Assembly (NCBI RefSeq): GCF_003268655.1
Contig: NZ_CP029642.1
Location: forward strand, 3,844,001-3,908,000
Source: Arthrobacter dokdonellae
Lineage (GTDB): Bacteria > Actinomycetota > Actinomycetes > Actinomycetales > Micrococcaceae
Direction: 5' to 3'
DNA length: 64,000 nt
The notes under the pieces were generated by a model, which did not search any database, was not told where the DNA came from, and worked only from the letters and a program-made list of their open reading frames with translations. Both the position numbers and the translations under genes were made by a program. Below, piece after piece: positions 1-64,000 of the stretch. The first letter of the stretch is position 1; every line of letters starts with the position of its first letter.

Positions 1-357
1 GGCTTCCACCGATTCCACAACGGGTTCGTCGCCGTCCTTGCCCAGCATGGAGGCAATGGCCGCGCCGGGGGCGGCCTTCAGGGAGTTGAACGCCTCAACG
101 TCGTCGTCGTCCAGGAGCGCCTCGCGGATGATCCGACGGGGATCGTACTGGCGTGGATCCAGTTTCTTCCAGTCGATCTCGTCGATGTCCAGCCCGGATT
201 CCTCCTTGATGGTTTCGCGCGCGCCGGATGCCATCCTGCGAACCTCGCGAATGAGGTTCTTTAGCTTCTCCACATACCCCGGGAGGCGCGCGGGGCCGAT
301 CACCAGGACTGCCACAATGACAATCACGACCAGCTCGGGGGTATTGATACCAAACAC
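1..357 (-). CDS. tatB: Sec-independent protein translocase TatB (partial, runs off the left edge)
   Basis: TatB is the membrane-anchored receptor subunit of the twin-arginine translocase, which exports folded proteins. The visible product begins MFGINTPELVVIVIVAVLVI, a short N-out hydrophobic helix followed by the GPARLPGY hinge and an amphipathic helix (EKLKNLIREVRRMAS), which is the TatA/TatB signature. The long acidic C-terminal tail (LDIDEIDWKKLDP) favours TatB over TatA. The start is GTG at 357 with a GAGAGGG ribosome site just upstream. The C-terminus lies outside the window. It follows sigE on the same strand with a gap of about 70 bases. Confidence 0.88.
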   Translation of the reverse strand, partial: MFGINTPELVVIVIVAVLVIGPARLPGYVEKLKNLIREVRRMASGARETIKEESGLDIDEIDWKKLDPRQYDPRRIIREALLDDDDVEAFNSLKAAPGAAIASMLGKDGDEPVVESVEA

Positions 358-426
358 GTTAGGAAGATTACCCTCTCGAGACGAAAAGCAACGATTCCGC
401 ACACCTTTTGACCAGGACGGCCATGC

Positions 427-1047
427 CTAGCGGGCGCCTGCAATCCGGGGAAGGGACAGCAGCGGCTTCTTCGGGGCCCGCGCGTCCTTGCCCCGTGCCG
501 GAGCCCGGTCGGCCAGCGACTCGCGCAGCATCGCCCGGCCGCGATGGATGCGCGAGCGGACGGTGCCCAGCTTGATGTCCAGCGCGTGGGCCACTTCGTC
601 GTAGGAGAGGCCTTCCATGTCACACAGGACGACGGCGGCACGGAAGTCCGGCGGCAGGGCGTTCAGGGCGGCGGCAACATCGACGTCGAGGTTGTTGAAT
701 TCAAAGGTCCGCTCGGGGCCCGGGTCGGCGCCTGGCAGGTTGGCCTCCGCGTCCTCGGCGAGCGGGTCAAAGCGGATCCGCTGCTTGCGGCGCGCCTGGT
801 CCAGGAAAAGGTTCGTCGTGATGCGGTGCAGCCAGCCGTCCAGGGTGCCCGGCTTGAACTTGGCCAGCGACCGGAACGCGCGGACAAAGACCTCCTGGGT
901 GAGGTCCTCGGCGTCGTACTTGTTGCCTGTCAGCCGGTAGGCGAGGCGGAAGACCTTCGCTGAGTGGTTGGTGACAACCTCGTCCCACGACGGGGGCGTC
1001 CACTGCGGGTCAGCAGCGGAAACGGCGGGGCTGGGGCCTGGACCCAT
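427..1047 (-). CDS. sigE: ECF RNA polymerase sigma factor, SigE-like
   Basis: 206-residue extracytoplasmic-function sigma factor. Region 2 is at about residues 27-93 (core-binding [14 protein letters not shown]), and the region 4 helix-turn-helix is at about 123-177 with [11 protein letters not shown] at 161-171. In actinobacteria SigE directs the envelope-stress response. The ATG at 1047 has a GAGGTG site six bases upstream. It is divergent from the O-methyltransferase and lies upstream of tatB, the arrangement expected for SigE. However, no anti-sigma (RseA) or HtrA gene sits between sigE and tatB here, so its regulator must be encoded elsewhere or beyond the window. The Arg/Lys/Pro-rich C-terminal tail after region 4 is unusual but short. 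Confidence 0.9.
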
Positions 1048-1215
1048 GGCGGCACCTCATTTCTTGCGGCTTGGCGAACCTCCCCGGCGAGTGCTGCCGG
1101 GTTCCCATATTGTGCCAAAAGAATCTGGCGTTTTGCTGTGCAAAAGGGAAATTCAGCCCACGGCGCAGGCAGTAGGCTAGAGGAACCCACCGCAACAGTT
1201 TAGGAAAGACCACCC

Positions 1216-1848
1216 ATGAGCGCCGACAAGTCCACCAGCTGGTCCTACGCGGAGGGCCTCCCCGTGGAAGATGACGTCCTCCGCCGCGCCCGCGAACGCT
1301 CACACGAGCTGGGCCTGTTTCCCGTCACCCACGGTGTTGCCGCAGCGCTCACGGTGCTGGCCGCGTCTTCGAAGGCACAGACGGCCGTGGAAGTCGGCAC
1401 GGGCGCAGGCGTATCCGGCGTTTCGCTGCTGCGGGGGCTGGGTCCGCGCGCAGTGCTGACCACCATCGACCCGGACGTCGACCACCTGAAGGCGGCCCGC
1501 GAGGCCTTCATCGAGTCCGGCTCGCCGGCCAACCGGACACGCACGATCTCCGGCCGCGGCCAGGACGTGCTGCCCCGGCTGACGGACGCCGCGTACGATC
1601 TTGTCTTCATCGATGCGGACAAGCCCAGCTTCCCCGACTACGTGGAACAGGGCATCCGGCTGCTTAAGTCCGGCGGCCTGCTGGTGGTCAACGACGCACT
1701 CGACAAGGACAGGGTGTCCGATCCTGCCATCCGGGAGGCGAGCACCGTGGTGCTGCGCAGGGTCGGCAAGATGGTCCGGGACCACGATTCCCTGATTTCG
1801 GCCATGCTGCCCACCGGCGACGGCCTGCTGCTCGCCGTCAAGCGCTGA
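1216..1848 (+). CDS. Class I SAM-dependent O-methyltransferase
   Basis: 210-residue methyltransferase of the caffeoyl-CoA/catechol O-methyltransferase family (Methyltransf_3). The SAM-binding motif VEVGTGAGVSG is at 58-68. The acidic post-I region TIDPD is near 83, and the family FIDADK motif, which supplies a metal/substrate ligand, is at 131-136. The physiological substrate cannot be read from the sequence. The ATG at 1216 lies just after GGAAAGACCACCC. It is transcribed divergently from sigE, a neighbourhood conserved in many actinobacteria, so a stress link is possible but unproven. Confidence 0.85.
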   Translation: MSADKSTSWSYAEGLPVEDDVLRRARERSHELGLFPVTHGVAAALTVLAASSKAQTAVEVGTGAGVSGVSLLRGLGPRAVLTTIDPDVDHLKAAREAFIESGSPANRTRTISGRGQDVLPRLTDAAYDLVFIDADKPSFPDYVEQGIRLLKSGGLLVVNDALDKDRVSDPAIREASTVVLRRVGKMVRDHDSLISAMLPTGDGLLLAVKR

Positions 1849-1924
1849 GCTTCCCCGAAACCCAAAACCCGGCCCCAAACGGCCCCAAACAAGATGCCCT
1901 TAAGCGCGGCCCCTTAAATGCCAA

Positions 1925-1947
1925 GCGGGGCAGCTTGGCCGCCCCGC
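1925..1947. terminator. Inverted repeat between convergent genes, possible bidirectional terminator
   Basis: GCGGGGC (1925-1931) and GCCCCGC (1941-1947) form a 7-bp GC stem with a 9-base loop between the O-methyltransferase stop and the convergent DUF3117 stop. There is no clear T-run, so termination is inferred from position. Confidence 0.4.
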
Positions 1948-1967
1948 AGGTACATCATTGGTGGGTC

Positions 1968-2135
1968 CTACTCGGTAACTCCCACCAGGCACTCCTTGAG
2001 GCTGCTGGCCTCGTCGGCGTTCATTTCCACCACCAGGCGTCCACCGCCTTCCAGCGGGAGCCGCAGGATCAGGCTTCGCCCTTCCTTGGTCACTTCCATT
2101 GGACCGTCGCCGGTTCTGGGTTTCATGGCCGCCAT
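1968..2135 (-). CDS. DUF3117 family small protein
   Basis: 55-residue protein beginning MAAMKPRTGDGPMEVTKEG and ending with an acidic ECLVGVTE. This matches the short, highly conserved actinobacterial DUF3117 family in length and in the central PLEGGGRLVVEMNADE segment. The function is unknown; its small size and strong conservation suggest a core role. AAGGGGAAG precedes the ATG at 2135. In related genomes this gene sits beside the O-methyltransferase/sigE pair, as here. The reading frame is masked by longer spurious frames, so it is easily missed. Confidence 0.85.
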   Translation of the reverse strand: MAAMKPRTGDGPMEVTKEGRSLILRLPLEGGGRLVVEMNADEASSLKECLVGVTE

Positions 2136-2305
2136 CAGGACTTCCCCTTTTCATAGTTCGAACCCACAGGCCTGCGGGGCAATCCCCACATGCAGATTCG
2201 TGTTGTATCCCTCACAATCCATTATTCCGTATTTCAGGGGCGGGGCGCTAATCGGAGGTCCCCTGCGCGGCGCAAGGACGCGGCGCAAGGAAAAGCCATG
2301 AATCG

Positions 2306-3562
2306 TCACGGCGGCCACGCCTGGCCGGTGCTGACGGCCGATAACTGCCACAGCCACACAACCCACACCAACTGCAGGAAGGTGAACATGACCACCACCG
2401 CCCACCGGTAAGCGCGGGCGGAGGAGATGAGCGCCGCGGCCAGGGCCAGCGGGAACAGCGGAAGCATCATCCGGAACGTGCTCGACTGCGGGTCCAGGAC
2501 GGCCAGCAGGTACAGGAGGTACATCGCGCACCACAGACGCAGTTCGGCGCCGATGCGGCGCACGGCGCGGGAATTCAGGTACAGGGCAGCCAGCGCCACG
2601 AAAAGGACCGGCAGCAGCGGGCCCCAGAGCGGGCCCACCAAGGCGGTGCCGGCGTCGAACCACGGCTTGAACAGCACCAGGTGCGTACCCCGCCACGCCG
2701 TTTCCGTGTCCGTGTAGGCGCCGGGTTCCCCCGTCGCCCACCACGCCGCCAGCATCCACGCGAATGCCATGAAGCCGCTCACAGCCAGAAGCACCGCGCC
2801 CGCGGCCACCTCGCGCCGCGGGAACGGCTCCCGGCGCCGGTGCAGCCAGCGCAGGACCAGGTGGACACCGACGACGGCGGCAAACGGCACCCCCGCCGGG
2901 CGTGACAGGCACAGCAGCACGACCACCGGGACGGCTGCCCAGTAGCGGCGCCGGATGAGCAGCAGGAGCGCCGCGGCCAGCAGGAATGTGCTCAGCGACT
3001 CCGCGTAGGCCGTCTGGAGGACGGGCGCGACCGGAAAGGTGGCAAAGAACGCCACCCCCCACAGCGAAGTGCCCGGTGAGGCGTAGCCACGGAAGAGGCG
3101 GTAGATGACCAGGGCCGCGGCGAATCCCGCCGCCGTGGCGACCAGGGGTCCCGCCACCACCCAGGGCAGCCCCGTCACTGCGTTCACTCCGCGGGCAAGC
3201 AGCGGGAACAACGGGTAGAACGCCCACTGGTTGGGCTGCGCCGTGCCGTCCGGGTTGCGCGGAATGCTGGCAGGGTAGCCGCCGTCGAAGATGCGCTCGT
3301 ACCAGCCGGCGTCCCAGCGGTTGATGAAAGCCAGGTAGTCGGGCCGCGAACCGGACCAGGGCGATTCCGCGGCCTGGTAGCCCGCCCCGGACAGGATGGC
3401 GAAGGAGACGAGCCGGGCCGCGGCGTACAGCAGCGAGACCTTCACCCACCACGGCGCCCGCCGCAGCGGTGCCAGCAGCCGGCGCAGCCCGGCGTACAGA
3501 AGTCCGTTGACCGTGGGCGCCGGTCGGCCCCGCCCGGCCGTCCCGCCGGCGCCTTCCGTCAC
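2306..3562 (-). CDS. PIG-V-like polytopic mannosyltransferase
   Basis: 418-residue membrane protein with roughly nine to ten hydrophobic segments. The motif NRWDAGWYER (about 81-90) in the first external loop is typical of the PIG-V/GT-C glycosyltransferase family, which uses a lipid-linked sugar donor on the outer membrane face. This suggests a role in glycolipid or protein mannosylation; the acceptor is unknown. I place the start at GTG 3562 because it overlaps the tag stop by four bases (GTGA), implying translational coupling. A TTG at 3592 would extend it by ten residues. It is the last gene of the LOG-DivIVA-tag operon. Confidence 0.72.
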   Translation of the reverse strand: MTEGAGGTAGRGRPAPTVNGLLYAGLRRLLAPLRRAPWWVKVSLLYAAARLVSFAILSGAGYQAAESPWSGSRPDYLAFINRWDAGWYERIFDGGYPASIPRNPDGTAQPNQWAFYPLFPLLARGVNAVTGLPWVVAGPLVATAAGFAAALVIYRLFRGYASPGTSLWGVAFFATFPVAPVLQTAYAESLSTFLLAAALLLLIRRRYWAAVPVVVLLCLSRPAGVPFAAVVGVHLVLRWLHRRREPFPRREVAAGAVLLAVSGFMAFAWMLAAWWATGEPGAYTDTETAWRGTHLVLFKPWFDAGTALVGPLWGPLLPVLFVALAALYLNSRAVRRIGAELRLWCAMYLLYLLAVLDPQSSTFRMMLPLFPLALAAALISSARAYRWAVVVMFTFLQLVWVVWLWQLSAVSTGQAWPP

Positions 3563-4146
3563 GGCCGCTTCAGTGATTCCGCCACCCAGCAACCGGGCTG
3601 GTGGTCGTTGGCAAGGCCCACCGCCTGCATCATCGCATAGGCGGTGGTCGGCCCCACGAACGCAAAGCCCAGCTTCTTCAGCGCCTTGGCCAGTGCCGCG
3701 GATTCAGCCGTCCTGGCAGGAATCGGGTCCGTCTCCGGCCGCGGCACCGCCGGGGCATGGGCCCGCAGCAGCGAGCCCAAGGTGACGCCTTCGGGAAGCG
3801 CCAGGATGGCCCTGGCGTTGCCGATGGTGGCGTTGATCTTCATCAGGTTCCGCACAATGCCCGCATCGGCCATGAGCCGGTCGACGTCCGCCTGCCCAAA
3901 GGCCGCCACGCACGCCGGCTCAAAGTTGGCAAAGGCCGCGCGGAACGCTTCGCGCTTGCGCAGGATGGTGATCCAGCTCAGCCCGGACTGGAATGCCTCC
4001 AGGCTGAGGCGTTCGAAAAGTTCGCGTTCCCCGGCCACGGGCCGGCCCCACTCCTGGTCGTGATAGCGCTGGTACAGCTCGTCGGATTCGATCCCGGCCC
4101 ACGCGCACCTGGCCTTGCCGTCGGCCCCCACGAAGGTCTGGACCAT
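3559..4146 (-). CDS. tag: DNA-3-methyladenine glycosylase I
   Basis: 195-residue base-excision repair enzyme that removes 3-methyladenine from alkylated DNA. The zinc-binding ligands of the Tag family are all present: C14, H29, H182 and C186 (in DHQPGCW). The family motif YHDQEWG is at 28-34 and GLSWITILRKR forms the helix-hairpin-helix region. The ATG at 4146 is two bases past the DivIVA-domain gene stop, so the two are clearly co-transcribed. Confidence 0.93.
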   Translation of the reverse strand: MVQTFVGADGKARCAWAGIESDELYQRYHDQEWGRPVAGERELFERLSLEAFQSGLSWITILRKREAFRAAFANFEPACVAAFGQADVDRLMADAGIVRNLMKINATIGNARAILALPEGVTLGSLLRAHAPAVPRPETDPIPARTAESAALAKALKKLGFAFVGPTTAYAMMQAVGLANDHQPGCWVAESLKRP

Positions 4147-4148
4147 GG

Positions 4149-4544
4149 TCAGGCTTCCTTTCCCGGTTCGACGCCGGACACGTCACCTTCGCCCGGCACC
4201 CCACTCCCGGAGGATGCGCCGGGGACGTTCGCTCCGGAGGGGGGTGCGCCGTCGTGCTTCCCCAGCTCGGCAATCCGCGCGTCCTTCGCGGCCAGCTCGT
4301 CCCGGAGCCGGTCCAGGACCTGATCCACCTGGTCCATGCGGTAGCCGCGCAGACCCAACGCGAAGCGCACCCTGTCGACGTCCTCCGGGGCCGGGGCGTC
4401 GGGCAGCAGCACGGGCGGCAGGCCGGCCACCGGCGGCTGCAGCCCGTCATCGTAAATATCCGCGGCGGGCCGCTTGAGGCCCACCACGTAAAGCGCCACC
4501 GCGGCTGCCAGCATCACGGCGAGGAAGATCAGGAAGTAGCTCAC
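4149..4544 (-). CDS. Membrane-anchored DivIVA-domain protein
   Basis: 131-residue protein. An N-terminal transmembrane helix (residues 3-23) is followed by a DivIVA-like segment VRFALGLRGYRMDQVDQVLD at about 64-83 and a short coiled coil, then a Gly/Pro/Ser-rich acidic tail. DivIVA segments (TIGR03544-like) recur in actinobacterial polar-growth and division proteins; here a single domain is tethered to the membrane. The GTG start at 4544 has GGAGGG upstream. It lies between the LOG protein and tag in one operon. The precise role is unknown. Confidence 0.72.
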   Translation of the reverse strand: MSYFLIFLAVMLAAAVALYVVGLKRPAADIYDDGLQPPVAGLPPVLLPDAPAPEDVDRVRFALGLRGYRMDQVDQVLDRLRDELAAKDARIAELGKHDGAPPSGANVPGASSGSGVPGEGDVSGVEPGKEA

Positions 4545-4604
4545 CCCTCCATGGTGCCAGATCCGCTCCCCAGCCCGGGGGTCAGCCCGCGGCGGCCCCG
4601 GCGG

Positions 4605-5375
4605 TCAGCCCGCGGCGACCTTCGTGCCGGCCTCGCCCGCCATGACCAGGGCCACGGCGTGCTCGGGGGTGTCCGCCAGCTGCACAATGTCCATGTCCCC
4701 GGGGGAAATCAGGCCTTCGGCCACCATGGTGTCGCGGATCCAGTCCAGCAGCGGCGCCCAGAACGCGGTGTCCACGAGCACGATGGGGAACTGCGTGACC
4801 TTGTTGGTCTGCACCAGCACCATCGCCTCGAACAATTCGTCGAGCGTGCCCAGCCCCCCGGGCAGCACCACAAAACCCTGCGCATACTTCACGAACATGG
4901 TCTTGCGGGCGAAGAAGTAGCGGAAGTCCACGCCCAGGCCCACCCACTCGTTCATGCCCTGCTCGAACGGCAGCTCGATCCCGAGGCCGATGGACAGGCC
5001 CCCGGCCTCCGCGGCGCCCCGGTTGGCGGCCTCCATGGACCCCGGGCCGCCACCGGTGATCACGGCCACCCCGGCCTCCGCCAGCAGCCTGCCCACTTCC
5101 ACGCCGAGATCGTAGAGCCGTCCGCCGGGCTTGGTGCGGGCGGAACCGAACACGCTGATGGCCGGGCCGATCCCGGCCAGCGAATCGAAGCCCTGGACAA
5201 ACTCGCTTTGAATCCGCATCACCCGCCACGGGTCGGTGTGCGTGAAGTCGCTACTTGGCGGAGTGTCCAGGAGCCTGGCGTCCGCCGTCGAGCCGGCCGG
5301 CGAGCCTTTGGTCCAGCCGCCGATGCGCTTTTTCAAGGGACGAAGGGACCTGCTGGATCCTGTGGGTGCACTCAT
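4605..5375 (-). CDS. LOG family (TIGR00730) Rossmann-fold protein
   Basis: 256-residue LOG/YvdD-type protein. It carries ITGGGPGSMEAANRGA and LPGGLGTLDELFE, the PGGxGTxxE motif of cytokinin-riboside monophosphate phosphoribohydrolases. Many bacterial members hydrolyse nucleoside monophosphates, but the substrate of this one is unknown. I use the ATG at 5375 rather than a TTG further upstream because a TAGCCT -10 element lies seven bases before this ATG, implying a leaderless message. It is the first gene of the LOG-DivIVA-tag-PIG-V operon. Confidence 0.82.
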   Translation of the reverse strand: MSAPTGSSRSLRPLKKRIGGWTKGSPAGSTADARLLDTPPSSDFTHTDPWRVMRIQSEFVQGFDSLAGIGPAISVFGSARTKPGGRLYDLGVEVGRLLAEAGVAVITGGGPGSMEAANRGAAEAGGLSIGLGIELPFEQGMNEWVGLGVDFRYFFARKTMFVKYAQGFVVLPGGLGTLDELFEAMVLVQTNKVTQFPIVLVDTAFWAPLLDWIRDTMVAEGLISPGDMDIVQLADTPEHAVALVMAGEAGTKVAAG

Positions 5376-5382
5376 GCCACTA

Positions 5383-5388
5383 AGGCTA
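5383..5388 (-). promoter_or_regulatory. Putative leaderless -10 element of the LOG gene
   Basis: TAGCCT followed by seven bases and the ATG, the same geometry seen before gluA, dapD, mshB and ychF in this window. Confidence 0.45.
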
Positions 5389-5471
5389 CGGGAAACCGCG
5401 GTGCCCGCGGGCAGCAACGGTGTGAGCCAGGTATCAAACGCGTTACGATCAGGGCAGAACCGCGGAATGGT

Positions 5472-5500
5472 TTTACCCCCTTGGGATTGTTGGATAGATT
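5472..5500 (+). promoter_or_regulatory. Putative gluA promoter, leaderless
   Basis: TTTACC (5472-5477), a 17-base spacer and TAGATT (5495-5500), then six bases to the gluA ATG. The message would start at or next to the start codon. Confidence 0.55.
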
Positions 5501-5506
5501 CGCTTC

Positions 5507-6265
5507 ATGACTAATCCCGTACAGGCACCTGCCCTCGTGGAACTTAAGGCCGTCAACAAGCACTACGGCCCCCTCCACGTTTTGCAGGACATCAACATGC
5601 AGGTCAAAAAGGGTGAGGTCGTGGTGGTCATTGGGCCCTCGGGCTCGGGAAAGTCCACGCTCTGCCGGGCCATCAACCGCCTCGAAACCATCGACGATGG
5701 CTCCATCACCATCGAAGGGGAGGAACTGCCCAAGGAAGGTAAGGCGCTGGCAGCGTTGCGGGCCGACGTCGGCATGGTCTTCCAGTCCTTCAACCTGTTC
5801 GCGCACAAGACCATCCTGGAAAACGTGACCCTGGGCCCCATCAAGGTCAAGGGCGTCTCCAAGGCCGACGCCGACAAGCAGGCCCTTGCGCTGTTGGAGC
5901 GCGTCGGCGTGGGGCACCAGGCGGCCAAACTGCCCGCGCAGCTGTCCGGGGGACAGCAGCAGCGGGTGGCCATTGCCCGCGCCCTGGCCATGAAGCCCAA
6001 GGTGATGCTCTTTGACGAGCCCACCAGCGCCCTGGACCCGGAGATGATCAACGAGGTCCTCGACGTCATGGTCGAACTTGCCCAGGATGGCATGACCATG
6101 GTGGTGGTGACCCACGAAATGGGCTTTGCCCGCAAGGCCGCGGACAGGGTCGTGTTCATGGCGGACGGGCAGATCGTGGAGGAAGCCACCCCGGACGAGT
6201 TCTTCACCAACCCGCAAAGCTCCCGCGCCAAGGACTTCCTCTCCAAGATCCTGACCAACGGATAA
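5507..6265 (+). CDS. gluA: Glutamate/polar amino acid ABC transporter, ATP-binding protein
   Basis: 252-residue ATPase of the polar amino acid uptake family, energising import through GluC/GluD. Walker [10 protein letters not shown] is at 43-51, the signature LSGGQ at 146-150, Walker B VMLFDEP at 166-172 and the switch histidine at H203. It heads a four-gene operon in the order ATPase, binding protein, permease, permease, the gluABCD order of Corynebacterium and relatives. Glutamate as substrate is inferred from that order. The start has no Shine-Dalgarno but a -10 element at the right distance for leaderless translation. Confidence 0.88.
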
Positions 6266-6345
6266 CTTATCCGCATTTGAGTCCCATCACGCTCAATTTT
6301 TCACTCGCACCAGCGGCCCGAAGGGCCGTTTATGAAAGGAACCCC

Positions 6346-7251
6346 ATGAAGAACTTCTTCCTTCGAAAGAGCCTCAGCGTTGCGGCGATCGCCGCAGCTG
6401 CCGCCCTGGCCCTGTCAGGCTGTGGCGGCACCGATGCCGGCAGCGGAAGCAGCGGCGGCGCAGCAGGCCCCAACTTTGAAGTGGCCAAGGATGTAGCCCT
6501 GACCGGCAGCCCCACCTTCGACAAGGTCAAGTCCGCCGGCACCATCCGCATCGGCGTCAAGGAGGACCAGCCCGGCCTGGGCTACCTCGATGCCGCCACG
6601 GGCGAGCGCACCGGTTTCGACATTGAGATCGCCAACTGGATGGCCGCCTCCCTGGGCATCGCCAAGGACAAGATCGAGTTCAAGGCGATCCCCTCGGCAA
6701 ACCGTGAGACGGCACTCGCCAACGGCGACGTGGACCTCTACGTGGGCACCTACTCCATCACGGACAAGCGCAAGAAGATTGTTGACTTCGCCGGCCCGTA
6801 CTTCATCACCGGCCAGGGCCTGCTGGTGCAGAAGAAGAACGACACCATCAAGAGCGAGAAGGACCTGGACGGCAGGACAGTCTGCTCCGCCACGGGTTCC
6901 ACGCCCATCCAGAACATCAAGGACAATTTCCCGAAGGTCAAGACCCAGGAGTTTGACCTGTACTCCAAGTGCGTGGAGGCCCTCAAGAGCGGCACGGTGG
7001 ACGCCGTGACCACGGACCAGGCCATCCTGCTCGGCTTTGCCTCACAGGACCCGGACAACCTGAAGGTTGTGGGTGAGCCGTTTACGGTGGAGAAGTACGG
7101 CATCGGCGTGGCCAAGGGCGACACCGCGCTGCGCACCTTCCTGAACAAGACCTTGACCGATGGCGGCGCCACGTGGACCAAGATCTACGACGACACGCTG
7201 GGCAAGTCCGGCACCAAGGTTGAGCAGCCGAAGGTCGACCAGTACTCATAG
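6346..7251 (+). CDS. gluB: Glutamate-type ABC transporter substrate-binding lipoprotein
   Basis: 301-residue periplasmic-type binding protein (SBP_bac_3). The signal sequence ends in a lipobox LSGC with the lipidated cysteine at C26. The binding domain contains the family hallmark GERTGFDIEIANWMA and VDLYVGTYSITDKRKK. The ATG at 6346 has GAAAGGAAC upstream; an in-frame start at 6277 would give an implausible signal peptide. A strong hairpin follows the stop codon, probably favouring high expression of this gene over the permeases. Confidence 0.88.
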   Translation: MKNFFLRKSLSVAAIAAAAALALSGCGGTDAGSGSSGGAAGPNFEVAKDVALTGSPTFDKVKSAGTIRIGVKEDQPGLGYLDAATGERTGFDIEIANWMAASLGIAKDKIEFKAIPSANRETALANGDVDLYVGTYSITDKRKKIVDFAGPYFITGQGLLVQKKNDTIKSEKDLDGRTVCSATGSTPIQNIKDNFPKVKTQEFDLYSKCVEALKSGTVDAVTTDQAILLGFASQDPDNLKVVGEPFTVEKYGIGVAKGDTALRTFLNKTLTDGGATWTKIYDDTLGKSGTKVEQPKVDQYS

Positions 7252-7260
7252 CCCCTGAAC

Positions 7261-7291
7261 GATGGTGGCGCCCCACCGGGGCGCCACCATC
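7261..7291 (+). terminator. Strong intercistronic hairpin between gluB and gluC
   Basis: A perfect 14-bp stem, GATGGTGGCGCCCC (7261-7274) and its complement (7278-7291), with a 3-base loop. No T-run follows, so it is more likely an mRNA-stabilising or partial-termination element than a complete terminator; gluC starts 39 bases later. Confidence 0.7.
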
Positions 7292-7329
7292 TGTTCGTCC
7301 TTCCAATTCACTGAAAGTGACACTGCACT

Positions 7330-7980
7330 GTGAATGTACTCATTGACAACAGCGGGCTCTTCGTCACCGGCTTCAAAAACACCGGCATCTTGTTTGTCAT
7401 CTCCGCGTTCTTCGCCCTGGTCCTGGGCACCGTCGTCGCCGGCATGCGGGTGTCCCCCGCCCCGGCGATGCGTGGGGCAGGAACCCTGTACGTCAACGCC
7501 GTCCGCAACACGCCACTGACCCTGATCCTCGCCTTCTTTGCCCTCGGCTACCCCAAACTGGGCCTGCCGGAAATCGGCTTCATGAATGCTGCCATCGTCG
7601 GCCTCTCGCTCTACACGGCAACCTACGTTTCCGAGGCCATCCGCTCCGGCATCAACACCGTTGCGGTGGGCCAGTCGGAGGCCGCCCGCGCCATCGGCCT
7701 GCCCTTCATGCAGACCCTGACCTTGATCGTGCTGCCGCAGGCGTTCCGCTCGGTGCTCCCGCCGCTGTTCAGCGTCTTCATCGCGCTGCTGAAGAACACC
7801 ACGGTGGCCGCCGGCTTTTCCGTGTTTGAGGCCGGCGCCATCCGCGCCTACCTCAGCGAGCGCGGCGAGCCGCTGCTGCCGGGCCTGCTGTGGGTGGCCG
7901 TGATCTTTGTGGTGCTGGTGCTTGGCATCCTGACGCCGCTGCAACGCTACCTCGAGAAGAAGTGGAGGGTGGCCCGATGA
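7330..7980 (+). CDS. gluC: Glutamate-type ABC transporter permease 1
   Basis: 216-residue inner-membrane permease with about five transmembrane helices. It has the BPD_transp_1 EAA loop YVSEAIRSGINTVAVGQSEA (about 98-117), which contacts the ATPase. It begins at GTG 7330; an ATG at 7334 is out of frame. The 3' end overlaps gluD by four bases (ATGA). It pairs with GluD to form the translocation pore. Confidence 0.86.
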   Translation: MNVLIDNSGLFVTGFKNTGILFVISAFFALVLGTVVAGMRVSPAPAMRGAGTLYVNAVRNTPLTLILAFFALGYPKLGLPEIGFMNAAIVGLSLYTATYVSEAIRSGINTVAVGQSEAARAIGLPFMQTLTLIVLPQAFRSVLPPLFSVFIALLKNTTVAAGFSVFEAGAIRAYLSERGEPLLPGLLWVAVIFVVLVLGILTPLQRYLEKKWRVAR

Positions 7981-8819
7981 GTTCAGTACTTTTTGATGTT
8001 CCCGGCCCCAAGGCACGCACTCGCAATGTCTACCTGAACGTTGCCACCGTCATCGTGGTGGCCGCCATCATTGGCTTCATCCTGTACCGGTTCAACGAGT
8101 CCGGCCAGTTCACGGCGAAGAAGTGGGAGATCTTCACCTTCCCGCGCGTCCAGCAAATGTTCCTGACGGTCATCGGCGCCACGCTGAAGGCCTTCGCCGT
8201 GGCCGCCGTGGGCAGCCTGGTCCTGGGCATCCTGCTCGCGTTCGGCCGCCTGGCGGACTCCCGGTGGGTCAGCGTGCCGTGCTACTGGTTCACCGAGCTG
8301 TTCCGGGCCGTGCCGCTGCTGATCCTGATGATGATCATGTACTACGGGCTGCCGTCGGCCGGCGTGAAGGGCATCACGCCGTTCATCGCGGTCGTGGTGG
8401 GGTTGATCCTGTACAACGGCTCGGTCCTGGCGGAAGTGTTCCGGGCGGGCATCGAGTCGCTGCCGAAGGGCCAGCGCGAGGCGGGGCTCGCCGTCGGCCT
8501 GTCCAAGGGCCAGGTGCAGCGGATCATCCTGCTGCCGCAGGCGGTCCGCTCCATGCTGCCCGTGATCATCTCGCAGCTGGTGGTCATCCTCAAGGACACG
8601 GCGCTTGGCTTCCTGATCACCTACAACGAGGTCCTTTACTACGCGAACTTCCTGGGCTCGCAGGGCCAGTACGGCTCCCCCGTGGTGCCGGCGCTCATGG
8701 TCACCGCGGTGATCTACGTGGGCCTGTGCCTGATCCTCTCCGGCATCGCCAAGCTCGTGGAATCGAGGATGTCCAGCCGCGTCAGGGTCGTCAAGACAAG
8801 GGTGGGCCTGGCCGGCTAA
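7977..8819 (+). CDS. gluD: Glutamate-type ABC transporter permease 2
   Basis: 280-residue permease. It has an N-terminal cytoplasmic stretch, about five to six transmembrane helices and the EAA loop LAEVFRAGIESLPKGQREAG. The start ATG at 7977 overlaps the gluC stop, which indicates translational coupling. It is the last gene of the operon; a very large palindromic repeat lies 11 bases after the stop and probably ends the transcript. Confidence 0.86.
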   Translation: MSSVLFDVPGPKARTRNVYLNVATVIVVAAIIGFILYRFNESGQFTAKKWEIFTFPRVQQMFLTVIGATLKAFAVAAVGSLVLGILLAFGRLADSRWVSVPCYWFTELFRAVPLLILMMIMYYGLPSAGVKGITPFIAVVVGLILYNGSVLAEVFRAGIESLPKGQREAGLAVGLSKGQVQRIILLPQAVRSMLPVIISQLVVILKDTALGFLITYNEVLYYANFLGSQGQYGSPVVPALMVTAVIYVGLCLILSGIAKLVESRMSSRVRVVKTRVGLAG

Positions 8820-8830
8820 GCACCATTCCC

Positions 8831-8903
8831 CGTCTGTGTTGCGCATCTTCGACGAAAGTGGCCCGATTTCGGGGATTTTCGTCGAAGATGTGCAACACAG
8901 ACG
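8831..8903. repeat. Long imperfect palindrome (REP-like element or bidirectional terminator)
   Basis: Two 27-base arms (8831-8857 and 8877-8903), complementary except for one base, enclose a 19-base loop that itself contains a CCCGA/TCGGG mini-hairpin. It sits exactly between the convergent gluD and dapE stops. Its length, internal substructure and core TCTTCGACGAAA suggest a dispersed palindromic repeat rather than a simple terminator; only one copy is visible here. Confidence 0.75.
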
Positions 8904-8914
8904 TCGTTAAGGGG

Positions 8915-10057
8915 CTAGGCGAGCCAGCGGGTGAGGGCGTCCAGGCACGCACGGATGTCCGCGGCGACCACATGCTCGTTGTCGCTGTGGGCCAGGAGCG
9001 GATCGCCTGGGCCAAAGTTCACGGCCGGGATGCCGATCTCGCCCAGCCGGGCAACATCCGTCCACCCGTATTTGGGCAGCGGCTCACGGCCCACGGCCGC
9101 AACGAACGACGCCGCCGCCGGCGCATTGAGCCCGGGGCGCGCACCCGCCGAGGAGTCCGTGCACACCAGCTCAAAGCCGGCCAGCAGCCCGCGCACATGG
9201 GCCTCGGCCTGCTCCGGCGTCTTGTCCGGGGCGAAGCGGTAGTTGATCTCCACCACACACGCATCCGGGATCACATTGCCGGCCGTGCCGCCATGGATCT
9301 TCACCGCGTTCAACGACTCCCGATAGTCCAGCCCGTCCACCGTGACGGTGGCCGGCTCGTAGGCGGCAAGCCGGGACAGGATCGGGGCGGCAGCGTGGAT
9401 GGCGTTCTTCCCCATCCAGGCGCGCGCCGAATGCGCAGCGAGGCCGTGCGTGGTGGCCTCGAATCGGATGGTGCCGTTGCAGCCACCCTCCACCGTTCCG
9501 TTGGTGGGTTCGAGCAGGATGCCGAAATCGGCGTCCAGCAGTTCACGGTTCTCGCGGACCAGCCGGCCCAGGCCGCTTTTGGCTGCCGCCACCTCCTCGT
9601 GGTCGTAAAAGATGAAGGTGATGTCCTTGCTGGGTTCGGGCACGGTGGCGGCAAGGGCCAGCTGCACCGCGATGCCGCCCTTCATGTCCGTGGCGCCGCG
9701 ACCGTACAGGACCCCGCCGTCCCAGGCACTGGGAACCGTGCCCCGGGAGCCCGGAACGGTTGGCAGCGGAACAGTGTCCAGGTGTCCGGCCAGGATGACG
9801 CGCTCGTCGCGTCCCCGCGATGTCCGGGCCACCACAGCATCGCCATTGCGGGTCACCTCAAGGTGTGGGAGGGCGCGCAGCGCGTCCTCCACGGCATCGG
9901 CGAGCGCCGACTCATTGCCGGAGACGCTTTCGATGTCCATGACAGCGGCCGTCAGCGCGGCGACGTCGCCGGCGAGGTCAAGCCGAAGGCCGCCGACTGG
10001 CGGGCCCGGGGCAGGGGCGGGCGGTACGGAAAGGGTGGTGCCGTCGTCGTTAGTCAC
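8915..10057 (-). CDS. dapE: Succinyl-diaminopimelate desuccinylase
   Basis: 380-residue M20-family dinuclear zinc hydrolase of the succinylase branch of lysine/diaminopimelate synthesis, releasing LL-DAP for peptidoglycan. The metal site is visible: GHLDTVP with H92 and D94, GRGATDMKGG with bridging D124, and DHEE with catalytic E154 and ligand E155. The C-terminal ligand His is in LLAHSDNEHV. In relatives dapE is divergent from and adjacent to dapD; here four other genes lie between them. The other two pathway genes in the window are dapD and dapC. Confidence 0.92.
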   Translation of the reverse strand: MTNDDGTTLSVPPAPAPGPPVGGLRLDLAGDVAALTAAVMDIESVSGNESALADAVEDALRALPHLEVTRNGDAVVARTSRGRDERVILAGHLDTVPLPTVPGSRGTVPSAWDGGVLYGRGATDMKGGIAVQLALAATVPEPSKDITFIFYDHEEVAAAKSGLGRLVRENRELLDADFGILLEPTNGTVEGGCNGTIRFEATTHGLAAHSARAWMGKNAIHAAAPILSRLAAYEPATVTVDGLDYRESLNAVKIHGGTAGNVIPDACVVEINYRFAPDKTPEQAEAHVRGLLAGFELVCTDSSAGARPGLNAPAAASFVAAVGREPLPKYGWTDVARLGEIGIPAVNFGPGDPLLAHSDNEHVVAADIRACLDALTRWLA

Positions 10058-10222
10058 CGGCCCAGTTTAGCGGGGGGCGCCCGCGGGAAAAGTTCCTTCC
10101 ACGCTTCCAATCCGGCGGGGGCGGTGTTCCGAAGTACCTTCTGACAGCCCGCACCGGCCTCCAGCCAATGGATCGGCGGCAAGGGAAGCAAGTGGAATCC
10201 ATCCACTCTCAAGGCACGGAGA

Positions 10223-10903
10223 ATGAACATGAATACGAACACGAAGCTGCGCACCCGTAAGAGCCTGGGCCTGGGCATGGGCCTCCTTGCCATCACGGCG
10301 ATGGGCCTGACGGCCTGCGGCGGGGGCAGCACAGCCTCACCTGCGACATCCAACGCGCCCATGGCCACCTCCGCTCCGGCAGCCGCCACCCCGATGGCCG
10401 CCGCCGGGGACCTGGTGGGCCCGGGCTGCGCCGCCTATGCCGCAGCGGTCCCGTCCGGTTCCGGCTCGGTGTCCGGCATGGCGCAGGACCCGGTGGCGAC
10501 GGCGGCGTCCAACAACCCGCTGCTGAAGACACTCACCGCGGCGGTGTCCGGGAAGTTGAACAAGGACGTGAATCTGGTTGACACGTTGAACTCGGGCCAG
10601 TTCACCGTCTTTGCGCCCGTAGACGACGCGTTTGCCAAGATTCCGGCCGCCACGATCGACGGGCTGAAGACGGATTCGAAGGCGCTGACATCCATCCTGA
10701 CCTACCATGTGGTCCCCGGCCAGCTGGCCCCGAGCAAGATCGACGGCACCCACGCCACGGCGGAAGGCAGCACCGTCAAGGTGGAGGGCAGCGGCGACAA
10801 CATGACGGTCAACGGCGCGAAGGTCATTTGCGGCGGCGTAAAGACGGCCAACGCCACCGTCTACCTCATCGACACGGTGCTGATGCCCCCGGCCAAGAAG
10901 TAG
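10223..10903 (+). CDS. Fasciclin-domain lipoprotein (MPT83/MPB70-like)
   Basis: 226-residue surface lipoprotein. A signal peptide ends in LTAC with the lipidated cysteine at C32. A low-complexity Ala/Ser/Pro linker follows, then one FAS1 domain (about residues 95-222) with the conserved [15 protein letters not shown] and LTYHVVPGQ boxes. FAS1 domains mediate adhesion or protein contacts. It lies immediately upstream of sigK-rskA; in Mycobacterium the homologous MPT70/MPT83 proteins are the main SigK targets, so SigK control is likely. The start at 10223 follows AGGCACGGAGA. Confidence 0.83.
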
Positions 10904-11012
10904 CCCCGGCCCCCGCCGGACCGCAACACCTACCGCAAGAAATCACATCATGGACAGTTACCATGACAAGCTAGAGACTATGCGATTATCTTGGTTGCGG
11001 TCCGGCGAGCCC

Positions 11013-11561
11013 ATGGCCCCCCCTACCCACGAAGACTTGATCCGCCTCGTCGCCCTGGGCGACGAGGCGGCATTCGAGGAGTTGTACGACGCCGTGGCGC
11101 CGCGGGTGTTCGGCCTGGTGCGCCGGGTGGTGCGCGATCCGGCGCAGAGCCAGGAAGTCACCCAGGAGGTCTTTGTCGACATCTGGCAGCAGGCGACCCG
11201 CTTCGATGCGGACAGGGGGCGGGCCATGTCCTGGATCTTGGTCATTGCCCACCGCCGGGCCGTGGACCGTGTCCGTGCCAGCCAGTCAAGCATGGACCGG
11301 GACCTGCGCCAGGGCATCAAGGAGTATCAGGAAAGCTACGACGACGTTGCGGACACCGTGGAGACCCGGATGGAATCCGAACGCGTGCAGCAGGCGTTGA
11401 AGACGTTGACGGGCCCGCAGGAGGAAGCGATCCGCTTGGCCTACTATGGCGGGTACACCCACCAGGAGGTGGCGGAGCTGCTCAAAATCCCGGTGGGGAC
11501 GGTAAAGACCAGAATTCGCGATGGAATGATAAGGCTCAGGGACAGGTTAGGGGTGGCGTGA
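11013..11561 (+). CDS. sigK: ECF sigma factor SigK
   Basis: 182-residue ECF sigma factor. Region 2 contains QEVTQEVFVDIWQQATRF and the SigK-like MSWILVIAHRRAVDRVRASQ. Region 4 contains IRLAYYGGYTHQEVAELL, matching mycobacterial SigK (LAYYGGLTY). The start is uncertain: I chose ATG 11013 because homology begins there, but in-frame ATGs at 10980 and 10950 exist and no site has a convincing Shine-Dalgarno. The stop overlaps the rskA start by one base (TGATG), so the sigma and its anti-sigma are coupled. Confidence 0.85.
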   Translation: MAPPTHEDLIRLVALGDEAAFEELYDAVAPRVFGLVRRVVRDPAQSQEVTQEVFVDIWQQATRFDADRGRAMSWILVIAHRRAVDRVRASQSSMDRDLRQGIKEYQESYDDVADTVETRMESERVQQALKTLTGPQEEAIRLAYYGGYTHQEVAELLKIPVGTVKTRIRDGMIRLRDRLGVA

Positions 11562-12355
11562 TGGAACAGCAACTGCATCTGCTCACCGGCGCCTACGCCC
11601 TCAACGCCGTCACCACGGCTGAACGCGCCGACTTTGAACGCCATGCCCTGGACAATCCGGAGACCCGCGACGAGGTGCGCAGCCTCAGCGAGACCGCGGC
11701 CCTGCTGGCCTACGGCACGCCCGCCGAAGTCCCGCCGCCGGAGCTGAAGGCCAACGTCATGGCCGCCATCCGCAACACCCGCCAGCTCCCATCCTCCGCC
11801 GTGGTGCGGGACATTTCCTCCGCACGCCGCCCGGCCTCGCAGTCGCGCAGTTCCTCCCGCGAACGACGACGCCCCCATCCGGCCTTGGCAGCGGCAGCCG
11901 CGCTTGTCGTAGTCGGCGGCGTGGGGCTCGGCGGGTGGGTGGTCGGCCAGAATGCCAGCCACAGCAGCCTGGCAAGGCAGTTGCAGGCCGAGCAGGAGCA
12001 GCAGGCCAAACAGGCTGATCTGCTTGCCATCATGGCCTCCCCCGATGCAAAAATAAGGACGTCGACCGTAGGGGGCGCAACAGTGACGGTGGCCTCCTCG
12101 GCGAAGGCCAACCAGGCCGCCATCCTCGCCAGCGACATGCCGGCCCTGCCCACGGGGAAGACGTACCAGCTCTGGTTCATCTCCGCCACCGGCGCCGTCC
12201 CCGCCGGGTTGATGGCCGGCACCACGGGGACGGCACCCGCCCTGCAGATCCTGCACGGGCCGGTGGGCGGCGCCACCCAGGTGGGCATCACCGTGGAACC
12301 AGCCGGCGGCTCCCCGAAGCCGACCACCACACCCATCCTGGTGCAGTCCATCTAG
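11561..12355 (+). CDS. rskA: Anti-sigma-K factor RskA
   Basis: 264-residue membrane anti-sigma factor. The cytoplasmic N-terminal sigma-binding helices (LLTGAYALNAVTTAERADFE) are followed by an Arg-rich linker, a single transmembrane helix at about 107-128 and an extracytoplasmic RskA-type C-terminal domain (GKTYQLWFISATGAVPAG). It holds SigK inactive until regulated proteolysis. The ATG at 11561 overlaps the sigK stop. A well-formed terminator follows. Confidence 0.88.
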   Translation: MEQQLHLLTGAYALNAVTTAERADFERHALDNPETRDEVRSLSETAALLAYGTPAEVPPPELKANVMAAIRNTRQLPSSAVVRDISSARRPASQSRSSSRERRRPHPALAAAAALVVVGGVGLGGWVVGQNASHSSLARQLQAEQEQQAKQADLLAIMASPDAKIRTSTVGGATVTVASSAKANQAAILASDMPALPTGKTYQLWFISATGAVPAGLMAGTTGTAPALQILHGPVGGATQVGITVEPAGGSPKPTTTPILVQSI

Positions 12356-12376
12356 GGTGCGGCCGAACGTGGACTG

Positions 12377-12410
12377 ACGGTGGATGCCCGCAAGGGCGTC
12401 CACCGTTTTT
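12377..12410 (+). terminator. Rho-independent terminator after rskA
   Basis: 13-bp stem (12377-12389 with 12394-12406, one G-U pair), a GCAA tetraloop and a run of five T. It isolates the sigK-rskA transcript from the molybdo-enzyme gene. Confidence 0.85.
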
Positions 12411-12514
12411 CCGTCTGCGGGTTCCAATCCACGGCGCCCCACGGCTCCGAACCACAGGCAAGTCCAGCTGCCAGCCCACCAGGGGTGGCGACAAACCGTC
12501 CTGAGGAGCCCGCC

Positions 12515-14101
12515 ATGGGAGAGTCCAGCAACAGCACGTTACCGGGCCGCGCAGTGAAGGCCCGAGGCGCGGTTTTGGTTGGCGCGGTCACCGGCGTCAT
12601 CGCCGCCGGCGTCCTCTTTGCCGTGGCGGAACTGCTCTCCGCATTCTTTGGTGCGCTTTCCTCCCCGCTGACCTCGGTGGGGTCGACGTTCATCGACTTC
12701 ACGCCCGCCTGGATGAAAAACTTCGCTGTCGCCACATTTGGCACCAATGACAAGACGGTGCTGTTGCTGTCCATGGGAGTGGCCGCGCTCATCCTCGCGG
12801 CCGTTGCGGGCGTGCTGGCACGCAAGCGGTTCGCTGTCGGCGCCGGACTCGTCGTGGCCTTCGCCGTCGTCATGGCCGCCTGCATCATCACCCGGTCCGG
12901 CGCCACGGTCCTGGCCCTGGTCCCGCTGCTGGCCGGAACGCTGGCCGGACTGTGGGCGTTGCGGTACCTGGCCAGGGCCGGCACTGCGATTGCGGCGGAT
13001 ACACCCTCCGCCGGGGAATCCGCACCCCTCCCGAGCCGCCGCGCATTCTTGGTGAGGTCGGCCGTGGTGGCCGGTGCCGCCGTCGTGGTGGGCCTGGGCG
13101 GCACGGCGCTCGCCGCCGCACGCAACACCGCCCGTCAGGTCCGCGACGCACTCAAGCTTCCGGCCCCCCGGAAAGCCGCCACCCCCCTCCCCTCAGGAGT
13201 ACAGGCCTCCGTTAAAGGGGTGGGACCCTTCGTCACACCCAATGCCGATTTTTATCGCATAGATACCGCGCTGGTTGTTCCCCAGCTCGATCCCAGCAAT
13301 TGGGCATTGCGCGTCCACGGAATGGTGGAAAACGAATTCACCATGACCTTCGACGAGCTCCTCGCCGCCGACCTCGTGGAAACGTATGTGACGCTGACGT
13401 GCGTCTCCAACGTGGTGGGCGGAAACCTTGCCGGAAACGCCAAGTGGCTCGGCTACCCGCTGCGCGACGTGCTGGACCGGGCCAAGCCGAAGGCCGGCGC
13501 GGACATGGTCCTGTCCACCAGTTCCGACGGTTTCAGCGCCTCCACCCCGCTGCCCGTTCTCCAGGATAAACGGGATGCGCTGCTGGCCGTGGGCATGAAC
13601 GGGGAACCTCTGCCCCTGGAACACGGCTTCCCCGTGCGCATGGTGGTGCCGGGCCTGTACGGCTATGTCTCCGCCACCAAATGGGTGGTGGACCTGGAGG
13701 TGACCACCTTCGCCGCCAAGGCGGGCTACTGGACGTCACGCGGCTGGTCGTCGCACGGACCGATCAAGACCGCGTCCCGCGTGGAGGTGCCGCGGGCACT
13801 GGGACGTGTGCCGGCAGGCACGGTGGGCATTGGCGGCACGGCCTGGGCCCAACAGCGCGGCATTTCCAAGGTGGAGGTCCAGCTGGACAACGGTGCGTGG
13901 CACCCCGCCGCCCTGGCCGCGGAAGCGTCCGTGGACACGTGGCGGCAGTGGTCGTACATGTGGGAAGGAGCCACGTCCGGCACCCACAATGTCCGGGTCC
14001 GCGCCTATGATGCCGACGGCACCCTGCAGATTGAAAAGCAGGCGCCGCCGGAACCCGACGGCTCCACCGGCTGGCACTCCATCACGTTCACGGTCGAGTA
14101 G
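12515..14101 (+). CDS. Membrane-anchored sulfite-oxidase-family molybdopterin oxidoreductase
   Basis: 528-residue protein. The N-terminal half holds about four transmembrane helices (roughly 18-42, 83-101, 107-125, 130-150). A Tat-like SRRAFL motif at 174-179 and another hydrophobic helix come next, followed by an extracytoplasmic Mo-cofactor domain in which C296 (TLTCVSN) is the expected molybdenum ligand. The C-terminal Mo-co dimerisation domain (VEVQLDNGAWHPA) ends the protein. Members oxidise or reduce sulfur or methionine-sulfoxide-type substrates; this substrate is unknown. GAGGAG precedes ATG 12515; it sits just downstream of sigK-rskA and its terminator. Confidence 0.8.
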   Translation: MGESSNSTLPGRAVKARGAVLVGAVTGVIAAGVLFAVAELLSAFFGALSSPLTSVGSTFIDFTPAWMKNFAVATFGTNDKTVLLLSMGVAALILAAVAGVLARKRFAVGAGLVVAFAVVMAACIITRSGATVLALVPLLAGTLAGLWALRYLARAGTAIAADTPSAGESAPLPSRRAFLVRSAVVAGAAVVVGLGGTALAAARNTARQVRDALKLPAPRKAATPLPSGVQASVKGVGPFVTPNADFYRIDTALVVPQLDPSNWALRVHGMVENEFTMTFDELLAADLVETYVTLTCVSNVVGGNLAGNAKWLGYPLRDVLDRAKPKAGADMVLSTSSDGFSASTPLPVLQDKRDALLAVGMNGEPLPLEHGFPVRMVVPGLYGYVSATKWVVDLEVTTFAAKAGYWTSRGWSSHGPIKTASRVEVPRALGRVPAGTVGIGGTAWAQQRGISKVEVQLDNGAWHPAALAAEASVDTWRQWSYMWEGATSGTHNVRVRAYDADGTLQIEKQAPPEPDGSTGWHSITFTVE

Positions 14102-14157
14102 CCGCGCACCGTCACTGGGACGCGCGGAGCCATTTTCTGCCGGACGCGCCGGGTCGC

Positions 14158-14163
14158 TAGACT
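14158..14163 (+). promoter_or_regulatory. Putative leaderless -10 element of dapD
   Basis: TAGACT, then six bases, then the dapD ATG at 14170; no Shine-Dalgarno is visible. Confidence 0.5.
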
Positions 14164-14169
14164 TCATGC

Positions 14170-15162
14170 ATGACGCAGAACGCAGCCTCCCCCGCAGAAC
14201 GCACCGCCCACGGATTCGGCCTGGCGTCCATCGCCGACGACGAATCCGTCCTCGACGTGTGGTTCCCCAGCCCCAAACTCGGCGCCTCGGTCAACTCCCT
14301 CGGGTCGGCCCGTGAGGCCGGCCCCGAATTGACGTCGCTGGCCGTGTCCGGGCGCGACGACGACCGTGGTGTCACCCCGACCGTGGTGTTCGCGCAGATC
14401 AACCTGGACGAAGCCCCCGCCGATGCCGTGGACGCGTACCTGCGCCTGCACCTGCTCTCCCACCGCCTTGTCGAGCCCAACAGCATCAACCTGGACGGGA
14501 TCTTCGGCAAGCTCAACAACGTGGTGTGGACCAACTTCGGTCCTGCCCCGGTGGAGGGCTTTGAGCTCACCCGGGCCAGGCTGCGCCACCGCGGTGTGGT
14601 CACCGTCTACTCCGTCGACAAGTTCCCGCGCATGGTGGACTACGTCCTCCCCTCCGGGGTGCGCATAGCCGACGCCGACCGCGTCCGCCTCGGCGCGCAC
14701 CTGGCCGACGGCACCACGGTCATGCATGAAGGCTTTGTGAACTTCAACGCCGGCACGCTTGGGGCCTCCATGGTGGAGGGGCGCATTTCCGCCGGCGTGG
14801 TGGTCGGCAACGGCACCGACGTGGGCGGCGGGGCCTCCATCATGGGCACCCTGTCCGGAGGCGGCAAGGAGCGGATCGCACTCGGTGAGCGCGTCCTCCT
14901 CGGCGCCAACTCCGGCGTCGGCATCAGCATCGGCGACGACACCGTCGTCGAGGCCGGCCTGTACGTCACGGCGGGAACCCGGGTGCGCGTCCTGGGCCCA
15001 AAGAACGACGACGGCGACGACACCACCGTGATCGTCAAGGCCAGTGAACTCTCGGGCACCCCCAACCTGCTGTTTCGCCGCAACTCCAGCACCGGCGAGG
15101 TGGAGGTGCTCCCCCGCAAGGGCTCCACCGTGGCGCTCAACGACTCGCTGCACAGCAACTAG
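14170..15162 (+). CDS. dapD: Tetrahydrodipicolinate N-succinyltransferase (actinobacterial DapD)
   Basis: 330-residue trimeric acyltransferase that transfers succinyl from succinyl-CoA to tetrahydrodipicolinate in DAP/lysine synthesis. The C-terminal left-handed beta-helix contains hexapeptide repeats with [19 protein letters not shown] at 182-200 and the glycine-rich [15 protein letters not shown] loop, as in the Mycobacterium enzyme rather than the proteobacterial type. It works with DapC and DapE, also encoded here. Translation is probably leaderless. Confidence 0.93.
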
Positions 15163-15200
15163 GGACGCTTGCACCTCTACATCGGGCCCGGGGCGAGGCC

Positions 15201-16088
15201 GTGAGCCGAAAACGCGGCCGCGCGTTCGTGGCCTGGCTGGCCGTGACGGCCCTGGCCGCATCGCTCCTCATCGGCGGCGGCTTCTGGGTCGCTAACTACC
15301 TCCGTGACGCGTTTGCCCCGCCGCTGGCCCTCGGCTGCACGGCCACCGTGGGCAGCAGTTCCTATTCCCTGGCGGTGGACCAGGCGGAAAACGCCGCGCT
15401 GATCGCTGCCGTGTCGGTCCGGCGCGGCATGCCCGCCCGGGCCGCGTCGATAGCCTTGGCGACTGCACTGCAGGAGTCCAAACTGCGCAACATCGACTAT
15501 GGAGACCTGGACTCGGTTGGCTTGTTCCAGCAGCGGCCTTCGCAGGACTGGGGCACGACGCAGCAGATCATGGACCCGGTATACTCCTCCACGGCCTTCT
15601 ACAAGGCGCTGGACAAGGTGCCGGGGTACGTGGACATGCCGCTGAACGACGCCGCGCAGATCGTCCAGCGTTCCGCGTTCCCCCATGCCTATGCCCAGCA
15701 CGAGGACCTGTCGCGCGCGTTCGCGTCTGCGTTGACCGGGCAGTCGGCTGGATCCTTGAGCTGCACGCTCCCGCCCGCCACGGCGGCCGGCTCCCCCGCG
15801 GCCGTGGAGGGCGCCATGGGCGCAGTGTTCGGCCCCCTTTCCGCCGCCGCCGGCCCGTCTGATGTGCAGGTGCAGGTGCCGGACTCCCTGGGCTGGGCCG
15901 TCGCGCAGTGGGCCGTGTCCAACGCCCGGCAATTTGACATTACGCAGGTCGCCTACGAGGGCCGCCAGTGGAGCCGTGACGACAACAAGAAGTATGGCAC
16001 CAACGTCGGCTGGCAGTCCGCCGACAGCGCGGTGCCGACCGCCACCGTGCAGCTCACGCTCGCCACGGCCTCATCCGTGAAGCACTGA
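15201..16088 (+). CDS. Secreted or membrane-anchored lysozyme-like protein of unknown function
   Basis: 295-residue protein with an N-terminal signal/anchor (residues 9-31). The segment ALATALQESKLRNIDYGD-LDSVGLFQQRPSQDWGT resembles the catalytic Glu region and the GLFQ motif of lytic-transglycosylase/goose-lysozyme-like folds, so a cell-wall role is plausible. It begins at GTG 15201 with GGGGCGAGG upstream, 38 bases after dapD, and is probably in the same transcript. This family is often found beside dapD in actinobacteria. Enzymatic activity is not established from sequence. Confidence 0.7.
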   Translation: MSRKRGRAFVAWLAVTALAASLLIGGGFWVANYLRDAFAPPLALGCTATVGSSSYSLAVDQAENAALIAAVSVRRGMPARAASIALATALQESKLRNIDYGDLDSVGLFQQRPSQDWGTTQQIMDPVYSSTAFYKALDKVPGYVDMPLNDAAQIVQRSAFPHAYAQHEDLSRAFASALTGQSAGSLSCTLPPATAAGSPAAVEGAMGAVFGPLSAAAGPSDVQVQVPDSLGWAVAQWAVSNARQFDITQVAYEGRQWSRDDNKKYGTNVGWQSADSAVPTATVQLTLATASSVKH

Positions 16089-16137
16089 CCGTTCGAAAAC
16101 GAGTAGGCGAGTGCGCCACGGCCGGGCAAGGCGTTTC

Positions 16138-16794
16138 CTAAACCAGCAGTTCCACCACCGGCTGGACGTAGCTGAGGAAGTTCTGCTGGTCGTCCAGCAA
16201 GTGCTGGCTCATGATCAGCCGGTCCGGTTCAATGAACCAGGCCCGCTGTTCAGCCAGCGGCATTTCCACGATGGTCAGGGTAAAGTCCCTGGAGCTGCGG
16301 CCCAGCTCCATTTCCCGGTTCTGCACCATGTCGGCAAGCACCTTGTGCCCGCCCAAGGTTTCGCGTTCGGCGGCCAGCAGCTGGTACGCGCTGCTTTGCT
16401 CCCTGGACCAGGTCAGGGCGGCGCCAAAGTGGGCCTGCAAGACCCGCTGAAGTGCTGGCATGCCGGCAAATTCACCAAAACCCGGCGGGTTGAGCGCCGG
16501 CTCCATCCCGGGGTGCACCGCCATCAGCCGGCCCCACCAATGCTCCCACTGGTCCCGGAGGGCATCCACCCCGCCCACGTGCGCCGTCAGCTGGCCGGGA
16601 TCGGCGGGGCGCACCTGCGGTGCCACGTGGGAAAGCGCGGGACGTCCGGCGCCCGCCAGGCCCGCCACGTCACGAATGTACAGTGCAATCAGCATGGGCC
16701 CGCACGTGTCCATGGTGATCCGCCAGCCGGGGCCGCCGGTATGATGCATAATTCTCGCCTCCACGGGCCACAGGCGTTGCTGCGGCACTCCCAT
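16138..16794 (-). CDS. Hypothetical protein
   Basis: 218-residue soluble protein, Trp/His-rich in the middle (DQWEHWWGRLMAVHPGM), with no signal peptide or motif that I recognise. The start is uncertain: ATG 16794 gives the longest plausible product, but internal methionines (MHHTGG, MDTCGP) are possible. It is transcribed in the same direction as the TetR gene upstream, 104 bases away, so TetR may control it. Confidence 0.55.
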   Translation of the reverse strand: MGVPQQRLWPVEARIMHHTGGPGWRITMDTCGPMLIALYIRDVAGLAGAGRPALSHVAPQVRPADPGQLTAHVGGVDALRDQWEHWWGRLMAVHPGMEPALNPPGFGEFAGMPALQRVLQAHFGAALTWSREQSSAYQLLAAERETLGGHKVLADMVQNREMELGRSSRDFTLTIVEMPLAEQRAWFIEPDRLIMSQHLLDDQQNFLSYVQPVVELLV

Positions 16795-16898
16795 GGACCC
16801 AGAGTACCCTTTGCGGTGATTCAACGGCAGGGGCAGTTTCCCGCAGGAGACCAAGCCACAGCCCGGCGGGCGGCGGCGCGGAGCGCAGACCTGCACCG

Positions 16899-17522
16899 TC
16901 AGGGTGCCAGCAGGGAGCGGAGGTGACGGCGCAGCGTGGCCCGGCCCTGCTCCGGCCCGGACCAGCCCGGCTGCAGCACCATGCGCAGGGCCAGTCCGTC
17001 CAGCACGGCAATCAGCCGCTCGGCCTCGTCGACCGGCTCGGGTGAGCCGGCCATCAGCGCACTTTCCAGCAGTTGCATGACGACGCGTCCCACCACGGCG
17101 CCGGTGGCCCGGTAGTCGTCCTGCGCGGCGTCCTGCAAGCCGGCGTCGGTGCGGGCGGCGAGCATGAATTCCACCCGGACCACGGCACAGGCGGCTGACT
17201 CCGCATCCAGGGGCAGCAGTTCCTCGAGCACCACGGCGCACTTTTCCACCAGTGCCTCCGCGTCCCGCGGCAGAGCAAACCGTTCCAGGTCCTCCAAGCG
17301 GTCAAGCGCCCGCAAATGGATGCGCTCGGAATTGACGCGGAAGGCAAACTCCATGAGTTCAGCCTGGTTCGCAAAATAGTGGCGCACGGAGCCCAGCGCC
17401 AGTCCGGCCCGTTCGGCGACGTTGCGCAGGGACGCCTGCGCCATCCCCTGGCGGTTAATCACATTGAAGACGGCGTCGGCGACCAGTTCGCGGCGGTCAT
17501 CCGCATTGACAATTTTCGGCAC
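16899..17522 (-). CDS. TetR/AcrR family transcriptional regulator
   Basis: 207-residue regulator. The N-terminal helix-turn-helix is at about 12-58 (INRQGMAQASLRNVAERAG-LALGSVRHYFANQAEL). The all-helical C-terminal ligand domain resembles the BetI-like TetR_C_6 group. The start is GTG at 17522. The likely targets are itself and the downstream hypothetical gene; the ligand is unknown. Confidence 0.85.
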   Translation of the reverse strand: MPKIVNADDRRELVADAVFNVINRQGMAQASLRNVAERAGLALGSVRHYFANQAELMEFAFRVNSERIHLRALDRLEDLERFALPRDAEALVEKCAVVLEELLPLDAESAACAVVRVEFMLAARTDAGLQDAAQDDYRATGAVVGRVVMQLLESALMAGSPEPVDEAERLIAVLDGLALRMVLQPGWSGPEQGRATLRRHLRSLLAP

Positions 17523-17598
17523 ACGTCTTTTTTAGCACAGATGTCCCATTAGTCGATCCCCGGCACGCGCAAATCGAAGCACAGCCGTGTGGGATCCG

Positions 17599-17781
17599 CT
17601 ACTTCCCGGCGGATGTCCGCCGCTTTTCGATCAGCACCAGAGCCACCAGCACGAGGGTGAGGACGGCCGCTACGATGGTGAACGGCCACAACTCCGGGTG
17701 CCCGGCGACGGCAACGACGCCCAGCACCACGGTGACCAGGCCCAGCGCCAGCGCGGAAGCCTGGCCAATCATTTTCAACAT
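17599..17781 (-). CDS. Small two-helix membrane protein
   Basis: 60-residue protein beginning MLKMIGQASALALGLVTVVL, with two hydrophobic helices (about 8-26 and 31-51) and a basic tail KRRTSAGK. AGGAGA lies seven bases before ATG 17781. It is short and has no recognised family; the good ribosome site and codon usage support it as real. It lies between gltA and the TetR gene, all on the minus strand. Confidence 0.6.
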   Translation of the reverse strand: MLKMIGQASALALGLVTVVLGVVAVAGHPELWPFTIVAAVLTLVLVALVLIEKRRTSAGK

Positions 17782-17839
17782 TCTTTTCTCCTGTTGGCGG
17801 CATCGGTGCGCAGCAGCTATGTGGACATGCCGGGCGTGC

Positions 17840-17888
17840 ACGACGGCGGCGGGTGGCTCCCGGATGGGAAGCCGCCCGCCGCCGTCGT
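17840..17888 (-). terminator. Terminator hairpin downstream of gltA
   Basis: 19-bp arms at 17840-17858 and 17870-17888 with one G-U pair and an 11-base loop, 42 bases past the gltA stop. It has no long T-run, but the stem is very stable. Confidence 0.7.
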
Positions 17889-17929
17889 ACTTGGGTCTCG
17901 CTACGCGGCCCCAACCTCGAGCACGGGGG

Positions 17930-19213
<1,284 letters not shown>

Positions 19214-19456
19214 GGAGTCCCCTTCATGAGGTAGCCTGCGAAAGGCTTTGGTCAGATCTATGCAACTGTTCCGCCCGCGGGGTTCACCGCGCACCGCGGG
19301 ACCCGGCTGCACTGCCCTTGAAGCCGCTGACGGGCAGCGGCCGGAATTCGGCGCAACGGTGCACGGTGGCATAGACGTCTATGTACGAAACTACCGCTTA
19401 GGTGCCGTCCAGCACTAATCCGCGGCCGTTTTTGGGGCCTCCACACGGCCAAAACG

Positions 19457-20626
19457 TCACGAATTTGCGCCAAGCCGCGCCACGGCGGCGGCCATGCGTT
19501 CATCCGTCCCGGTCAGGGCCACGCGGATGAAGCCGTGCCCGGCCTCCCCGTAAAACGTGCCAGCGCCGACCACTATGCCAAGCTCGGCGAGCCGGCCGAT
19601 GGTGGACCACGTGTCCTCCCGCGCCGTGCACCACAGGTACAGGCCGGCCTCGGAGTGGTGGATGGCCAGGCCGAAGGTCTCCAGCGCACCGGCGAGCTGC
19701 TCGCGGCGCCCGCGGTACAGGGCCTTTTGCGCGCTGACGTGGGCGTCGTCCGCCAGGGCGGCGCGCATGGCTTCCTGGACGGGGAACGGCACAATCATGC
19801 CGGCGTGCTTGCGGCTGTTGACCAGGTTCGCCATGATGGCCGCGTCCCCCGCCACAAAGGCGGCGCGGTAGCCGGCAACATTGGACTGCTTGCTCAGCGA
19901 GTACACGGCCAGCAGGCCGTCGTTGCTGCCGCCCGTGACGCGGGGGTCCAGAACGCTGGGGACGGGTTCGCCGCCGTTTTCCGGGTCCCACGCGCCCCAG
20001 CCCAGCTCCCCGTAGCATTCGTCGGAAGCCACCACCGCGCCCACCTCGCGGGCCTGCGCCACGATCTCGCTCAGGGAGTCCACGGAGCGGACCATGCCGG
20101 TGGGGTTTCCGGGGGAATTGACCCAGACCAGGCGCACGCGGGCCCGGGTTTCCGCGTCGAGCTCGTCCAGGGAGTCGGCGGCAACGGCCGTGGCGCCGGC
20201 GAAGACGGCGCCCATGTCGTAGGTGGGGTACGCCACGGTGGGGCGGACCACGACGTCGTCCTTCCCCAGGCCCAGCAGCAGCGGCAGCCACGCCACCAGT
20301 TCCTTCGAACCCACCGTGGGCATGACGTCGTTCGGATTCAGGCCAGGCACGTTGCGGCGGCGCGCGAACCAGTCCACGATCGCCTGGCGCAGCGCCGGGG
20401 TCCCGTGGGTCGTGGGATACCCGGGTGCGTCCGACGCGGCCTTCAGCGCATCCTGGATCAGGACGGGCGTGGGGTCCACGGGCGTGCCGATGGACAGGTT
20501 CACAATCCCGTCGGGGTGCCTGGCCGCCGTGGCCAGGTAAGGGGCCATGGAGTCCCACGGGTAATCCGGAAGCTGAAGTCCCTGGCGGGCGGGACGCTGC
20601 GGTGCGGGGGTCGTTGCCTGGGTCAT
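19457..20626 (-). CDS. dapC: Succinyldiaminopimelate transaminase
   Basis: 389-residue fold-type I PLP aminotransferase that makes N-succinyl-LL-DAP using glutamate. The PLP lysine is K246 in SLSKQSNVAGYR; NSPGNPTG and the cofactor aspartate in SDECYGELGW are present. It is encoded ten bases after fdxA, an arrangement conserved through actinobacteria, which supports DapC rather than a generic aminotransferase. With DapD and DapE it covers three steps of the succinylase pathway. Confidence 0.92.
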   Translation of the reverse strand: MTQATTPAPQRPARQGLQLPDYPWDSMAPYLATAARHPDGIVNLSIGTPVDPTPVLIQDALKAASDAPGYPTTHGTPALRQAIVDWFARRRNVPGLNPNDVMPTVGSKELVAWLPLLLGLGKDDVVVRPTVAYPTYDMGAVFAGATAVAADSLDELDAETRARVRLVWVNSPGNPTGMVRSVDSLSEIVAQAREVGAVVASDECYGELGWGAWDPENGGEPVPSVLDPRVTGGSNDGLLAVYSLSKQSNVAGYRAAFVAGDAAIMANLVNSRKHAGMIVPFPVQEAMRAALADDAHVSAQKALYRGRREQLAGALETFGLAIHHSEAGLYLWCTAREDTWSTIGRLAELGIVVGAGTFYGEAGHGFIRVALTGTDERMAAAVARLGANS

Positions 20627-20636
20627 CGGGCGCGCG

Positions 20637-20960
20637 TCAGCCCTGGTTTTGCGGCGGAAGCGCGGCGATCAGCGGGTGGTCGGTGTGCGTGTTGCCGATC
20701 TTGGCCGCGCCTCCCGGGGAGCCGAGCACGTCAAAAAACTCAACATTGGCCTTGTAGTATTCGGCCCACTCTTCTGGGGTGTCGTCCTCGTAGTAGATCG
20801 CCTCCACGGGGCATACCGGTTCACAGGCTCCGCAGTCAACGCATTCGTCGGGGTGGATGTAGAGCGAGCGTTCACCTTCGTAGATACAGTCAACAGGGCA
20901 CTCCTCCACGCATGCCTTGTCCTTGACATCCACGCACGGCTGCGCAATTACATACGTCAC
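20637..20960 (-). CDS. fdxA: 7Fe ferredoxin FdxA
   Basis: 107-residue ferredoxin. The N-terminal half carries cysteines in QPCVDVKDKACVEECPVDC and CVDCGACEPVCP, the pattern for one 3Fe-4S and one 4Fe-4S cluster. The C-terminal half is the helical extension typical of actinobacterial and thermophilic FdxA. It begins at GTG 20960 (MTYVIAQPC) with AAAGGTCGG upstream; a longer frame to 21026 is not conserved. It is co-transcribed with dapC. Its redox partner is unknown. Confidence 0.92.
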   Translation of the reverse strand: MTYVIAQPCVDVKDKACVEECPVDCIYEGERSLYIHPDECVDCGACEPVCPVEAIYYEDDTPEEWAEYYKANVEFFDVLGSPGGAAKIGNTHTDHPLIAALPPQNQG

Positions 20961-21055
20961 GTCCCGACCTTTCTCACAAAGACTGAACCGCCGGCTGGAG
21001 GCCGGGGTACATTCATTATCCCCCACGGTACCCCGGCCCGCATCCCGGCGAGACT

Positions 21056-21061
21056 TAGTAT
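21056..21061 (+). promoter_or_regulatory. Putative leaderless -10 element of the SH3-like gene
   Basis: TAGTAT, then six bases, then GTG at 21068. Confidence 0.45.
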
Positions 21062-21067
21062 GAAGAC

Positions 21068-21304
21068 GTGAACCGTGCCTTGGAAGTCCTCTCCGCCCTG
21101 CCGCTGGGCACCCGTGTGGTGGTCCGTTACAGGATCGACGGCGGCACCACCGACGCGCTCGGACAGCTCACGGCCCGTGGCGCTGCGGGCGTGACGGTGG
21201 CGACCCGTACCGGTGAAGTCGCCATCGCGTACGACGACGTCCGGCTGGCCAAACCTGTCCCCCCGCCTCCCCCACGCCGCGAGCGCCCTGTCCCGCAGGC
21301 GTAG
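21068..21304 (+). CDS. Stand-alone SH3-like domain protein
   Basis: 78-residue protein. LPLGTRVVVRYRIDGGTTDA and the following beta-rich segment resemble the N-terminal SH3-like domain found in front of the GNAT domain of Mycobacterium Rv0428c-type acetyltransferases. Here the acetyltransferase part is absent and the protein ends in a Pro/Arg tail (PPPPPRRERPVPQA). It is divergent from fdxA and probably leaderless (GTG start). The role is unknown. Confidence 0.65.
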   Translation: MNRALEVLSALPLGTRVVVRYRIDGGTTDALGQLTARGAAGVTVATRTGEVAIAYDDVRLAKPVPPPPPRRERPVPQA

Positions 21305-21363
21305 GACCGGTGACGGAACCCGCCGTAACCCGGGCGCCCACAGTACACGTCAGGCGACCTGCC

Positions 21364-21440
21364 GGCGTCTCGACCCACCATATCCGTACTGTCGGCGGCT
21401 ACGGCGGCGTCTCGACCCACCGTATCCGTACTATCGACGG
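21364..21440. repeat. Two tandem near-identical 35-base repeats (42-base period)
   Basis: GGCGTCTCGACCCACC-type copies at 21364-21398 and 21406-21440 differ at a few positions. The second copy covers the last codons of the DUF6113 gene. There are only two units and no CRISPR-like spacing. Confidence 0.7.
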
Positions 21441-21892
21441 TCCCTGCGCAGGATGGTCCCCGACAGCCAGGCAGCAAGGGGCGTGACGAGGGCGATCCCG
21501 TAGAGCCAGACGGTCCCTTGGATGTTCGCGGAAATCATGCCGAAGGCTCCGCGCTGCATGGACAGCAGGCCGGCGCACACGTAGGCGGCCGCGCCGCAGA
21601 GCACCACCGTCCATGAATTCCTGCTCCACAGCCCCACAAAAAGTTCGACGGCGGCCAGCATCACCAGTGCGGCCACCGCACCCAGCGGGACAGTCACCGC
21701 GCCGGAGTACAGGGCGTGGCCATGCAGCGACGTTCCCAACAGCCCCGTGCCGATGCCCGCGCCGATGGCTGCGGCCACCACCGCCCAGCGGCGCGGCGGC
21801 GGCAGCGGGCCGTCATCCGGCGGCACCACCGGTCCCGCCGGTCCGCCCTCTGGTGGACGCGGTGGACGCCCGGACCCTGCGGAGCCGCTCAC
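21431..21892 (-). CDS. DUF6113-like four-helix membrane protein
   Basis: 153-residue protein. A Pro/Gly-rich cytoplasmic N-terminus (about 35 residues) is followed by four hydrophobic helices and a basic end ILRRDRR. I recognise it as the small membrane protein that follows mshB in Arthrobacter-like genomes. The GTG start overlaps the mshB stop by four bases, so it is translationally coupled. The function is unknown; coupling suggests a mycothiol-related or envelope role, but that is only inference. Confidence 0.7.
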   Translation of the reverse strand: MSGSAGSGRPPRPPEGGPAGPVVPPDDGPLPPPRRWAVVAAAIGAGIGTGLLGTSLHGHALYSGAVTVPLGAVAALVMLAAVELFVGLWSRNSWTVVLCGAAAYVCAGLLSMQRGAFGMISANIQGTVWLYGIALVTPLAAWLSGTILRRDRR

Positions 21893-22806
21893 CCGGCCCC
21901 GGAACCGGAGGCCGTCGGCGTCACATCGACAAATTCCTCCACGCCCGAAATGTCCCGCCAGATGCCGTCGGACAGGGCGAAACGTTCCCCATCCACCACC
22001 ACCTGCGTGCGGTGCGCGCGCATCGCCGCGGTCTTGGCGCCCTTGTCGCCTGCGACGGCGATGCGCGGCACGTCGGTTTCCAAAGGCCGCTCCGGCCGGT
22101 CGCTGACAATGGCGAAGACGCGGGGGACGGACCAGCCGCGAGCGTCCCCGTCACCGCGCGCGGCCAGCTCCAGCGCGGCCATGGCCAACTCGTGGGTGCG
22201 GACGTGGTCCGGATGGCCGTAGCCGCCGTCGGCCGCGTATGTCACCACGGCGTCCGGCCGCAGGGAGCGGATGGCCGCGGCGGCCAGCGCGGCCTGTCCG
22301 GCGAGGGGACCGCGGGACAGGGAGCCTTCCAGAACCGTCGACGCAGCGGTGGCGCGGCCGTCCGCACCCCACCGCATGCCGGAATCACGGAACACCACCG
22401 GACCCGTGGCTGGCGCCGTGACACCCTGGCCCAGCCACAGGTGCTCTCGGACGCCCAGCGCATCGAGGGCTGCTGCCAGCTCGCGCTCGCGCTCACGCGC
22501 CAGACCGGCCCCGTCCGCGGGCGTCGCGCCGTCGGCCGTCGTCGTATCCGACTCGGCTCCGCCGTCGTTCGTGGACGTCTCAACGGGAAGGCGCAGCGTC
22601 CGCCCCACTTCAAGGTGGCCGAGCTCCGGCGGGATGACCTCGCCCAGTTCCCCGCGCGTGCAGGTGAGCAGCACCACGCGGGCTCCGGCGCCGGCATAGG
22701 CAGCCATGGTGGCCCCGGTGACGAGGGTTTCGTCGTCGGGGTGGGCATGGATGAAAAGCAGCGTGGCGCCAGGGCCGACGCCGGGCAGCAGCGTGGGGGT
22801 CTCCAT
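21889..22806 (-). CDS. mshB: GlcNAc-inositol deacetylase of mycothiol biosynthesis
   Basis: 305-residue zinc deacetylase (PIG-L/LmbE fold) that removes acetate from 1-O-(2-acetamido-2-deoxy-glucopyranosyl)-myo-inositol, the second committed step to mycothiol. Zinc and catalytic residues are in AHPDDE at 21-26 and GYGHPDHVRTH. I use ATG 22806, preceded at seven bases by TAGATT; the longer frame has no homology. It is followed immediately by the coupled DUF6113 gene. Confidence 0.9.
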   Translation of the reverse strand: METPTLLPGVGPGATLLFIHAHPDDETLVTGATMAAYAGAGARVVLLTCTRGELGEVIPPELGHLEVGRTLRLPVETSTNDGGAESDTTTADGATPADGAGLARERERELAAALDALGVREHLWLGQGVTAPATGPVVFRDSGMRWGADGRATAASTVLEGSLSRGPLAGQAALAAAAIRSLRPDAVVTYAADGGYGHPDHVRTHELAMAALELAARGDGDARGWSVPRVFAIVSDRPERPLETDVPRIAVAGDKGAKTAAMRAHRTQVVVDGERFALSDGIWRDISGVEEFVDVTPTASGSGAG

Positions 22807-22813
22807 GGCATCC

Positions 22814-22819
22814 AATCTA
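22814..22819 (-). promoter_or_regulatory. Putative leaderless -10 element of mshB
   Basis: TAGATT with seven bases to the ATG; no Shine-Dalgarno. Confidence 0.45.
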
Positions 22820-22964
22820 CCCGCATGCCTCCCGGTCCCCACAGAGAAAGGGCCCCACCGCCGCCTGGTGCCGCGCCGCCAGGTGCCAAGACGCCGTGCT
22901 CCGCGAACGCCGACGGCCGGCACGCCCCGGCAGGGGGGCGCACCGGCCGGCGGTACGGGTGGCG

Positions 22965-24803
22965 CTAAACCAGGAGCGTTGCCCCCGGAATCGCGTTGAG
23001 CAGTTCCTGCGTGTAGACCTGCTTGGGGTTGCTGAAGACCTCGTCCGTGGAGGAGGCCTCCACGACGCGGCCCTTCTGCATGACGGTGACATGGTCGGCG
23101 ATCTGGCGGACCACCGCGAGGTCGTGCGTGATGAACAGGTACGTCAGGCCCAGGTCCTCCTGCAGTTCATTGAGCAGGTTCAGCACCTGCGCCTGCACCA
23201 GCACGTCCAGCGCGGACACGGCCTCGTCACAAATGATCACGTCCGGGTTCAACGCCAGTGCACGCGCGATGGCAATGCGCTGGCGCTGGCCGCCGGAGAG
23301 CTCGTTCGGGAAGCGGTGCATGGTGGTGGCAGGCATGGACACCTGGTCCAACAACTCACGGACCTTCTTCTCCCGCGACTTCGCATTGCCGATCTTGTGG
23401 ATCTTTAGCGGCTCCTCGATGGTCCGGAAGATGTTGAACATCGGGTCCAGGGATCCGTACGGGTCCTGGAAGATCGGCTGCACGCGGCGGCGGAAGTCAA
23501 AGAGCGCCTTCCCCTTCAGCGAGTTCACCTCCACCCCGTCGAACAGGATGCTTCCCTCCGTGGGTGCCAGCAGGCTCAGGGCCATTTGCGCCACCGTGGA
23601 CTTGCCGGACCCGGACTCGCCCACAATCGCCATGGTGGTACCGCGCGGGACGCTGAACGACACATCGTCCACCGCCTTGAAGTCCGTGGACTTCCCGAGG
23701 GCGCCGCGGAGCTTGAACACACGGGTGAGGTTCTTGACCTCCAGAATGGTCTCGCCGGCCTGCGCGCCCTGGCGTTCCCCGGCCTTGGCGGGCTGTGCCG
23801 CCCTGACCGGCCGTGCGGACGCCGGGACGGACGACGGCGGGCGCCCGGCCTCCGTGGGGGCCTTGCCGACATGCGACGGGTCGTTTTCGTCGTCCAGGGG
23901 CGTGTCGAGGTCGGCGACCGCCGCGGCCAGCGCGTCCTTCGCCTTTTGCGACTGCAGCCGGCGGGAGGCCAGCGACGGAGCCGAGTTGACCAGGCGCTGC
24001 GTGTACGGGTGTTGGGGGTTGCGCAGGATCTCCAACGCGGGCCCTGATTCAACCACCTGCCCCTTGTACATGACGACCAGCTTTTCGGCGCGCTCGGCGG
24101 CCAGGCCGAGGTCGTGGGTGATCAGCAGCACGGCGGTGCCCAGTTCGCTGGTCATCCGGTCCAGGTGGTCCAGGATCTGCCGCTGCACCGTCACGTCCAG
24201 GGCCGACGTGGGCTCGTCGGCGATGAGCAGGCGCGGGCGGCAGGCGAGGCCGATGGCAATCAGCGCGCGCTGGCGCATGCCCCCAGAGAACTCGTGCGGG
24301 TACTGCTTGGCACGGTTGGCGGCATCCGGGAGGCCGGCCTCGGCGAGCACCTCGGCGACGCGATCCTTGGAATTGGCACCGTCCAGGCCGTTGGCCTTGA
24401 GGGTCTCCCTGACCTGGAAGCCGATCTTCCACACGGGGTTCAGGTTAGACATCGGGTCCTGGGGGACCATGCCGATGGAATTTCCACGGAGCTCGATGAT
24501 CCGCTTTTGGCTGGCCTTGGCGATGTCCTCGCCGTCAAAGAGGATCTGGCCACCGCTGACCCGCCCATTGGACGGGAGCAGGCCGATGGCAGCCAGCGCC
24601 GTGGTGGACTTGCCCGAACCGGACTCCCCCACAATGGCCACGGTCTCGCCGGGCATGATGGACAGGTGCGCGTTGCGCACCGCCTTGACCGGACCGTTGG
24701 AGGTCTCGAAGGTGATCGCGAGGTCGCGGATTTCCAGCAATGGCGCGTCGTCCGCCGTCCCAGCATCGGGCTTCGCAGTTCTGTCACTTGCATGGTTGGA
24801 CAT
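22965..24803 (-). CDS. Dipeptide/oligopeptide ABC transporter, fused double ATP-binding protein
   Basis: 612-residue fusion of two oligopeptide-type ATPases (DppD-like, then DppF-like). Each half has Walker A GESGSGKST, a signature (FSGGMRQRALIAIGLA in the first, LSGGQRQRIAIARALA in the second) and Walker B. Each also has the C-terminal oligopeptide extension (HPYTQRLVNSAPS; KQVYTQELLNAIPG). They are joined by an Ala/Pro-rich linker of about 80 residues. The ATG at 24803 is five bases past the permease stop. It energises the DppBC permease upstream and is the last gene of the four-gene operon. Confidence 0.9.
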   Translation of the reverse strand: MSNHASDRTAKPDAGTADDAPLLEIRDLAITFETSNGPVKAVRNAHLSIMPGETVAIVGESGSGKSTTALAAIGLLPSNGRVSGGQILFDGEDIAKASQKRIIELRGNSIGMVPQDPMSNLNPVWKIGFQVRETLKANGLDGANSKDRVAEVLAEAGLPDAANRAKQYPHEFSGGMRQRALIAIGLACRPRLLIADEPTSALDVTVQRQILDHLDRMTSELGTAVLLITHDLGLAAERAEKLVVMYKGQVVESGPALEILRNPQHPYTQRLVNSAPSLASRRLQSQKAKDALAAAVADLDTPLDDENDPSHVGKAPTEAGRPPSSVPASARPVRAAQPAKAGERQGAQAGETILEVKNLTRVFKLRGALGKSTDFKAVDDVSFSVPRGTTMAIVGESGSGKSTVAQMALSLLAPTEGSILFDGVEVNSLKGKALFDFRRRVQPIFQDPYGSLDPMFNIFRTIEEPLKIHKIGNAKSREKKVRELLDQVSMPATTMHRFPNELSGGQRQRIAIARALALNPDVIICDEAVSALDVLVQAQVLNLLNELQEDLGLTYLFITHDLAVVRQIADHVTVMQKGRVVEASSTDEVFSNPKQVYTQELLNAIPGATLLV

Positions 24804-24808
24804 GGCCC

Positions 24809-25822
24809 TCACCGCTTCCTTGCTTTGGGGTCGAGCGCATCGCGCAGGGCGTCGCCCAGCATGATGAAGCTCAGGACCGTGATGGACAGCGCCACGGCGG
24901 GCCATAGCAGCACGGCTGGGTTGTTACGTACCTGCGGCTGGGCCGCCGCAATATCATTACCCCAGGACATGATGGTGTCCGGCAGGCCGATGCCCAGAAA
25001 CGACAATGTTGCCTCGGCAACAATGAACGTTCCGAGCGAGATGCTCGCGACCACGATGATGGGCGCCAGCGAGTTGGGGACGACGTGGCGCACCAGCGCG
25101 TTGAAGCGTGACAGCCCTAGGGCCTTGGAGGCGGTGACGAAGTCTGCGTTGCGGTTTTCAATCACCGCACCCCGGGTGATGCGGGCAATTTGGGGCCAGC
25201 CGAAGATCACCAGCACTAGGACTACCGTCCACACGCTGCGGTTGTCGCGGAATGCGGGAAGCTGCATCATGACGATGGCCCCGAGGATCAGCGGCAGGGC
25301 GAAGAAGATGTCCGCCAGACGGGCCAGGAGGACGTCAAGCCAGCCACCGTAGTAGCCGGCCAGCGCACCCATGATGCCGCCAATGATCAGCACGCCAATG
25401 GTCGTGAAAACGCCAACCATGAGCGAGGCACGCGTGCCGTAGATCATGCGTGAATACACGTCACAACCCTGCAGTGTGAAGCCCATCGGGTGGCCGGCAC
25501 GCGGCCCCTCGGCTGAGTTGTTCAAGGTACAGCTGGTGGGGTCGACACTGGCGAAGAGGTGCGGGAAGATGGCCACCACCAGAACCAGCAGGATCAGCAG
25601 CGCCGAAATGATAAAGAGCGGCTGCTTGCGCAGATTTCGCCACGCTTCGGCCCACAGGCTCAGTGGCGCTGCGGTTTCATTAACGTTGTCTATCGCCGCC
25701 AGTGGAGTATCTTCCAGCGGGGCCACAAAGTGTTCAATGACGCGGCTGGACGTCTTGCCCTGACGGGCAGCCGGGATCACCGGCTTGGTCAGGTCAGTTT
25801 CAGGGGTCAGTTTCTCAGACAT
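24809..25822 (-). CDS. Dipeptide/oligopeptide ABC transporter permease (DppC-like)
   Basis: 337-residue permease with an N-terminal OppC_N cytoplasmic/TM segment and a BPD_transp_1 core of about five helices. The EAA loop region is FVTASKALGLSRFNALVRHV. It starts at ATG 25822 (MSEKLTPETD), inside the end of the DppB gene (8-base overlap); a longer upstream reading is not supported. It pairs with the next permease; the substrate is predicted as peptides but is not determined by sequence alone. Confidence 0.88.
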   Translation of the reverse strand: MSEKLTPETDLTKPVIPAARQGKTSSRVIEHFVAPLEDTPLAAIDNVNETAAPLSLWAEAWRNLRKQPLFIISALLILLVLVVAIFPHLFASVDPTSCTLNNSAEGPRAGHPMGFTLQGCDVYSRMIYGTRASLMVGVFTTIGVLIIGGIMGALAGYYGGWLDVLLARLADIFFALPLILGAIVMMQLPAFRDNRSVWTVVLVLVIFGWPQIARITRGAVIENRNADFVTASKALGLSRFNALVRHVVPNSLAPIIVVASISLGTFIVAEATLSFLGIGLPDTIMSWGNDIAAAQPQVRNNPAVLLWPAVALSITVLSFIMLGDALRDALDPKARKR

Positions 25823-26741
25823 AGCGAATCCTTGGGTCGAGCCAGGCGTACAGGAGGTCAACAGCAAGGTTGGCCACCACAAACACGATGACCAGGATGC
25901 CTACCACCGCTACGACCGTGGGGGTTTCCCCATTCAAAATTGCCTTGTAGAGCAGGTTGCCAATGCCGGGGACGTTGAAGATGCCCTCAGTGACAATGGC
26001 ACCACCCATGAGGCCACCCAGGTCTGCACCGAGGAAGGTCACCACGGGGATCAGTGAGTTGCGCAGAATGTGGACCAGCACCACCCGTCGCCGGCTCAGA
26101 CCCTTGGCCGTTGCCGTGCGAACGTAGTCGGCGTTCATGTTCTCGCTGATGGAAGCACGTGTGAGCCTGATGACGTAGGCCAGGGATACGAGCCCCAGCA
26201 CGAGGGCGGGCAGGACCAACTGGTTCCAAGGTGCCGTTCCGCTGACTGTGGGCTTGGCCCAGCCGAGCTGGACGCCCACTACGAGCTGGAGCACGAAGCC
26301 CAGGACGAAAGTCGGGACGGCGATGACAACGAGGGATGCCACCAGGACGGTGCTGTCAAAAAGCTTGCCCTTGCGGAGCCCGGCGATCACGCCGAAGAAA
26401 ACACCAAGGATGCCTTCAAAGGCCAACGCCATGACGGCCAAACGGGCCGTGACGGGGTAGGCGCGGCCGATGACGTCGGACACTGCCTGACCGGAAAACG
26501 TCTGACCGAGATTGAGCGTCACGAGGTTCTTCAGATACAGGCCGTACTGGACCCAGAAGGGTTGGTCCAGATTATATTGGGCCCGGAGGGCTGCTTCGAC
26601 GGCCGGGGCCATCGGCTTGCCTCCGGAGAGGGCCGCAATGGGGTCGCCAGGAGTTGCAAAGACAAGGAAATACACCAGCAGCGTGGCCCCAAAAAAGACG
26701 GGAATTAGCTGCAGGAAGCGGCGGAACGTAAACATGACCAT
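25815..26741 (-). CDS. Dipeptide/oligopeptide ABC transporter permease (DppB-like)
   Basis: 308-residue permease. The N-terminal FRRFLQLIPVFFGATLLVYF helix and FATPGDP box are hallmarks of DppB/OppB. The EAA loop is DYVRTATAKGLSRRRVVLVH. The ATG at 26741 has GGGAGG ten bases upstream. It is separated from the upstream binding-protein gene by 225 bases that contain a strong hairpin, so expression is probably lower than that of the binding protein. Confidence 0.88.
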   Translation of the reverse strand: MVMFTFRRFLQLIPVFFGATLLVYFLVFATPGDPIAALSGGKPMAPAVEAALRAQYNLDQPFWVQYGLYLKNLVTLNLGQTFSGQAVSDVIGRAYPVTARLAVMALAFEGILGVFFGVIAGLRKGKLFDSTVLVASLVVIAVPTFVLGFVLQLVVGVQLGWAKPTVSGTAPWNQLVLPALVLGLVSLAYVIRLTRASISENMNADYVRTATAKGLSRRRVVLVHILRNSLIPVVTFLGADLGGLMGGAIVTEGIFNVPGIGNLLYKAILNGETPTVVAVVGILVIVFVVANLAVDLLYAWLDPRIRYV

Positions 26742-26889
26742 TACTGCGTCGCCTCCCCCGGTGTTCCTGATGGCAAATCGTTCATGAAATTACCTGTTCA
26801 AATAGTGGACTGTACTGGACAACACATGGGATCGCCATTTTAGCGCCAGTACGGAAAGTACCATAAAGTTGTGTGATTTAGACAACAGG

Positions 26890-26921
26890 GAGGGGACCCG
26901 GCACGAAGTCCAGATCCCCTC
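26890..26921 (-). terminator. Attenuator-like hairpin between binding-protein and permease genes
   Basis: 12-bp stem with two G-U pairs (26890-26901 with 26910-26921) and an 8-base loop, 45 bases after the binding-protein stop. The rest of 26742-26889 shows no gene and may carry a secondary promoter. Confidence 0.6.
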
Positions 26922-26966
26922 ACTCCATTATGCCGCTGTGCTGCGACTGCTGCTCAGCGGCAGATA

Positions 26967-28607
26967 TTACTTGGCGGTGATGTCGTAGTACAGCGGAACG
27001 CCGTTCCAGCCAAACTTCACATTGCTGACGTTATTGCTCCATACGCCCTGGACAGCCTGGTACCACAGCGGGATGACCGGCAGGTCCTTCAACAGGATCT
27101 CCTGAGCCTGGTTGAAGATCTTGTTACCATCTTCAACGGTCTTGGCCGCCAAACCTTCCTTCAGCTTGGCGTCGAAGGCAGCGCTGGAGTAGTTGCCGTC
27201 ATTGGAACCGGCCCCCGTGCCGTACAACGGGCCGAGGAAGTCTTGCAGCGACGGGTAGTCGGCCTGCCAGCCGGCGCGGGAAGCACCGGTGAGCGCCTTC
27301 TTGTTGACCAGATCACGCATCTGCTTGAACGTGGCGATCGGGTTCAGCTGGGCCTTGATTCCCAGGGTGGTGGCAATCTGGTTGGCCATGGCCGTGATGT
27401 ATTCCTTGTTCCCGGCGCCATCAATGTTGGAGGTGATGGTGAAGACCTTGCCGGCCGGCCACGGGCTGATCTTGTCAGCCGCTGCCCAGAGTTCCTTGGC
27501 CTTCGTCGGGTTGTACTTGAGCACGTCGCTGCCGGGCAGGTTCGCGTCGTAGCCGTCCAGGACGGGTGAGGTGAATTCCGTGGCAACCTTTTTGTTGCCA
27601 TAGAAGATCTTGTCAATGATCTGCTGGCGGTCAATTGACATGGAGATCGCCTGGCGGCGCATCTGGCCGGCCTCGCCCTTGAACTCGGGCAGGTAGCTCG
27701 GAATCGTCATCGTGGCGTTGCCGGCATAGGCCTGGTTCACGAAGCGGCCCGCGAAGTCCGTCTTGAAGTTCTGCAGGCCGCTCGGCGGCACCTGGTCCAA
27801 AACGTCAAGGTTGTCGGACTGCACGTCCGTGTAGGCGGCGTCCGTGCTGTTGTACAGCTTGAACGTCACGCCGCCGTTCTTTGGCTTGTTAGGCCCCTTG
27901 TACTTCGGATTCGGGATCAAGGTGACGGACACATTGTGCTTCCATCCCCCCGGCGCCAGCATGTACGGGCCGTCGCCAATCGGGTTCTCGCCAAAGGCCT
28001 TCGTGTCCTTGTAAGCAGACTCGGGCAGCGGGTAGAACGCCGTGTATCCGAGCGCCAGCGGGAAATCGGACTCCGGCGCGGACAGTTCCACGGTGAAGGT
28101 GGTGTCGTCCACAACCTTCAGTCCGGACATTGTGTCCACCTTAGACTTTGGGTCCTGGACCTGTGCGTAACCCTTGATAGGAGCGAAGAAGTAGCTGTTC
28201 AGCTGTGCATTCTTGGCCGCCGCACCGAAGTTCCAAGCATCGACGAAGTTCTTCGCCGTGATGGGGGTGCCATCACTGAAGGTTTGACCGGACTTGATCT
28301 TGATGGTGTAGTTCTGGGAGTCCTTGGTGGTGATGGAATCAGCCAGTTCATTGACGGTCTTGCCGGTCACGTCGTAGCTGACCAAACCAGCGAAAATGAG
28401 GTCCATGACCCGGCCGCCACCAACTTCATTGGTGTTCGCCGGCAGCAGGCCATTTTGGGGCTCGGTACCGTTGGCGGTGATGGCCTTGCTGGTATTGCCG
28501 CCCGCGGTGCCGGAGTTGCCGCCACCCGTCGAGCCGCCGCATGCTGTAAGGGACATGGCCAGTACGGCTGCCACGCCCAGTGCTTTGGAAGTGCGCGAGA
28601 AACGCAT
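26967..28607 (-). CDS. Peptide ABC transporter substrate-binding lipoprotein
   Basis: 546-residue SBP_bac_5 family protein. The signal peptide ends in LTAC(GGS), giving a lipidated cysteine. The mature domain has the family features FSDGTPITAKNFVDAWNFGA and QAISMSIDRQQIIDKIFYG. It starts at ATG 28607 with a near-perfect AAGGAGG site. It is the first gene of the binding protein-DppB-DppC-double ATPase operon and delivers the ligand to the DppBC pore. The sequence cannot tell the exact peptide specificity. Confidence 0.9.
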   Translation of the reverse strand: MRFSRTSKALGVAAVLAMSLTACGGSTGGGNSGTAGGNTSKAITANGTEPQNGLLPANTNEVGGGRVMDLIFAGLVSYDVTGKTVNELADSITTKDSQNYTIKIKSGQTFSDGTPITAKNFVDAWNFGAAAKNAQLNSYFFAPIKGYAQVQDPKSKVDTMSGLKVVDDTTFTVELSAPESDFPLALGYTAFYPLPESAYKDTKAFGENPIGDGPYMLAPGGWKHNVSVTLIPNPKYKGPNKPKNGGVTFKLYNSTDAAYTDVQSDNLDVLDQVPPSGLQNFKTDFAGRFVNQAYAGNATMTIPSYLPEFKGEAGQMRRQAISMSIDRQQIIDKIFYGNKKVATEFTSPVLDGYDANLPGSDVLKYNPTKAKELWAAADKISPWPAGKVFTITSNIDGAGNKEYITAMANQIATTLGIKAQLNPIATFKQMRDLVNKKALTGASRAGWQADYPSLQDFLGPLYGTGAGSNDGNYSSAAFDAKLKEGLAAKTVEDGNKIFNQAQEILLKDLPVIPLWYQAVQGVWSNNVSNVKFGWNGVPLYYDITAK

Positions 28608-28780
28608 TCCGCCTCCTTGGTTATGAAATGGATTCGAGCCGAAACGCACCCACTGCGTGTTCATCGTTGAACTTGGACGTGTCCCAACTCATACCGGTCA
28701 AGGCTACCCGGAAATGGTTACCACCAAGTAATCCGGAACACATCCTGCCCAGATCTTTATCGAGATGAAACCTTAAACGC

Positions 28781-28815
28781 GGCAGCCCGCACCCTCGCAG
28801 AGGGAGCGGGCTGCC
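28781..28815 (-). terminator. Terminator downstream of typA
   Basis: Ten-bp outer stem GGCAGCCCGC/GCGGGCTGCC plus an inner CCCTC/GAGGG stem, 17 bases after the typA stop, followed on the minus strand by a T-containing stretch. Confidence 0.75.
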
Positions 28816-28831
28816 ATTTCGGGCCGTTACG

Positions 28832-30748
28832 TCAGACCTTGGCGCGGCTGCGGAAGGCCTTCGCACGGTCACCGGCGTTCAGGATGAGCTTGCGGATGCG
28901 CACGGACTCCGGGGTCACCTCGACGCACTCGTCTTCGCGAGCGAATTCGAGCGACTCTTCCAGAGTCAAGCTGCGCGGCGGGGTCATGTTTTCGAAGGTG
29001 TCCGAGGAAGCTGCACGCATGTTGGTGAGCTGCTTTTCCTTCGTGATGTTCACGTCCATGTCGTCGGCGCGGGAGTTCTCGCCAACGATCATGCCTTCGT
29101 AGACCTCGGAGGTGGGCTGCACGAAGAAGGTCATGCGTTCCTGGAGCTTGATCATGGCGAACGGGGTCACCACACCGGCGCGGTCAGCCACGATCGAACC
29201 GTTGTTGCGGTACTCGATGGGGCCGGCCCACGGCTCGTAACCTTCAGCGATGGAGGAAGCAATACCTGCACCGCGGGTGTCGGTCAGGAACCGGGTGCGG
29301 AAGCCGATCAGGCCGCGGGCAGGAACGATGAATTCCATGCGGCACCAGCCGGTGCCGTGGTTGGCCATGTTGACCATGCGGCCCTTGCGTGCTGCCATCA
29401 GCTGCGTGACGGAGCCGAGGTACTCCTCGGGCACGTCGATGGTCATGTGTTCCATCGGCTCGTGCACCTTGCCGTCAACCAGCTGGGTCACAACCTGGGG
29501 CTTGCCCACGGTCAGCTCAAAGCCTTCGCGGCGCATCTGCTCCACGAGGATGGCCAGTGCCAGCTCGCCACGGCCCTGGACTTCCCAGGCGTCGGGACGC
29601 TCGGTGGGGAGGACCTTCAGCGAAACGTTGCCCACCAGTTCCTTGTCAAGGCGGTCCTTGACCTGGCGTGCGGTGACCTTGTGGCCCTTGACGCGGCCGG
29701 CGATCGGGGAGGTGTTGATACCGATGGTCATGGAGATGGCCGGCGGGTCAACGGTGATCAGCGGCAGCGGCTGGGGATCGTCGATGTCTGTCAGCGTCTC
29801 ACCAATGGTGATTTCCTCGATGCCGGCAACGGCGACGATCTCACCGGGGCCTGCGGATTCGGTCGGAACACGCGTCAGTGCCTGGGTGGCCAGAAGTTCG
29901 GTGATTTTAACCGCTTTGATGGTTCCGTCGTGGCGGTACCAGGCAACGGTCTGGCCTTTGCGCAGGGTGCCGTTGAAGATGCGCAGCAGCGCCAGGCGGC
30001 CCAGGAACGGGGAGGCGTCAAGGTTGGTCACGTGGGCCTGCAGGACACCCTCGGGGTTGTAGCGGGGGGCCGGGATGTGGTCGACGATGGTCTTGAACAG
30101 CGGCTCGAGGTCTTCGTTGTCCGGAGCAGTACCATTTTCGGGCTGCTTTAGGGAAGCGCGGCCCAGCTTGCCGGAGGCATAAACAACAGGGACGTTCAAG
30201 ACGGCGTCGAGGTCCAGGTCGGGGACCTCGTCGGCCAAGTCGGATGCCAGGCCCAGCAGCAGGTCCATGGACTCGGCCACGACCTCGTCGATGCGGGCGT
30301 CGGGGCGGTCGGTCTTGTTGACCAGCAGGATCACGGGCAGCTTGGCGGCCAGTGCCTTGCGCAGCACAAAGCGGGTCTGCGGCAGCGGGCCTTCGGAGGC
30401 GTCGACGAGGAGCACTACGCCGTCCACCATGGACAGCCCGCGCTCCACCTCGCCACCGAAGTCGGCGTGGCCGGGGGTGTCGATGACGTTGATGGTCATG
30501 ACCTGGCCGTCAGCGGAGGGTCCGTTGTAGGCCACCGTGGTGTTCTTGGCCAAAATGGTGATGCCCTTTTCGCGCTCCAGGTCTCCGGTATCCATGGCGC
30601 GTTCGGCAACATTGCTATGTTCGGCAAATGAGTGCGTCTGCTTGAGCATGGCGTCGACCAAGGTGGTCTTGCCATGGTCAACGTGCGCCACAATGGCGAC
30701 GTTGCGCAGGTCATTGCGCGAGGCAGTGTTGAGGGAAGTATCGCTCAT
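28832..30748 (-). CDS. typA: Translational GTPase TypA/BipA
   Basis: 638-residue ribosome-associated GTPase of the elongation-factor superfamily, linked to ribosome assembly and stress growth. G1 AHVDHGKTT is at 21-29, followed by G3 [14 protein letters not shown] and G4 [11 protein letters not shown]-like domain III/V follow, then the TypA-specific C-terminal domain with [16 protein letters not shown]. The length is normal for the family. It is monocistronic, with a terminator after it and about 310 bases of non-coding DNA before it. Confidence 0.95.
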
Positions 30749-31057
30749 GCGTGAAGACTCGTTTCAGTTGGGCCCGGCTGCAGGCCCGAAAGGGCGACGG
30801 CAGAAAGTCACTTATATGTTTGGCCGCGATTGGTCGGCAGATAACACCATTCTAGACGCAGTGCCAAATACGGCCTAGCCACCTTATCGCACCCCGGCCA
30901 TGTTTTCGCACACCCCGCCCGCCAGTTTCCGCACGAAGGGCGCGTTTTCTACCCAAAAAGTACGACGACGGCACGTGCGTTCCGTGACAAAGCTCACCTC
31001 CCGGCGTCGTCCTCCACGGGCAGCGCCCCCGCTGCTGTTGGACAGGCCGGGCCGGTC
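30749..31057. other. Non-coding interval upstream of typA
   Basis: 309 bases between the typA start and the stop of the next binding protein. It must hold the typA promoter and the end of the neighbouring transcript. A small GCAGCG/CGCTGC hairpin (31020-31035) is the only structure noted; no gene or confident promoter was found. Confidence 0.5.
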
Positions 31058-32848
31058 CTACTTGACGTACTTCCAGTCCCAGACGTTCCACCACACCCCG
31101 ACCGGCACCGGCGAATACTGCACGCCCGACACGTGCGGGCCGTAGGCGGCAGCAGCGCTGCGCTGGAACAGGGGCAGCCCGTAGCCGGCGCCGAAGACGA
31201 GCTTGTCGATCTGCATCTTCAGCGCGTTTTGCTTGGCATCGTCGGGTTCCCCTGCCAGCTGCTCGGTCAGCTGGTCCACCACCGTGTTGGAGAAGTTGTT
31301 CAGGTTGGACGGCGCCCCGGTGCGGAACACCTGGGGAACCTGGACGGAACCAGTCGGGTTGCTCGTCCAGCCGTACAGGGCGACGTCAAACGCGCCGTCC
31401 TTGAGCGCCTGAAGCCACTGGGCGGAGCCCTTGCCGGCGTCCGTGACCGTGAACCCCGCCATCCGGGCCGAGGCCGAAATCAGGTCAAACTCCGCCGCCC
31501 GGACGGGATCGTCCTTGTTGTACAGGATCCTGACGGTGGGCGTGGCTCCTGCCAGCAGTTTCTTGGCGGCGTCGATGTCCGCCGCGGCGAAGCCGGCGCT
31601 GCCGTTGCTGCTGGTCGATTCCTTGTACGGGGTCTGGACGGCGCGGAACACAAACGAGTCAAGCACGGTCGCGTCCGGGTTGAGAGGCTTGGCCACCTGG
31701 TCAACGATGTCCTGGCGGGGCACCGTATTCAGGAAGGCAGTGCGCAGGTCAGGCTTGGCAAGAACGCCCTTGAAGTTGAGCACGGCCTGGTCGAAGCCAA
31801 GGGTGTTGCCCACCTGGGTCTGGACGCCGTCGGACTTTACCTCGGCCAGCGCCGCCAGGTTGTCCGCGGTCAGGGTTGGCGAGGCGACGTCGGCTGACTT
31901 GGCCTTCAGGGCCGCGATCTGCGCGTCCGCCTTGGAATTGTAGTGGACCGTGATGGTGTCCAGGGTGGGGACCGTCCCCCAGTTGTAGTCGACGTTGCGG
32001 GTGAGCACCAGTTCCTTGCCGGCGGTGATGCCCTTGACCAGGTACGGGCCGTTGGACAACGCAAGGGAGGGATCCGGCATGGACTTCGTGTCAAAGCCGG
32101 TGTTCCAAAAATTAGCCACCTTGCGGAGTTCCGGATTCGGCTTGACCGGAGCGGAGGGGTCGCCCTTGGGGATGCCCTGCAACAGCGAAACCAAGGCGTC
32201 GGCGTCCTTGAGGCCAGCGCGGACGGCCACAATGTGCGCCGGAATGCTCACGGTGGAGCCCAGGGCCGTTTCCCAGTCGGAGTACGGCTTCGTGTAACTA
32301 AGCGTCAGCGAACTGCCGTTGTCGCCAATGACCGGCATGGACGTTTGGGACAGCCCGGTGGTGTCCCCGCCGTAGTTGAAGTAGGCGCTGCCTTTGACCA
32401 CCTTGAAGGCGGGGTCCAAGGTGGCGTCGTTGTAGTAGCCCGAGGCGGCGGCCCACTGAAGGAAGAGATCGGCGGCCGTGACGGGGGCGCCGTCGGACCA
32501 TTGGACGCCGCTGTTGATGGTGTATTTGATGGTCAGCGGCTTGTCCGAAATCTTTTCATACTTGCCGAACTTGTCGTTCATGACCAGTTTGAGATCGCTG
32601 TCCACGTAGTTGAAGCCGGAGTGCGTCGCATAGTCGATGCGCGTGTTCGTGCCGCCCTGGCCGGTGGTGCTGGCGGCATTGAACGACGTGAACGGTGCCG
32701 GCTCGAGGACGGTGATGTTGCCGCCCTGCGAAGTGGTGGCCGTCGCCGTCGATTCCTTGGGGGCGGGCGGTGTCCCCGTGCAGGCGCCCAATGCCAGTAC
32801 TGCGGCAGCCGCCAGGGTGAATGCCTTGGAAATGCGTCCGGCCCGCAT
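31058..32848 (-). CDS. Orphan peptide-type ABC transporter substrate-binding lipoprotein
   Basis: 596-residue SBP_bac_5 protein. The signal ends in LGAC (C of ACTGTPPAP), so it is a lipoprotein. Mature-region motifs are VQWSDGAPVTAADLFLQWAA and the C-terminal VDQLTEQLAGEPDD. It starts at ATG 32848 with CTGGAGG upstream. It belongs to the same family as the binding protein on the other side of typA, but no permease or ATPase is adjacent, so it may feed the DppBC system nearby or another transporter. Confidence 0.85.
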   Translation of the reverse strand: MRAGRISKAFTLAAAAVLALGACTGTPPAPKESTATATTSQGGNITVLEPAPFTSFNAASTTGQGGTNTRIDYATHSGFNYVDSDLKLVMNDKFGKYEKISDKPLTIKYTINSGVQWSDGAPVTAADLFLQWAAASGYYNDATLDPAFKVVKGSAYFNYGGDTTGLSQTSMPVIGDNGSSLTLSYTKPYSDWETALGSTVSIPAHIVAVRAGLKDADALVSLLQGIPKGDPSAPVKPNPELRKVANFWNTGFDTKSMPDPSLALSNGPYLVKGITAGKELVLTRNVDYNWGTVPTLDTITVHYNSKADAQIAALKAKSADVASPTLTADNLAALAEVKSDGVQTQVGNTLGFDQAVLNFKGVLAKPDLRTAFLNTVPRQDIVDQVAKPLNPDATVLDSFVFRAVQTPYKESTSSNGSAGFAAADIDAAKKLLAGATPTVRILYNKDDPVRAAEFDLISASARMAGFTVTDAGKGSAQWLQALKDGAFDVALYGWTSNPTGSVQVPQVFRTGAPSNLNNFSNTVVDQLTEQLAGEPDDAKQNALKMQIDKLVFGAGYGLPLFQRSAAAAYGPHVSGVQYSPVPVGVWWNVWDWKYVK

Positions 32849-33064
32849 TCCACCTCCAGTTTCTTTGCCTCTGTTGTCGGCTTCCCGGGCCGCCGGCTGC
32901 ATGCCGCGGCGGGTGCCAGCCTGTCTGAAAGACTACCGCAGGTCACGGGGCAGGACGGGCGGGCGCCCGGCTGGTCGGTGCGTTTGGAGCGCAGCGCGGG
33001 GCCCGGCGTCGTGTTCTGCTATTCCGTGGCTTCAGCAGCCGGTCGGCTCAGCGAGAGGTGGTCC

Positions 33065-33598
33065 TCAGTAGCCGGTGGAGCCGTCGAGGCATTCGCGCAG
33101 CAGGTCGATGTGGCCCAGATGCCGGGCATATTCCTCAATCAGGTGCGTATACACCCAGCGCAGGTTCAGCTCCTGGCCGTGCCGCAGTCCGGGGAGCGCG
33201 GCGTCGAGATCGACCGCGTGGGCCGCGAAGACGCGGACGCTGGCCAGCTCCTCCGAGTAGGCCGCGACGTCGGCAAGGGCCGTTTCCGGGCTGTGGGCGT
33301 TGAAGTCCGCGTCCGGGTCCTCGGCCTTATAGCGGGCGGGCTGCGTGGCGCCTGCGACGATGTTTGAGAACCAGTAGCGTTCCACATCGGTCAGGTGGCG
33401 GACAACGCCGGCGATGGTCATGGTGGAGGGCGGCACTGATGCCCGGCAGAGCTGGCTGGCAGTCAGTCCGCCGATCTTGACGGGCAATGTTTCGCGGTAG
33501 AACTCCAGCCAGGCTTCCAGCGATTCCCGCTCCCCCGCCAGGAACGGTGGGCCGGTGCGGGTGTCGGCGACTTCGGGCGTGCGTTCTTCGGTTTCCAT
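33065..33598 (-). CDS. DinB superfamily (DUF664, mycothiol-transferase-like) protein
   Basis: 177-residue four-helix-bundle protein. The DUF664/DinB_2 features are VVRHLTDVERYWFSN (helix with metal-ligand His) and NLRWVYTHLIEEYARHLGHI (two further His near the C-terminus), which form the metal site. Relatives include mycothiol-dependent S-transferases, plausible in an organism that makes mycothiol. It begins at ATG 33598; the longer frame adds a non-homologous stretch. It is single and divergent from the VOC gene. Confidence 0.82.
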   Translation of the reverse strand: METEERTPEVADTRTGPPFLAGERESLEAWLEFYRETLPVKIGGLTASQLCRASVPPSTMTIAGVVRHLTDVERYWFSNIVAGATQPARYKAEDPDADFNAHSPETALADVAAYSEELASVRVFAAHAVDLDAALPGLRHGQELNLRWVYTHLIEEYARHLGHIDLLRECLDGSTGY

Positions 33599-33715
33599 GG
33601 AATGACTCTTCCATACTGTTCGCGGCTGATGCGGGATGGGGATTGGTACCGGTTTTATCCGTTTGATGGGGGGTGACGGGTGGCCCATTCGGGCGGTTGG
33701 CGGCAGAATCTACCC

Positions 33716-34093
33716 ATGGGCTTCCGAATTGAAAACATATCCTTTGACTCGACAACGCCGGTCGAGACTGCGCAGTTCTGGGCTGAAGCCCTCGGCTGGC
33801 GGCTCATCGATGACGATCCGGACGAAATTTGCCTGCAGCCGGCCGCGGGCAGTCCGGAGGCGGGCGTGCTCCCGGACATCCTTTTCCTGCGCGTGCCGGA
33901 AATCAAAGCAGTCAAGAACCGCCTGCACCTCGACCTGCGCCCGGACGACCAGGCGGCTGAGGTGGCACGACTGGAAGCGTTGGGGGCCCGGCGTGTTGAC
34001 GTGGGCCAGGGCACTGGGGTGACTTGGGTGGTCATGGCGGACCCGGAGGGCAACGAGTTTTGCGTGCTGCGGACGGTGCCGGTCTCGGAATAG
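33716..34093 (+). CDS. VOC (glyoxalase/bleomycin-resistance fold) family protein
   Basis: 125-residue protein composed of two beta-alpha-beta-beta-beta units: IENISFDSTTPVETAQFWAE at the N-terminus and TWVVMADPEGNEFCVLR at the C-terminus. Family members are metal-dependent lyases, dioxygenases or binding proteins; this one has no identifiable specific substrate. It starts at ATG 33716; CAGAAT six bases upstream could be a leaderless -10. Confidence 0.78.
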   Translation: MGFRIENISFDSTTPVETAQFWAEALGWRLIDDDPDEICLQPAAGSPEAGVLPDILFLRVPEIKAVKNRLHLDLRPDDQAAEVARLEALGARRVDVGQGTGVTWVVMADPEGNEFCVLRTVPVSE

Positions 34094-34205
34094 CGCGGGC
34101 TGCGCCCACAAGTGCGAGGGCCCCGGGCCGAGCCTGCGAAGCCAGGGAGCGCTTGGCTGTGGATAACTTCAAGCGGGAAAACCGGTTCGCTGGAAAAATT
34201 GCGGC

Positions 34206-34688
34206 ATGGGAATCAGATATTTTGCACTTCCGGTGCCACCGCAATTGGTCAACATCGCCCGGATCAATCCGCGCGCGTTCCTGTCCGACCGCCATTTTTG
34301 GGAGTCCTGGTCGGATCCTCCGGACAGGCCGGAGGGGCTTTTTCTGGACAAGGCCTGGCGGGATCTGCAGTGGCTGCTGGACGGCACTGGGGAGGACGCG
34401 CCCAGGGCTGCGTACGAGTTGGTCAGGGGCGCGGTCACGCAGTACGGCTACGGTTGGATCCCCTATGACCGGGTCCTTGACGAAGCCCAGGTGGCGGACG
34501 TGGCGAAGGACCTGGCCACTATCAGCCTGGCCGAGCTCTATCAGGGCTACACGCCGCGCGTATCCCCCGATTGGGCGGCCATCATGGACGGGCGGCGGGA
34601 CTCTCTCGACACGTATTTGGGGAAGGCCGCGACCTTCACGCGACAGCTGGCGAAGCAGGGGCTTGGCCTGATCTACTCCATCGGCTGA
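34206..34688 (+). CDS. DUF1877 (YfbM-like) family protein
   Basis: 160-residue soluble protein beginning MGIRYFALPV and containing LDKAWRDLQWLLDGTGEDAP, which are characteristic of DUF1877. The family function is unknown. No clear Shine-Dalgarno precedes ATG 34206. It is a single gene in a series of unrelated small genes, convergent with the methyltransferase-like gene. Confidence 0.78.
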   Translation: MGIRYFALPVPPQLVNIARINPRAFLSDRHFWESWSDPPDRPEGLFLDKAWRDLQWLLDGTGEDAPRAAYELVRGAVTQYGYGWIPYDRVLDEAQVADVAKDLATISLAELYQGYTPRVSPDWAAIMDGRRDSLDTYLGKAATFTRQLAKQGLGLIYSIG

Positions 34689-34700
34689 AGCGCCGGGCTT

Positions 34701-35186
34701 TCAGCTGATGGAGCGGAACGCGTGCACGGAGCGCCAGTCCAGCCATCGCGGCGTGGTGGCACAGTAGCGGTGGTACGCCTCGCCAAACCGGCCGCGCAGG
34801 GCCTCCTCTTCCCGCGCTATCTGAAAGCGGTCCATCGCCAGCACAAACCCGCCCACGGGCAGCCACGCCTGCCAGGAGCCGCGGTCCACGGCATGGGCAA
34901 CCAGCAGGCCGGCCAATCCCACGTACATGGGATTGCGCGAGATGCCGTTGCTGCCACCCGTAACCAGCACCGAGGCGTTCCCAGGGGCCGTGGGATCGAG
35001 GGTGGTGCCGTGGCGGACGAAGGCCCCAAGGGCCGCAAGCACCAGCGCTCCGGAACCCGCTGCAATCGCGGCCGCAGCCACGCGCCTGGTCCTCCGGGCC
35101 TTGCGCCCGTTCGGCGTCAACCGCTGCGCCAGGCCAGCTGCGACCATGGCAACGGGTGGAACGGGAATGCCTTCATGCCTGTTCAT
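34701..35186 (-). CDS. Isoprenylcysteine methyltransferase-like membrane protein
   Basis: 161-residue protein with about three transmembrane helices. The C-terminal half has the ICMT/PEMT-type SAM-binding pattern: SRNPMYVGLAGLLVAHA, then REEEALRGRFGEAYHRYCA. Bacterial members methylate lipids or small substrates; this substrate is unknown. I start at ATG 35186 (MNRHEGIPV) with GGAGGAG upstream; the larger frame reaching 35573 has no support. Confidence 0.78.
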   Translation of the reverse strand: MNRHEGIPVPPVAMVAAGLAQRLTPNGRKARRTRRVAAAAIAAGSGALVLAALGAFVRHGTTLDPTAPGNASVLVTGGSNGISRNPMYVGLAGLLVAHAVDRGSWQAWLPVGGFVLAMDRFQIAREEEALRGRFGEAYHRYCATTPRWLDWRSVHAFRSIS

Positions 35187-35325
35187 GGTGCTCCTCCACG
35201 TTGGTGAATCCGTCCCCTCCTTCAAGGGTAGGACCTTGGCGGGCCGGAAGGCACGGATCAACAGCTGCCGACGAACAATCAGAGTTCGCCGAAGCCAAAC
35301 TTGACTATTGAAGGGAGCCCGGCCG

Positions 35326-35544
35326 TCAGCTGGGCGCGTTGCATCGTTCGTGGGCAACCACTCGCGGCCGGCGTTGTCCAGGGCCGTCAGTTGGGCGCCA
35401 TGCATCGTGGTGAGCGACAAGATCCTTGCGGGCAATGACCACGCCGAGTTCCTCGTGGGCCTCGCGGACCGCCGCTTCACCCGCGGATTCATCGGGCTCC
35501 ACATGGCCCGCTGCTCGCACCTCCAGCCCTTCACGACAACCCAA
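35326..35544 (-). pseudogene. Nudix hydrolase remnant
   Basis: A complete Nudix box is readable on the minus strand (GHVEPDESAGEAAVREAHEE then LGV, fitting GX5EX7REUXEEXGU). However, no sensible N-terminus precedes it in frame, and reading stops about 30 residues after it. Upstream residues consistent with a Nudix start occur in another frame. A 26-base sequence is duplicated within it (35322-35347 and 35383-35408, three mismatches). It lies just outside the repeat-bounded block. The rest of 35187-35577 shows no intact gene. Confidence 0.6.
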
Positions 35545-35577
35545 GGAGGGTCGTCGGCCGTCAGCCGGCCCATGGGT

Positions 35578-35601
35578 GCGTCAATAACGCTAGACGTTAA
35601 A
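35578..35601. repeat. Left copy of 24-bp direct repeat (att-like)
   Basis: Identical over 24 bases to 39148-39171, the 3' end of ychF. Read on the minus strand in the ychF frame it still encodes RFNV-stop. It also contains the vapC stop codon. Confidence 0.75.
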
Positions 35602-36052
35602 TCTCAACCCGACCACCTTCCGGCGGATAGGGCCATCTTGTTAAGCGCATATCGGTCACTCCGGGTGCGATTACATCAAGTCCAGCAGACCGGGCAGCCG
35701 GACCGAGCCTACGGTCATACGTGAGGACCGCCGATGCATCGAGTCGCATCGCCGCCTCAAGATGCAGAGCGTCGAGCGTGCGCAGGTACGGCATGGGCAA
35801 GAAGCCGGCACTGCGGTAGACAGCCCTGTCGAGCGCCGCAAGTCCGACGCCATCGAGGAGACGAGTCACATCGGACTGCTCGAGGGCCTCCCGAACTGCA
35901 ACGCGACGCAGTTCGGTCTCGAGCAGATCGCTGGAGACGAGGGTGGCCGGCGTCCGGTCGAGCCAGTCCAGGAGCGCCGGGCTCTCCGGCTGATCGATTA
36001 ACAGCGCACCAAGAGCGGAGGTGTCGACGTAGATGACCGGATGGCTGATCAC
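35597..36052 (-). CDS. vapC: PIN-domain toxin VapC
   Basis: 151-residue PIN-domain ribonuclease toxin. The four acidic active-site positions are present: D10 in YVDTSALGAL, E47 in LLETELRR, D94 in TLDALHLEA and D113 in LTYDRR. It starts at GTG 36052, overlapping the antitoxin stop by four bases, the standard coupled arrangement. Its stop codon lies inside the left 24-bp repeat. The toxin probably cleaves RNA when its partner is degraded. Confidence 0.88.
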   Translation of the reverse strand: MISHPVIYVDTSALGALLIDQPESPALLDWLDRTPATLVSSDLLETELRRVAVREALEQSDVTRLLDGVGLAALDRAVYRSAGFLPMPYLRTLDALHLEAAMRLDASAVLTYDRRLGPAARSAGLDVIAPGVTDMRLTRWPYPPEGGRVEI

Positions 36053-36330
36053 AGGCGATCGCCGCGTAGGTCGTCGAGCGTCGCGGCGAGACCTCGCTCC
36101 GAGGTCTTGCGTTCAATGTCCAACGCCCTCCAGCCACCCTCGCGGCGGGCGGGCCGGGCAATTGGAAGTGCCGCAGCGGGCGCATCCAACGGTACGATCC
36201 TACCCACCGGCACCCCGCTGTTGGTCAGGACGAACGAGTGGCCCTCGCTCACCGCGCGGAGTACGCGCCCCGACTCGTTGCGAAGTTCCCGTTGTGACAA
36301 GCTCTCTGCTTGAGGTTCACTGCTACCCAT
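36049..36330 (-). CDS. vapB: Phd/YefM-type antitoxin of the VapBC pair
   Basis: 93-residue antitoxin. The N-terminal DNA-binding/dimer domain SQRELRNESGRVLRAVSEGH and FVLTNSGVPVGRIVPL match the Phd/YefM fold; the basic C-terminus (ARREGGWRALDIERKTSERG) would wrap the toxin. The start at ATG 36330 has a TACGCT -10 element six bases upstream, so the message is probably leaderless. The upstream interval 36331-36465 would carry both divergent promoters. Confidence 0.85.
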   Translation of the reverse strand: MGSSEPQAESLSQRELRNESGRVLRAVSEGHSFVLTNSGVPVGRIVPLDAPAAALPIARPARREGGWRALDIERKTSERGLAATLDDLRGDRL

Positions 36331-36336
36331 GATGCA

Positions 36337-36342
36337 AGCGTA
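36337..36342 (-). promoter_or_regulatory. Putative leaderless -10 element of vapB
   Basis: TACGCT, six bases, then ATG. Confidence 0.4.
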
Positions 36343-36453
36343 GCACCCGTGCGACGCCAACGCAGGAACAAGGCGAACACGCAGTGCGACGTGCGCCTCC
36401 GGCAGCACCGTGGGCGACGGTTCAGGCAACAAGCGCCATGAACCTCGTGGGCC

Positions 36454-36459
36454 TAGAAT
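36454..36459 (+). promoter_or_regulatory. Putative leaderless -10 element of the DUF3090 gene
   Basis: TAGAAT, six bases, then ATG at 36466; no Shine-Dalgarno. Confidence 0.5.
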
Positions 36460-36465
36460 ACTGAC

Positions 36466-37026
36466 ATGCCTACACGCGTTCACGAGTTTTCCTGGCCCGA
36501 TCGGGTCGTCGTTGGCACCATCGGCATTCCGGGGGCGCGTACGTTCTACTTGCAGGTGCGCGCAGGGACGGAGCTGGTGAGTATTGCCCTGGAGAAGCAG
36601 CAGTCGGCTCTACTCGCGGAGAAGATCGACGAAATTCTCGACCAGCTCATCACCGTCGAGAGGAATCCCTTCAGCATACCCACGGGTACTCCCATTGAAC
36701 TTGTCGACAATGATCCACTCGAGGCCGTCCAGGAGCAGTTTCGCACTGGGGCAATGAGCTTGGGGTGGGACCCAACCACGGCCCAGATCGTCATTGAGGC
36801 CCACCCCATCACCGATGACGATTCCGACGCTGATGAAAACGACGAAACGCTTCATGAGGACGGAGCCAACGAGCGCGAAATGCTGCGCGTACGAATGCCG
36901 GTCGGCACCGCCCGCGCATTCGCCAAGCGCACCCGGGAGATCGTGGGTGCCGGCCGTCCGATGTGCCCGCTCTGCGGTTATCCCGTGGACGCTGACGGGC
37001 ACATCTGCACCCTTCCCGAGGTCTGA
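36466..37026 (+). CDS. DUF3090 family protein
   Basis: 186-residue protein of the actinobacterial DUF3090 family. It begins MPTRVHEFSWPDRVVVGTIG, has a central acidic linker (DDDSDADENDETLHEDG), and ends in a zinc-ribbon-like CPLCGYPVDADGHIC. The function is unknown. It is coupled to the next gene by TGATG. In most actinobacteria this pair is found with a histidine phosphatase gene and mshC; here neither is present and the pair sits between toxin-antitoxin modules. Confidence 0.85.
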   Translation: MPTRVHEFSWPDRVVVGTIGIPGARTFYLQVRAGTELVSIALEKQQSALLAEKIDEILDQLITVERNPFSIPTGTPIELVDNDPLEAVQEQFRTGAMSLGWDPTTAQIVIEAHPITDDDSDADENDETLHEDGANEREMLRVRMPVGTARAFAKRTREIVGAGRPMCPLCGYPVDADGHICTLPEV

Positions 37027-37793
37027 TGCCAACGCCGGACCTAGTGGCCGCCGAGCTGACTCTCACCGGCCGTATCACGACGGCTTCAAACGCTACATTT
37101 CTTGGCACCATCGGCGACGTGGAGGTTGTTTATAAGCCCATAGCTGGCGAAAGTCCGCTGTGGGATTTTCCCCAGGGTACGCTGGCCCACCGGGAGGTTG
37201 CCGCCTACCTGGTCTCGCAGGCCTTTGACTGGGGCGTCGTGCCACACACCTGGCTGCGCGATGGTCCGATGGGCGAAGGAATGGTGCAGCTCTGGCAGGA
37301 GCAGGATCCCGCCCAAGACGCCGTCAGCCTTATCGCTGCGGACCACATGCAGGAGACAGGTTGGAAATACGTGCTCCAGGGACGAGATGAGAATGGACGG
37401 ATGGTCGCCCTCGTTCACGAAGACTCGCCAGCGCTCAGACGCATGGCGGTGTTCGACGTCATCGTCAACAATGCCGACCGCAAAGGCGACCACATCCTTG
37501 CACTGGCTGATGGACGCCGGCACGGCGTGGACCACGGGCTCACCTTCCACCGTGACAACAAGCTGCGCACGGTGCTGTGGGGATGGCTGGGAGAGACTCT
37601 AACCGCCGACGAAGAAGACGGCATAGATCGTGTCAGCGAAGGACTGCATGGTGAGCTGGGCCGAAACCTGGCGGACTTGCTCAGCGCCGAAGAAATCGCA
37701 GAGCTCGCCGCGCGCTGTGCCCGGTTGCGCTTGGCCGGGCGGTTTCCGGCTCCGAGCGGTGAGATGTCGGCGGTGCCCTGGCCGCTGTTCTAA
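37026..37793 (+). CDS. SCO1664 family (kinase-like fold) protein
   Basis: 255-residue protein of the SCO1664 family. The VVYKPIAGESPLWDFPQGTL segment, the catalytic-loop-like VFDVIVNNADRKGDHIL and the HGVDHGLTFH segment resemble the PI3/PI4-kinase-like and HipA-type phosphotransferase fold. The substrate is unknown. The ATG overlaps the DUF3090 stop by one base. A perfect palindrome about 90 bases after the stop probably ends the transcript. Confidence 0.82.
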   Translation: MPTPDLVAAELTLTGRITTASNATFLGTIGDVEVVYKPIAGESPLWDFPQGTLAHREVAAYLVSQAFDWGVVPHTWLRDGPMGEGMVQLWQEQDPAQDAVSLIAADHMQETGWKYVLQGRDENGRMVALVHEDSPALRRMAVFDVIVNNADRKGDHILALADGRRHGVDHGLTFHRDNKLRTVLWGWLGETLTADEEDGIDRVSEGLHGELGRNLADLLSAEEIAELAARCARLRLAGRFPAPSGEMSAVPWPLF

Positions 37794-37885
37794 GCGAATT
37801 GCGGCCCCCGGCTTCGCAGTCCGTGTCACGCTGATTCAGCCACTGCGGACGGCATCAGTTCCACTTGGTACCCAGTGGAAAGCCC

Positions 37886-37919
37886 ATGGCCGCCAAGAAC
37901 ACGTGTTCTTGGCGGCCAT
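37886..37919 (+). terminator. Perfect 34-bp palindrome, probable terminator
   Basis: 17-base arms 37886-37902 and 37903-37919 are exactly complementary, centred on CACGTG. A T-rich TGTTTTA follows a few bases later. It may act on both strands since the acetyltransferase remnant converges on it. Confidence 0.65.
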
Positions 37920-38003
37920 CGCAATATGTTTTATGGATGTCAGGACTTAGACGTTGAAGCGGAACTCCACCACGTTCCGGCACCGAGCAACCTCTCGAAG
38001 TGG

Positions 38004-38559
38004 TCACCAAGCACGACCACGGAGATCAACCACTCCGGTCGGCCAGTCGCTGAGAGACGAGGCGATGGGCAGGATCAAGAGGGGCTGCCCAGGTGGATCC
38101 TCCATCACACGCCCCCCACGAGAGACCGAACGTTCGCCCACTGAAATGCGCAGCCATCCACAGGATCGTAGAACGGAACGACTGTTTCTCGGCATCCGAG
38201 GTATCCGAATTGGATACCTTCGGCTTCGAGCATGGAGCTGTGCGCCGCACGCAGTAGCCGTTCGCCCAGTCCGAACCCACGAGCATTCTCCGACTCCAGC
38301 ATTCCGCCAACCCCGGCGATGTCGACCTCAGCGTTACCGGATGAAATCCTCCGATGAGCCCACCCCACATGACCGACGATGTCCGCGCCCGCGCGCGCGC
38401 GATCAAGTGCACATCGTGGGGAGCATAGCCGTACGGCTGGCCCGGATCCCACTCGCCGAAGTCCGCGAGATACTGCCGATCGAACAGCTCTCGAAGCTCA
38501 TCGACGAGCGCCGTTGTCACCGCGGAGTGCGGGAGGACGTCGATAGAACCTGCCTTCAC
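38004..38559 (-). pseudogene. GNAT acetyltransferase, broken by two frameshifts
   Basis: An N-acetyltransferase can be assembled only across three frames. The first segment (from GTG 38559) begins MKAGSIDVLPHSAVTTALVD. The second (to about 38105) carries the acetyl-CoA region EVDIAGVGGMLESENARGFG then LGERLLRAAH. The third ends WPTGVVDLRGRAW at 38004. It resembles AAC(2')-like GNAT proteins. The first shift falls in a GCGCGCGCGC run near 38390. The GTG overlaps the higA stop, so it was once the third gene of the higBA operon. It could be decay, a reversible slippage switch or a sequencing error. Confidence 0.7.
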
Positions 38560-38870
38560 GCGACCTGGAGCGGGGTTATCGCAGCGATCTGCCCGGCCAC
38601 ACGATCCTCGGCGAGCTCCAACTCATAGTGAGTCTGCAAGTTCAGCCAGAAGTGCGGGTCAATGCCGAAATAGCGCCCGAGACGGAGCGCCGTGTCAGCG
38701 GTGATCGCGCGCTTACCATGAACGATTTCATTGATGCGTCGCGGCGGCACGCCGATCGACACCGCGAGCTTGTTCTGCGTGATCCCAAAACCGTTGATGA
38801 AGTCCTCCATGAGCACCTCCCCAGGGTGGACGGGAGCCCACTTCTCAGTGGTAGTCGACGAGTTCGACAT
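38556..38870 (-). CDS. higA: HigA-family addiction-module antitoxin
   Basis: 104-residue antitoxin with an XRE-type helix-turn-helix. It begins HPGEVLMEDFINGFGITQNK and continues VPPRRINEIVHGKRAITADT, the typical VapI/HigA pattern, followed by FGIDPHFWLNLQTHYEL. I start at ATG 38870, eight bases after AAGGAGG; a GTG at 38879 would overlap that site. It overlaps the upstream toxin gene by 26 bases, the inverted higB-higA order of this family. Confidence 0.88.
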   Translation of the reverse strand: MSNSSTTTEKWAPVHPGEVLMEDFINGFGITQNKLAVSIGVPPRRINEIVHGKRAITADTALRLGRYFGIDPHFWLNLQTHYELELAEDRVAGQIAAITPLQVA

Positions 38871-39126
38871 TTTCAGCACCTCCTTCTGTCCAAGTGAAAC
38901 AAATCCGCCACTGATCGTTCACGCGGACACTGTACTGACCCACTCGATCCCCCTTCAGCTGCTCCAGCCGGTTTCCTGGTGGTACACGCAAAGATTCGAG
39001 GAACCGGGCCGCGTGGATCTGCGTCAACTTCCGGAGTGCGACCTTCTGCACACGGGGATCGATCGACGGCACCCGGTCCCGCTGCCACAGTCGCTCGGTC
39101 GCCTTGTCAGCGAAGGACCTGATCAC
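38845..39126 (-). CDS. higB: HigB-type RelE/ParE-superfamily toxin
   Basis: 93-residue toxin. It begins MIRSFADKATERLWQR and continues DRVGQYSVRVNDQWRICFTW, the HigB signature of a ribosome-dependent or RelE-fold RNase. It starts at GTG 39126 with TAGACT six bases upstream (leaderless). The pair should repress its own promoter through HigA. Confidence 0.88.
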   Translation of the reverse strand: MIRSFADKATERLWQRDRVPSIDPRVQKVALRKLTQIHAARFLESLRVPPGNRLEQLKGDRVGQYSVRVNDQWRICFTWTEGGAENVELVDYH

Positions 39127-39132
39127 GAGACC

Positions 39133-39138
39133 AGTCTA
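39133..39138 (-). promoter_or_regulatory. Putative leaderless -10 element of higBA
   Basis: TAGACT, six bases, then GTG 39126; lies nine bases from the right 24-bp repeat. Confidence 0.45.
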
Positions 39139-39159
39139 TAACGCAGCGCGTCAATAACG

Positions 39160-40245
<1,086 letters not shown>

Positions 40246-40251
40246 GGCTCA

Positions 40252-40257
40252 ATCGTA
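40252..40257 (-). promoter_or_regulatory. Putative leaderless -10 element of ychF
   Basis: TACGAT, six bases, then GTG 40245. Confidence 0.45.
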
Positions 40258-40301
40258 CCGGCAGGGCCGGGGTTTCGCCGCCCGGCGGATCGCGGGCGCA
40301 C

Positions 40302-40331
40302 AAGAACGGCGGGAGTGAACCCGCCGTCCTT
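40302..40331 (-). terminator. Terminator of the peptide/M50 transcript
   Basis: ACGGCGGG/CCCGCCGT stem (40306-40313 with 40320-40327) extended by three pairs across one mismatch, 6-base loop, 22 bases after the stop of the last peptide gene. Confidence 0.75.
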
Positions 40332-40352
40332 GAAGGCAAATCCCTTCCGGTG

Positions 40353-40556
40353 CTAGTGCATCGAGAAGAGGTTCTGCCACGCGCCGGTCTGGGCCACGGA
40401 TCCAATTGTCGCCGCGTTCAGCGCCAGTGCCAGATTGACACCGATCACCGGAGCGACGTTGAAATTGAAGTCCAGGAACAGTGTTTCGCGGCTGGGAAGC
40501 AGCTCCGCCGTCTCGGCTTCGAGATCGATGGAGCTCAGTGCGGATGTTGCTGTCAT
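40353..40556 (-). CDS. Small precursor-like peptide 3 of the M50 locus
   Basis: 67-residue peptide, diverged paralogue of the two peptides upstream. Shared blocks are DLE at 11-13, ELLPSRETL at 18-26, NAAT at 47-50 and GAWQN at 58-62; the middle is hydrophobic and Asn/Ala-rich (VNLALALNAATIGS). There is no cysteine, signal peptide or known family. AAAGGTGAA lies six bases before ATG 40556. It is the last gene before the terminator. The leader-like conserved N-terminus plus variable C-terminus suggests a peptide that is processed, possibly by the adjacent M50 protease; that is inference. Confidence 0.75.
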   Translation of the reverse strand: MTATSALSSIDLEAETAELLPSRETLFLDFNFNVAPVIGVNLALALNAATIGSVAQTGAWQNLFSMH

Positions 40557-40617
40557 GGCGGTTCACCTTTCTCTGTTGCCGGGCATCTGAAATTCCTAAC
40601 ACCCGGCTACTGGATTG

Positions 40618-40815
40618 TCAGTGCTGGGTGAGGCTGACATTCTGCCAGGCTCCGCTCGTTGCACTCGAGAGCAGGGTCACGGCATTGACAGCGTAGGACG
40701 CATTCTGCGCCGCGACAGCTGCCCAGTTGATGTGGAAGTTCAGGAGCAGAGTCTCCCGTGACGGGAGCAGCTCTACGCTCTGTCCCTCCAAATCCATGAC
40801 GGTCAGTTTCTCCAT
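40618..40815 (-). CDS. Small precursor-like peptide 2 of the M50 locus
   Basis: 65-residue peptide beginning MEKLTVMDLEGQSVELLPSR and ending in a segment with NASYAVNAVTLLSSATSG followed by AWQNVSLTQH. It is nearly identical to peptide 1 (42446-42643), including 106 identical bases covering the 5' half and ribosome site. I start at ATG 40815 with GGGAGGTGA at ideal spacing rather than the GTG at 40824. The ribosome site lies inside the last codons of the M50 gene, one base from its stop, so translation is coupled to the protease. Confidence 0.82.
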   Translation of the reverse strand: MEKLTVMDLEGQSVELLPSRETLLLNFHINWAAVAAQNASYAVNAVTLLSSATSGAWQNVSLTQH

Positions 40816-40816
40816 C

Positions 40817-42304
40817 TCATTCACCTCCCTTCAGGTCTAGGAGGTCGATCGATGAAAGCTTTGAGGTTCTGAGGCGCAGCAAGCCGGCAGGGAGCGGCAG
40901 GCGACGCGCACTCACGTGCCGCACCGGGCCGGCCACCTCCGTGTGCCGCGCGGGCTTGGGACGCAGGTGGGCGCCGGCCATTCGGGGAGTCGATGTTGCA
41001 GGTGGTGCTGTGGAACGCCGCGCCTTCCGCATGTTCTGCACGGCCTTCACTCCGTCGAGGGCGAGCCGCGGAATGAGGACGGCGATGCCGGCAACAGGCA
41101 GCGCCAGCAGCACAATCGACAGCAAGGACAGCACAACCTCTGCGGGGCGGCCCTGCGCCCAGGCGGCGCTCAATGCCTGAGAATGCAGTACGACGGCGCC
41201 GACCGCGCCGCCAACAATGAGCGGGAGGTTCCACAACAGCCAGGCGAAGAGCAGGACCAAGGCAGGAATGACGGTCAATACCCACACCCTGACAAGACGC
41301 CTGGCCGAGGGCCGCAACTCCAGGACCCGCGGGTCAAGCGGACGGCCGGGGATCAGCCCGCGCATGACGGGTCCGACGCGGGAAAAAAGATCCGGCACGC
41401 CGGCCAGATCGGTCAGGACAAAGTAGCCATCGAGCCTGATGGTCGGCGGAAGCTGCTGGATCATCATGATTTGCGTGGTGATCACGAACAGCAACAGGAT
41501 CCCATTGCCGGTCAGCAGGTAGCCCAAGCCTGCCAGCAGCACGCACCATACGTTGAAGTAAAGCCCGCCCAAATCGGTCCGCAGCCTGCCGGCCCGGCCC
41601 AGACGGTAGGAGTCGGTCACGTTGGTGAAGAACGCCGGGAACACCAGATACACCCCGACGCCGATGACCCCAGGTTCGGCTCCGCCATACTTGCAGGCGG
41701 TGGCGTGCCCCAGCTCATGGATCCCGGCCCCGACAACCATCATGACGAACAGGCCCAGCAGCAGGGTCGGGCTGACCCAGATCTGCTCCAGTGCGCCCAC
41801 GATGCTGCTCGAGACAAACAGCAGCACGTCAAGCCCGATCAGTGCCGCCAGGGCCAAAATGACCACCGGCGGAAAATACAGCGGCCGCAGCACGGCGGCG
41901 AGAGAATTGACGGCCCGGGCCGGCAGGAGCGTTCCCTTGAGCCGGAGGGCCAAAAGCGGACGTGCCGTCGGTGCCGGGTCGCCCTTGGGCCCGGATCCTG
42001 CGGCATCCTCAAGCAGGCCCAAGGGCCGCAACTTTTGGTCGATGAGCAGCGTCAGCCCCGCCACGTCAAGTTCCCGGCCGTAGGCCTGGCTCACATCGCG
42101 GGCAAGCACAGGGGAGACCGGTTCAGTTGCGGCTTTCGTGAGAACCAGGTCCAATAACTCCGAGATCTGGATGACTTGTCCGTCGGGGCGCCGGACCAAG
42201 AAGGTCTCCTGCACCAGTCCGGATCCCGTCGCCGGACCCAAGAGTTCCACGCCGGGCACCACACGCCACCGGACTGCTTCCCCTTGACTGGGTTCAATGG
42301 TCAT
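40817..42304 (-). CDS. M50-family membrane zinc metallopeptidase with PqqD-like N-terminal domain
   Basis: 495-residue polytopic protein. Residues about 12-100 (VPGVELLGP, LVRRPDGQVIQISELLDLVL, then a helical LLIDQKLRPLGLLED) resemble the winged-helix PqqD/RRE fold that binds leader peptides. The membrane core has the zinc site HELGH at 196-200 and the M50 third-ligand motif LDG at 291-293 (in PPTIRLDGYF), with about eight hydrophobic helices. A basic Pro-rich cytoplasmic tail follows. It resembles proteins annotated as putative peptide zinc metalloprotease (YydH-like). The start at 42304 lies after a strong hairpin. It is flanked on both sides by paralogous small peptides, its probable substrates. 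Confidence 0.82.
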   Translation of the reverse strand: MTIEPSQGEAVRWRVVPGVELLGPATGSGLVQETFLVRRPDGQVIQISELLDLVLTKAATEPVSPVLARDVSQAYGRELDVAGLTLLIDQKLRPLGLLEDAAGSGPKGDPAPTARPLLALRLKGTLLPARAVNSLAAVLRPLYFPPVVILALAALIGLDVLLFVSSSIVGALEQIWVSPTLLLGLFVMMVVGAGIHELGHATACKYGGAEPGVIGVGVYLVFPAFFTNVTDSYRLGRAGRLRTDLGGLYFNVWCVLLAGLGYLLTGNGILLLFVITTQIMMIQQLPPTIRLDGYFVLTDLAGVPDLFSRVGPVMRGLIPGRPLDPRVLELRPSARRLVRVWVLTVIPALVLLFAWLLWNLPLIVGGAVGAVVLHSQALSAAWAQGRPAEVVLSLLSIVLLALPVAGIAVLIPRLALDGVKAVQNMRKARRSTAPPATSTPRMAGAHLRPKPARHTEVAGPVRHVSARRLPLPAGLLRLRTSKLSSIDLLDLKGGE

Positions 42305-42338
42305 CGTCCACAACCTTTTTGTTGTCAGACCGGACGTT

Positions 42339-42382
42339 CCGACGGCGGGATCACCGCTAATGAGCGGTGATCCCGCCGTCGG
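42339..42382 (-). terminator. Very stable hairpin between peptide 1 and the M50 gene
   Basis: A perfect 20-bp stem (42339-42358 with 42363-42382) and a 4-base loop, 63 bases after the peptide 1 stop and 34 before the M50 start. There is no T-run. It probably lets only part of the transcription continue, giving much more peptide than protease. Confidence 0.75.
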
Positions 42383-42445
42383 GGTGTAACTGAAATGAAG
42401 TCGGTCCCCGTGCATCTCACACCGGAACCCGGTCGACTGGTGTCG

Positions 42446-42643
42446 TTAGCGCTGGCTGACGCTGACGTTCTGCCAGGCACCGCTGGTTGCACTGGAGAGC
42501 AGGGTCGCGGCGTTGACTGCGTAGGACGCATTCGAGGCCATGACAGTTGCCCAGTTGATGTGGAAGTTCAGGAGCAGAGTCTCCCGTGACGGGAGCAGCT
42601 CTACGCTCTGTCCCTCCAAATCCATGACGGTCAGTTTCTCCAT
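42446..42643 (-). CDS. Small precursor-like peptide 1 of the M50 locus
   Basis: 65-residue peptide, first of the three paralogues. It has DLE (8-10), ELLPSRETL (15-23), an Asn/Ala-rich stretch NASYAVNAATLLSS (38-51) and GAWQN (55-59), ending VSVSQR. It has no Cys, so thioether or disulfide chemistry is excluded; Ser/Thr/Asn/Trp are the modifiable residues. AGAGGGGGTGA precedes ATG 42643 at good spacing; a GTG at 42652 is too close to that site. It lies between two strong hairpins, indicating a separately controlled, abundant message. Confidence 0.82.
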   Translation of the reverse strand: MEKLTVMDLEGQSVELLPSRETLLLNFHINWATVMASNASYAVNAATLLSSATSGAWQNVSVSQR

Positions 42644-42667
42644 CTCATTCACCCCCTCTCGTGGAAT

Positions 42668-42704
42668 GTAGCTACGATTCCTTGACCCACGGGGCCAGTA
42701 GCTA
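42668..42704 (-). promoter_or_regulatory. Possible regulatory repeat upstream of peptide 1
   Basis: TAGCTAC-type heptamers occur at 42668-42674 and 42698-42704 (as GTAGCTA on the plus strand), 30 bases apart, just before the peptide 1 ribosome site. SARP regulators bind direct heptamer repeats, so these are candidates, but the spacing is not the usual 22 bases. Confidence 0.25.
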
Positions 42705-42810
42705 AAGTAAAGGGCCGGGCCCGTTACTGCTGCGTTACTGCTTCCGCCGCCGGCCCGCTGCGGGCGCCGAAGAGGCGGCGGGAGCAGACGCTGAGAAGCG
42801 CGCAACAAGA

Positions 42811-42849
42811 AAGGTTCCGGGGTGCGGCGGAGCGCCACCCCGGAACCTT
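42811..42849 (-). terminator. Rho-independent terminator after the CxxC-repeat protein
   Basis: Perfect 14-bp stem (42811-42824 with 42836-42849), 11-base loop, then TCTTGTTG on the minus strand; 28 bases past the stop codon. Confidence 0.82.
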
Positions 42850-42877
42850 CGTCAATGCTGTCTGTCCGCGCCGGAAG

Positions 42878-43624
42878 CTACTGCCCCGATCGCACGTCGA
42901 TGTTGCGCTGCACGGACGAGGCCCCCACGTCCTTGAGGATGATCTGGGCCAGCCGCGCCGCGGTGTCGTCGGTAAGGCTCTTGGCCAGAGGTGCTGACCG
43001 CTGCAGCCCCTGGCTGCGCGGCGTGTTCTGGAGCCGTTGTCCCAACTCGGTCTGAATCTGACTAATCATGTCCTTGGCTTGGGCGGACAGGTCACGCCGG
43101 GTGCCCCCCGAAATGACGAATTGGATGGCCGCGGAGCTGGTGGTGCATTCAGTGCACTCGACGTTGAGTGCCAGCGCGCGGTTATTCACGTTGAGCTGCG
43201 TGGCCCGGCGGGCGACGACCAGCTGGACGGCAACAGCGGAGGAAGAGCACCCTGCGCAACTTGACCATGCGACGGCGGAATTGTCGGCATTGGCCACTTT
43301 ACCGTCGAAGTACACCACTTGGAATGTGGTGGCCACGCCGGAACAGCCGTCACAATTGCTGGTCGCCATGGAAACGGACTCGGCCTTGTTCGTCGAGGAG
43401 GACGTCCGCACGGTGCTTTGCGCGCTGTCCGAAACGGTCGGCTGCCCCGGCGTGGGAATTGCCGTGGACGCGGCGTCCAAACTGGTGGAGCGGTGAATCA
43501 TCATGTGCGCGCCTTGGGAGGACGCCTCGGCGGGGACCACACCGACGGTGGCCGGTCCGACGAGGAGCATGCCGGAGACCAGAATCAGCACCCCAAAGGC
43601 GCCTTTGACCAGTTTTGTGCGCAT
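42878..43624 (-). CDS. Secreted protein with three CxxC repeats
   Basis: 248-residue exported protein. The signal peptide (residues 1-35) ends VVPAEASS and a Ser/Thr-rich linker follows. Three repeats of about 33 residues then appear, each CxxC followed by an Ala-rich stretch and Q-hydrophobic-V: NCDGCSG at 90-96, SCAGCSS at 122-128 and ECTECTT at 156-162. Between them run NxAxA patterns (NNRALALN) reminiscent of the Asn/Ala segments in the adjacent peptides. A helical C-terminus ends the protein. GAGGAAAAACT precedes ATG 43624. The function is unknown; the repeats could bind metal or form disulfides. Confidence 0.78.
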   Translation of the reverse strand: MRTKLVKGAFGVLILVSGMLLVGPATVGVVPAEASSQGAHMMIHRSTSLDAASTAIPTPGQPTVSDSAQSTVRTSSSTNKAESVSMATSNCDGCSGVATTFQVVYFDGKVANADNSAVAWSSCAGCSSSAVAVQLVVARRATQLNVNNRALALNVECTECTTSSAAIQFVISGGTRRDLSAQAKDMISQIQTELGQRLQNTPRSQGLQRSAPLAKSLTDDTAARLAQIILKDVGASSVQRNIDVRSGQ

Positions 43625-43700
43625 AGTTTTTCCTCATATCTACTAGGAACTGCCGATTGGATCGAAGTCACTGCTGCTGTACATGAGGAGACCGGGATAA

Positions 43701-44456
43701 TCATGGGAAGGCGCTGCGGGAACGAGGCGGTAGTTGGGCCGCCGAGGCTTGGAAGGAGTGGACTGGATCCATCAATGAAGCAAAAATCGAAGAAGGTCTT
43801 ACGCCCAGCTCCCGATTCAACCGGACCCGAAAGTCGTGAAAAGTCTGCATGGCAGAGACATGGTTGCCAGCCTGAACGTGGCATTTGAGAAGCACCAGCT
43901 GCGCACTTTCACGCAGCGGTTCGATGGCAGTTGCCGCAAGTGCGGCCTCGGTGGCGCATCCAGTGTCGCCCATCTGGAGATAGTGGCGGGCCAACATCTC
44001 CAGTCCGTCAAGGCGCAGCTGTTGTAGACGTTCCTGTTCGAAGATGACCCAGTCGTCATACCAGCCGGGCAGAAGGTCCGCATGGTAGAGCATCTGGGCC
44101 AACTCCGACGCAGCCAGGCCGCCGTCCCGTATGTCTGCAATGAGCCAGCGGATTTTATGGAAATCGACCTCTACGTCCGGCTCCAACGACAGGTAGTCGT
44201 GCCTCGGATCCACGATGCCGGGAAGCTTATGTGTGATGTGAAACAGGCTGGCCCGGAGATTCCCCGCTGCCTGGACCTCGGAACTGTCCGGCCAGAGCAG
44301 GCTTGCCAGTGAATGCCGGGAACGGGTCCCGAAGAGCGCCAGGGCCGCAATGACGCGTTGCTGACGGGGACCGACGGTGACCTGGCAGCTACCGAGCCGG
44401 AGTTGCCAAGAACCCAGAAGCCTGAGTTCCCACTTCTGATTTACGAGGCCATCCAT
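43701..44456 (-). CDS. SARP-type (AfsR/BTAD) transcriptional activator
   Basis: 251-residue regulator. An OmpR-like winged helix (WELRLLGSWQLRLG then QQRVIAALALFGTRSRHSLA) is followed by a complete bacterial transcriptional activation domain (LLPGWYDDWVIFEQERLQQL; HVSAMQTFHDFRVRLNRELG). SARPs are pathway-specific activators, classically of secondary-metabolite clusters. I start at ATG 44456 because GGGGGAG lies just upstream; the longer frame to 44564 has no ribosome site. It heads the same-strand block of CxxC protein, peptides and protease. The 192 bases upstream hold its promoter. Confidence 0.85.
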   Translation of the reverse strand: MDGLVNQKWELRLLGSWQLRLGSCQVTVGPRQQRVIAALALFGTRSRHSLASLLWPDSSEVQAAGNLRASLFHITHKLPGIVDPRHDYLSLEPDVEVDFHKIRWLIADIRDGGLAASELAQMLYHADLLPGWYDDWVIFEQERLQQLRLDGLEMLARHYLQMGDTGCATEAALAATAIEPLRESAQLVLLKCHVQAGNHVSAMQTFHDFRVRLNRELGVRPSSIFASLMDPVHSFQASAAQLPPRSRSAFP

Positions 44457-44648
44457 ATCTCCCCCGAACCTCGATATCACCACGGTTTTCGTGGTAGCGA
44501 CCGCTGCACTGGTTCCGGACGAATGGTGCTGGTTCAAGCTTCCTCGCCCGACAAGATAGAGCATGGCCGCAGGAGGTGGCGATTGTCAATCGAATGTAGG
44601 CCGAAAGTTCCTATTGGCGGCGTGTCGCGCCCACCAATTATTGATTGC

Positions 44649-44885
44649 TCACTCGGGAAAGTCTTCCAGCCACTTCCGGACGGTCTCAAGAATCTGCTCG
44701 TGGCTGGCCGCCAGTGCTTCCCGGGGTTGGCCCGTCCCGGCCCGGCCGAACGTCAGGCGGCAGCGGAAAGGCTGATCGGCGTTGGCCTCGGACCAAATGC
44801 GGATCACCATGGTGCCACGGCCGGCGGTGTCATCGCCTGCGTGATCAGCGTTCATGGTGACTACCGCCAATTCCTCTTCCTTCAT
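44649..44885 (-). CDS. Small hypothetical protein
   Basis: 78-residue protein beginning MKEEELAVVTMNADHAGDDT with TMVIRIWSEANADQPFRCRL and an amphipathic C-terminal helix ILETVRKWLEDFPE. AGGGGGG precedes ATG 44885. I do not recognise a family. It lies upstream of the SARP gene on the same strand, 192 bases away, and divergent from rmuC, so membership in the peptide locus is uncertain. Confidence 0.65.
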   Translation of the reverse strand: MKEEELAVVTMNADHAGDDTAGRGTMVIRIWSEANADQPFRCRLTFGRAGTGQPREALAASHEQILETVRKWLEDFPE

Positions 44886-45055
44886 TGCGGACCCCCCTAA
44901 GACCCGTACGTGACTACCCATCAGTAATTTGCCCAGTGTATGCCCCAATGCCCGATCGGGCCATGCGGATTTCCAGCGTGTGGACAAGCCGGGACTGCGG
45001 AGGGCCAGCGAGGGGCGCGGCCCGCCGTGTCGGTCCCTCGTGGGAAGGTGGAGCC

Positions 45056-46237
45056 ATGACTGGAATTGGATGGCTTGTGGCCATATTGATGTTGTTGGCC
45101 GGCCTGCTCGTGGGCGCCGCCGTGGCCGCCCTGATGTTCCGCCGGCGGCTGCTGGCTGCACAGGAGCAGACGGAGGCGGCGCAGCGGCGGGCCGGTGAGG
45201 TGAACGCGAACTTTGCCGCGGCCGACGCCGAACGCCGCCTGTTGTTCAACCAGAACCGTGCGCTTTCCGCCCAGCAGGGTTCGGATTCCTCCGTTCTGCA
45301 GGCCTTGGGTCCCGTCTCGGAAAAGCTGAACGCCGTACAGCGCCAGGTTTCCTTGCTGGAACGGGACCGGGTGGAGCAGTACGGGCAACTTGCCGAGCAG
45401 CTGCGTGAGGCGAAGGATGCCGACGCGAAGCTTCTGGCCACCACGATGTCACTGGAGTCCGCGCTGCGCTCCAACAATGCCCGGGGCAAGTGGGGTGAGG
45501 TGCAGCTGCGCCGCGTGGTGGAGTCGGCCGGCATGCTGGCCCACGTGGACTTTGACGAACAGGTCCACACGGCCACGGACGACGGCGCCCACCGTCCCGA
45601 CATGGTGGTTCGCCTGCCCGGCGGCAAGGAGCTGGTGCTGGATGCGAAGGTGCCGCTGTCCTCCTACCTTCGTGCGCACGACGCCGGTCCGTCCGCAGGT
45701 GCCCAGGCGGACGAACACCTGGCGCGACACGCCAAGGCCGTCAAGGCGCATGTGGACTCGCTGGCCGCCAAAAAATACTGGACATCCGCGCACAACTCGC
45801 CGGAATTGGTGATCTGCTTTGTGCCGGTCGAGTCCATCCTGTCCGCGGCACTGGTCGCCGACCCGGCGCTCCTGGACTATGCCATGACGAAGGGCGTGGT
45901 GCTCGCTTCGCCAATTTCCCTGTTGGCGATCCTGAAGACCATCGCGTTCAGCTGGCGTCAGGACGTGCTGACCGAAAGCGCCAAGGAACTCTTTGACCTC
46001 TCGGCCCAGTTGTTCTCGCGCCTGGGCGTCATGGGCGAGGCCGTCGCCGGTGTGGGCGCGTCACTGAAATCCTCCGTGGAACGCTACAACAAGCTGGTCG
46101 GCACGCTGGAAGCGCGGGTTCTTCCCACGGCCCGAAAGCTGAACGCCTTCGACCCGAACACGTTGGTGGCTCCGGCGCTCGTGGAAGCGTCGCCCCGGTC
46201 GCTGACGGCGCCGGAGCTGGAGGAACGGGCAGGTTAG
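45056..46237 (+). CDS. rmuC: DNA recombination protein RmuC
   Basis: 393-residue protein. An N-terminal transmembrane anchor (about 3-26) is followed by a long coiled coil (about 30-140) and the RmuC nuclease-like domain with GKWGEVQLRRVVESAGM, ELVLDAKVPLSSYLRA and FVPVESILSAAL. RmuC limits inversions at short repeats, probably by cutting recombination intermediates. ATG 45056 has GGAAGGTGGAG upstream; a longer frame upstream is not conserved. Confidence 0.92.
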   Translation: MTGIGWLVAILMLLAGLLVGAAVAALMFRRRLLAAQEQTEAAQRRAGEVNANFAAADAERRLLFNQNRALSAQQGSDSSVLQALGPVSEKLNAVQRQVSLLERDRVEQYGQLAEQLREAKDADAKLLATTMSLESALRSNNARGKWGEVQLRRVVESAGMLAHVDFDEQVHTATDDGAHRPDMVVRLPGGKELVLDAKVPLSSYLRAHDAGPSAGAQADEHLARHAKAVKAHVDSLAAKKYWTSAHNSPELVICFVPVESILSAALVADPALLDYAMTKGVVLASPISLLAILKTIAFSWRQDVLTESAKELFDLSAQLFSRLGVMGEAVAGVGASLKSSVERYNKLVGTLEARVLPTARKLNAFDPNTLVAPALVEASPRSLTAPELEERAG

Positions 46238-46308
46238 TCCCCACGCCCTCCCGGATGAACCCGCTGGCGCGGCTTCACCCAGGTCCCTCGGGCGCGTGGG
46301 CCCACGCC

Positions 46309-47388
46309 CTAACCTACGCGGCCGTGTCCGCCCAGGCCGCGCGAGGTGTCCCCGGCCGCCTTCAATGTGGCGCGCAGTTCCTTGGGGAGCGAGAACAGGA
46401 TGTCTTCCTCCGCGGTGACCACTTCTTCGACGTCGCCGTAGCCGTATTCGGCGAGGAGGCGCAGCACGTCGTGGACCAGGATTTCGGGGACGGAGGCGCC
46501 GCTGGTCACCCCGACGGTGGCCACGCCTTCAAACCAGGATTCGTCAATCTCGTTGGCGAAGTCCACGCGGTGGGAAGCCTTGGCACCGTATTCCAGGGCC
46601 ACTTCCATCAGGCGCACCGAGTTGGAGGAGTTGGCGGAGCCCACCACAATGACCAAGTCCGCCTGCGGGGCGATCTTCTTGATGGCCACCTGGCGGTTGG
46701 TGGTGGCATAGCAGATGTCGTCGCTGGGCGGGTCCTGCAAGTTTGGGAAGCGGTCGCGCAGTATCTTGACAATCTCCATCGTCTCGTCGACCGACAAGGT
46801 GGTCTGCGACAGCCAGATCAGGTGGTCCGGGTCCTCGACGTCGACGGAGTGGGCCTCGGCAGGGTTGTTCACGATGGTGGTGCTCTCCGGTGCCTCCCCG
46901 TACGTCCCTTCCACTTCCTCATGCCCCTCGTGGCCGATGAGCAGGATGTGGTTTTTGGCCTTGGCGAAGCGCACGGCTTCACGGTGGACCTTGGTGACCA
47001 GCGGGCAGGTGGCGTCGATGGTGCGCAGATTCCGGTCTTCAGCCGACTGCACGACGGCGGGGCTCACCCCATGGGCGGAGAAGACCACCAGGGCGCCCTC
47101 GGGGACCTCGTCGGTTTCCTCGACAAAGATGGCGCCGCGTTCCTCCAGCGTCGAAACGACATGGACGTTGTGGACAATCTGCTTGCGCACGTAAACCGGC
47201 GGACCGTAGTGTTCCAACGCCTTTTCGACGGCGATCACCGCCCTGTCCACGCCCGCACAGTAACCGCGCGGGGCGGCCAGCAGGACGCGCTTGGGGCCGG
47301 CCACGGGGGCGGCCGCGGCCACCTCTTCGGGCGACCGGCGGCGGCGCGGAATGGCAGGGATGGGGACGGAAACCGCAGTGGCGCTCAT
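46309..47388 (-). CDS. ispH: 4-hydroxy-3-methylbut-2-enyl diphosphate reductase
   Basis: 359-residue iron-sulfur enzyme, last step of the MEP isoprenoid pathway, forming IPP and DMAPP. The three cluster cysteines are C44 ([10 protein letters not shown]), C128 ([10 protein letters not shown]) and C226 (DDICYATTN). The catalytic E and [10 protein letters not shown] substrate motif are present. A 30-residue N-terminal extension is typical of actinobacterial forms. TAAGAT six bases before ATG 47388 could give a leaderless message even though the upstream gene ends nine bases away. Confidence 0.94.
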
Positions 47389-47394
47389 GACCCC

Positions 47395-47400
47395 ATCTTA
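47395..47400 (-). promoter_or_regulatory. Possible leaderless -10 element of ispH
   Basis: TAAGAT, six bases, then ATG 47388; it overlaps the stop codon of the preceding gene. Confidence 0.35.
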
Positions 47401-48231
47401 CGTTGTCCGGTTCCTCCCCAGCAGGCTGGTGAGGAGCCCCACAACAACCAACACGGCCGCGACAATGAACCCCAGCGTGATGCCCCGGTGCCAGCTCGCC
47501 TGCGCCTGGGCGGCGAGTTCGCTCCCGAACTGGGCCACGACTTGATTTCCGGCCCCCATCGCCGTGACCTGGTCCCCCACCAGCCCGGAGCCCAGCAGCC
47601 AGGCGAGCGCCACAAGGCCCATGCCCAGACCTGCCAGGACAAGGGTCCGGGCCCTTCTGCGGGCCACCACCAGGGCAAGCAGCAGGAGAACGACGGCGGC
47701 GAGCGCCAACCAGGCGCCCATGCCTCCTACCCGGGTCAGCAGCGGAATGGCCTTGGCCACTTCCTGTTGGTCAAAGCTGACGATCATGTCCTTCGATGTG
47801 GGCAGGTTCACCCCGGTGTCCGACGAGACCTTGGCAGCCACCAGCCGGACGAGTGGGGCAATGTCCAGATGGACGTCGCCGCTTCCCTGCTGCTGTGCCG
47901 ACGGGTTGAACGTCAGGTCGTGGCTGCGGCGCAACGTTTCGGACCAGGCGTCTGCGTAGCCCGGCTGGGTGTACAGGGACCGCGCCGTTGACTTGATGAC
48001 GGCTGCGGCCACGTCCTGCAGCTGCTGGGGAAGGCTCAGCTGGGCAGCCGCCTGCGTGGCGACCATGGACGAAAGGCTCTTCTGGAAATCGGCGTTGCTG
48101 CCCAGCGGTCCCGCCAGCTCGACGAAGCCTGGCCCGTCCACAAGGTTGCGTTCGGCCCAGATCGCCGGACCGGCAACTGCCGCCAGCAGGAGTGCCGCAA
48201 TGACGAGTACTGCCGAAACCAATGAGCGCAT
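47398..48231 (-). CDS. Hypothetical membrane protein with extracytoplasmic domain
   Basis: 277-residue protein. It has an N-terminal helix (5-25), an extracytoplasmic domain of about 140 residues beginning NLVDGPGFVELAGPLGSNAD, then three hydrophobic helices and a basic end LLGRNRTT. I recognise no named family, though similar proteins sit between xseA and ispH in Arthrobacter-like genomes. It is divergent from xseA. The 190 bases between them show no other gene. Confidence 0.72.
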   Translation of the reverse strand: MRSLVSAVLVIAALLLAAVAGPAIWAERNLVDGPGFVELAGPLGSNADFQKSLSSMVATQAAAQLSLPQQLQDVAAAVIKSTARSLYTQPGYADAWSETLRRSHDLTFNPSAQQQGSGDVHLDIAPLVRLVAAKVSSDTGVNLPTSKDMIVSFDQQEVAKAIPLLTRVGGMGAWLALAAVVLLLLALVVARRRARTLVLAGLGMGLVALAWLLGSGLVGDQVTAMGAGNQVVAQFGSELAAQAQASWHRGITLGFIVAAVLVVVGLLTSLLGRNRTT

Positions 48232-48427
48232 AGGCCATCCCTTGCTAGAAGTGGTGAGCTTTCACTTTATGCGAAGAACTTCGGCGCCCATTCCAGGTTG
48301 TCCGGGCGGTCCGGGCCGGAGGGTGTGGACAGCTGCCCCCGATTGTCGGCGGCCAAAGCTAGAGTGGAACCACGGTTTGCACCCGTGAGTTGTGTTGTTG
48401 CCCACCTGAGGACGGAGAGCGTTGCCC

Positions 48428-49672
48428 ATGCAGGAAACCCCGGAACGGAAAGTCATTCCCGCCACGGCGGCACAGACCTCGCCCGAAAATCCGTGGCCCC
48501 TGGCGATGCTGAGCCAAAAGCTGAAGGCCCACATTGAAACGGCACCCCCCGCCTGGGTCGAAGGCCAGATCATTGAGCTGAACAAGCGGGCCAACGTCAA
48601 CTACCTGACCATTCGCGACATCGACGCCGAGGTCTCACTCAGTGTCACCGTCTGGGGTTCAGTCCTCAGCCAGCTCGCCATGCCGCTGGAGCGGGGCGCG
48701 CGGGTGGTGGCACAACTCAAGCCCGACTTTTGGCTGAAAACCGGCCGCCTCTCCATGCAGGGCCGGGACATCCGTCCGGTGGGCCTGGGTGACCTGCTGG
48801 CCAGGATCGAACAGCTGCGACAAGCCCTGGCGGCCGAAGGGCTGTTTGACCCGCGTCGGAAGAAGAAGTTGCCGCTGCTCCCCCACCGGGTCGGGCTGAT
48901 CACGGGCCGCAATTCGGACGCCATGAAAGACGTGCTGCGCAACGCGGCGCTGCGCTGGCCGGCGGTCGAATTTGAGGTGCGCGAGGTGGCCGTCCAGGGC
49001 GTCAATGCCGTCGCGGCCGTGATCGAGGCGCTTCGCGAACTCGACGCCGACCCGGTCGTGGACGTGATTGTCATCGCCCGCGGCGGCGGTTCGATGGAGG
49101 ACCTACTGCCCTTCAGCCATGAATCCCTGGTCCGTGCCGTGTCCGACGCAGCGACGCCCGTCGTCAGCGCCATCGGCCACGAGGCGGACCGGCCGCTGCT
49201 CGACGACGTCGCGGACCTGCGCGCCTCCACCCCCACTGACGCCGCCAAGCGGATTGTGCCTGACGTCCTCGAGGAACTACGCCGCGTGGACCAGGCCCGG
49301 GACCAGCTCAACCGCCGCATCAACCAGCTGCTGGAGCGTGAAGGCGACCGGCTGACCCAGCTGCGCTCCCGCCCGGCCCTGTCCCGCCCTGAGACGATGC
49401 TCACGGCCCGGGCCGACGACGTCGCGAGGCTGGGCGGGCGGGCCCTGACCGCGGTGCGCGGCCAGGTGGGGCGGCACGGAGACCAGGTCAGGCACCTCCG
49501 GGCCCAGGTGCGTGCGCTGTCCCCGCAAAAGACGCTCGACCGCGGCTACGCCGTCGTACAGCTGAGGGACCGCAGCATTGTGCGCGACCCTGCCCAGGCC
49601 CCTGTCGGCACACCCCTGAAAATCCGCGTGGCCGGCGGCGACTTCGCCGCCGCCACAGCCAGCTCGAAGTAA
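48428..49672 (+). CDS. xseA: Exodeoxyribonuclease VII large subunit
   Basis: 414-residue subunit. The N-terminal OB-fold domain is at about 25-120 (PPAWVEGQIIELNKRANVNY). The catalytic domain contains VGLITGRNSDAMKDV, IARGGGSMEDLLPF and GHEADRPLLDDVAD. A long coiled coil and a C-terminal segment (LDRGYAVVQL) follow. The enzyme degrades single-stranded DNA. I choose ATG 48428, eight bases after GGAGAG; TTG 48422 in frame is the alternative. xseB follows after ten bases. Confidence 0.94.
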   Translation: MQETPERKVIPATAAQTSPENPWPLAMLSQKLKAHIETAPPAWVEGQIIELNKRANVNYLTIRDIDAEVSLSVTVWGSVLSQLAMPLERGARVVAQLKPDFWLKTGRLSMQGRDIRPVGLGDLLARIEQLRQALAAEGLFDPRRKKKLPLLPHRVGLITGRNSDAMKDVLRNAALRWPAVEFEVREVAVQGVNAVAAVIEALRELDADPVVDVIVIARGGGSMEDLLPFSHESLVRAVSDAATPVVSAIGHEADRPLLDDVADLRASTPTDAAKRIVPDVLEELRRVDQARDQLNRRINQLLEREGDRLTQLRSRPALSRPETMLTARADDVARLGGRALTAVRGQVGRHGDQVRHLRAQVRALSPQKTLDRGYAVVQLRDRSIVRDPAQAPVGTPLKIRVAGGDFAAATASSK

Positions 49673-49682
49673 AGGACAGACC

Positions 49683-49922
49683 ATGAGCCCGGAAGCTACC
49701 ACCACACCCACCCCGCAGAACTCCGACATTGGCGCGTTGAGCTACGAGCAGGCGCGTGAACAGCTGGTGGCCGTGGTCAACCAGCTTGAGGCAGGCAGCT
49801 CCAGCCTCGAGGATTCACTGGCGCTGTGGGAGCGCGGGGAGGCCCTGGCCAGGAAATGCGAGGAATGGCTCGAGGGCGCCAAGGCCCGTCTCGACGCGGC
49901 CCGCGCAACAACGGAGAGTTAG
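49683..49922 (+). CDS. xseB: Exodeoxyribonuclease VII small subunit
   Basis: 79-residue subunit with the family core SYEQAREQLVAVVNQLEAGS and LEDSLALWERGEALARKCEE. It forms the helical stalk with XseA. It is co-transcribed, with AAAGGACAG upstream. The 126 bases after it, up to the convergent PPK2 stop, show no gene. Confidence 0.93.
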   Translation: MSPEATTTPTPQNSDIGALSYEQAREQLVAVVNQLEAGSSSLEDSLALWERGEALARKCEEWLEGAKARLDAARATTES

Positions 49923-50048
49923 CCACTGCCGCTTCGCGCCGGAGGAGACGGCATTTTCGTAGCCGACGTAAAGGAGTCCGTAAGGCCGCCCGCGGCCGTG
50001 GGTCGGATAGTGGGCGAGAAATTACCGGCTTCGCTGGCGGTTTGCCGG

Positions 50049-50903
50049 TCAGACGTCCTTGAGACGGGCGCGTTCGTGCTGGACGTCGAAGTCGCCGGGT
50101 GGCCATTGCAGGTTCATGGACGCAAGTGTTTCGATGAGGATCTCCTGCACGGCAAGGCGTGCGTACCACTTTTTGTCCGCCGGGACGACATACCACGGAG
50201 CATCCGGGGTTGAGGTGCGCTCGAAGACTATTTGGTACGCGTCCATGTAGGCAGGCCAGAAGGCGTGCTCGTCGAGGTCGCCGGGGCTGTACTTCCAGTA
50301 CTTGGTGGGATCGTGCAGGCGTGCCCGCAGCCGCTCAAGCTGTTCAGCCGCGCCGAGGTTGAGCATCACCTTCACCACCGTGGTCCCGGCCGCTGCCAGT
50401 TCCGCCTCAAAGTCGTTGATGGCCTGGTACCGCCGGTCCAGCTCGGATTCATCCGCCCAGCCGTGGACGCGATGGATCAGCACGTCTTCGTAGTGGGACC
50501 GGTCAAACACGCCCAACATGCCGGGGCCCGGGGCAGCCCCGCGGATGCGCCACAGGAAGTCGTGCGCCTTCTCCTCCTCCGTGGGGGCCTTGAACGCAGT
50601 CAGGTTCACACCCTGCGGGTCGACGGCGCCCACCACGTGCCCCACGATCCCGCCCTTTCCCGCGGTGTCCATGGCCTGCAGGACCAGCAGGATGGACTTC
50701 TTGGAGCCAAAGCGGCTCTCGGCGAAGAGCTGCTCCTGGAGCTGCGCCAAAACCGGCGCCCGACCGCCCAACGCGGCTGCGCCGTCGTCCTTCCTGCCGG
50801 AAAAGCCGGGCGACGCATCCGTGGGCCGGCCGGCCAGGACAAAGCCGGCGTTCACCTTGAGCAGTTCGGACGGGCTGGCGGTGAATCCAAGGGGCAGTGA
50901 CAC
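50049..50903 (-). CDS. PPK2 family polyphosphate kinase
   Basis: 284-residue enzyme. Walker A is MDTAGKGG at 78-85, followed by the lid motifs FDRSHYEDVLIHRVHGW and DPTKYWKYSPGDLDE. PPK2 enzymes phosphorylate nucleotides using polyphosphate; the class (AMP, NDP or both) is not clear from sequence. GAAAGG precedes the start at 50903. It is 13 bases downstream of the aminotransferase gene and probably co-transcribed. Confidence 0.88.
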   Translation of the reverse strand: MSLPLGFTASPSELLKVNAGFVLAGRPTDASPGFSGRKDDGAAALGGRAPVLAQLQEQLFAESRFGSKKSILLVLQAMDTAGKGGIVGHVVGAVDPQGVNLTAFKAPTEEEKAHDFLWRIRGAAPGPGMLGVFDRSHYEDVLIHRVHGWADESELDRRYQAINDFEAELAAAGTTVVKVMLNLGAAEQLERLRARLHDPTKYWKYSPGDLDEHAFWPAYMDAYQIVFERTSTPDAPWYVVPADKKWYARLAVQEILIETLASMNLQWPPGDFDVQHERARLKDV

Positions 50904-50916
50904 GGTGGAACCTTTC

Positions 50917-52134
50917 CTAGGGTTTGTACGTGCTCAGGAATTCGGCAATCCGCCCCACGGCCTCCTCCAGGTCTTCGACGTTCGGGAGCGTGACGAGCCG
51001 GAAATGGTCGGGGCGGATCCAGTTGAACGCGGTTCCGTGGGAGATGAGGATCTTTTGCTGCTCCAACAGGTCCAGCGCGAACTTTTCGTCGCTCTTGATC
51101 GGGTAGACGTCCGGATCCAGCTTCGGGAACAGGTACAGTGCGCCCTTCGCCTGCGTCGTGGAGACACCGGGGATCTCGTTCAGCAGCCGATAGGCGATGT
51201 CCCGCTGTTCACGCAGCCGCCCGCCCGGCAGGACGAGGTCCTCGATGCTCTGGTGCCCGCCCAGGGCCGTCTGGATGGCATGCTGGCCGGGCACGTTGGC
51301 GCACATGCGCATGTTGGCGAGCAGGTTGATGCCCTCCAGGTAATCCGCGGCGCGGGACTTGGGGCCGGAAATGGCCAGCCAGCCGGAACGGTAGCCGCAG
51401 ATCCGGTACGCCTTGGACAGCCCGCTGAACGTCATGCAGAGCACGTCGTCGGCCGTGATGGTGGCCGTGTTGGTGAAGGCGGTGCCGTCGTAGAGGATTT
51501 TCTCGTAGATCTCGTCGGAGAACACGATCAGCCCGTGCTTGCGGGCCAGATCCACCATGCCCGTAAGGATATGGGGCGGGTAGACGGCGCCGGTGGGGTT
51601 GTTCGGATTGATGATGACCAGCCCCTTGGTCCGGGGCGTGATCTTCGCCGCGAGGTCCTCCAGGTCGGGCCACCAGTCGTTGTCCTCGTCGCACAGGTAG
51701 TGCACGGGGCGGCCGCCGGCCAGGCTGACGGAGGCGGTCCACAGCGGGTAGTCCGGAGTGGGCACGAGGACTTCGTCGCCGGTGTCCAGCAGCGCCATCA
51801 GCGACAGGGTGATGAGTTCGCTGACGCCATTGCCCAGGTAGACGTCGTCGACGTTGATGTTGTGGATGCCGCGCGTCTGGTAATACTGGACGACGGCGGT
51901 CCTCGCCGAGAAAATTCCGCGTGAGTCGCTGTAGCCCTGGGCGTGCGGCAGGTGGCGGATCATGTCCACGAGGATGGCGTCCGGCGCCTCGAAGCCAAAC
52001 GGGGCCGGGTTGCCGATGTTCAGCCTCAGGATGCGGTGGCCTTCCGCCTCCAACTTTTGGGCCCGCTCCAGGACCGGGCCGCGGATGTCATAGAGGACAT
52101 TGTGAAGCTTGGTGGACTGCTTGAAATCTGCCAT
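50917..52134 (-). CDS. Alanine-type (AlaA-like) pyridoxal-phosphate aminotransferase
   Basis: 405-residue fold-type I aminotransferase. The PLP lysine is K241 in SGLSKAYRICGYRSGW; INPNNPTGAVY and FSDEIYEKILYD are present. The N-terminal STKLHNVLYDIRGPVLERA is characteristic of the AlaA (glutamate-pyruvate aminotransferase) group. It makes or uses alanine from pyruvate and glutamate. It is followed closely by the PPK2 gene. Confidence 0.88.
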   Translation of the reverse strand: MADFKQSTKLHNVLYDIRGPVLERAQKLEAEGHRILRLNIGNPAPFGFEAPDAILVDMIRHLPHAQGYSDSRGIFSARTAVVQYYQTRGIHNINVDDVYLGNGVSELITLSLMALLDTGDEVLVPTPDYPLWTASVSLAGGRPVHYLCDEDNDWWPDLEDLAAKITPRTKGLVIINPNNPTGAVYPPHILTGMVDLARKHGLIVFSDEIYEKILYDGTAFTNTATITADDVLCMTFSGLSKAYRICGYRSGWLAISGPKSRAADYLEGINLLANMRMCANVPGQHAIQTALGGHQSIEDLVLPGGRLREQRDIAYRLLNEIPGVSTTQAKGALYLFPKLDPDVYPIKSDEKFALDLLEQQKILISHGTAFNWIRPDHFRLVTLPNVEDLEEAVGRIAEFLSTYKP

Positions 52135-52200
52135 TTACCAAATATGGCACACCGCCCTAGCCGGTGCCGGTGTGACGTGCCCGGCGGGCCGTGCCAATGG

Positions 52201-53151
52201 CTAGGAAGTGGCCTTCAGGAGCCCTTTTTGCACCAGCCAGGCACGGGCCACCTGGGCCGGCGAGCCAAAGTGGCTGCCGGATCCGATCCGGTTCAGGTTG
52301 ACCAGCTCGTCATTGCTCAGGGCCGCGGTGACCTTGTTCAAGACGGCCTGCACGTCGGTGGAAACCTTTTTTGCGTTGATGACGGGAACCACCGTTTCCG
52401 GCCGGAAGATGCCCTTGGTGTCCGTGAGGGCCACCAAGGCGTTGTCGTCGATGGCGGGCGACGAGCTGTGGATGTCGGCCACCTGGATGTCGTCGCGGAG
52501 CAGGGCCAGCAGCAGCTCGTTCTTGGTGGAGGACAGTTCCCGGTAGGCCTTGGGGACGCAGTTGTAGTCGGACCCCACGGCGGACAGCCCCCGGTCCTTG
52601 GTGCGGAAGGACGCCGAGCCGCCAAACGTGAGAATCCCGCACACCTTGGCCAGGTCTCCGATGGTCTTGAGGTTGTATTTTTGTGCCGTCACGGTGGTGA
52701 CGACCAGCGAATCGTCGTCCTCGGCCTTGGCCGGGTCGAGCATGGCGGTGCCTGCGGGAAGCGCCGTTTTGAGGGCGTCGAGGACCGGCGCCGTGGCCGA
52801 CGCCCCGGTGGCCGGGTCGAGCTGCAGGAGCATGGCGCTCGAGTAGCCGGGGGTCACGTCCACCGTTCCCGCCGCAAGCTGGTCCAGCAGCGTGGGATCC
52901 TTGGGGTCCTCCGCCTTGACCGTCGCTGCCAGGCCCGCGGCGTTCAGGGCGGCCGCGTACACGTTGGCGAGCAGCTCGCCCTCCTTCGGGTTCGCGCCGT
53001 CCGGCACGGACGGGGTTCCCACCACCAGCGCCGGACCCCTTGACTGCGTGGCGCTGGGAATGACCACTATGGGGCTGGGGGTGCATGCGGTGGCGCCCGT
53101 GAACAGCAGCGACACCACGGCCGCCGCCGCGGCCAAACGTTTTAGGCGCAT
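52201..53151 (-). CDS. Osmoprotectant-type (OpuC/OsmF) ABC substrate-binding lipoprotein
   Basis: 316-residue OpuAC-family binding protein. The signal ends at ATAC with lipidated C23. Mature features are LLANVYAAALNAAGLAATVK, VDVTPGYSSAMLLQ and DIQVADIHSSSPAIDDN. Family ligands are glycine betaine, choline or related compounds. ATG 53151 has AAGGGAGAG upstream. No permease or ATPase gene adjoins it, so the rest of the transporter is elsewhere. Confidence 0.82.
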   Translation of the reverse strand: MRLKRLAAAAAVVSLLFTGATACTPSPIVVIPSATQSRGPALVVGTPSVPDGANPKEGELLANVYAAALNAAGLAATVKAEDPKDPTLLDQLAAGTVDVTPGYSSAMLLQLDPATGASATAPVLDALKTALPAGTAMLDPAKAEDDDSLVVTTVTAQKYNLKTIGDLAKVCGILTFGGSASFRTKDRGLSAVGSDYNCVPKAYRELSSTKNELLLALLRDDIQVADIHSSSPAIDDNALVALTDTKGIFRPETVVPVINAKKVSTDVQAVLNKVTAALSNDELVNLNRIGSGSHFGSPAQVARAWLVQKGLLKATS

Positions 53152-53278
53152 GCTCTCCCTTGATGTCAGGAGGGCCTGCCGGCCCGCCGGTGCAACTGGA
53201 CGGGGCGTGTGCTGGTGCGCGGCCCCAAGGTTTAAGCTTACCGGTGGCGGGCCACGGGGACGGCACGGGCGGGCGTGG

Positions 53279-55198
53279 TCAGCCCAGGTCTTCGATGTGG
53301 ACGGGTCCTTTGGCACCGAGGTCGGCCGTCTCCCGCAATTCGGCCTGCATGCCTGCGTGCTCCAGTTCCAGGACCGTGAGTCGGTTGGTGCCGGCCCGTA
53401 GCAGCGGCGCCGGAACATAGAGAGTCACCTGCGGGCCCACTTCCCAATACCGGCCCAGCAGGAAGCCGTTGGTCCAGACGAATCCCTTGCCGAAGCCCGG
53501 GAGTGCCAGGTGGGTGTCCGCCGGTTCGCGGACTTCGAACTCGCCGTGGAGCCAGCCTGGGCCGGCCGCAGTCCCGGCGCAAGCACCAGCCCCGGCACTG
53601 CCGGCCAGGTCCAGCAGTTCGTCCAGGGGCCGGTCCAGGTCCAGGGTCCGTTGTTCCCAGTGGAAGACGTAGCGCTGGTTGACCAGCACGCCGCCGAGGA
53701 TGCCCTTGCCCTGGCCGAACAGGGGCCCGTAGTTGATGCGGCCCTGGTTTTCCACCAGAATTTCCAGCACCACGGATCCGCCGGGGTGCGCCACCTGCAG
53801 GCCAGTCTCCTCGGTGCCGTCGGACAGGACGCCGGCGGGCACACCGTCAATCCACACGTGGGCGCGGTCGTGCAGGCCGCGCAGCTTGATGGTCCCACCC
53901 CCGAGTGGAAGCACGGCCCGGGCCGTGTAGTGGACCATGCCGCGGTCCAGCCCCAGCTGCTCAAAGGACAGCGGCTTGAGGCTGCCCACGGGCTCCCCCG
54001 CCCTGGCAAGGTCCAGCAGCCCGGTGCCCGGCACGAGGTCAATGGCCGACGCCGGAAGCACCGTGGCCGGCCGCGTCAGCGACTCGGGCAGGGGCGTCAG
54101 TTCGCGGCCGCCGGCGGCAAAGAAGGCCGCCCGCATGGCGTGGAACTTTTCGGTCAGCCGGCCGTCTTCGGCGATGGGCGCGTCGGAGTCGTAGCTGGTG
54201 ACGGTGGGCTGGATGACGCCGTCGTGGTTGCAGCCGGACGTCAGTCCAAAGTTGGTGCCGCCGTGCGCCATGTAGAGGCAGACGGAGCCGTCAAGGTCCA
54301 GAACCTTCTTCATCTCGGCCGTTGCCTCATCGGCGTTGCGTGTGTGGTGGTCCTCGGTCCAGTGGTCAAACCAGCCGTTCCAAAACTCCACGTTGAAGAA
54401 GGGCTCGCCGGGCCGGCGGCGCTGCCACACGGCGTCCGCGTCGTCTCCCCGGGAGCCCAGGGTCGCCGTCGCCCAGGTGTCCGGCAGGGAACCGCCGTCG
54501 AGGAAGTAGTCGGTGCCGCCGTCGGCCGTGAACAGCATTTCCGTGATGCCGCGGGAACGCAGGGCGTCACGGTTCCAGCGCAGGTATTCAGCGTCGTCGC
54601 CATAGCTGCCGTATTCGTTTTCGATCTGGACGGCGACTACCGGGCCGCCATTCGCTGCCTGCAGCGGCGCAATGACGGGCAGGAGCTCGTCATACCAGGC
54701 GCCCACCACCCCGGTGAAGCGCGGGTCCGATGAGCGCAGCACCATGCCGGGATCTGAGATGGCCCAGGACGGGAAGCCCCCGTTGTCCCATTCGGCGCAG
54801 ATGTAGGGACCGGGGCGTACTATGACGTCCAGGCCGGCGTCTCCGGCGAGGGTGATGAAGCGCGCGAGGTCGCGCCACCCGGTGAAATCCGGGGGCACGC
54901 CCTTGGTTGGCTGGTGGAAGTTCCACGCCACGTACGTGTCCAGTGTGTTGACGCCCATGGCGGCCAGCCGCGCGATCCGGTCCTGCCACTGCTCCGGGTG
55001 GACGCGGAAGTAGTGGATGGCGCCGGCGATGATGCGGTGGGGCCGGCCGTACCTGTGCAGCCGCCGGCCGGAATGGGACAGGGACGGCGCGGCCCGGCCG
55101 GAGACCTCGGGCGCCGGGACGGTGACCTCGGGCGCTTGGACGGAGACCTCGGGCGCCGGGACGGAGACCTCGGGCGCTTGGGCGGGCATTCCGTTCAC
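53279..55198 (-). CDS. GH35 family beta-galactosidase
   Basis: 639-residue glycoside hydrolase. The TIM-barrel begins after an N-terminal repeat tail. Acid/base Glu is E195 (in QIENEYGSYG) and the nucleophile E271 (in NVEFWNGW). Beta-sandwich domains follow (YTARAVLPLGGG; LHDRAHVWIDG). There is no signal peptide, so it acts in the cytoplasm on imported galactosides. I start at GTG 55198, seven bases after AGGAGAAGA. A palindromic operator 51 bases upstream and the divergent LacI gene indicate repression. Confidence 0.87.
   Translation of the reverse strand: MNGMPAQAPEVSVPAPEVSVQAPEVTVPAPEVSGRAAPSLSHSGRRLHRYGRPHRIIAGAIHYFRVHPEQWQDRIARLAAMGVNTLDTYVAWNFHQPTKGVPPDFTGWRDLARFITLAGDAGLDVIVRPGPYICAEWDNGGFPSWAISDPGMVLRSSDPRFTGVVGAWYDELLPVIAPLQAANGGPVVAVQIENEYGSYGDDAEYLRWNRDALRSRGITEMLFTADGGTDYFLDGGSLPDTWATATLGSRGDDADAVWQRRRPGEPFFNVEFWNGWFDHWTEDHHTRNADEATAEMKKVLDLDGSVCLYMAHGGTNFGLTSGCNHDGVIQPTVTSYDSDAPIAEDGRLTEKFHAMRAAFFAAGGRELTPLPESLTRPATVLPASAIDLVPGTGLLDLARAGEPVGSLKPLSFEQLGLDRGMVHYTARAVLPLGGGTIKLRGLHDRAHVWIDGVPAGVLSDGTEETGLQVAHPGGSVVLEILVENQGRINYGPLFGQGKGILGGVLVNQRYVFHWEQRTLDLDRPLDELLDLAGSAGAGACAGTAAGPGWLHGEFEVREPADTHLALPGFGKGFVWTNGFLLGRYWEVGPQVTLYVPAPLLRAGTNRLTVLELEHAGMQAELRETADLGAKGPVHIEDLG
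55099..55182. repeat. Four tandem 21-bp repeats in the GH35 N-terminus
   Basis: Each unit encodes seven residues of the type PAPEVSV/QAPEVSV. It forms a disordered acidic-proline tail ahead of the catalytic barrel. Confidence 0.85.
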
Positions 55199-55248
55199 GC
55201 GCAAATCTTCTCCTGGCGCTCGCTGGGCCGTCTCGGACGGCACACTTC

Positions 55249-55262
55249 TGTTATCGATAACA
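55249..55262. promoter_or_regulatory. LacI-type operator
   Basis: A perfect 14-bp palindrome TGTTATCGATAACA in the divergent region between the GH35 gene and lacI-type gene. It has the central CG and A/T flanks expected of LacI-family sites. Confidence 0.7.
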
Positions 55263-55417
55263 ATCATAGGCGAAGGGAGGCGGGCGGGCACAATCAGCGG
55301 TCGCGGTCGGGAACGGTCATGTTACGGGAAACAACTACACTGGGACGAACAACACCGACTCCCAGGGCCGCCGCCGCGCTTGCGGCGCACGGCCCCAGCC
55401 CAGCGAGGACGCCCGCC

Positions 55418-56428
55418 ATGGAACCGAAAATCAAGCGCGGCCCGGCCATGCGCGACGTCGCCGCGGCGGCCGGCGTCTCGGCGCAAACCGTCTCACGCGT
55501 GCTCAGCGACCATCCCAACGTCCAGGAAGCCACGCGCCGGCGTGTGCTGGCGGCCGTGGAAGACCTGGGCTACCGCCGGAACAACACCGCCCGGGCGCTG
55601 GTCACCGGCCGGTCCAAGACGATAGGCGTGCTGACGCTGGCCACGAATTACTACTCACGGTCCTCGCTGGCCCTGGGCATCGAACTGGGAGCCCGCGAAG
55701 CCGGTTACACCGTCAATTCCGTGACCTCGGACCTGAGCGTGCAGGCGCTGACCGACGCCGTCAGCCGGCTGGTGCTCCAGGGCGTGGACGGGCTCATCAT
55801 CGCGACGCCGCTGCGCGACGCCGCCCCGAAGGTCCGCCAGCTGACCGCGCGCATTCCCACCGTCACCACCGATGGCTCTTCCGGAAGCGGCGACGGGCTG
55901 GTGGGCGTTGACCAGGACATAGCGGCCGTCCTGGCCACACGGCACCTCCTCGACCTGGGCCACCGGACCGTCTGGCACGTGGCCGGCCCGAGCGACTGGT
56001 CCGACGCCGCGAGCCGCCTGGACAGCTGGCGCCGGACGCTGACGGAGGCCGGCCGCGAGGTGCCCCCGGAACTCCACGGCGACTGGAGCCCGGAATCCGG
56101 CTACCGCAACGGCCTGATCCTGGGCCGAATGCCGGAGGTGACTGCCATTCTGGTGGCCAGTGATGAAATGGCCTTCGGCGTCATCCGGGCGCTGAGCGAA
56201 CTGGGCCGGCGCATCCCGGAGGACGTGTCAGTAGTGGGCATTGACGACATCGACCTGGCCGCCTACGCCAACCCTCCCCTGACCACCATCCGCCAGTCTT
56301 TCGAGGACACCGGGCGCCGGGCCGTCCTGCACCTCCTGGCGCAGATTGCCAACCCGGACATGGGTGACTATCCGGAGCTGGTGGCGCCGACGCTGATTAT
56401 CCGCGGAAGCACCGCGCCGCCACGCTGA
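55418..56428 (+). CDS. LacI family transcriptional regulator
   Basis: 336-residue repressor. The helix-turn-helix (MRDVAAAAGVSAQTVSRVLS) is at about 10-29, with the hinge LGYRRNNTARALVTGRSKTI. A periplasmic-binding-like sugar domain contains VGVDQDIAAVLATRHLLDLG and VVGIDDIDLAAY. I start at ATG 55418 (MEPKIKRGPA) after AGCGAGGA; an earlier ATG at 55319 is less likely. It is divergent from the GH35 gene with the operator between them. The inducer is probably a galactoside, by inference. Confidence 0.87.
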   Translation: MEPKIKRGPAMRDVAAAAGVSAQTVSRVLSDHPNVQEATRRRVLAAVEDLGYRRNNTARALVTGRSKTIGVLTLATNYYSRSSLALGIELGAREAGYTVNSVTSDLSVQALTDAVSRLVLQGVDGLIIATPLRDAAPKVRQLTARIPTVTTDGSSGSGDGLVGVDQDIAAVLATRHLLDLGHRTVWHVAGPSDWSDAASRLDSWRRTLTEAGREVPPELHGDWSPESGYRNGLILGRMPEVTAILVASDEMAFGVIRALSELGRRIPEDVSVVGIDDIDLAAYANPPLTTIRQSFEDTGRRAVLHLLAQIANPDMGDYPELVAPTLIIRGSTAPPR

Positions 56429-56500
56429 CCGCGCCGCCAGCCTGAGCGTCGCGTCCCGCCCGTCGCCGCTGCGACGACGCTGCGGCCGGCCGGCCTCCGG

Positions 56501-57427
56501 CTATTTCCTGCCGGGTGCTGCCTGTTGGGCAACGAGCAACGGCACACCGTAGATGGGGTCCTTATCCAGGATCCGCACATCGTCCAGGCCCTTGGCGGCC
56601 AGGTGCCGCTTGAAGGATTCCTGCAGGGCGGGCACGTTGCTGCCCAGGCCGCTGCCCAGGACAATGGGTCCGGCGACCCCCAGCTGCGCCGCCACCTGGT
56701 GCGCCATCGCGGCAAGGTCGGCGCCGGCGCGGTCCACCATGGCAAGCGCCCCCGGATGGCCGTTGGCCGCTGCCGCCACGACCACTGGCGACGCGGCGGC
56801 CCAGTAGCGGCGTGTGGTGCCTGAGTGAAAGTGGCCGATCAATTCGCGCGGGCTCTTCAGCTTGCAGTACTCGAGCAGGCCGCGGGTCAATGCGTCCGGT
56901 TCGGCGCCCAGGTCCATTTGGTGCAGGCTGTGCCTGACGGCTTCCCGTCCCAGCCAGTATCCACTGCCTTCGTCGCCAAGCAGGTAGCCCCACCCCCCGG
57001 CGCGTGCCTCGTAGCCTTGGGCGTTGGTGCCCCACGCCGCGGACCCCGTGCCCGCGATCACGGCCACACCGGTGGAGGCGCCGCCGGCGGCGAGGAGAAG
57101 GCGGGTGTCGTGCACCACGGTGATCGCGGCTCCCGGCACAAAGGGACCGATGAGCGCGCGAAGGGCGTCGGCGTCGTCGTCCGTGTCCACGCCGCCGGCG
57201 CCCGCAAGCACCACGTCCGGGCGCGGATTGCCCAGCTTCCCGAAGAGCTCCGCCAGGTTGTCGCGGGCGGTTTCGACGCTCACGTTTTGCACGTTGGCGC
57301 TGCCCGCGCCCGCGTCCGCGGCGACGGTCCCGCCCGCCCAGAGCATGCCGCGTGTTTTGGAGCCGCCAATGTCCAGGCCCAGCACGGCCGGCTGCGGGAC
57401 ATCGGGCATCAATGAGTGGCTTGTCAC
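56501..57427 (-). CDS. BadF/BadG-type ATPase, likely N-acetylglucosamine kinase
   Basis: 308-residue sugar-kinase-fold protein (ASKHA). Phosphate 1 LGLDIGGSKTRGMLW lies at the N-terminus, followed by VIAGTGSAAWG and GWGYLLGDEGSGYWLGREA. These match the BadF/BcrA group whose members include N-acetylglucosamine kinases; the substrate is not certain. It starts at GTG 57427, only 17 bases from the divergent next gene, with no usable ribosome site. It is convergent with lacI. Confidence 0.8.
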   Translation of the reverse strand: MTSHSLMPDVPQPAVLGLDIGGSKTRGMLWAGGTVAADAGAGSANVQNVSVETARDNLAELFGKLGNPRPDVVLAGAGGVDTDDDADALRALIGPFVPGAAITVVHDTRLLLAAGGASTGVAVIAGTGSAAWGTNAQGYEARAGGWGYLLGDEGSGYWLGREAVRHSLHQMDLGAEPDALTRGLLEYCKLKSPRELIGHFHSGTTRRYWAAASPVVVAAAANGHPGALAMVDRAGADLAAMAHQVAAQLGVAGPIVLGSGLGSNVPALQESFKRHLAAKGLDDVRILDKDPIYGVPLLVAQQAAPGRK

Positions 57428-57432
57428 CCACC

Positions 57433-57438
57433 TAGACT
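57433..57438 (+). promoter_or_regulatory. Putative leaderless -10 element of the nitronate monooxygenase gene
   Basis: TAGACT, six bases, then ATG 57445, within a 17-base divergent intergenic gap. Confidence 0.5.
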
Positions 57439-57444
57439 AATGGC

Positions 57445-58473
57445 ATGTTCGCTTCCCCCATCATCGTTGCCCCCATGGCCGGCGGAACCACGACGCCGGA
57501 ACTCGCCTTGGCTGCCCGCCGCGCAGGTGCCTTCGCCTTCGCCGCGGGCGGGTACAGAACGGCCGCATCCCTCGCCGAGCACCTGGCACCCCTGCGGGCC
57601 GCCGGCGGCGGCTTTGGCGTAAACCTGTTTGTCCCGCGCACCGCACCGCTGAACCCCGCCGACGCCGCCGCGCTGGCCCGCTACCGCACGGAACTGGCGG
57701 CGGGCGCCGAGCGCCTGGGTGCCGAGCTTCCGGCCGATCTGCCCGGCCCCGCGGACCCCAAGGCGCAGGACTTTTGGGAAGAAAAGCTGGACCTGCTGCT
57801 GGGCGATCCGGTGCCGCTGGTCTCCTTCACCTTTGGCCTGGCGCCCGACTCCGTGGTGGCGGCGCTTCACGCGAAGGGCACGCAGGTGGTGGCGTCGGTG
57901 ACCAGCGTTGCCGAAGCGGTGGCAGCGGCCGGTACCGGCGTGGACGCGCTGGTGGTGCAGCATTCCAATGCCGGTGGCCACTCGGCGGCCTTCCTGCCGG
58001 GCGCCTCGCAGGGCGCGCCCGGTATCGTGGAGCTGGTCGCCGAGGTGAGGGACGCCGTCGGGCTTCCCCTGGTCGGAGCCGGCGGGATTGGCGACGCGGC
58101 AACGGCCAAGGCCGTGCTGGCGGCCGGCGCCGAGGCGGTGCAGCTGGGGACGGCCGTGTTGCGCAGCGACGAAAGCGGCGCCCGCGCGCTGCACAAGGAC
58201 GCCTTGGCCGATCCGGCCTACACGGCCACTGCCGTCACCCGCGCGTTTACGGGACGGGCGGCGCGGGCGCTGGTCAACGATTTTGTCCGCAGACACTCCG
58301 CCTCTGCGCCCCATGCGTACCCCGAAGTGCACTTCCTCACCGGACCGCTGCGCGCCGCCGCTGCGGCGTGCGGGGACCGGGAGTCCCTGAACTTGTGGGC
58401 CGGGACGGCATGGCAAAAGGCTGCCGCCGGGCCGGTGGAGGGCATTGTCAAGGGCTTTCTGGACGGACTGTAG
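57445..58473 (+). CDS. Nitronate monooxygenase-like FMN protein
   Basis: 342-residue TIM-barrel flavoprotein of the NMO/2-nitropropane dioxygenase family. It has PIIVAPMAGGTTTPELALAA at the N-terminus, VVQHSNAGGHSAAF with the putative catalytic/FMN region, and the FMN phosphate motifs GAGGIGDAATAKAVLAAGAE and VQLGTAVLRSDES. It may detoxify nitronates or reduce quinones; the class cannot be set here. It is probably leaderless and shares its tiny upstream region with the kinase. Confidence 0.83.
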   Translation: MFASPIIVAPMAGGTTTPELALAARRAGAFAFAAGGYRTAASLAEHLAPLRAAGGGFGVNLFVPRTAPLNPADAAALARYRTELAAGAERLGAELPADLPGPADPKAQDFWEEKLDLLLGDPVPLVSFTFGLAPDSVVAALHAKGTQVVASVTSVAEAVAAAGTGVDALVVQHSNAGGHSAAFLPGASQGAPGIVELVAEVRDAVGLPLVGAGGIGDAATAKAVLAAGAEAVQLGTAVLRSDESGARALHKDALADPAYTATAVTRAFTGRAARALVNDFVRRHSASAPHAYPEVHFLTGPLRAAAAACGDRESLNLWAGTAWQKAAAGPVEGIVKGFLDGL

Positions 58474-58540
58474 GCTCCGTCGGCGGTGCTGCCGGCACCT
58501 GGGCGGGCGGGCTCCCGCCTGGCCCGTCAGCAGCCCGCCG

Positions 58541-59515
58541 TCAGGGGCGCTCCCTGGCCGCGCTGCCCAGCAGTTCCCGACCCCGGGACAGCACCATGTC
58601 CCTGAACCGCGTCGCTTGGGCCGGCCCGTCCGGCCGGTTGTGCCAGACCAGGCCAATGTCGCGCCGGGCGGAGGGCCAGGTGATCTCCACCTCGCGCCAG
58701 CCGAGGGAGCCGCGGAAGGCATCGCGGCCGGAGGCGGAGGCACCGCGGCCGGGACGGGCAGGAGGCGCCACGGCAACGCCCAGCCCCGCGGAGACCAGCC
58801 CGCGGATGGTGTGGAGGTCCTGGCCCTGGAAATCCACCCGTGGGCGGAACCCGGCACTGCGGCACAGCGCCTCCACGATCGAGCGCATGCCGTAGCCGGG
58901 TTCAAGCATCACAAATCCTTCGTCCCGCACCGCGTCCAGCCGGGTCCCGCCGGAGCCGGCCAGCCGGTGGCCCTCGGGAACCACCAGCATGAGCGGTTCC
59001 GAATACAGCACCTCCGCACGGATGGTGCTGGTCGGCGCGGGCGGTGGGGCCACGAGAGCAAGGTCAGCCGCCCCCGTTTCGAGCAGTTCCAGGCAGAATT
59101 GCCGGCTGCCCTGCTGGAGGTCGAAGGTGACTGAGGGGTTGTCCTTGGCATAACCCCTGATGAGCAGGGGCAGCGTGGCCTCCCCGAAGGTGTGCTGGAA
59201 TGCCACGGAGACCTGGCCGAACGACTTTCCGGATTCCTCCCGGGCCTGGGCCAGGCCAGCGCGCACCGCAGCCAGCGCCTCGGCCGCCTTGGGGATGAGC
59301 GCCAGCGCCGCCGGCGTCAGTTCCACGCCGCGGCCCCGGCGCAGCAGCAAGGGCGTACCGACGACGCCGGCCGCCCGGGAAAGCGCCCGACTGGCCGTCG
59401 ACTGCGGGATCCCCAGCGCCTGTGCGGCTGCCGTGACGTGACGGCTGGCACCCAGTTCCACCAAGATCGGCAGCACGGGAAGCAGCCCGGAGAGGTCGTC
59501 GTGATCGTCTTCCAT
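58541..59515 (-). CDS. LysR family transcriptional regulator
   Basis: 324-residue regulator. The winged helix is at about 12-70 (ASRHVTAAAQALGIPQSTAS, then TPLLLRRGRGVELT), followed by a two-lobe effector domain (TFDLQQGSRQ; LVVPEGHRLAG). It is divergent from the MFS transporter gene, 108 bases apart, the usual layout for a LysR-controlled exporter. A 12-bp inverted repeat overlaps its start codon and suggests autoregulation. Confidence 0.86.
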   Translation of the reverse strand: MEDDHDDLSGLLPVLPILVELGASRHVTAAAQALGIPQSTASRALSRAAGVVGTPLLLRRGRGVELTPAALALIPKAAEALAAVRAGLAQAREESGKSFGQVSVAFQHTFGEATLPLLIRGYAKDNPSVTFDLQQGSRQFCLELLETGAADLALVAPPPAPTSTIRAEVLYSEPLMLVVPEGHRLAGSGGTRLDAVRDEGFVMLEPGYGMRSIVEALCRSAGFRPRVDFQGQDLHTIRGLVSAGLGVAVAPPARPGRGASASGRDAFRGSLGWREVEITWPSARRDIGLVWHNRPDGPAQATRFRDMVLSRGRELLGSAARERP

Positions 59516-59535
59516 GCTTCATGGAAGCATGGAAG
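59509..59535. promoter_or_regulatory. Perfect inverted repeat at the LysR start, likely regulator site
   Basis: Arms CTTCCATGCTTC (59509-59520) and GAAGCATGGAAG (59524-59535) separated by three bases. It contains the LysR-type T-N11-A pattern and covers the LysR start codon. Confidence 0.55.
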
Positions 59536-59623
59536 CGCCAGGTTTGTCATCCATATTTGGGTTGGATTTGAACAAATCATGCATTGGACGCATTGGTCAG
59601 GCGGACCTACGGTTGAACCTGTG

Positions 59624-60871
59624 ATGAGCGCGAACCAGACCGGGACCCCGACAGCGCCTGCTCCATGGGCGGGCCACGGCCTCGGCAGTGCCGGCTACCG
59701 CAGGGTCCTCGCCGCGCTGGCGTGTTCCGGAGTCGCAACTTTTGCCCAGCTGTACTCGCTCCAGGGGCTGCTGCCCCTGATGTCCCGCGATCTGCACGTC
59801 TCCGCCGCGCAATCGTCCCTGGCCATCTCCGTGGCCACCCTGGGCCTGGCCGCCGCGGTGCTTCCGTGGTCGTTTGTGGCGGACCGCGCCGGGCGCGTGC
59901 GCACCATGGGAGTGGCCGTCATCCTGGCCACCGTCTTCGGCCTGCTGGTTCCCGCCGCCCCGAACTTCGAAACACTCTTGATCCTGCGGGCCCTGGAAGG
60001 CGCCGCCCTGGGCGGGATCCCGGCGCTCGCCATTGCCTACCTGACCGAGGAAATCAGCCCGCGCCACGCGGGGGCCGCGGCCGGCGCCTACGTGGCCGGC
60101 ACCACTCTGGGCGGGTTGTTCGGGCGGCTGCTGGCCGGACCCGTGGCGGACCTTGCCGGCTGGCGGATCGGGACACTCTGCGTGTCCACCTGTGCCGCAG
60201 TGGCCGCCGTCGGCTTCCTGTTGCTGGCGCCCGGGCCACGCGGCTTCACCCCGGTGCGGGGAGGCGGCGGCTTTCGTGCGGCCCTGGCCAGGCTGCTCCC
60301 CCAGCTGCGCAACAAGTCGCTGCTCGCACTGTACGCACAGGCGTTCCTGTTGATGGGTGCCTTTGTCAGTGTCTACAACTACTTGGGCTTCCGCCTTGAG
60401 GCGCCGCCCTACCTGCTGCCAGCCTCCGCGGTGGCACTGCTGTTCCTGGCCTACCTGGCCGGGACGGTGTCCTCGCGCACTGTGGCGGGACTGGCTGCGC
60501 GGTTCGGCCGGCGCAACATGCTGCTGGCGTCCACTGTCCTGATGGTGGCAGGCCTGGCCGTGACACTGGCCGCGGCGCTGCCTGTCATCCTGGTCGGCCT
60601 GGTGGTGTTCACCGCCGGGTTCTTCGGCGCCCACAGCATCGCCTCCGGCTGGACGGGGGCTCTTGCCACCTCGGGCAGGGCCCAGGCCTCCTCGCTGTAC
60701 AACCTCAGCTACTATGCCGGCTCGAGCGTCGTGGGGTGGTCGGCTGGGCTGGTGTTCCAGGCCGCTGGCTGGACCGCGCTGGCGGCTGCCCTGGCAGTCC
60801 TGGCCGTGCTGGCGGCCGGCACGGCGGCGGCCCTGCTGCCCGCCGGGCGCCCCCAACGCTCCTTCAGATAA
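59624..60871 (+). CDS. MFS transporter (YnfM-like exporter)
   Basis: 415-residue major-facilitator transporter with 12 predicted helices. The conserved loop 2-3 motif appears as FVADRAGRVRTMG, and RALEGAALGGIPALAIAYL lies in helix 4-5. The closest recognisable type is the YnfM-like drug or metabolite exporter; the substrate is unknown. It starts at ATG 59624 (GTG 59621 is also in frame). It is likely controlled by the divergent LysR protein. Its last codons and stop are duplicated immediately downstream. Confidence 0.84.
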   Translation: MSANQTGTPTAPAPWAGHGLGSAGYRRVLAALACSGVATFAQLYSLQGLLPLMSRDLHVSAAQSSLAISVATLGLAAAVLPWSFVADRAGRVRTMGVAVILATVFGLLVPAAPNFETLLILRALEGAALGGIPALAIAYLTEEISPRHAGAAAGAYVAGTTLGGLFGRLLAGPVADLAGWRIGTLCVSTCAAVAAVGFLLLAPGPRGFTPVRGGGGFRAALARLLPQLRNKSLLALYAQAFLLMGAFVSVYNYLGFRLEAPPYLLPASAVALLFLAYLAGTVSSRTVAGLAARFGRRNMLLASTVLMVAGLAVTLAAALPVILVGLVVFTAGFFGAHSIASGWTGALATSGRAQASSLYNLSYYAGSSVVGWSAGLVFQAAGWTALAAALAVLAVLAAGTAAALLPAGRPQRSFR

Positions 60872-60914
60872 TGCAGCCTTCCAGGCAACGCTCCTTCAGA
60901 TAATGCAGCCTTCC
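60854..60914. repeat. Perfect 29-bp tandem duplication of the MFS gene end
   Basis: 60854-60882 and 60886-60914 are identical (32-base period). The first copy contains the MFS stop codon; the second copies it into non-coding DNA next to the resolvase remnant. Confidence 0.9.
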
Positions 60915-61215
60915 GGTATGGATTTGGTCGCTCTCGACCGGTTTATTATCGCCGCCCGGGATATTCCGAGGTCGCGCGAAACCTGCACAGCGGGTCACCG
61001 CCCTTTACCAGGCGCATTGCGCTTCGAACCTGGCTGTCAGCGACCGGGCGGGGCTTCCCGCCCACGTCCTTTGGACTCGCCGTCGCCAAGATTGACGACC
61101 CGCAGGCCCACGCCTCGGCTGCGGACTTTGGCGGCGAAGGCAAGCATGTCCCGGGTGGATCGCCCGGGACAATCCAGGTTTAGACGAAGAACGTGCCGCC
61201 GTCGACCATCGTGTC
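60905..61215 (-). pseudogene. Serine resolvase/invertase remnant
   Basis: Three pieces of a serine recombinase are readable in order but in different frames. A catalytic-domain piece is LDCPGRSTRDMLAFAAKVRS then RGVGLRVVNLG. Next is GGKPRPVADSQVRSAMRLVK, which starts the C-terminal DNA-binding helices. Last is VSRDLGISRAAIINR, the recognition helix-turn-helix. The N-terminal catalytic serine and about 80 central residues are missing. The gene is clearly dead and marks an old mobile element. The remaining sequence up to 61350 shows no other gene. Confidence 0.72.
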
Positions 61216-61349
61216 CTTCCCTTGGTTTGTGGGACCATGAGTCTTGCGGTGGATGCACCTCGTTACTCCAATGCGGCCGTTTCAGGAAAGGACGCCCGTA
61301 CCGATGACGTAAGAAGCAGCCATTGCTAGAAGCGCCCAGTTCCAGGACT

Positions 61350-63687
61350 CCGGTCATGGTGAGGTAATGACTGTGGGTTGTTAGGCGTTGCTCTTGATTT
61401 TGTAGCGCAGGATGAGCCCGGTGCCTGGGTAGCGGGTTTGGGTGCTGTTTAGGTGTTCGCATAGCTGGGCGATGGCCGCGGTTTTTGCCTTGGTCGGCAG
61501 TGGGTCGAGGCTGATCGTGAGGTATCCGGGTTTGGTGGGGTCGATGTCACCGGCCTGGTTGAAGGCTTGGCGCATGAGCGCGTGGGCTTCCTGGGTGGCG
61601 CGCTTGTAGCCGGTGTTGGTGCGGATTTCCCGCGCGATGCTCATCGCGGTGTTGTAGGCGGCCATGCGGATGCCGTGGTGGATGAGTTTGGTCTCGGTGT
61701 TCAGGACTTGCTGTCCGGGGCTCAGGTCCCCGAGCCGGACCTTCGCCGGAATGCTCTTGTGCACTTTCTCGGCAGCGACCAAGGCATTTTCTGCTTCCCC
61801 CACCGGTGCCATGACCTGGTTGTGCATGGCACTGGTCAGCGTGACTTCACCGGCACCGTCGGCCGGGGTCTTCAGGGCCAGCAGGTTCGCATCCGCCACG
61901 GCGGCGGCCTCTGCATGCGCATTCCTGGCGGCAACGACCTTTTGGTAGGCCTTCTTCTTTGCCGGTTCCGGCACCAAACGGTCCTCATCGTCACCGGTGG
62001 AAGCATAGGAGTCGTGGGAGTCGAGGTCGAAGTGCATGCGGGCATAGCGGAACTGGTTTTCCTGCCGCCACCGTGAACCCATCCGGTACACCACCTCGCC
62101 AGCGCTCATGTCCCTGTCGGTGGTGAGGATGTGGATTTGCCGGGTGCCACCACCGGTCGCTGGAACGATCCGGCTGACCTGCCGGATCGTGAACACTTCC
62201 CCGGTCGTCTTCGTGGCGGCCAGGGGCAGGTCAACGAGAGTGTCAGCAACAGACCAGGACCGTGTCTGAGCATTCTCGCCGGTGTGGGATACCTCGGCGA
62301 ACTGGTCGTCGTCGATGTTTTTGCTGGCGCCTTTGCGCCAGGTCAGCACATCAAAACCCTTTTCTGCCATGTGTTGAAAGAGCGCCGGTGACCAGCCTCC
62401 ACGGTCAAAACCGACCAGCACGCGCCGGTCATCACCCACAGCCGTGCGGAGTTCTGGCAGGAGGTTGCGCAGCTCGGTGGCCAGGGACGCACCCGGTTCG
62501 GCCATGACGACGAACACCGGTGAGCCGTGGGCGTCGGTGACCCAGGTTTCCTCGGTTGCAGGGACCGGGAACTTGAGCCGGGTGGAGTAGATCTTTCCGA
62601 TCTTCTTAGTGCCCTGGTAGGCGCGCACATGCCCGTCAACATAGAGGATCGCGGTCAGATCCTCAGCATCGGGACCGCTCATGTTCAGGTGGTGTTTGGC
62701 CAGGGCGGCAATAAGCTCCTCGGCTTTGCCGGCCTCGGCGAGTTGGGAGATCCGGCGGCGGATCGTCTTTACCTCCGGGGCTCGGTCCATGCCCAGCACC
62801 CGACCCAGTTCCACAGGGTTGAAGCGGGTGGCGCCCTCGGCCCGGGTCTCCCCGGCCAACGCCCGCAATACGGCATCGATCAGGATGGTTTCCAGTCCGT
62901 AGAACCCGTCCGGCAAGGAACCATACACCTCCTTCGCGCAGGAGAGCAGTCCGGTGGTTTCCAGTGCCGGCAACGCCAGGAACAGCCCGGCATGGCGAAT
63001 GTGGGCGGCCGGGGCAAACACCGGGGCCGCACAGTCAAGGAGCCCGGCCCGTGCCGCTGCCCGCTCCCCATCACGGGGCACCGGGGCCGGCAGCACCGGC
63101 AATGCAAGCTGTTCAGCTGCTTCAAGGGGTGCCACGCCATCGCGGGCAGATGGACCTGTCGCTGCTTCTGTTGCGGTGGTCATGGCCATGGCACGTCGGA
63201 CCGTGTCAGTGGAAACCCCCGTCGCTTCAGCGGTCGCCCGCAGGCTGACCCCGCCGACACGAACAGCACGTATCTGCGCTGCTTTCTCATCGGTCAGCAG
63301 GGAAGGACGTTTGGGACCCTTCTTCACCGGCGCCAAACCCAGCAGCCCTGCCCCTTCCAGGGATTTGCGCCAGCGCCGCAACGACTCCGTGTTCACACCA
63401 AAACCGGCGGCGACCTCGTTCACCTGGGCGGCACCGGTATCGACCAGCTGCGAGGCCGCCAAACGGCGCAGACCGTCCTGGCCGGCACCCCACACATAGG
63501 CCAACTGCCCGTTGATGAAGACCTTGCCGCCCACCTCATTTTCCAGCAGGGCGGCATGCTCGCCCATGAGAACTCCGCCGAGATCGGCCAGCACAGGAAG
63601 GGCGGTTTGGATGGTCATTGAAACCATTGTTTCACCCACCCACACAACGAATTCATCACGCCTTTATTATCTCACACTATGGCCAGG
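61350..63687 (-). mobile_element. Insertion sequence with large transposase
   Basis: An element of about 2.3 kb around a single transposase gene. Candidate terminal inverted repeats are GGTCATGGTGAGGTAATGAC (left, from about 61352) and GGCCATAGTGTGAGATAATA (right end, read inward from about 63684). They match imperfectly, with a 2-base gap. The exact ends and any target duplication were not established. Confidence 0.55.
61381..63627 (-). CDS. Large DDE-type transposase
   Basis: 748-residue transposase. The N-terminal helix-turn-helix domains (QVNEVAAGFGVNTESLRRWR; RATAEATGVSTDTVRRAM) are followed by a catalytic core. Candidate acidic residues lie in ILYVDGHVRAYQG, VLVGFDRGGWSPALF and RWRQENQFRYARMHFD. 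The C-terminal half is helical. The length is well above common IS transposases, and I do not assign a family. The start is uncertain (ATG 63627, ATG 63618 or GTG 63645). The reading frame is intact, so the element may be active. Confidence 0.75.
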   Translation of the reverse strand: MVSMTIQTALPVLADLGGVLMGEHAALLENEVGGKVFINGQLAYVWGAGQDGLRRLAASQLVDTGAAQVNEVAAGFGVNTESLRRWRKSLEGAGLLGLAPVKKGPKRPSLLTDEKAAQIRAVRVGGVSLRATAEATGVSTDTVRRAMAMTTATEAATGPSARDGVAPLEAAEQLALPVLPAPVPRDGERAAARAGLLDCAAPVFAPAAHIRHAGLFLALPALETTGLLSCAKEVYGSLPDGFYGLETILIDAVLRALAGETRAEGATRFNPVELGRVLGMDRAPEVKTIRRRISQLAEAGKAEELIAALAKHHLNMSGPDAEDLTAILYVDGHVRAYQGTKKIGKIYSTRLKFPVPATEETWVTDAHGSPVFVVMAEPGASLATELRNLLPELRTAVGDDRRVLVGFDRGGWSPALFQHMAEKGFDVLTWRKGASKNIDDDQFAEVSHTGENAQTRSWSVADTLVDLPLAATKTTGEVFTIRQVSRIVPATGGGTRQIHILTTDRDMSAGEVVYRMGSRWRQENQFRYARMHFDLDSHDSYASTGDDEDRLVPEPAKKKAYQKVVAARNAHAEAAAVADANLLALKTPADGAGEVTLTSAMHNQVMAPVGEAENALVAAEKVHKSIPAKVRLGDLSPGQQVLNTETKLIHHGIRMAAYNTAMSIAREIRTNTGYKRATQEAHALMRQAFNQAGDIDPTKPGYLTISLDPLPTKAKTAAIAQLCEHLNSTQTRYPGTGLILRYKIKSNA

Positions 63688-64000
63688 ATTAACAGCCCGG
63701 GCCACAGTAAGAACCGCGTCAATTCAACGAACCACGAAGACCACTTCATCGCCGTGTCCAGAGGCCTGAGTTCTGCTGGCTGCGCCTCTGACAACGGGAG
63801 GCGCGTGCGAACAGAGATGCGCTGGATACTGGACCGGCAGGCCCGTCGGCTTATTTTGCCGCGTCAAGACACCCTGCACCGAAAAGCCATGCGGAACAAC
63901 GCCAAGAATTTGAACAGCGGCGCGGGGACTACGCTGTGCAGACAATGCCGCGAAGAAAACCTGGGTCGAGGTCGTCGGCGTTCGTCATCCTGGATGCCCG
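63688..64000. other. Right-end flank with no recognised gene
   Basis: 313 bases beyond the insertion sequence. Short open frames exist on both strands, but none shows a family motif, ribosome site or good codon pattern. It may be debris of a gene interrupted by the element. Confidence 0.4.

Follow-up and report, generated by a model that had tools for sequence, protein, structure and literature searches.

Gene order and surroundings of the locus

Within the window (the whole stretch of 64,000 nucleotides of DNA of the soil bacterium Arthrobacter dokdonellae analysed here), a set of genes follows one another on the minus strand in the order small ORF, SARP, CxxC protein, peptide A1, M50 protease, peptide A2 and peptide B. 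The SARP, the CxxC protein, the three peptides and the M50 gene named in the original prediction were all recovered, all on this strand. The small conserved ORF (78 aa, 44649-44885) lies upstream of the SARP gene and reaches no Pfam cut-off; since an HMM finds it in 10 of the 12 complete group-1 loci, the transcription unit probably begins here, one gene earlier than the SARP. It is followed by the SARP-type activator with a BTAD domain (43701-44456; PF03704, E = 1.1e-14) and by the gene of a secreted CxxC-repeat protein (42878-43624), which has homologues both among free CxxC proteins and in the C-terminal domain of fused proteases. A hairpin read from the sequence (42812-42850) separates the latter from precursor A1 (65 aa, 42446-42643), which has an ELLPSRETL leader and a predicted beta-arch core. 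Between A1 and the M50 gene lies a 20-bp perfect stem (42339-42382; self-complementarity, z = -10.3). The M50/S2P intramembrane protease (40817-42304) carries HELGH and RLDGY motifs and an RRE-like N-terminal domain at about residues 10-100, and is followed by precursors A2 (65 aa, 40618-40815) and B (67 aa, 40353-40556; core NVAPVIGVNLALALNAATIGS). A terminator had been placed at the end of the set; a hairpin can indeed be read there (40302-40335), but it has no T-run and was not listed by the terminator scan. The promoter scan of the locus found none.

Ten ORFs beside the window locus were scanned for known families. YchF, RmuC, LytB, PPK2 and DUF3090 were recognized, one ORF gave a weak PEMT match under the cut-off, and four, including the 78-aa ORF, had no family. 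No ABC transporter or immunity family was found among these ten ORFs, and no modifying enzyme was recognized in them; the stated absence of such enzymes was checked for these ten ORFs. The statement that a transporter is missing is weakened by an ABC-2-type permease gene within 6 kb of the M50 gene in 4 of the 12 complete group-1 loci; as it directly adjoins the M50 gene in just one of them, L036, it leaves the ranking of the readings given below unchanged. Clustering of the genes in 49 loci showed that the M50 protease, the precursors, the SARP and the small ORF are widely shared; so are an ABC-ATPase cluster of mixed content and genes of the chromosomal surroundings. Because the gene finder, which is based on third-position GC, misses genes, the locus counts for the CxxC domain, the SARP and small ORF, and the strict leader motif rely on six-frame ORFs. 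Counted in this way, a SARP homologue is present in all 12 complete group-1 loci, whereas the remaining 57 loci, complete or wider, yield one in L103, L104 and, weakly, L153 only. The SARP had been taken as the sign of a biosynthetic locus. This was not borne out, as SARP genes are rare outside group 1 and the core of precursor and M50 protease is spread much more widely.

Distribution and kinship of the M50 protease

Of 197 genomes of the family, 12 contain this M50 type, and precisely these 12 also contain the peptides and a free CxxC protein; all three are absent from the other 185, which is the association that the proposed co-occurrence test had looked for. Peptides widespread without the protease, the case said to refute the prediction, were not seen in this sample; the two peptides lying away from an M50 gene both belong to genomes with a full locus. 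In class-level and phylum-level samples of 296 genomes each, relatives of the M50 protein were matched in 48 and 24 genomes, respectively (six genomes are shared by the two counts). They also occur on Streptomyces plasmids, and three scans of viral contigs yielded one contig with a relative, whose 13 kb seen contain neither B nor a CxxC gene. The gene set reaches far beyond the window and has relatives in many Actinobacteria. A generally phage-borne system was rejected, since none of 50,697 phage records matched and the viral-contig scans gave a single contig. Anti-phage defence was likewise rejected: six proteins compared with PADLOC gave one weak match (E = 0.001), which came from the ATPase portion of the fusion at L103. 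Among the matches listed in the open-access literature, no paper describes the gene set, string matches being ordinary words or chance hits (nearly all 'ellperm'), and the accessible parts of PMC7470986, PMC3781837 and PMC12096830 contain nothing on it.

The protease has the HExxH motif and the distal Asp motif of M50/S2P proteases. Across 17 aligned M50 proteins, H196, E197 and D292 (in RLDGY) are invariant, and the second His of HExxH is retained in 16, the exception being L055 (HEFGR). Against the daptide protease model NF041824 (daptide_HExxH, cut-off 300) the window protein scores 105 bits, compared with 382 for L053, a real daptide protease; against NF058609 (LiaK/YydH, cut-off 225) it scores 45 bits. 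Profile alignment (hhalign) with two daptide proteases gave a probability of 98.6, with the match beginning only in the helical half of the RRE-like domain. At the level of sequence, the window M50 protein is kin of the daptide RRE-peptidase. In the AlphaFold model (overall pLDDT 49.5, from 4 sequences), the RRE-like N-terminal region is predicted as strands followed by three helices, with pLDDT mostly 50-80; a PDB profile search with this domain returned nothing relevant, and neither PqqD nor DUF3267 is among the Pfam matches of the protein.

Three systems with related proteases were compared with the locus. The daptide protease MpaP is described in the available portion of PMC10036551 as an intramembrane peptidase to which an RRE is fused, and resembles the window protein in combining an N-terminal RRE-like region with an S2P-type HExxH peptidase beside several short precursors. 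However, daptide precursors have an ELExMEAP leader and a C-terminal Thr, in contrast to the ELLPxRETL leader of the present system and to the 40 group-1 peptides, none of which ends in Thr; the CxxC partner, at times fused to the protease, is a further difference. The daptide enzymes MpaB/C/D/M were not recognized among the ten window-locus ORFs, other loci being covered by clustering only. Membership in the daptides was rejected on the NF041824 score, and membership in the epipeptides on the NF058609 score. The epipeptide protease EpeP/YydH-LiaK, likewise an M50 membrane protease, is thought to cleave and export its peptide (PMC10885120, in the part available), whose precursors differ from those found here; no radical-SAM gene is present among the window ORFs scanned. 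The S2P-clan protease TmcP removes the leader of TMcin in the Gram-positive membrane, according to the accessible text of PMC13252029. It is a DUF3267 protein with a product containing a transmembrane helix; this difference in protease family led to the rejection of TMcin.

Precursor peptides and their likeness to the CxxC protein

The ELLPSRETL and GAWQN blocks reported for the window peptides are present in all three. These also lack Cys, as had been stated, but 8 of the 40 group-1 peptides carry one (32 do not), and none of the 40 ends in Thr. Homologous peptides adjoin the M50 gene in all 13 group-1 loci, and dN/dS was below 1 in all six comparisons between the window peptides and relatives (0.05-0.46), which argues against a chance find. 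Each of the 13 loci has exactly one B and one to three A peptides. A and B share the leader EL.AE.VELLPxRETL, and leaders of the [LM]L[PV]x[RK][EDH]T type head the 40 group-1 peptides. With a strict leader pattern, picked after inspection of the sequences, 88 of the 3459 ORFs that lie close to the M50 gene match, versus 10 of 12984 other ORFs of the same 70 loci; no leader gene was recognized in 16 of these loci with the strict motif and in 11 with a loose one, which admits spurious matches. In some lineages that have the leader and the M50 protease, the cores are of a quite different kind and a CxxC domain is absent; the protease therefore has more than a single kind of product.

Class-A cores (n = 27) have invariant N30, A36, N38, S40, A42, S54, A56, Q58 and Q64; A32, N44 and A52 are kept in 26 of 27, V34, V60 and V62 vary conservatively, and the odd positions are variable. 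Such alternation is that of beta-strands (permutation p of 0.008 and 0.0001 for two strand windows picked after inspection of the sequences); in class B it is seen in the second window only. Leaders of the same type head 24 larger, fused-type precursors of about 220-390 aa built of repeated blocks, which align end to end with the group-1 peptides (E = 7e-6; score 31.2, null maximum 9.3) and show a similar alternation, to which no p-value is attached. Curli (CsgA/CsgB) and FapC amyloids consist of strand-turn-strand repeats with conserved Asn, Gln, Ser and Ala and have a pair of related subunits, all of which they have in common with the present peptides. A conserved face alternating on strand-turn-strand repeats, one of the criteria for functional amyloids, is found in class A. 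Unlike curli and FapC, the present precursors have no signal peptide or curlin match and have a leader and an RRE-S2P protease instead, and no Csg or Fap machinery was seen in the window ORFs scanned. Pfam searches at E ≤ 1 with the window peptides and CxxC protein, and with relatives, gave no curlin or chaplin match. None of the scanned precursors and CxxC proteins reached a Pfam or NCBIfam cut-off, in agreement with the earlier statement that the set matches no nameable class.

The window CxxC protein has a signal-peptide-like N-terminus (by reading), C-terminal helices and, at about residues 80-172, three strand-CxxC-strand repeats; CxxC motifs could form disulfides or bind metal. Its low-confidence AlphaFold model (pLDDT 42.9, from 2 sequences) pairs six strands across three CxxC turns. 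Foldseek searches with this model and that of the M50 protein gave no significant match (FapC, E 0.13; CsgA, E 0.99; MibB, E 1.1). Since an earlier iterative HMM might have recruited CxxC proteins, similarity to the peptides was assessed with a model built from the 40 group-1 peptides alone. By best-domain scores, the peptide-core profile exceeded every shuffle on 7 of 11 CxxC proteins, in which CxxC replaces TxxS, and the whole-peptide profile on 9 of 11. The window protein itself scored 8.8 with the core profile, below the 10.2 of the shuffles, and whole-sequence scores were under 5 bits for 7 of the 11. Of 70 loci, 48 encode a CxxC domain, in 26 of them as a fusion with the M50 protease. 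With cores classed by eye, the domain accompanies beta-arch cores in 43 of the 45 such loci that could be assessed, and other cores in 0 of 11. This comparison leaves out 14 of the 70 loci, namely those with a contig end beside the M50 gene (L034, L105, L108, L142, L151, L152), L055 with its broken precursor gene, and those with no recognized precursor (L138, L139, L140, L145, L148, L155, L156).

A proposed export and assembly system and its rivals

The reading that we favour, at a probability of roughly 45%, is that leader-guided cleavage in the membrane releases extracellular beta-arch subunits, which assemble with the CxxC partner. The SARP would control a set producing two kinds of precursor, A and B, with a common leader and a beta-arch core. 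In the cytosol, the leader would be bound by the RRE-like N-terminal domain of the M50 protein and removed by its S2P-type membrane domain, which is probably also the way out of the cell for the core, because no transporter was found beside the window locus. Outside, the subunits (A from one to three genes, B from one) may stack through their conserved Asn/Ser/Ala/Gln faces. The exported CxxC protein, with repeats of similar design in which CxxC replaces TxxS, could join this stack at the cell surface, where it would serve the assembly as a template, an anchor or a cap; other lineages encode this partner domain as a fusion to the protease.

The main rival of this reading is a two-peptide bacteriocin, unmodified or lightly modified, whose A and B peptides would be freed by the RRE-S2P protease and act jointly on rival membranes; we consider it unlikely on balance but a serious candidate, and the same holds for its corollary that the CxxC protein is a look-alike protecting the producer. 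Class IIb bacteriocins consist of two different small peptides that always occur together, and the invariable pairing of one B with one to three A peptides is alike, but the present precursors have no double-glycine leader, and the ABC exporter and immunity gene of that class were not recognized beside the window locus, although immunity proteins may lack families. The permease genes near the M50 gene in four group-1 loci, SARP control and the patchy spread over 12 of 197 genomes, Streptomyces plasmids and one phage contig would all suit an antimicrobial, as would the antimicrobials made by the S2P relatives EpeP and TmcP and the RiPP made by MpaP (in the accessible parts of the sources cited above). 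Arguing against it, the same leader type heads the 24 large repeat-block proteins, which do not resemble bacteriocins. Moreover, 26 of 70 loci have the partner domain as part of the protease, and over the 13 kb seen the phage copy is accompanied by neither B nor a CxxC gene.

That the peptides are RiPPs of a daptide- or epipeptide-like kind, modified by the products of genes outside the locus and then cleaved by the M50 protease, is improbable. The kinship of the protease to those of daptides and epipeptides and its RRE-like N-terminus (a predicted model) agree with it, but no modifying enzyme was recognized at the window locus, the families widely shared in the 49 clustered loci are the M50 protease, precursors, SARP, small ORF, ABC-ATPase and context genes, and most group-1 peptides have no Cys and none a terminal Thr. 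A role in signalling or regulation, with the cleaved peptides as pheromones or SARP activators and the CxxC protein as a receptor or a redox or metal sensor, is very unlikely: the SARP adjoins the genes in group 1 and metal binding or disulfide formation by the CxxC motifs is conceivable, but few wider loci have a SARP, and alternation kept over about 35 residues suggests a structure rather than a short pheromone.

With assembly of beta-arch subunits as the preferred reading, the earlier interpretation of a peptide, protease and CxxC system is retained and the biosynthetic locus deduced from the SARP is dropped; added to it are the rule of one B with one to three A peptides, the strand alternation, the likeness of peptides and CxxC protein, the fusion and the daptide kinship. 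More tentatively, at well short of even odds, the locus may represent a new actinobacterial pathway of secretion and assembly, in which an RRE-S2P protease exports and trims leader-tagged beta-arch proteins that polymerize at the cell surface on a CxxC-repeat template whose fold resembles their own. With the same reservation, such a pathway would need neither a signal peptide nor a dedicated transporter, and some lineages would have fused the template to the protease.

Given M50 relatives in 48 of 296 and 24 of 296 genomes, and with no scanned precursor or CxxC protein reaching a Pfam or NCBIfam cut-off, nor the small ORF a Pfam one, a protein system of wide occurrence may so far have escaped naming. 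If the bacteriocin reading were true, the set would stand for a large family of two-component peptides that has yet to be mined. If the assembly reading is true, beta-assembling proteins would have an additional route out of Gram-positive cells that requires no signal peptide, and RRE-guided leader processing would extend from natural products to structural proteins.

Gene content and co-occurrence

In this genome (4.5 Mb, two contigs) all genes of the locus lie on the minus strand: a 78-aa ORF (44649-44885), the SARP gene (43701-44456), a secreted-looking CxxC-repeat protein (42878-43624), peptide A1 (42446-42643), the M50 protease (40817-42304), peptide A2 (40618-40815) and peptide B (40353-40556). 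The flanks look ordinary, with YchF on one side and RmuC, LytB and PPK2 on the other. The adjoining ychF gene (39160-40245) also adjoins the fused form of the system in another family (locus L100, 4778-5863), which may reflect chance or a common insertion place.

M50 matches were found in 25 of 197 genomes of the family. Group 1, with the window counted in, comprises 13 loci in 12 genomes (M50 identity 50-78%) and group 2 comprises 14 loci with longer proteins of about 40% identity. The two weak matches belong to the daptide type: L053 reaches 382 bits with the daptide protease model NF041824, and L052 is so classed through its 69% identity to L053. The original prediction had joined the peptides, this M50 type and the CxxC protein in one system, and the survey bears this out: the peptide profile and the free CxxC protein (E < 1e-80) both match exactly the 12 of 197 genomes that form group 1. 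The chance of drawing this set independently is about 2e-19, a figure that serves as a guide only, the genomes being related. Nine more genomes match the CxxC search through the C-terminal part of group-2 proteases. Nor, in this sample, are the peptides widespread without the protease; only two, both A-type, stand apart from an M50 gene (L066, 9736-9987; L067, 9475-9684), each in a genome with a full locus elsewhere, and they are possibly served in trans. In genome G096 the CxxC gene sits on a separate contig, at the contig end, and genome G150 carries two group-1 loci, L039 without a CxxC gene and L040 with one. Peptide dN/dS values of 0.05-0.46 (six comparisons) indicate constraint at the protein level.

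The SARP gene is present in all 12 complete group-1 loci as well as in L103 and L104, and the 78-aa ORF in 10 of the 12; a weak SARP match in L153 is probably unrelated. Of the 40 peptide genes examined, 10 of 27 in class A and 1 of 13 in class B are followed by perfect stems of 11-20 bp, which may serve to keep peptide transcripts more abundant than protease transcripts. No gene next to the window locus was recognised as a transporter. Four of the 12 complete group-1 loci have an ABC-2-type permease gene no more than 6 kb from the M50 gene (transport genes named by reading), immediately adjacent in L036 (7838-9519, with an adjoining ABC ATPase) and 4-6 kb off in L038 (14374-16166) and L039 (2184-3994), both also with the ATPase, and in L042 (3896-4708); the last three loci have much chromosomal context in common. 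Clustering placed no ABC-2-type permease family in the remaining eight. The permease may export the products, or it may simply belong to the chromosomal surroundings.

The protease and its relatives

The window M50 protein stays below the cut-offs of both the daptide protease model (105 bits, cut-off 300) and the epipeptide model (45 bits, cut-off 225), and aligns with two daptide-type proteases over 270 columns with a probability of 98.6. The HExx(H) motif and the distal Asp are conserved in the M50 proteins. In a structure model, the first 100 residues form strands followed by three helices, a predicted topology compatible with an RRE; neither a PDB profile search nor Foldseek gave independent support for this assignment. 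Daptide peptidases are described as RRE-S2P fusions that remove the leader (PMC10036551), and EpeP is thought to both cleave and export (PMC10885120). By analogy, the window M50 protein would likewise remove leaders, with cleavage and export as in these proteases, and the system would resemble them in its RRE-guided S2P maturation. Processing of the adjacent precursors by the M50 protein is very probable, and is a much safer claim than any function of the products. None of the known families tested had all its defining features present here, and membership in the daptides, epipeptides or curli was rejected. The protease step has known kin, and none was found for the products and their partner.

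Peptide classes and the CxxC partner

The 40 group-1 peptides comprise 27 of class A and 13 of class B, each of the 13 loci encoding a single B peptide alongside one to three A peptides. In class A (n = 27), entropy is zero at positions 30, 36, 38, 40, 42, 54, 56, 58 and 64, and positions 32, 44 and 52 are conserved in 26 of 27, whereas the odd positions in between have a mean entropy of two bits or more. Permutation of this even/odd contrast gave p values of 0.008 (34-46) and 0.0001 (50-64) for stretches picked after the alignment was inspected; in class B it is clear for the second stretch (p 0.009) but not for the first (p 0.10). The class-A alternation reads as the pattern of two beta-strands linked by a TxxS turn, with one conserved Asn/Ser/Ala/Gln face.

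A core profile built from the 40 peptides alone gave best-domain scores of 22.0, 13.5, 12.9, 12.4, 12.3, 11.8, 11.6, 9.5, 8.8, 6.7 and 5.9 bits on 11 CxxC proteins, seven of which exceed every shuffle (2200 copies, 2160 scored, maximum 10.2); the window protein, at 8.8, falls below that maximum. With the whole-peptide profile nine of 11 exceed every shuffle (window 9.9 vs 9.8). Several of the proteins have low or negative whole-sequence scores. In the strongest four alignments and the beginning of the window's, the match covers the third repeat, with N-x-S/A/R-x-A-x-N, CxxC replacing TxxS, and A-x-Q. At the sequence level, the CxxC partner resembles the peptides. A weak structure model of the window protein pairs six strands across three CxxC turns, and its Foldseek matches to FapC and CsgA were not significant. 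The CxxC proteins of L043, L044 and L045 have lost the middle CxxC and kept the surrounding pattern.

The most likely reading, with a probability of roughly 0.45, is that leader-cleaved beta-arch subunits would assemble outside the cell with the CxxC protein as their partner. A two-component bacteriocin, ranked second, is a rather unlikely account of the same products.

Fused forms and wider distribution

Group-2 proteases carry the CxxC domain C-terminally, behind an apparent extra membrane helix (by reading), and lie beside a protein of about 220-390 aa whose leader takes the form ALPDKEV and which contains repeated blocks. Profile comparison of 24 such larger precursors with the small peptides aligned them from leader to core (probability 66, E 7e-6, score 31.2, against a maximum of 9.3 among 39 scored column-shuffled profiles). 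L103 (6617-8902) and L104 (6834-9125) encode a fusion of the M50 protein with an ATPase of the MinD/ParA type (CbiA, E = 1e-10 in L103; by reading in L104), next to a SARP gene, one A and one B peptide and a CxxC protein.

At 1e-20, the M50 profile matched 48 genomes in a class-level sample of 296 and 24 in a phylum-level sample, also of 296; these counts overlap in six genomes and include weak matches in G213 (both) and G464 (class). Seventy loci were compared: the window, 12 other group-1, 14 group-2, 20 class-level, 20 phylum-level and three plasmid or viral loci. The CxxC domain occurs in 48 of them, fused to the protease in 26. A strict leader motif, defined after the sequences were inspected, occurs in 88 of 3459 ORFs near the M50 gene on its strand vs 10 of 12984 other ORFs and is present in 54 loci; a looser motif reaches 59, some spurious.

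Several loci differ in setting. On the phage contig L118 (IMGVR_UViG_3300036785_001048, 3190-7494), an RRE-M50 gene and one A-type peptide (5524-5712) directly follow the capsid genes (cement protein; major head protein, phrog_2522 E = 1e-93), and neither a B peptide nor a CxxC gene was seen within the 13 kb examined. Linear Streptomyces plasmids carry the system in L119 (NZ_CP107797) and L120 (NZ_CP102333), whose annotation lists the protease and precursor genes, together with the L119 CxxC gene, merely as hypothetical proteins. L055 (8858-11467), with HEFGR replacing HExxH and a precursor gene recognised as a fragment only, is seemingly decaying.

With cores classed by eye, the CxxC domain accompanies beta-arch cores in 43 of 45 assessable loci, the exceptions being L039 and L118, and other cores in none of 11 (Fisher p 5e-10, a guide only as the loci are related). 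These 11 loci (L111-L115, L120, L149, L150, L153, L154, L157), in which the CxxC domain was not found, combine the same leader type and M50 protein with markedly different cores, among them SPGSNN-rich, glycine-rich and hydrophobic ones. Given such varied cores, the leader/M50 module may be a general platform.
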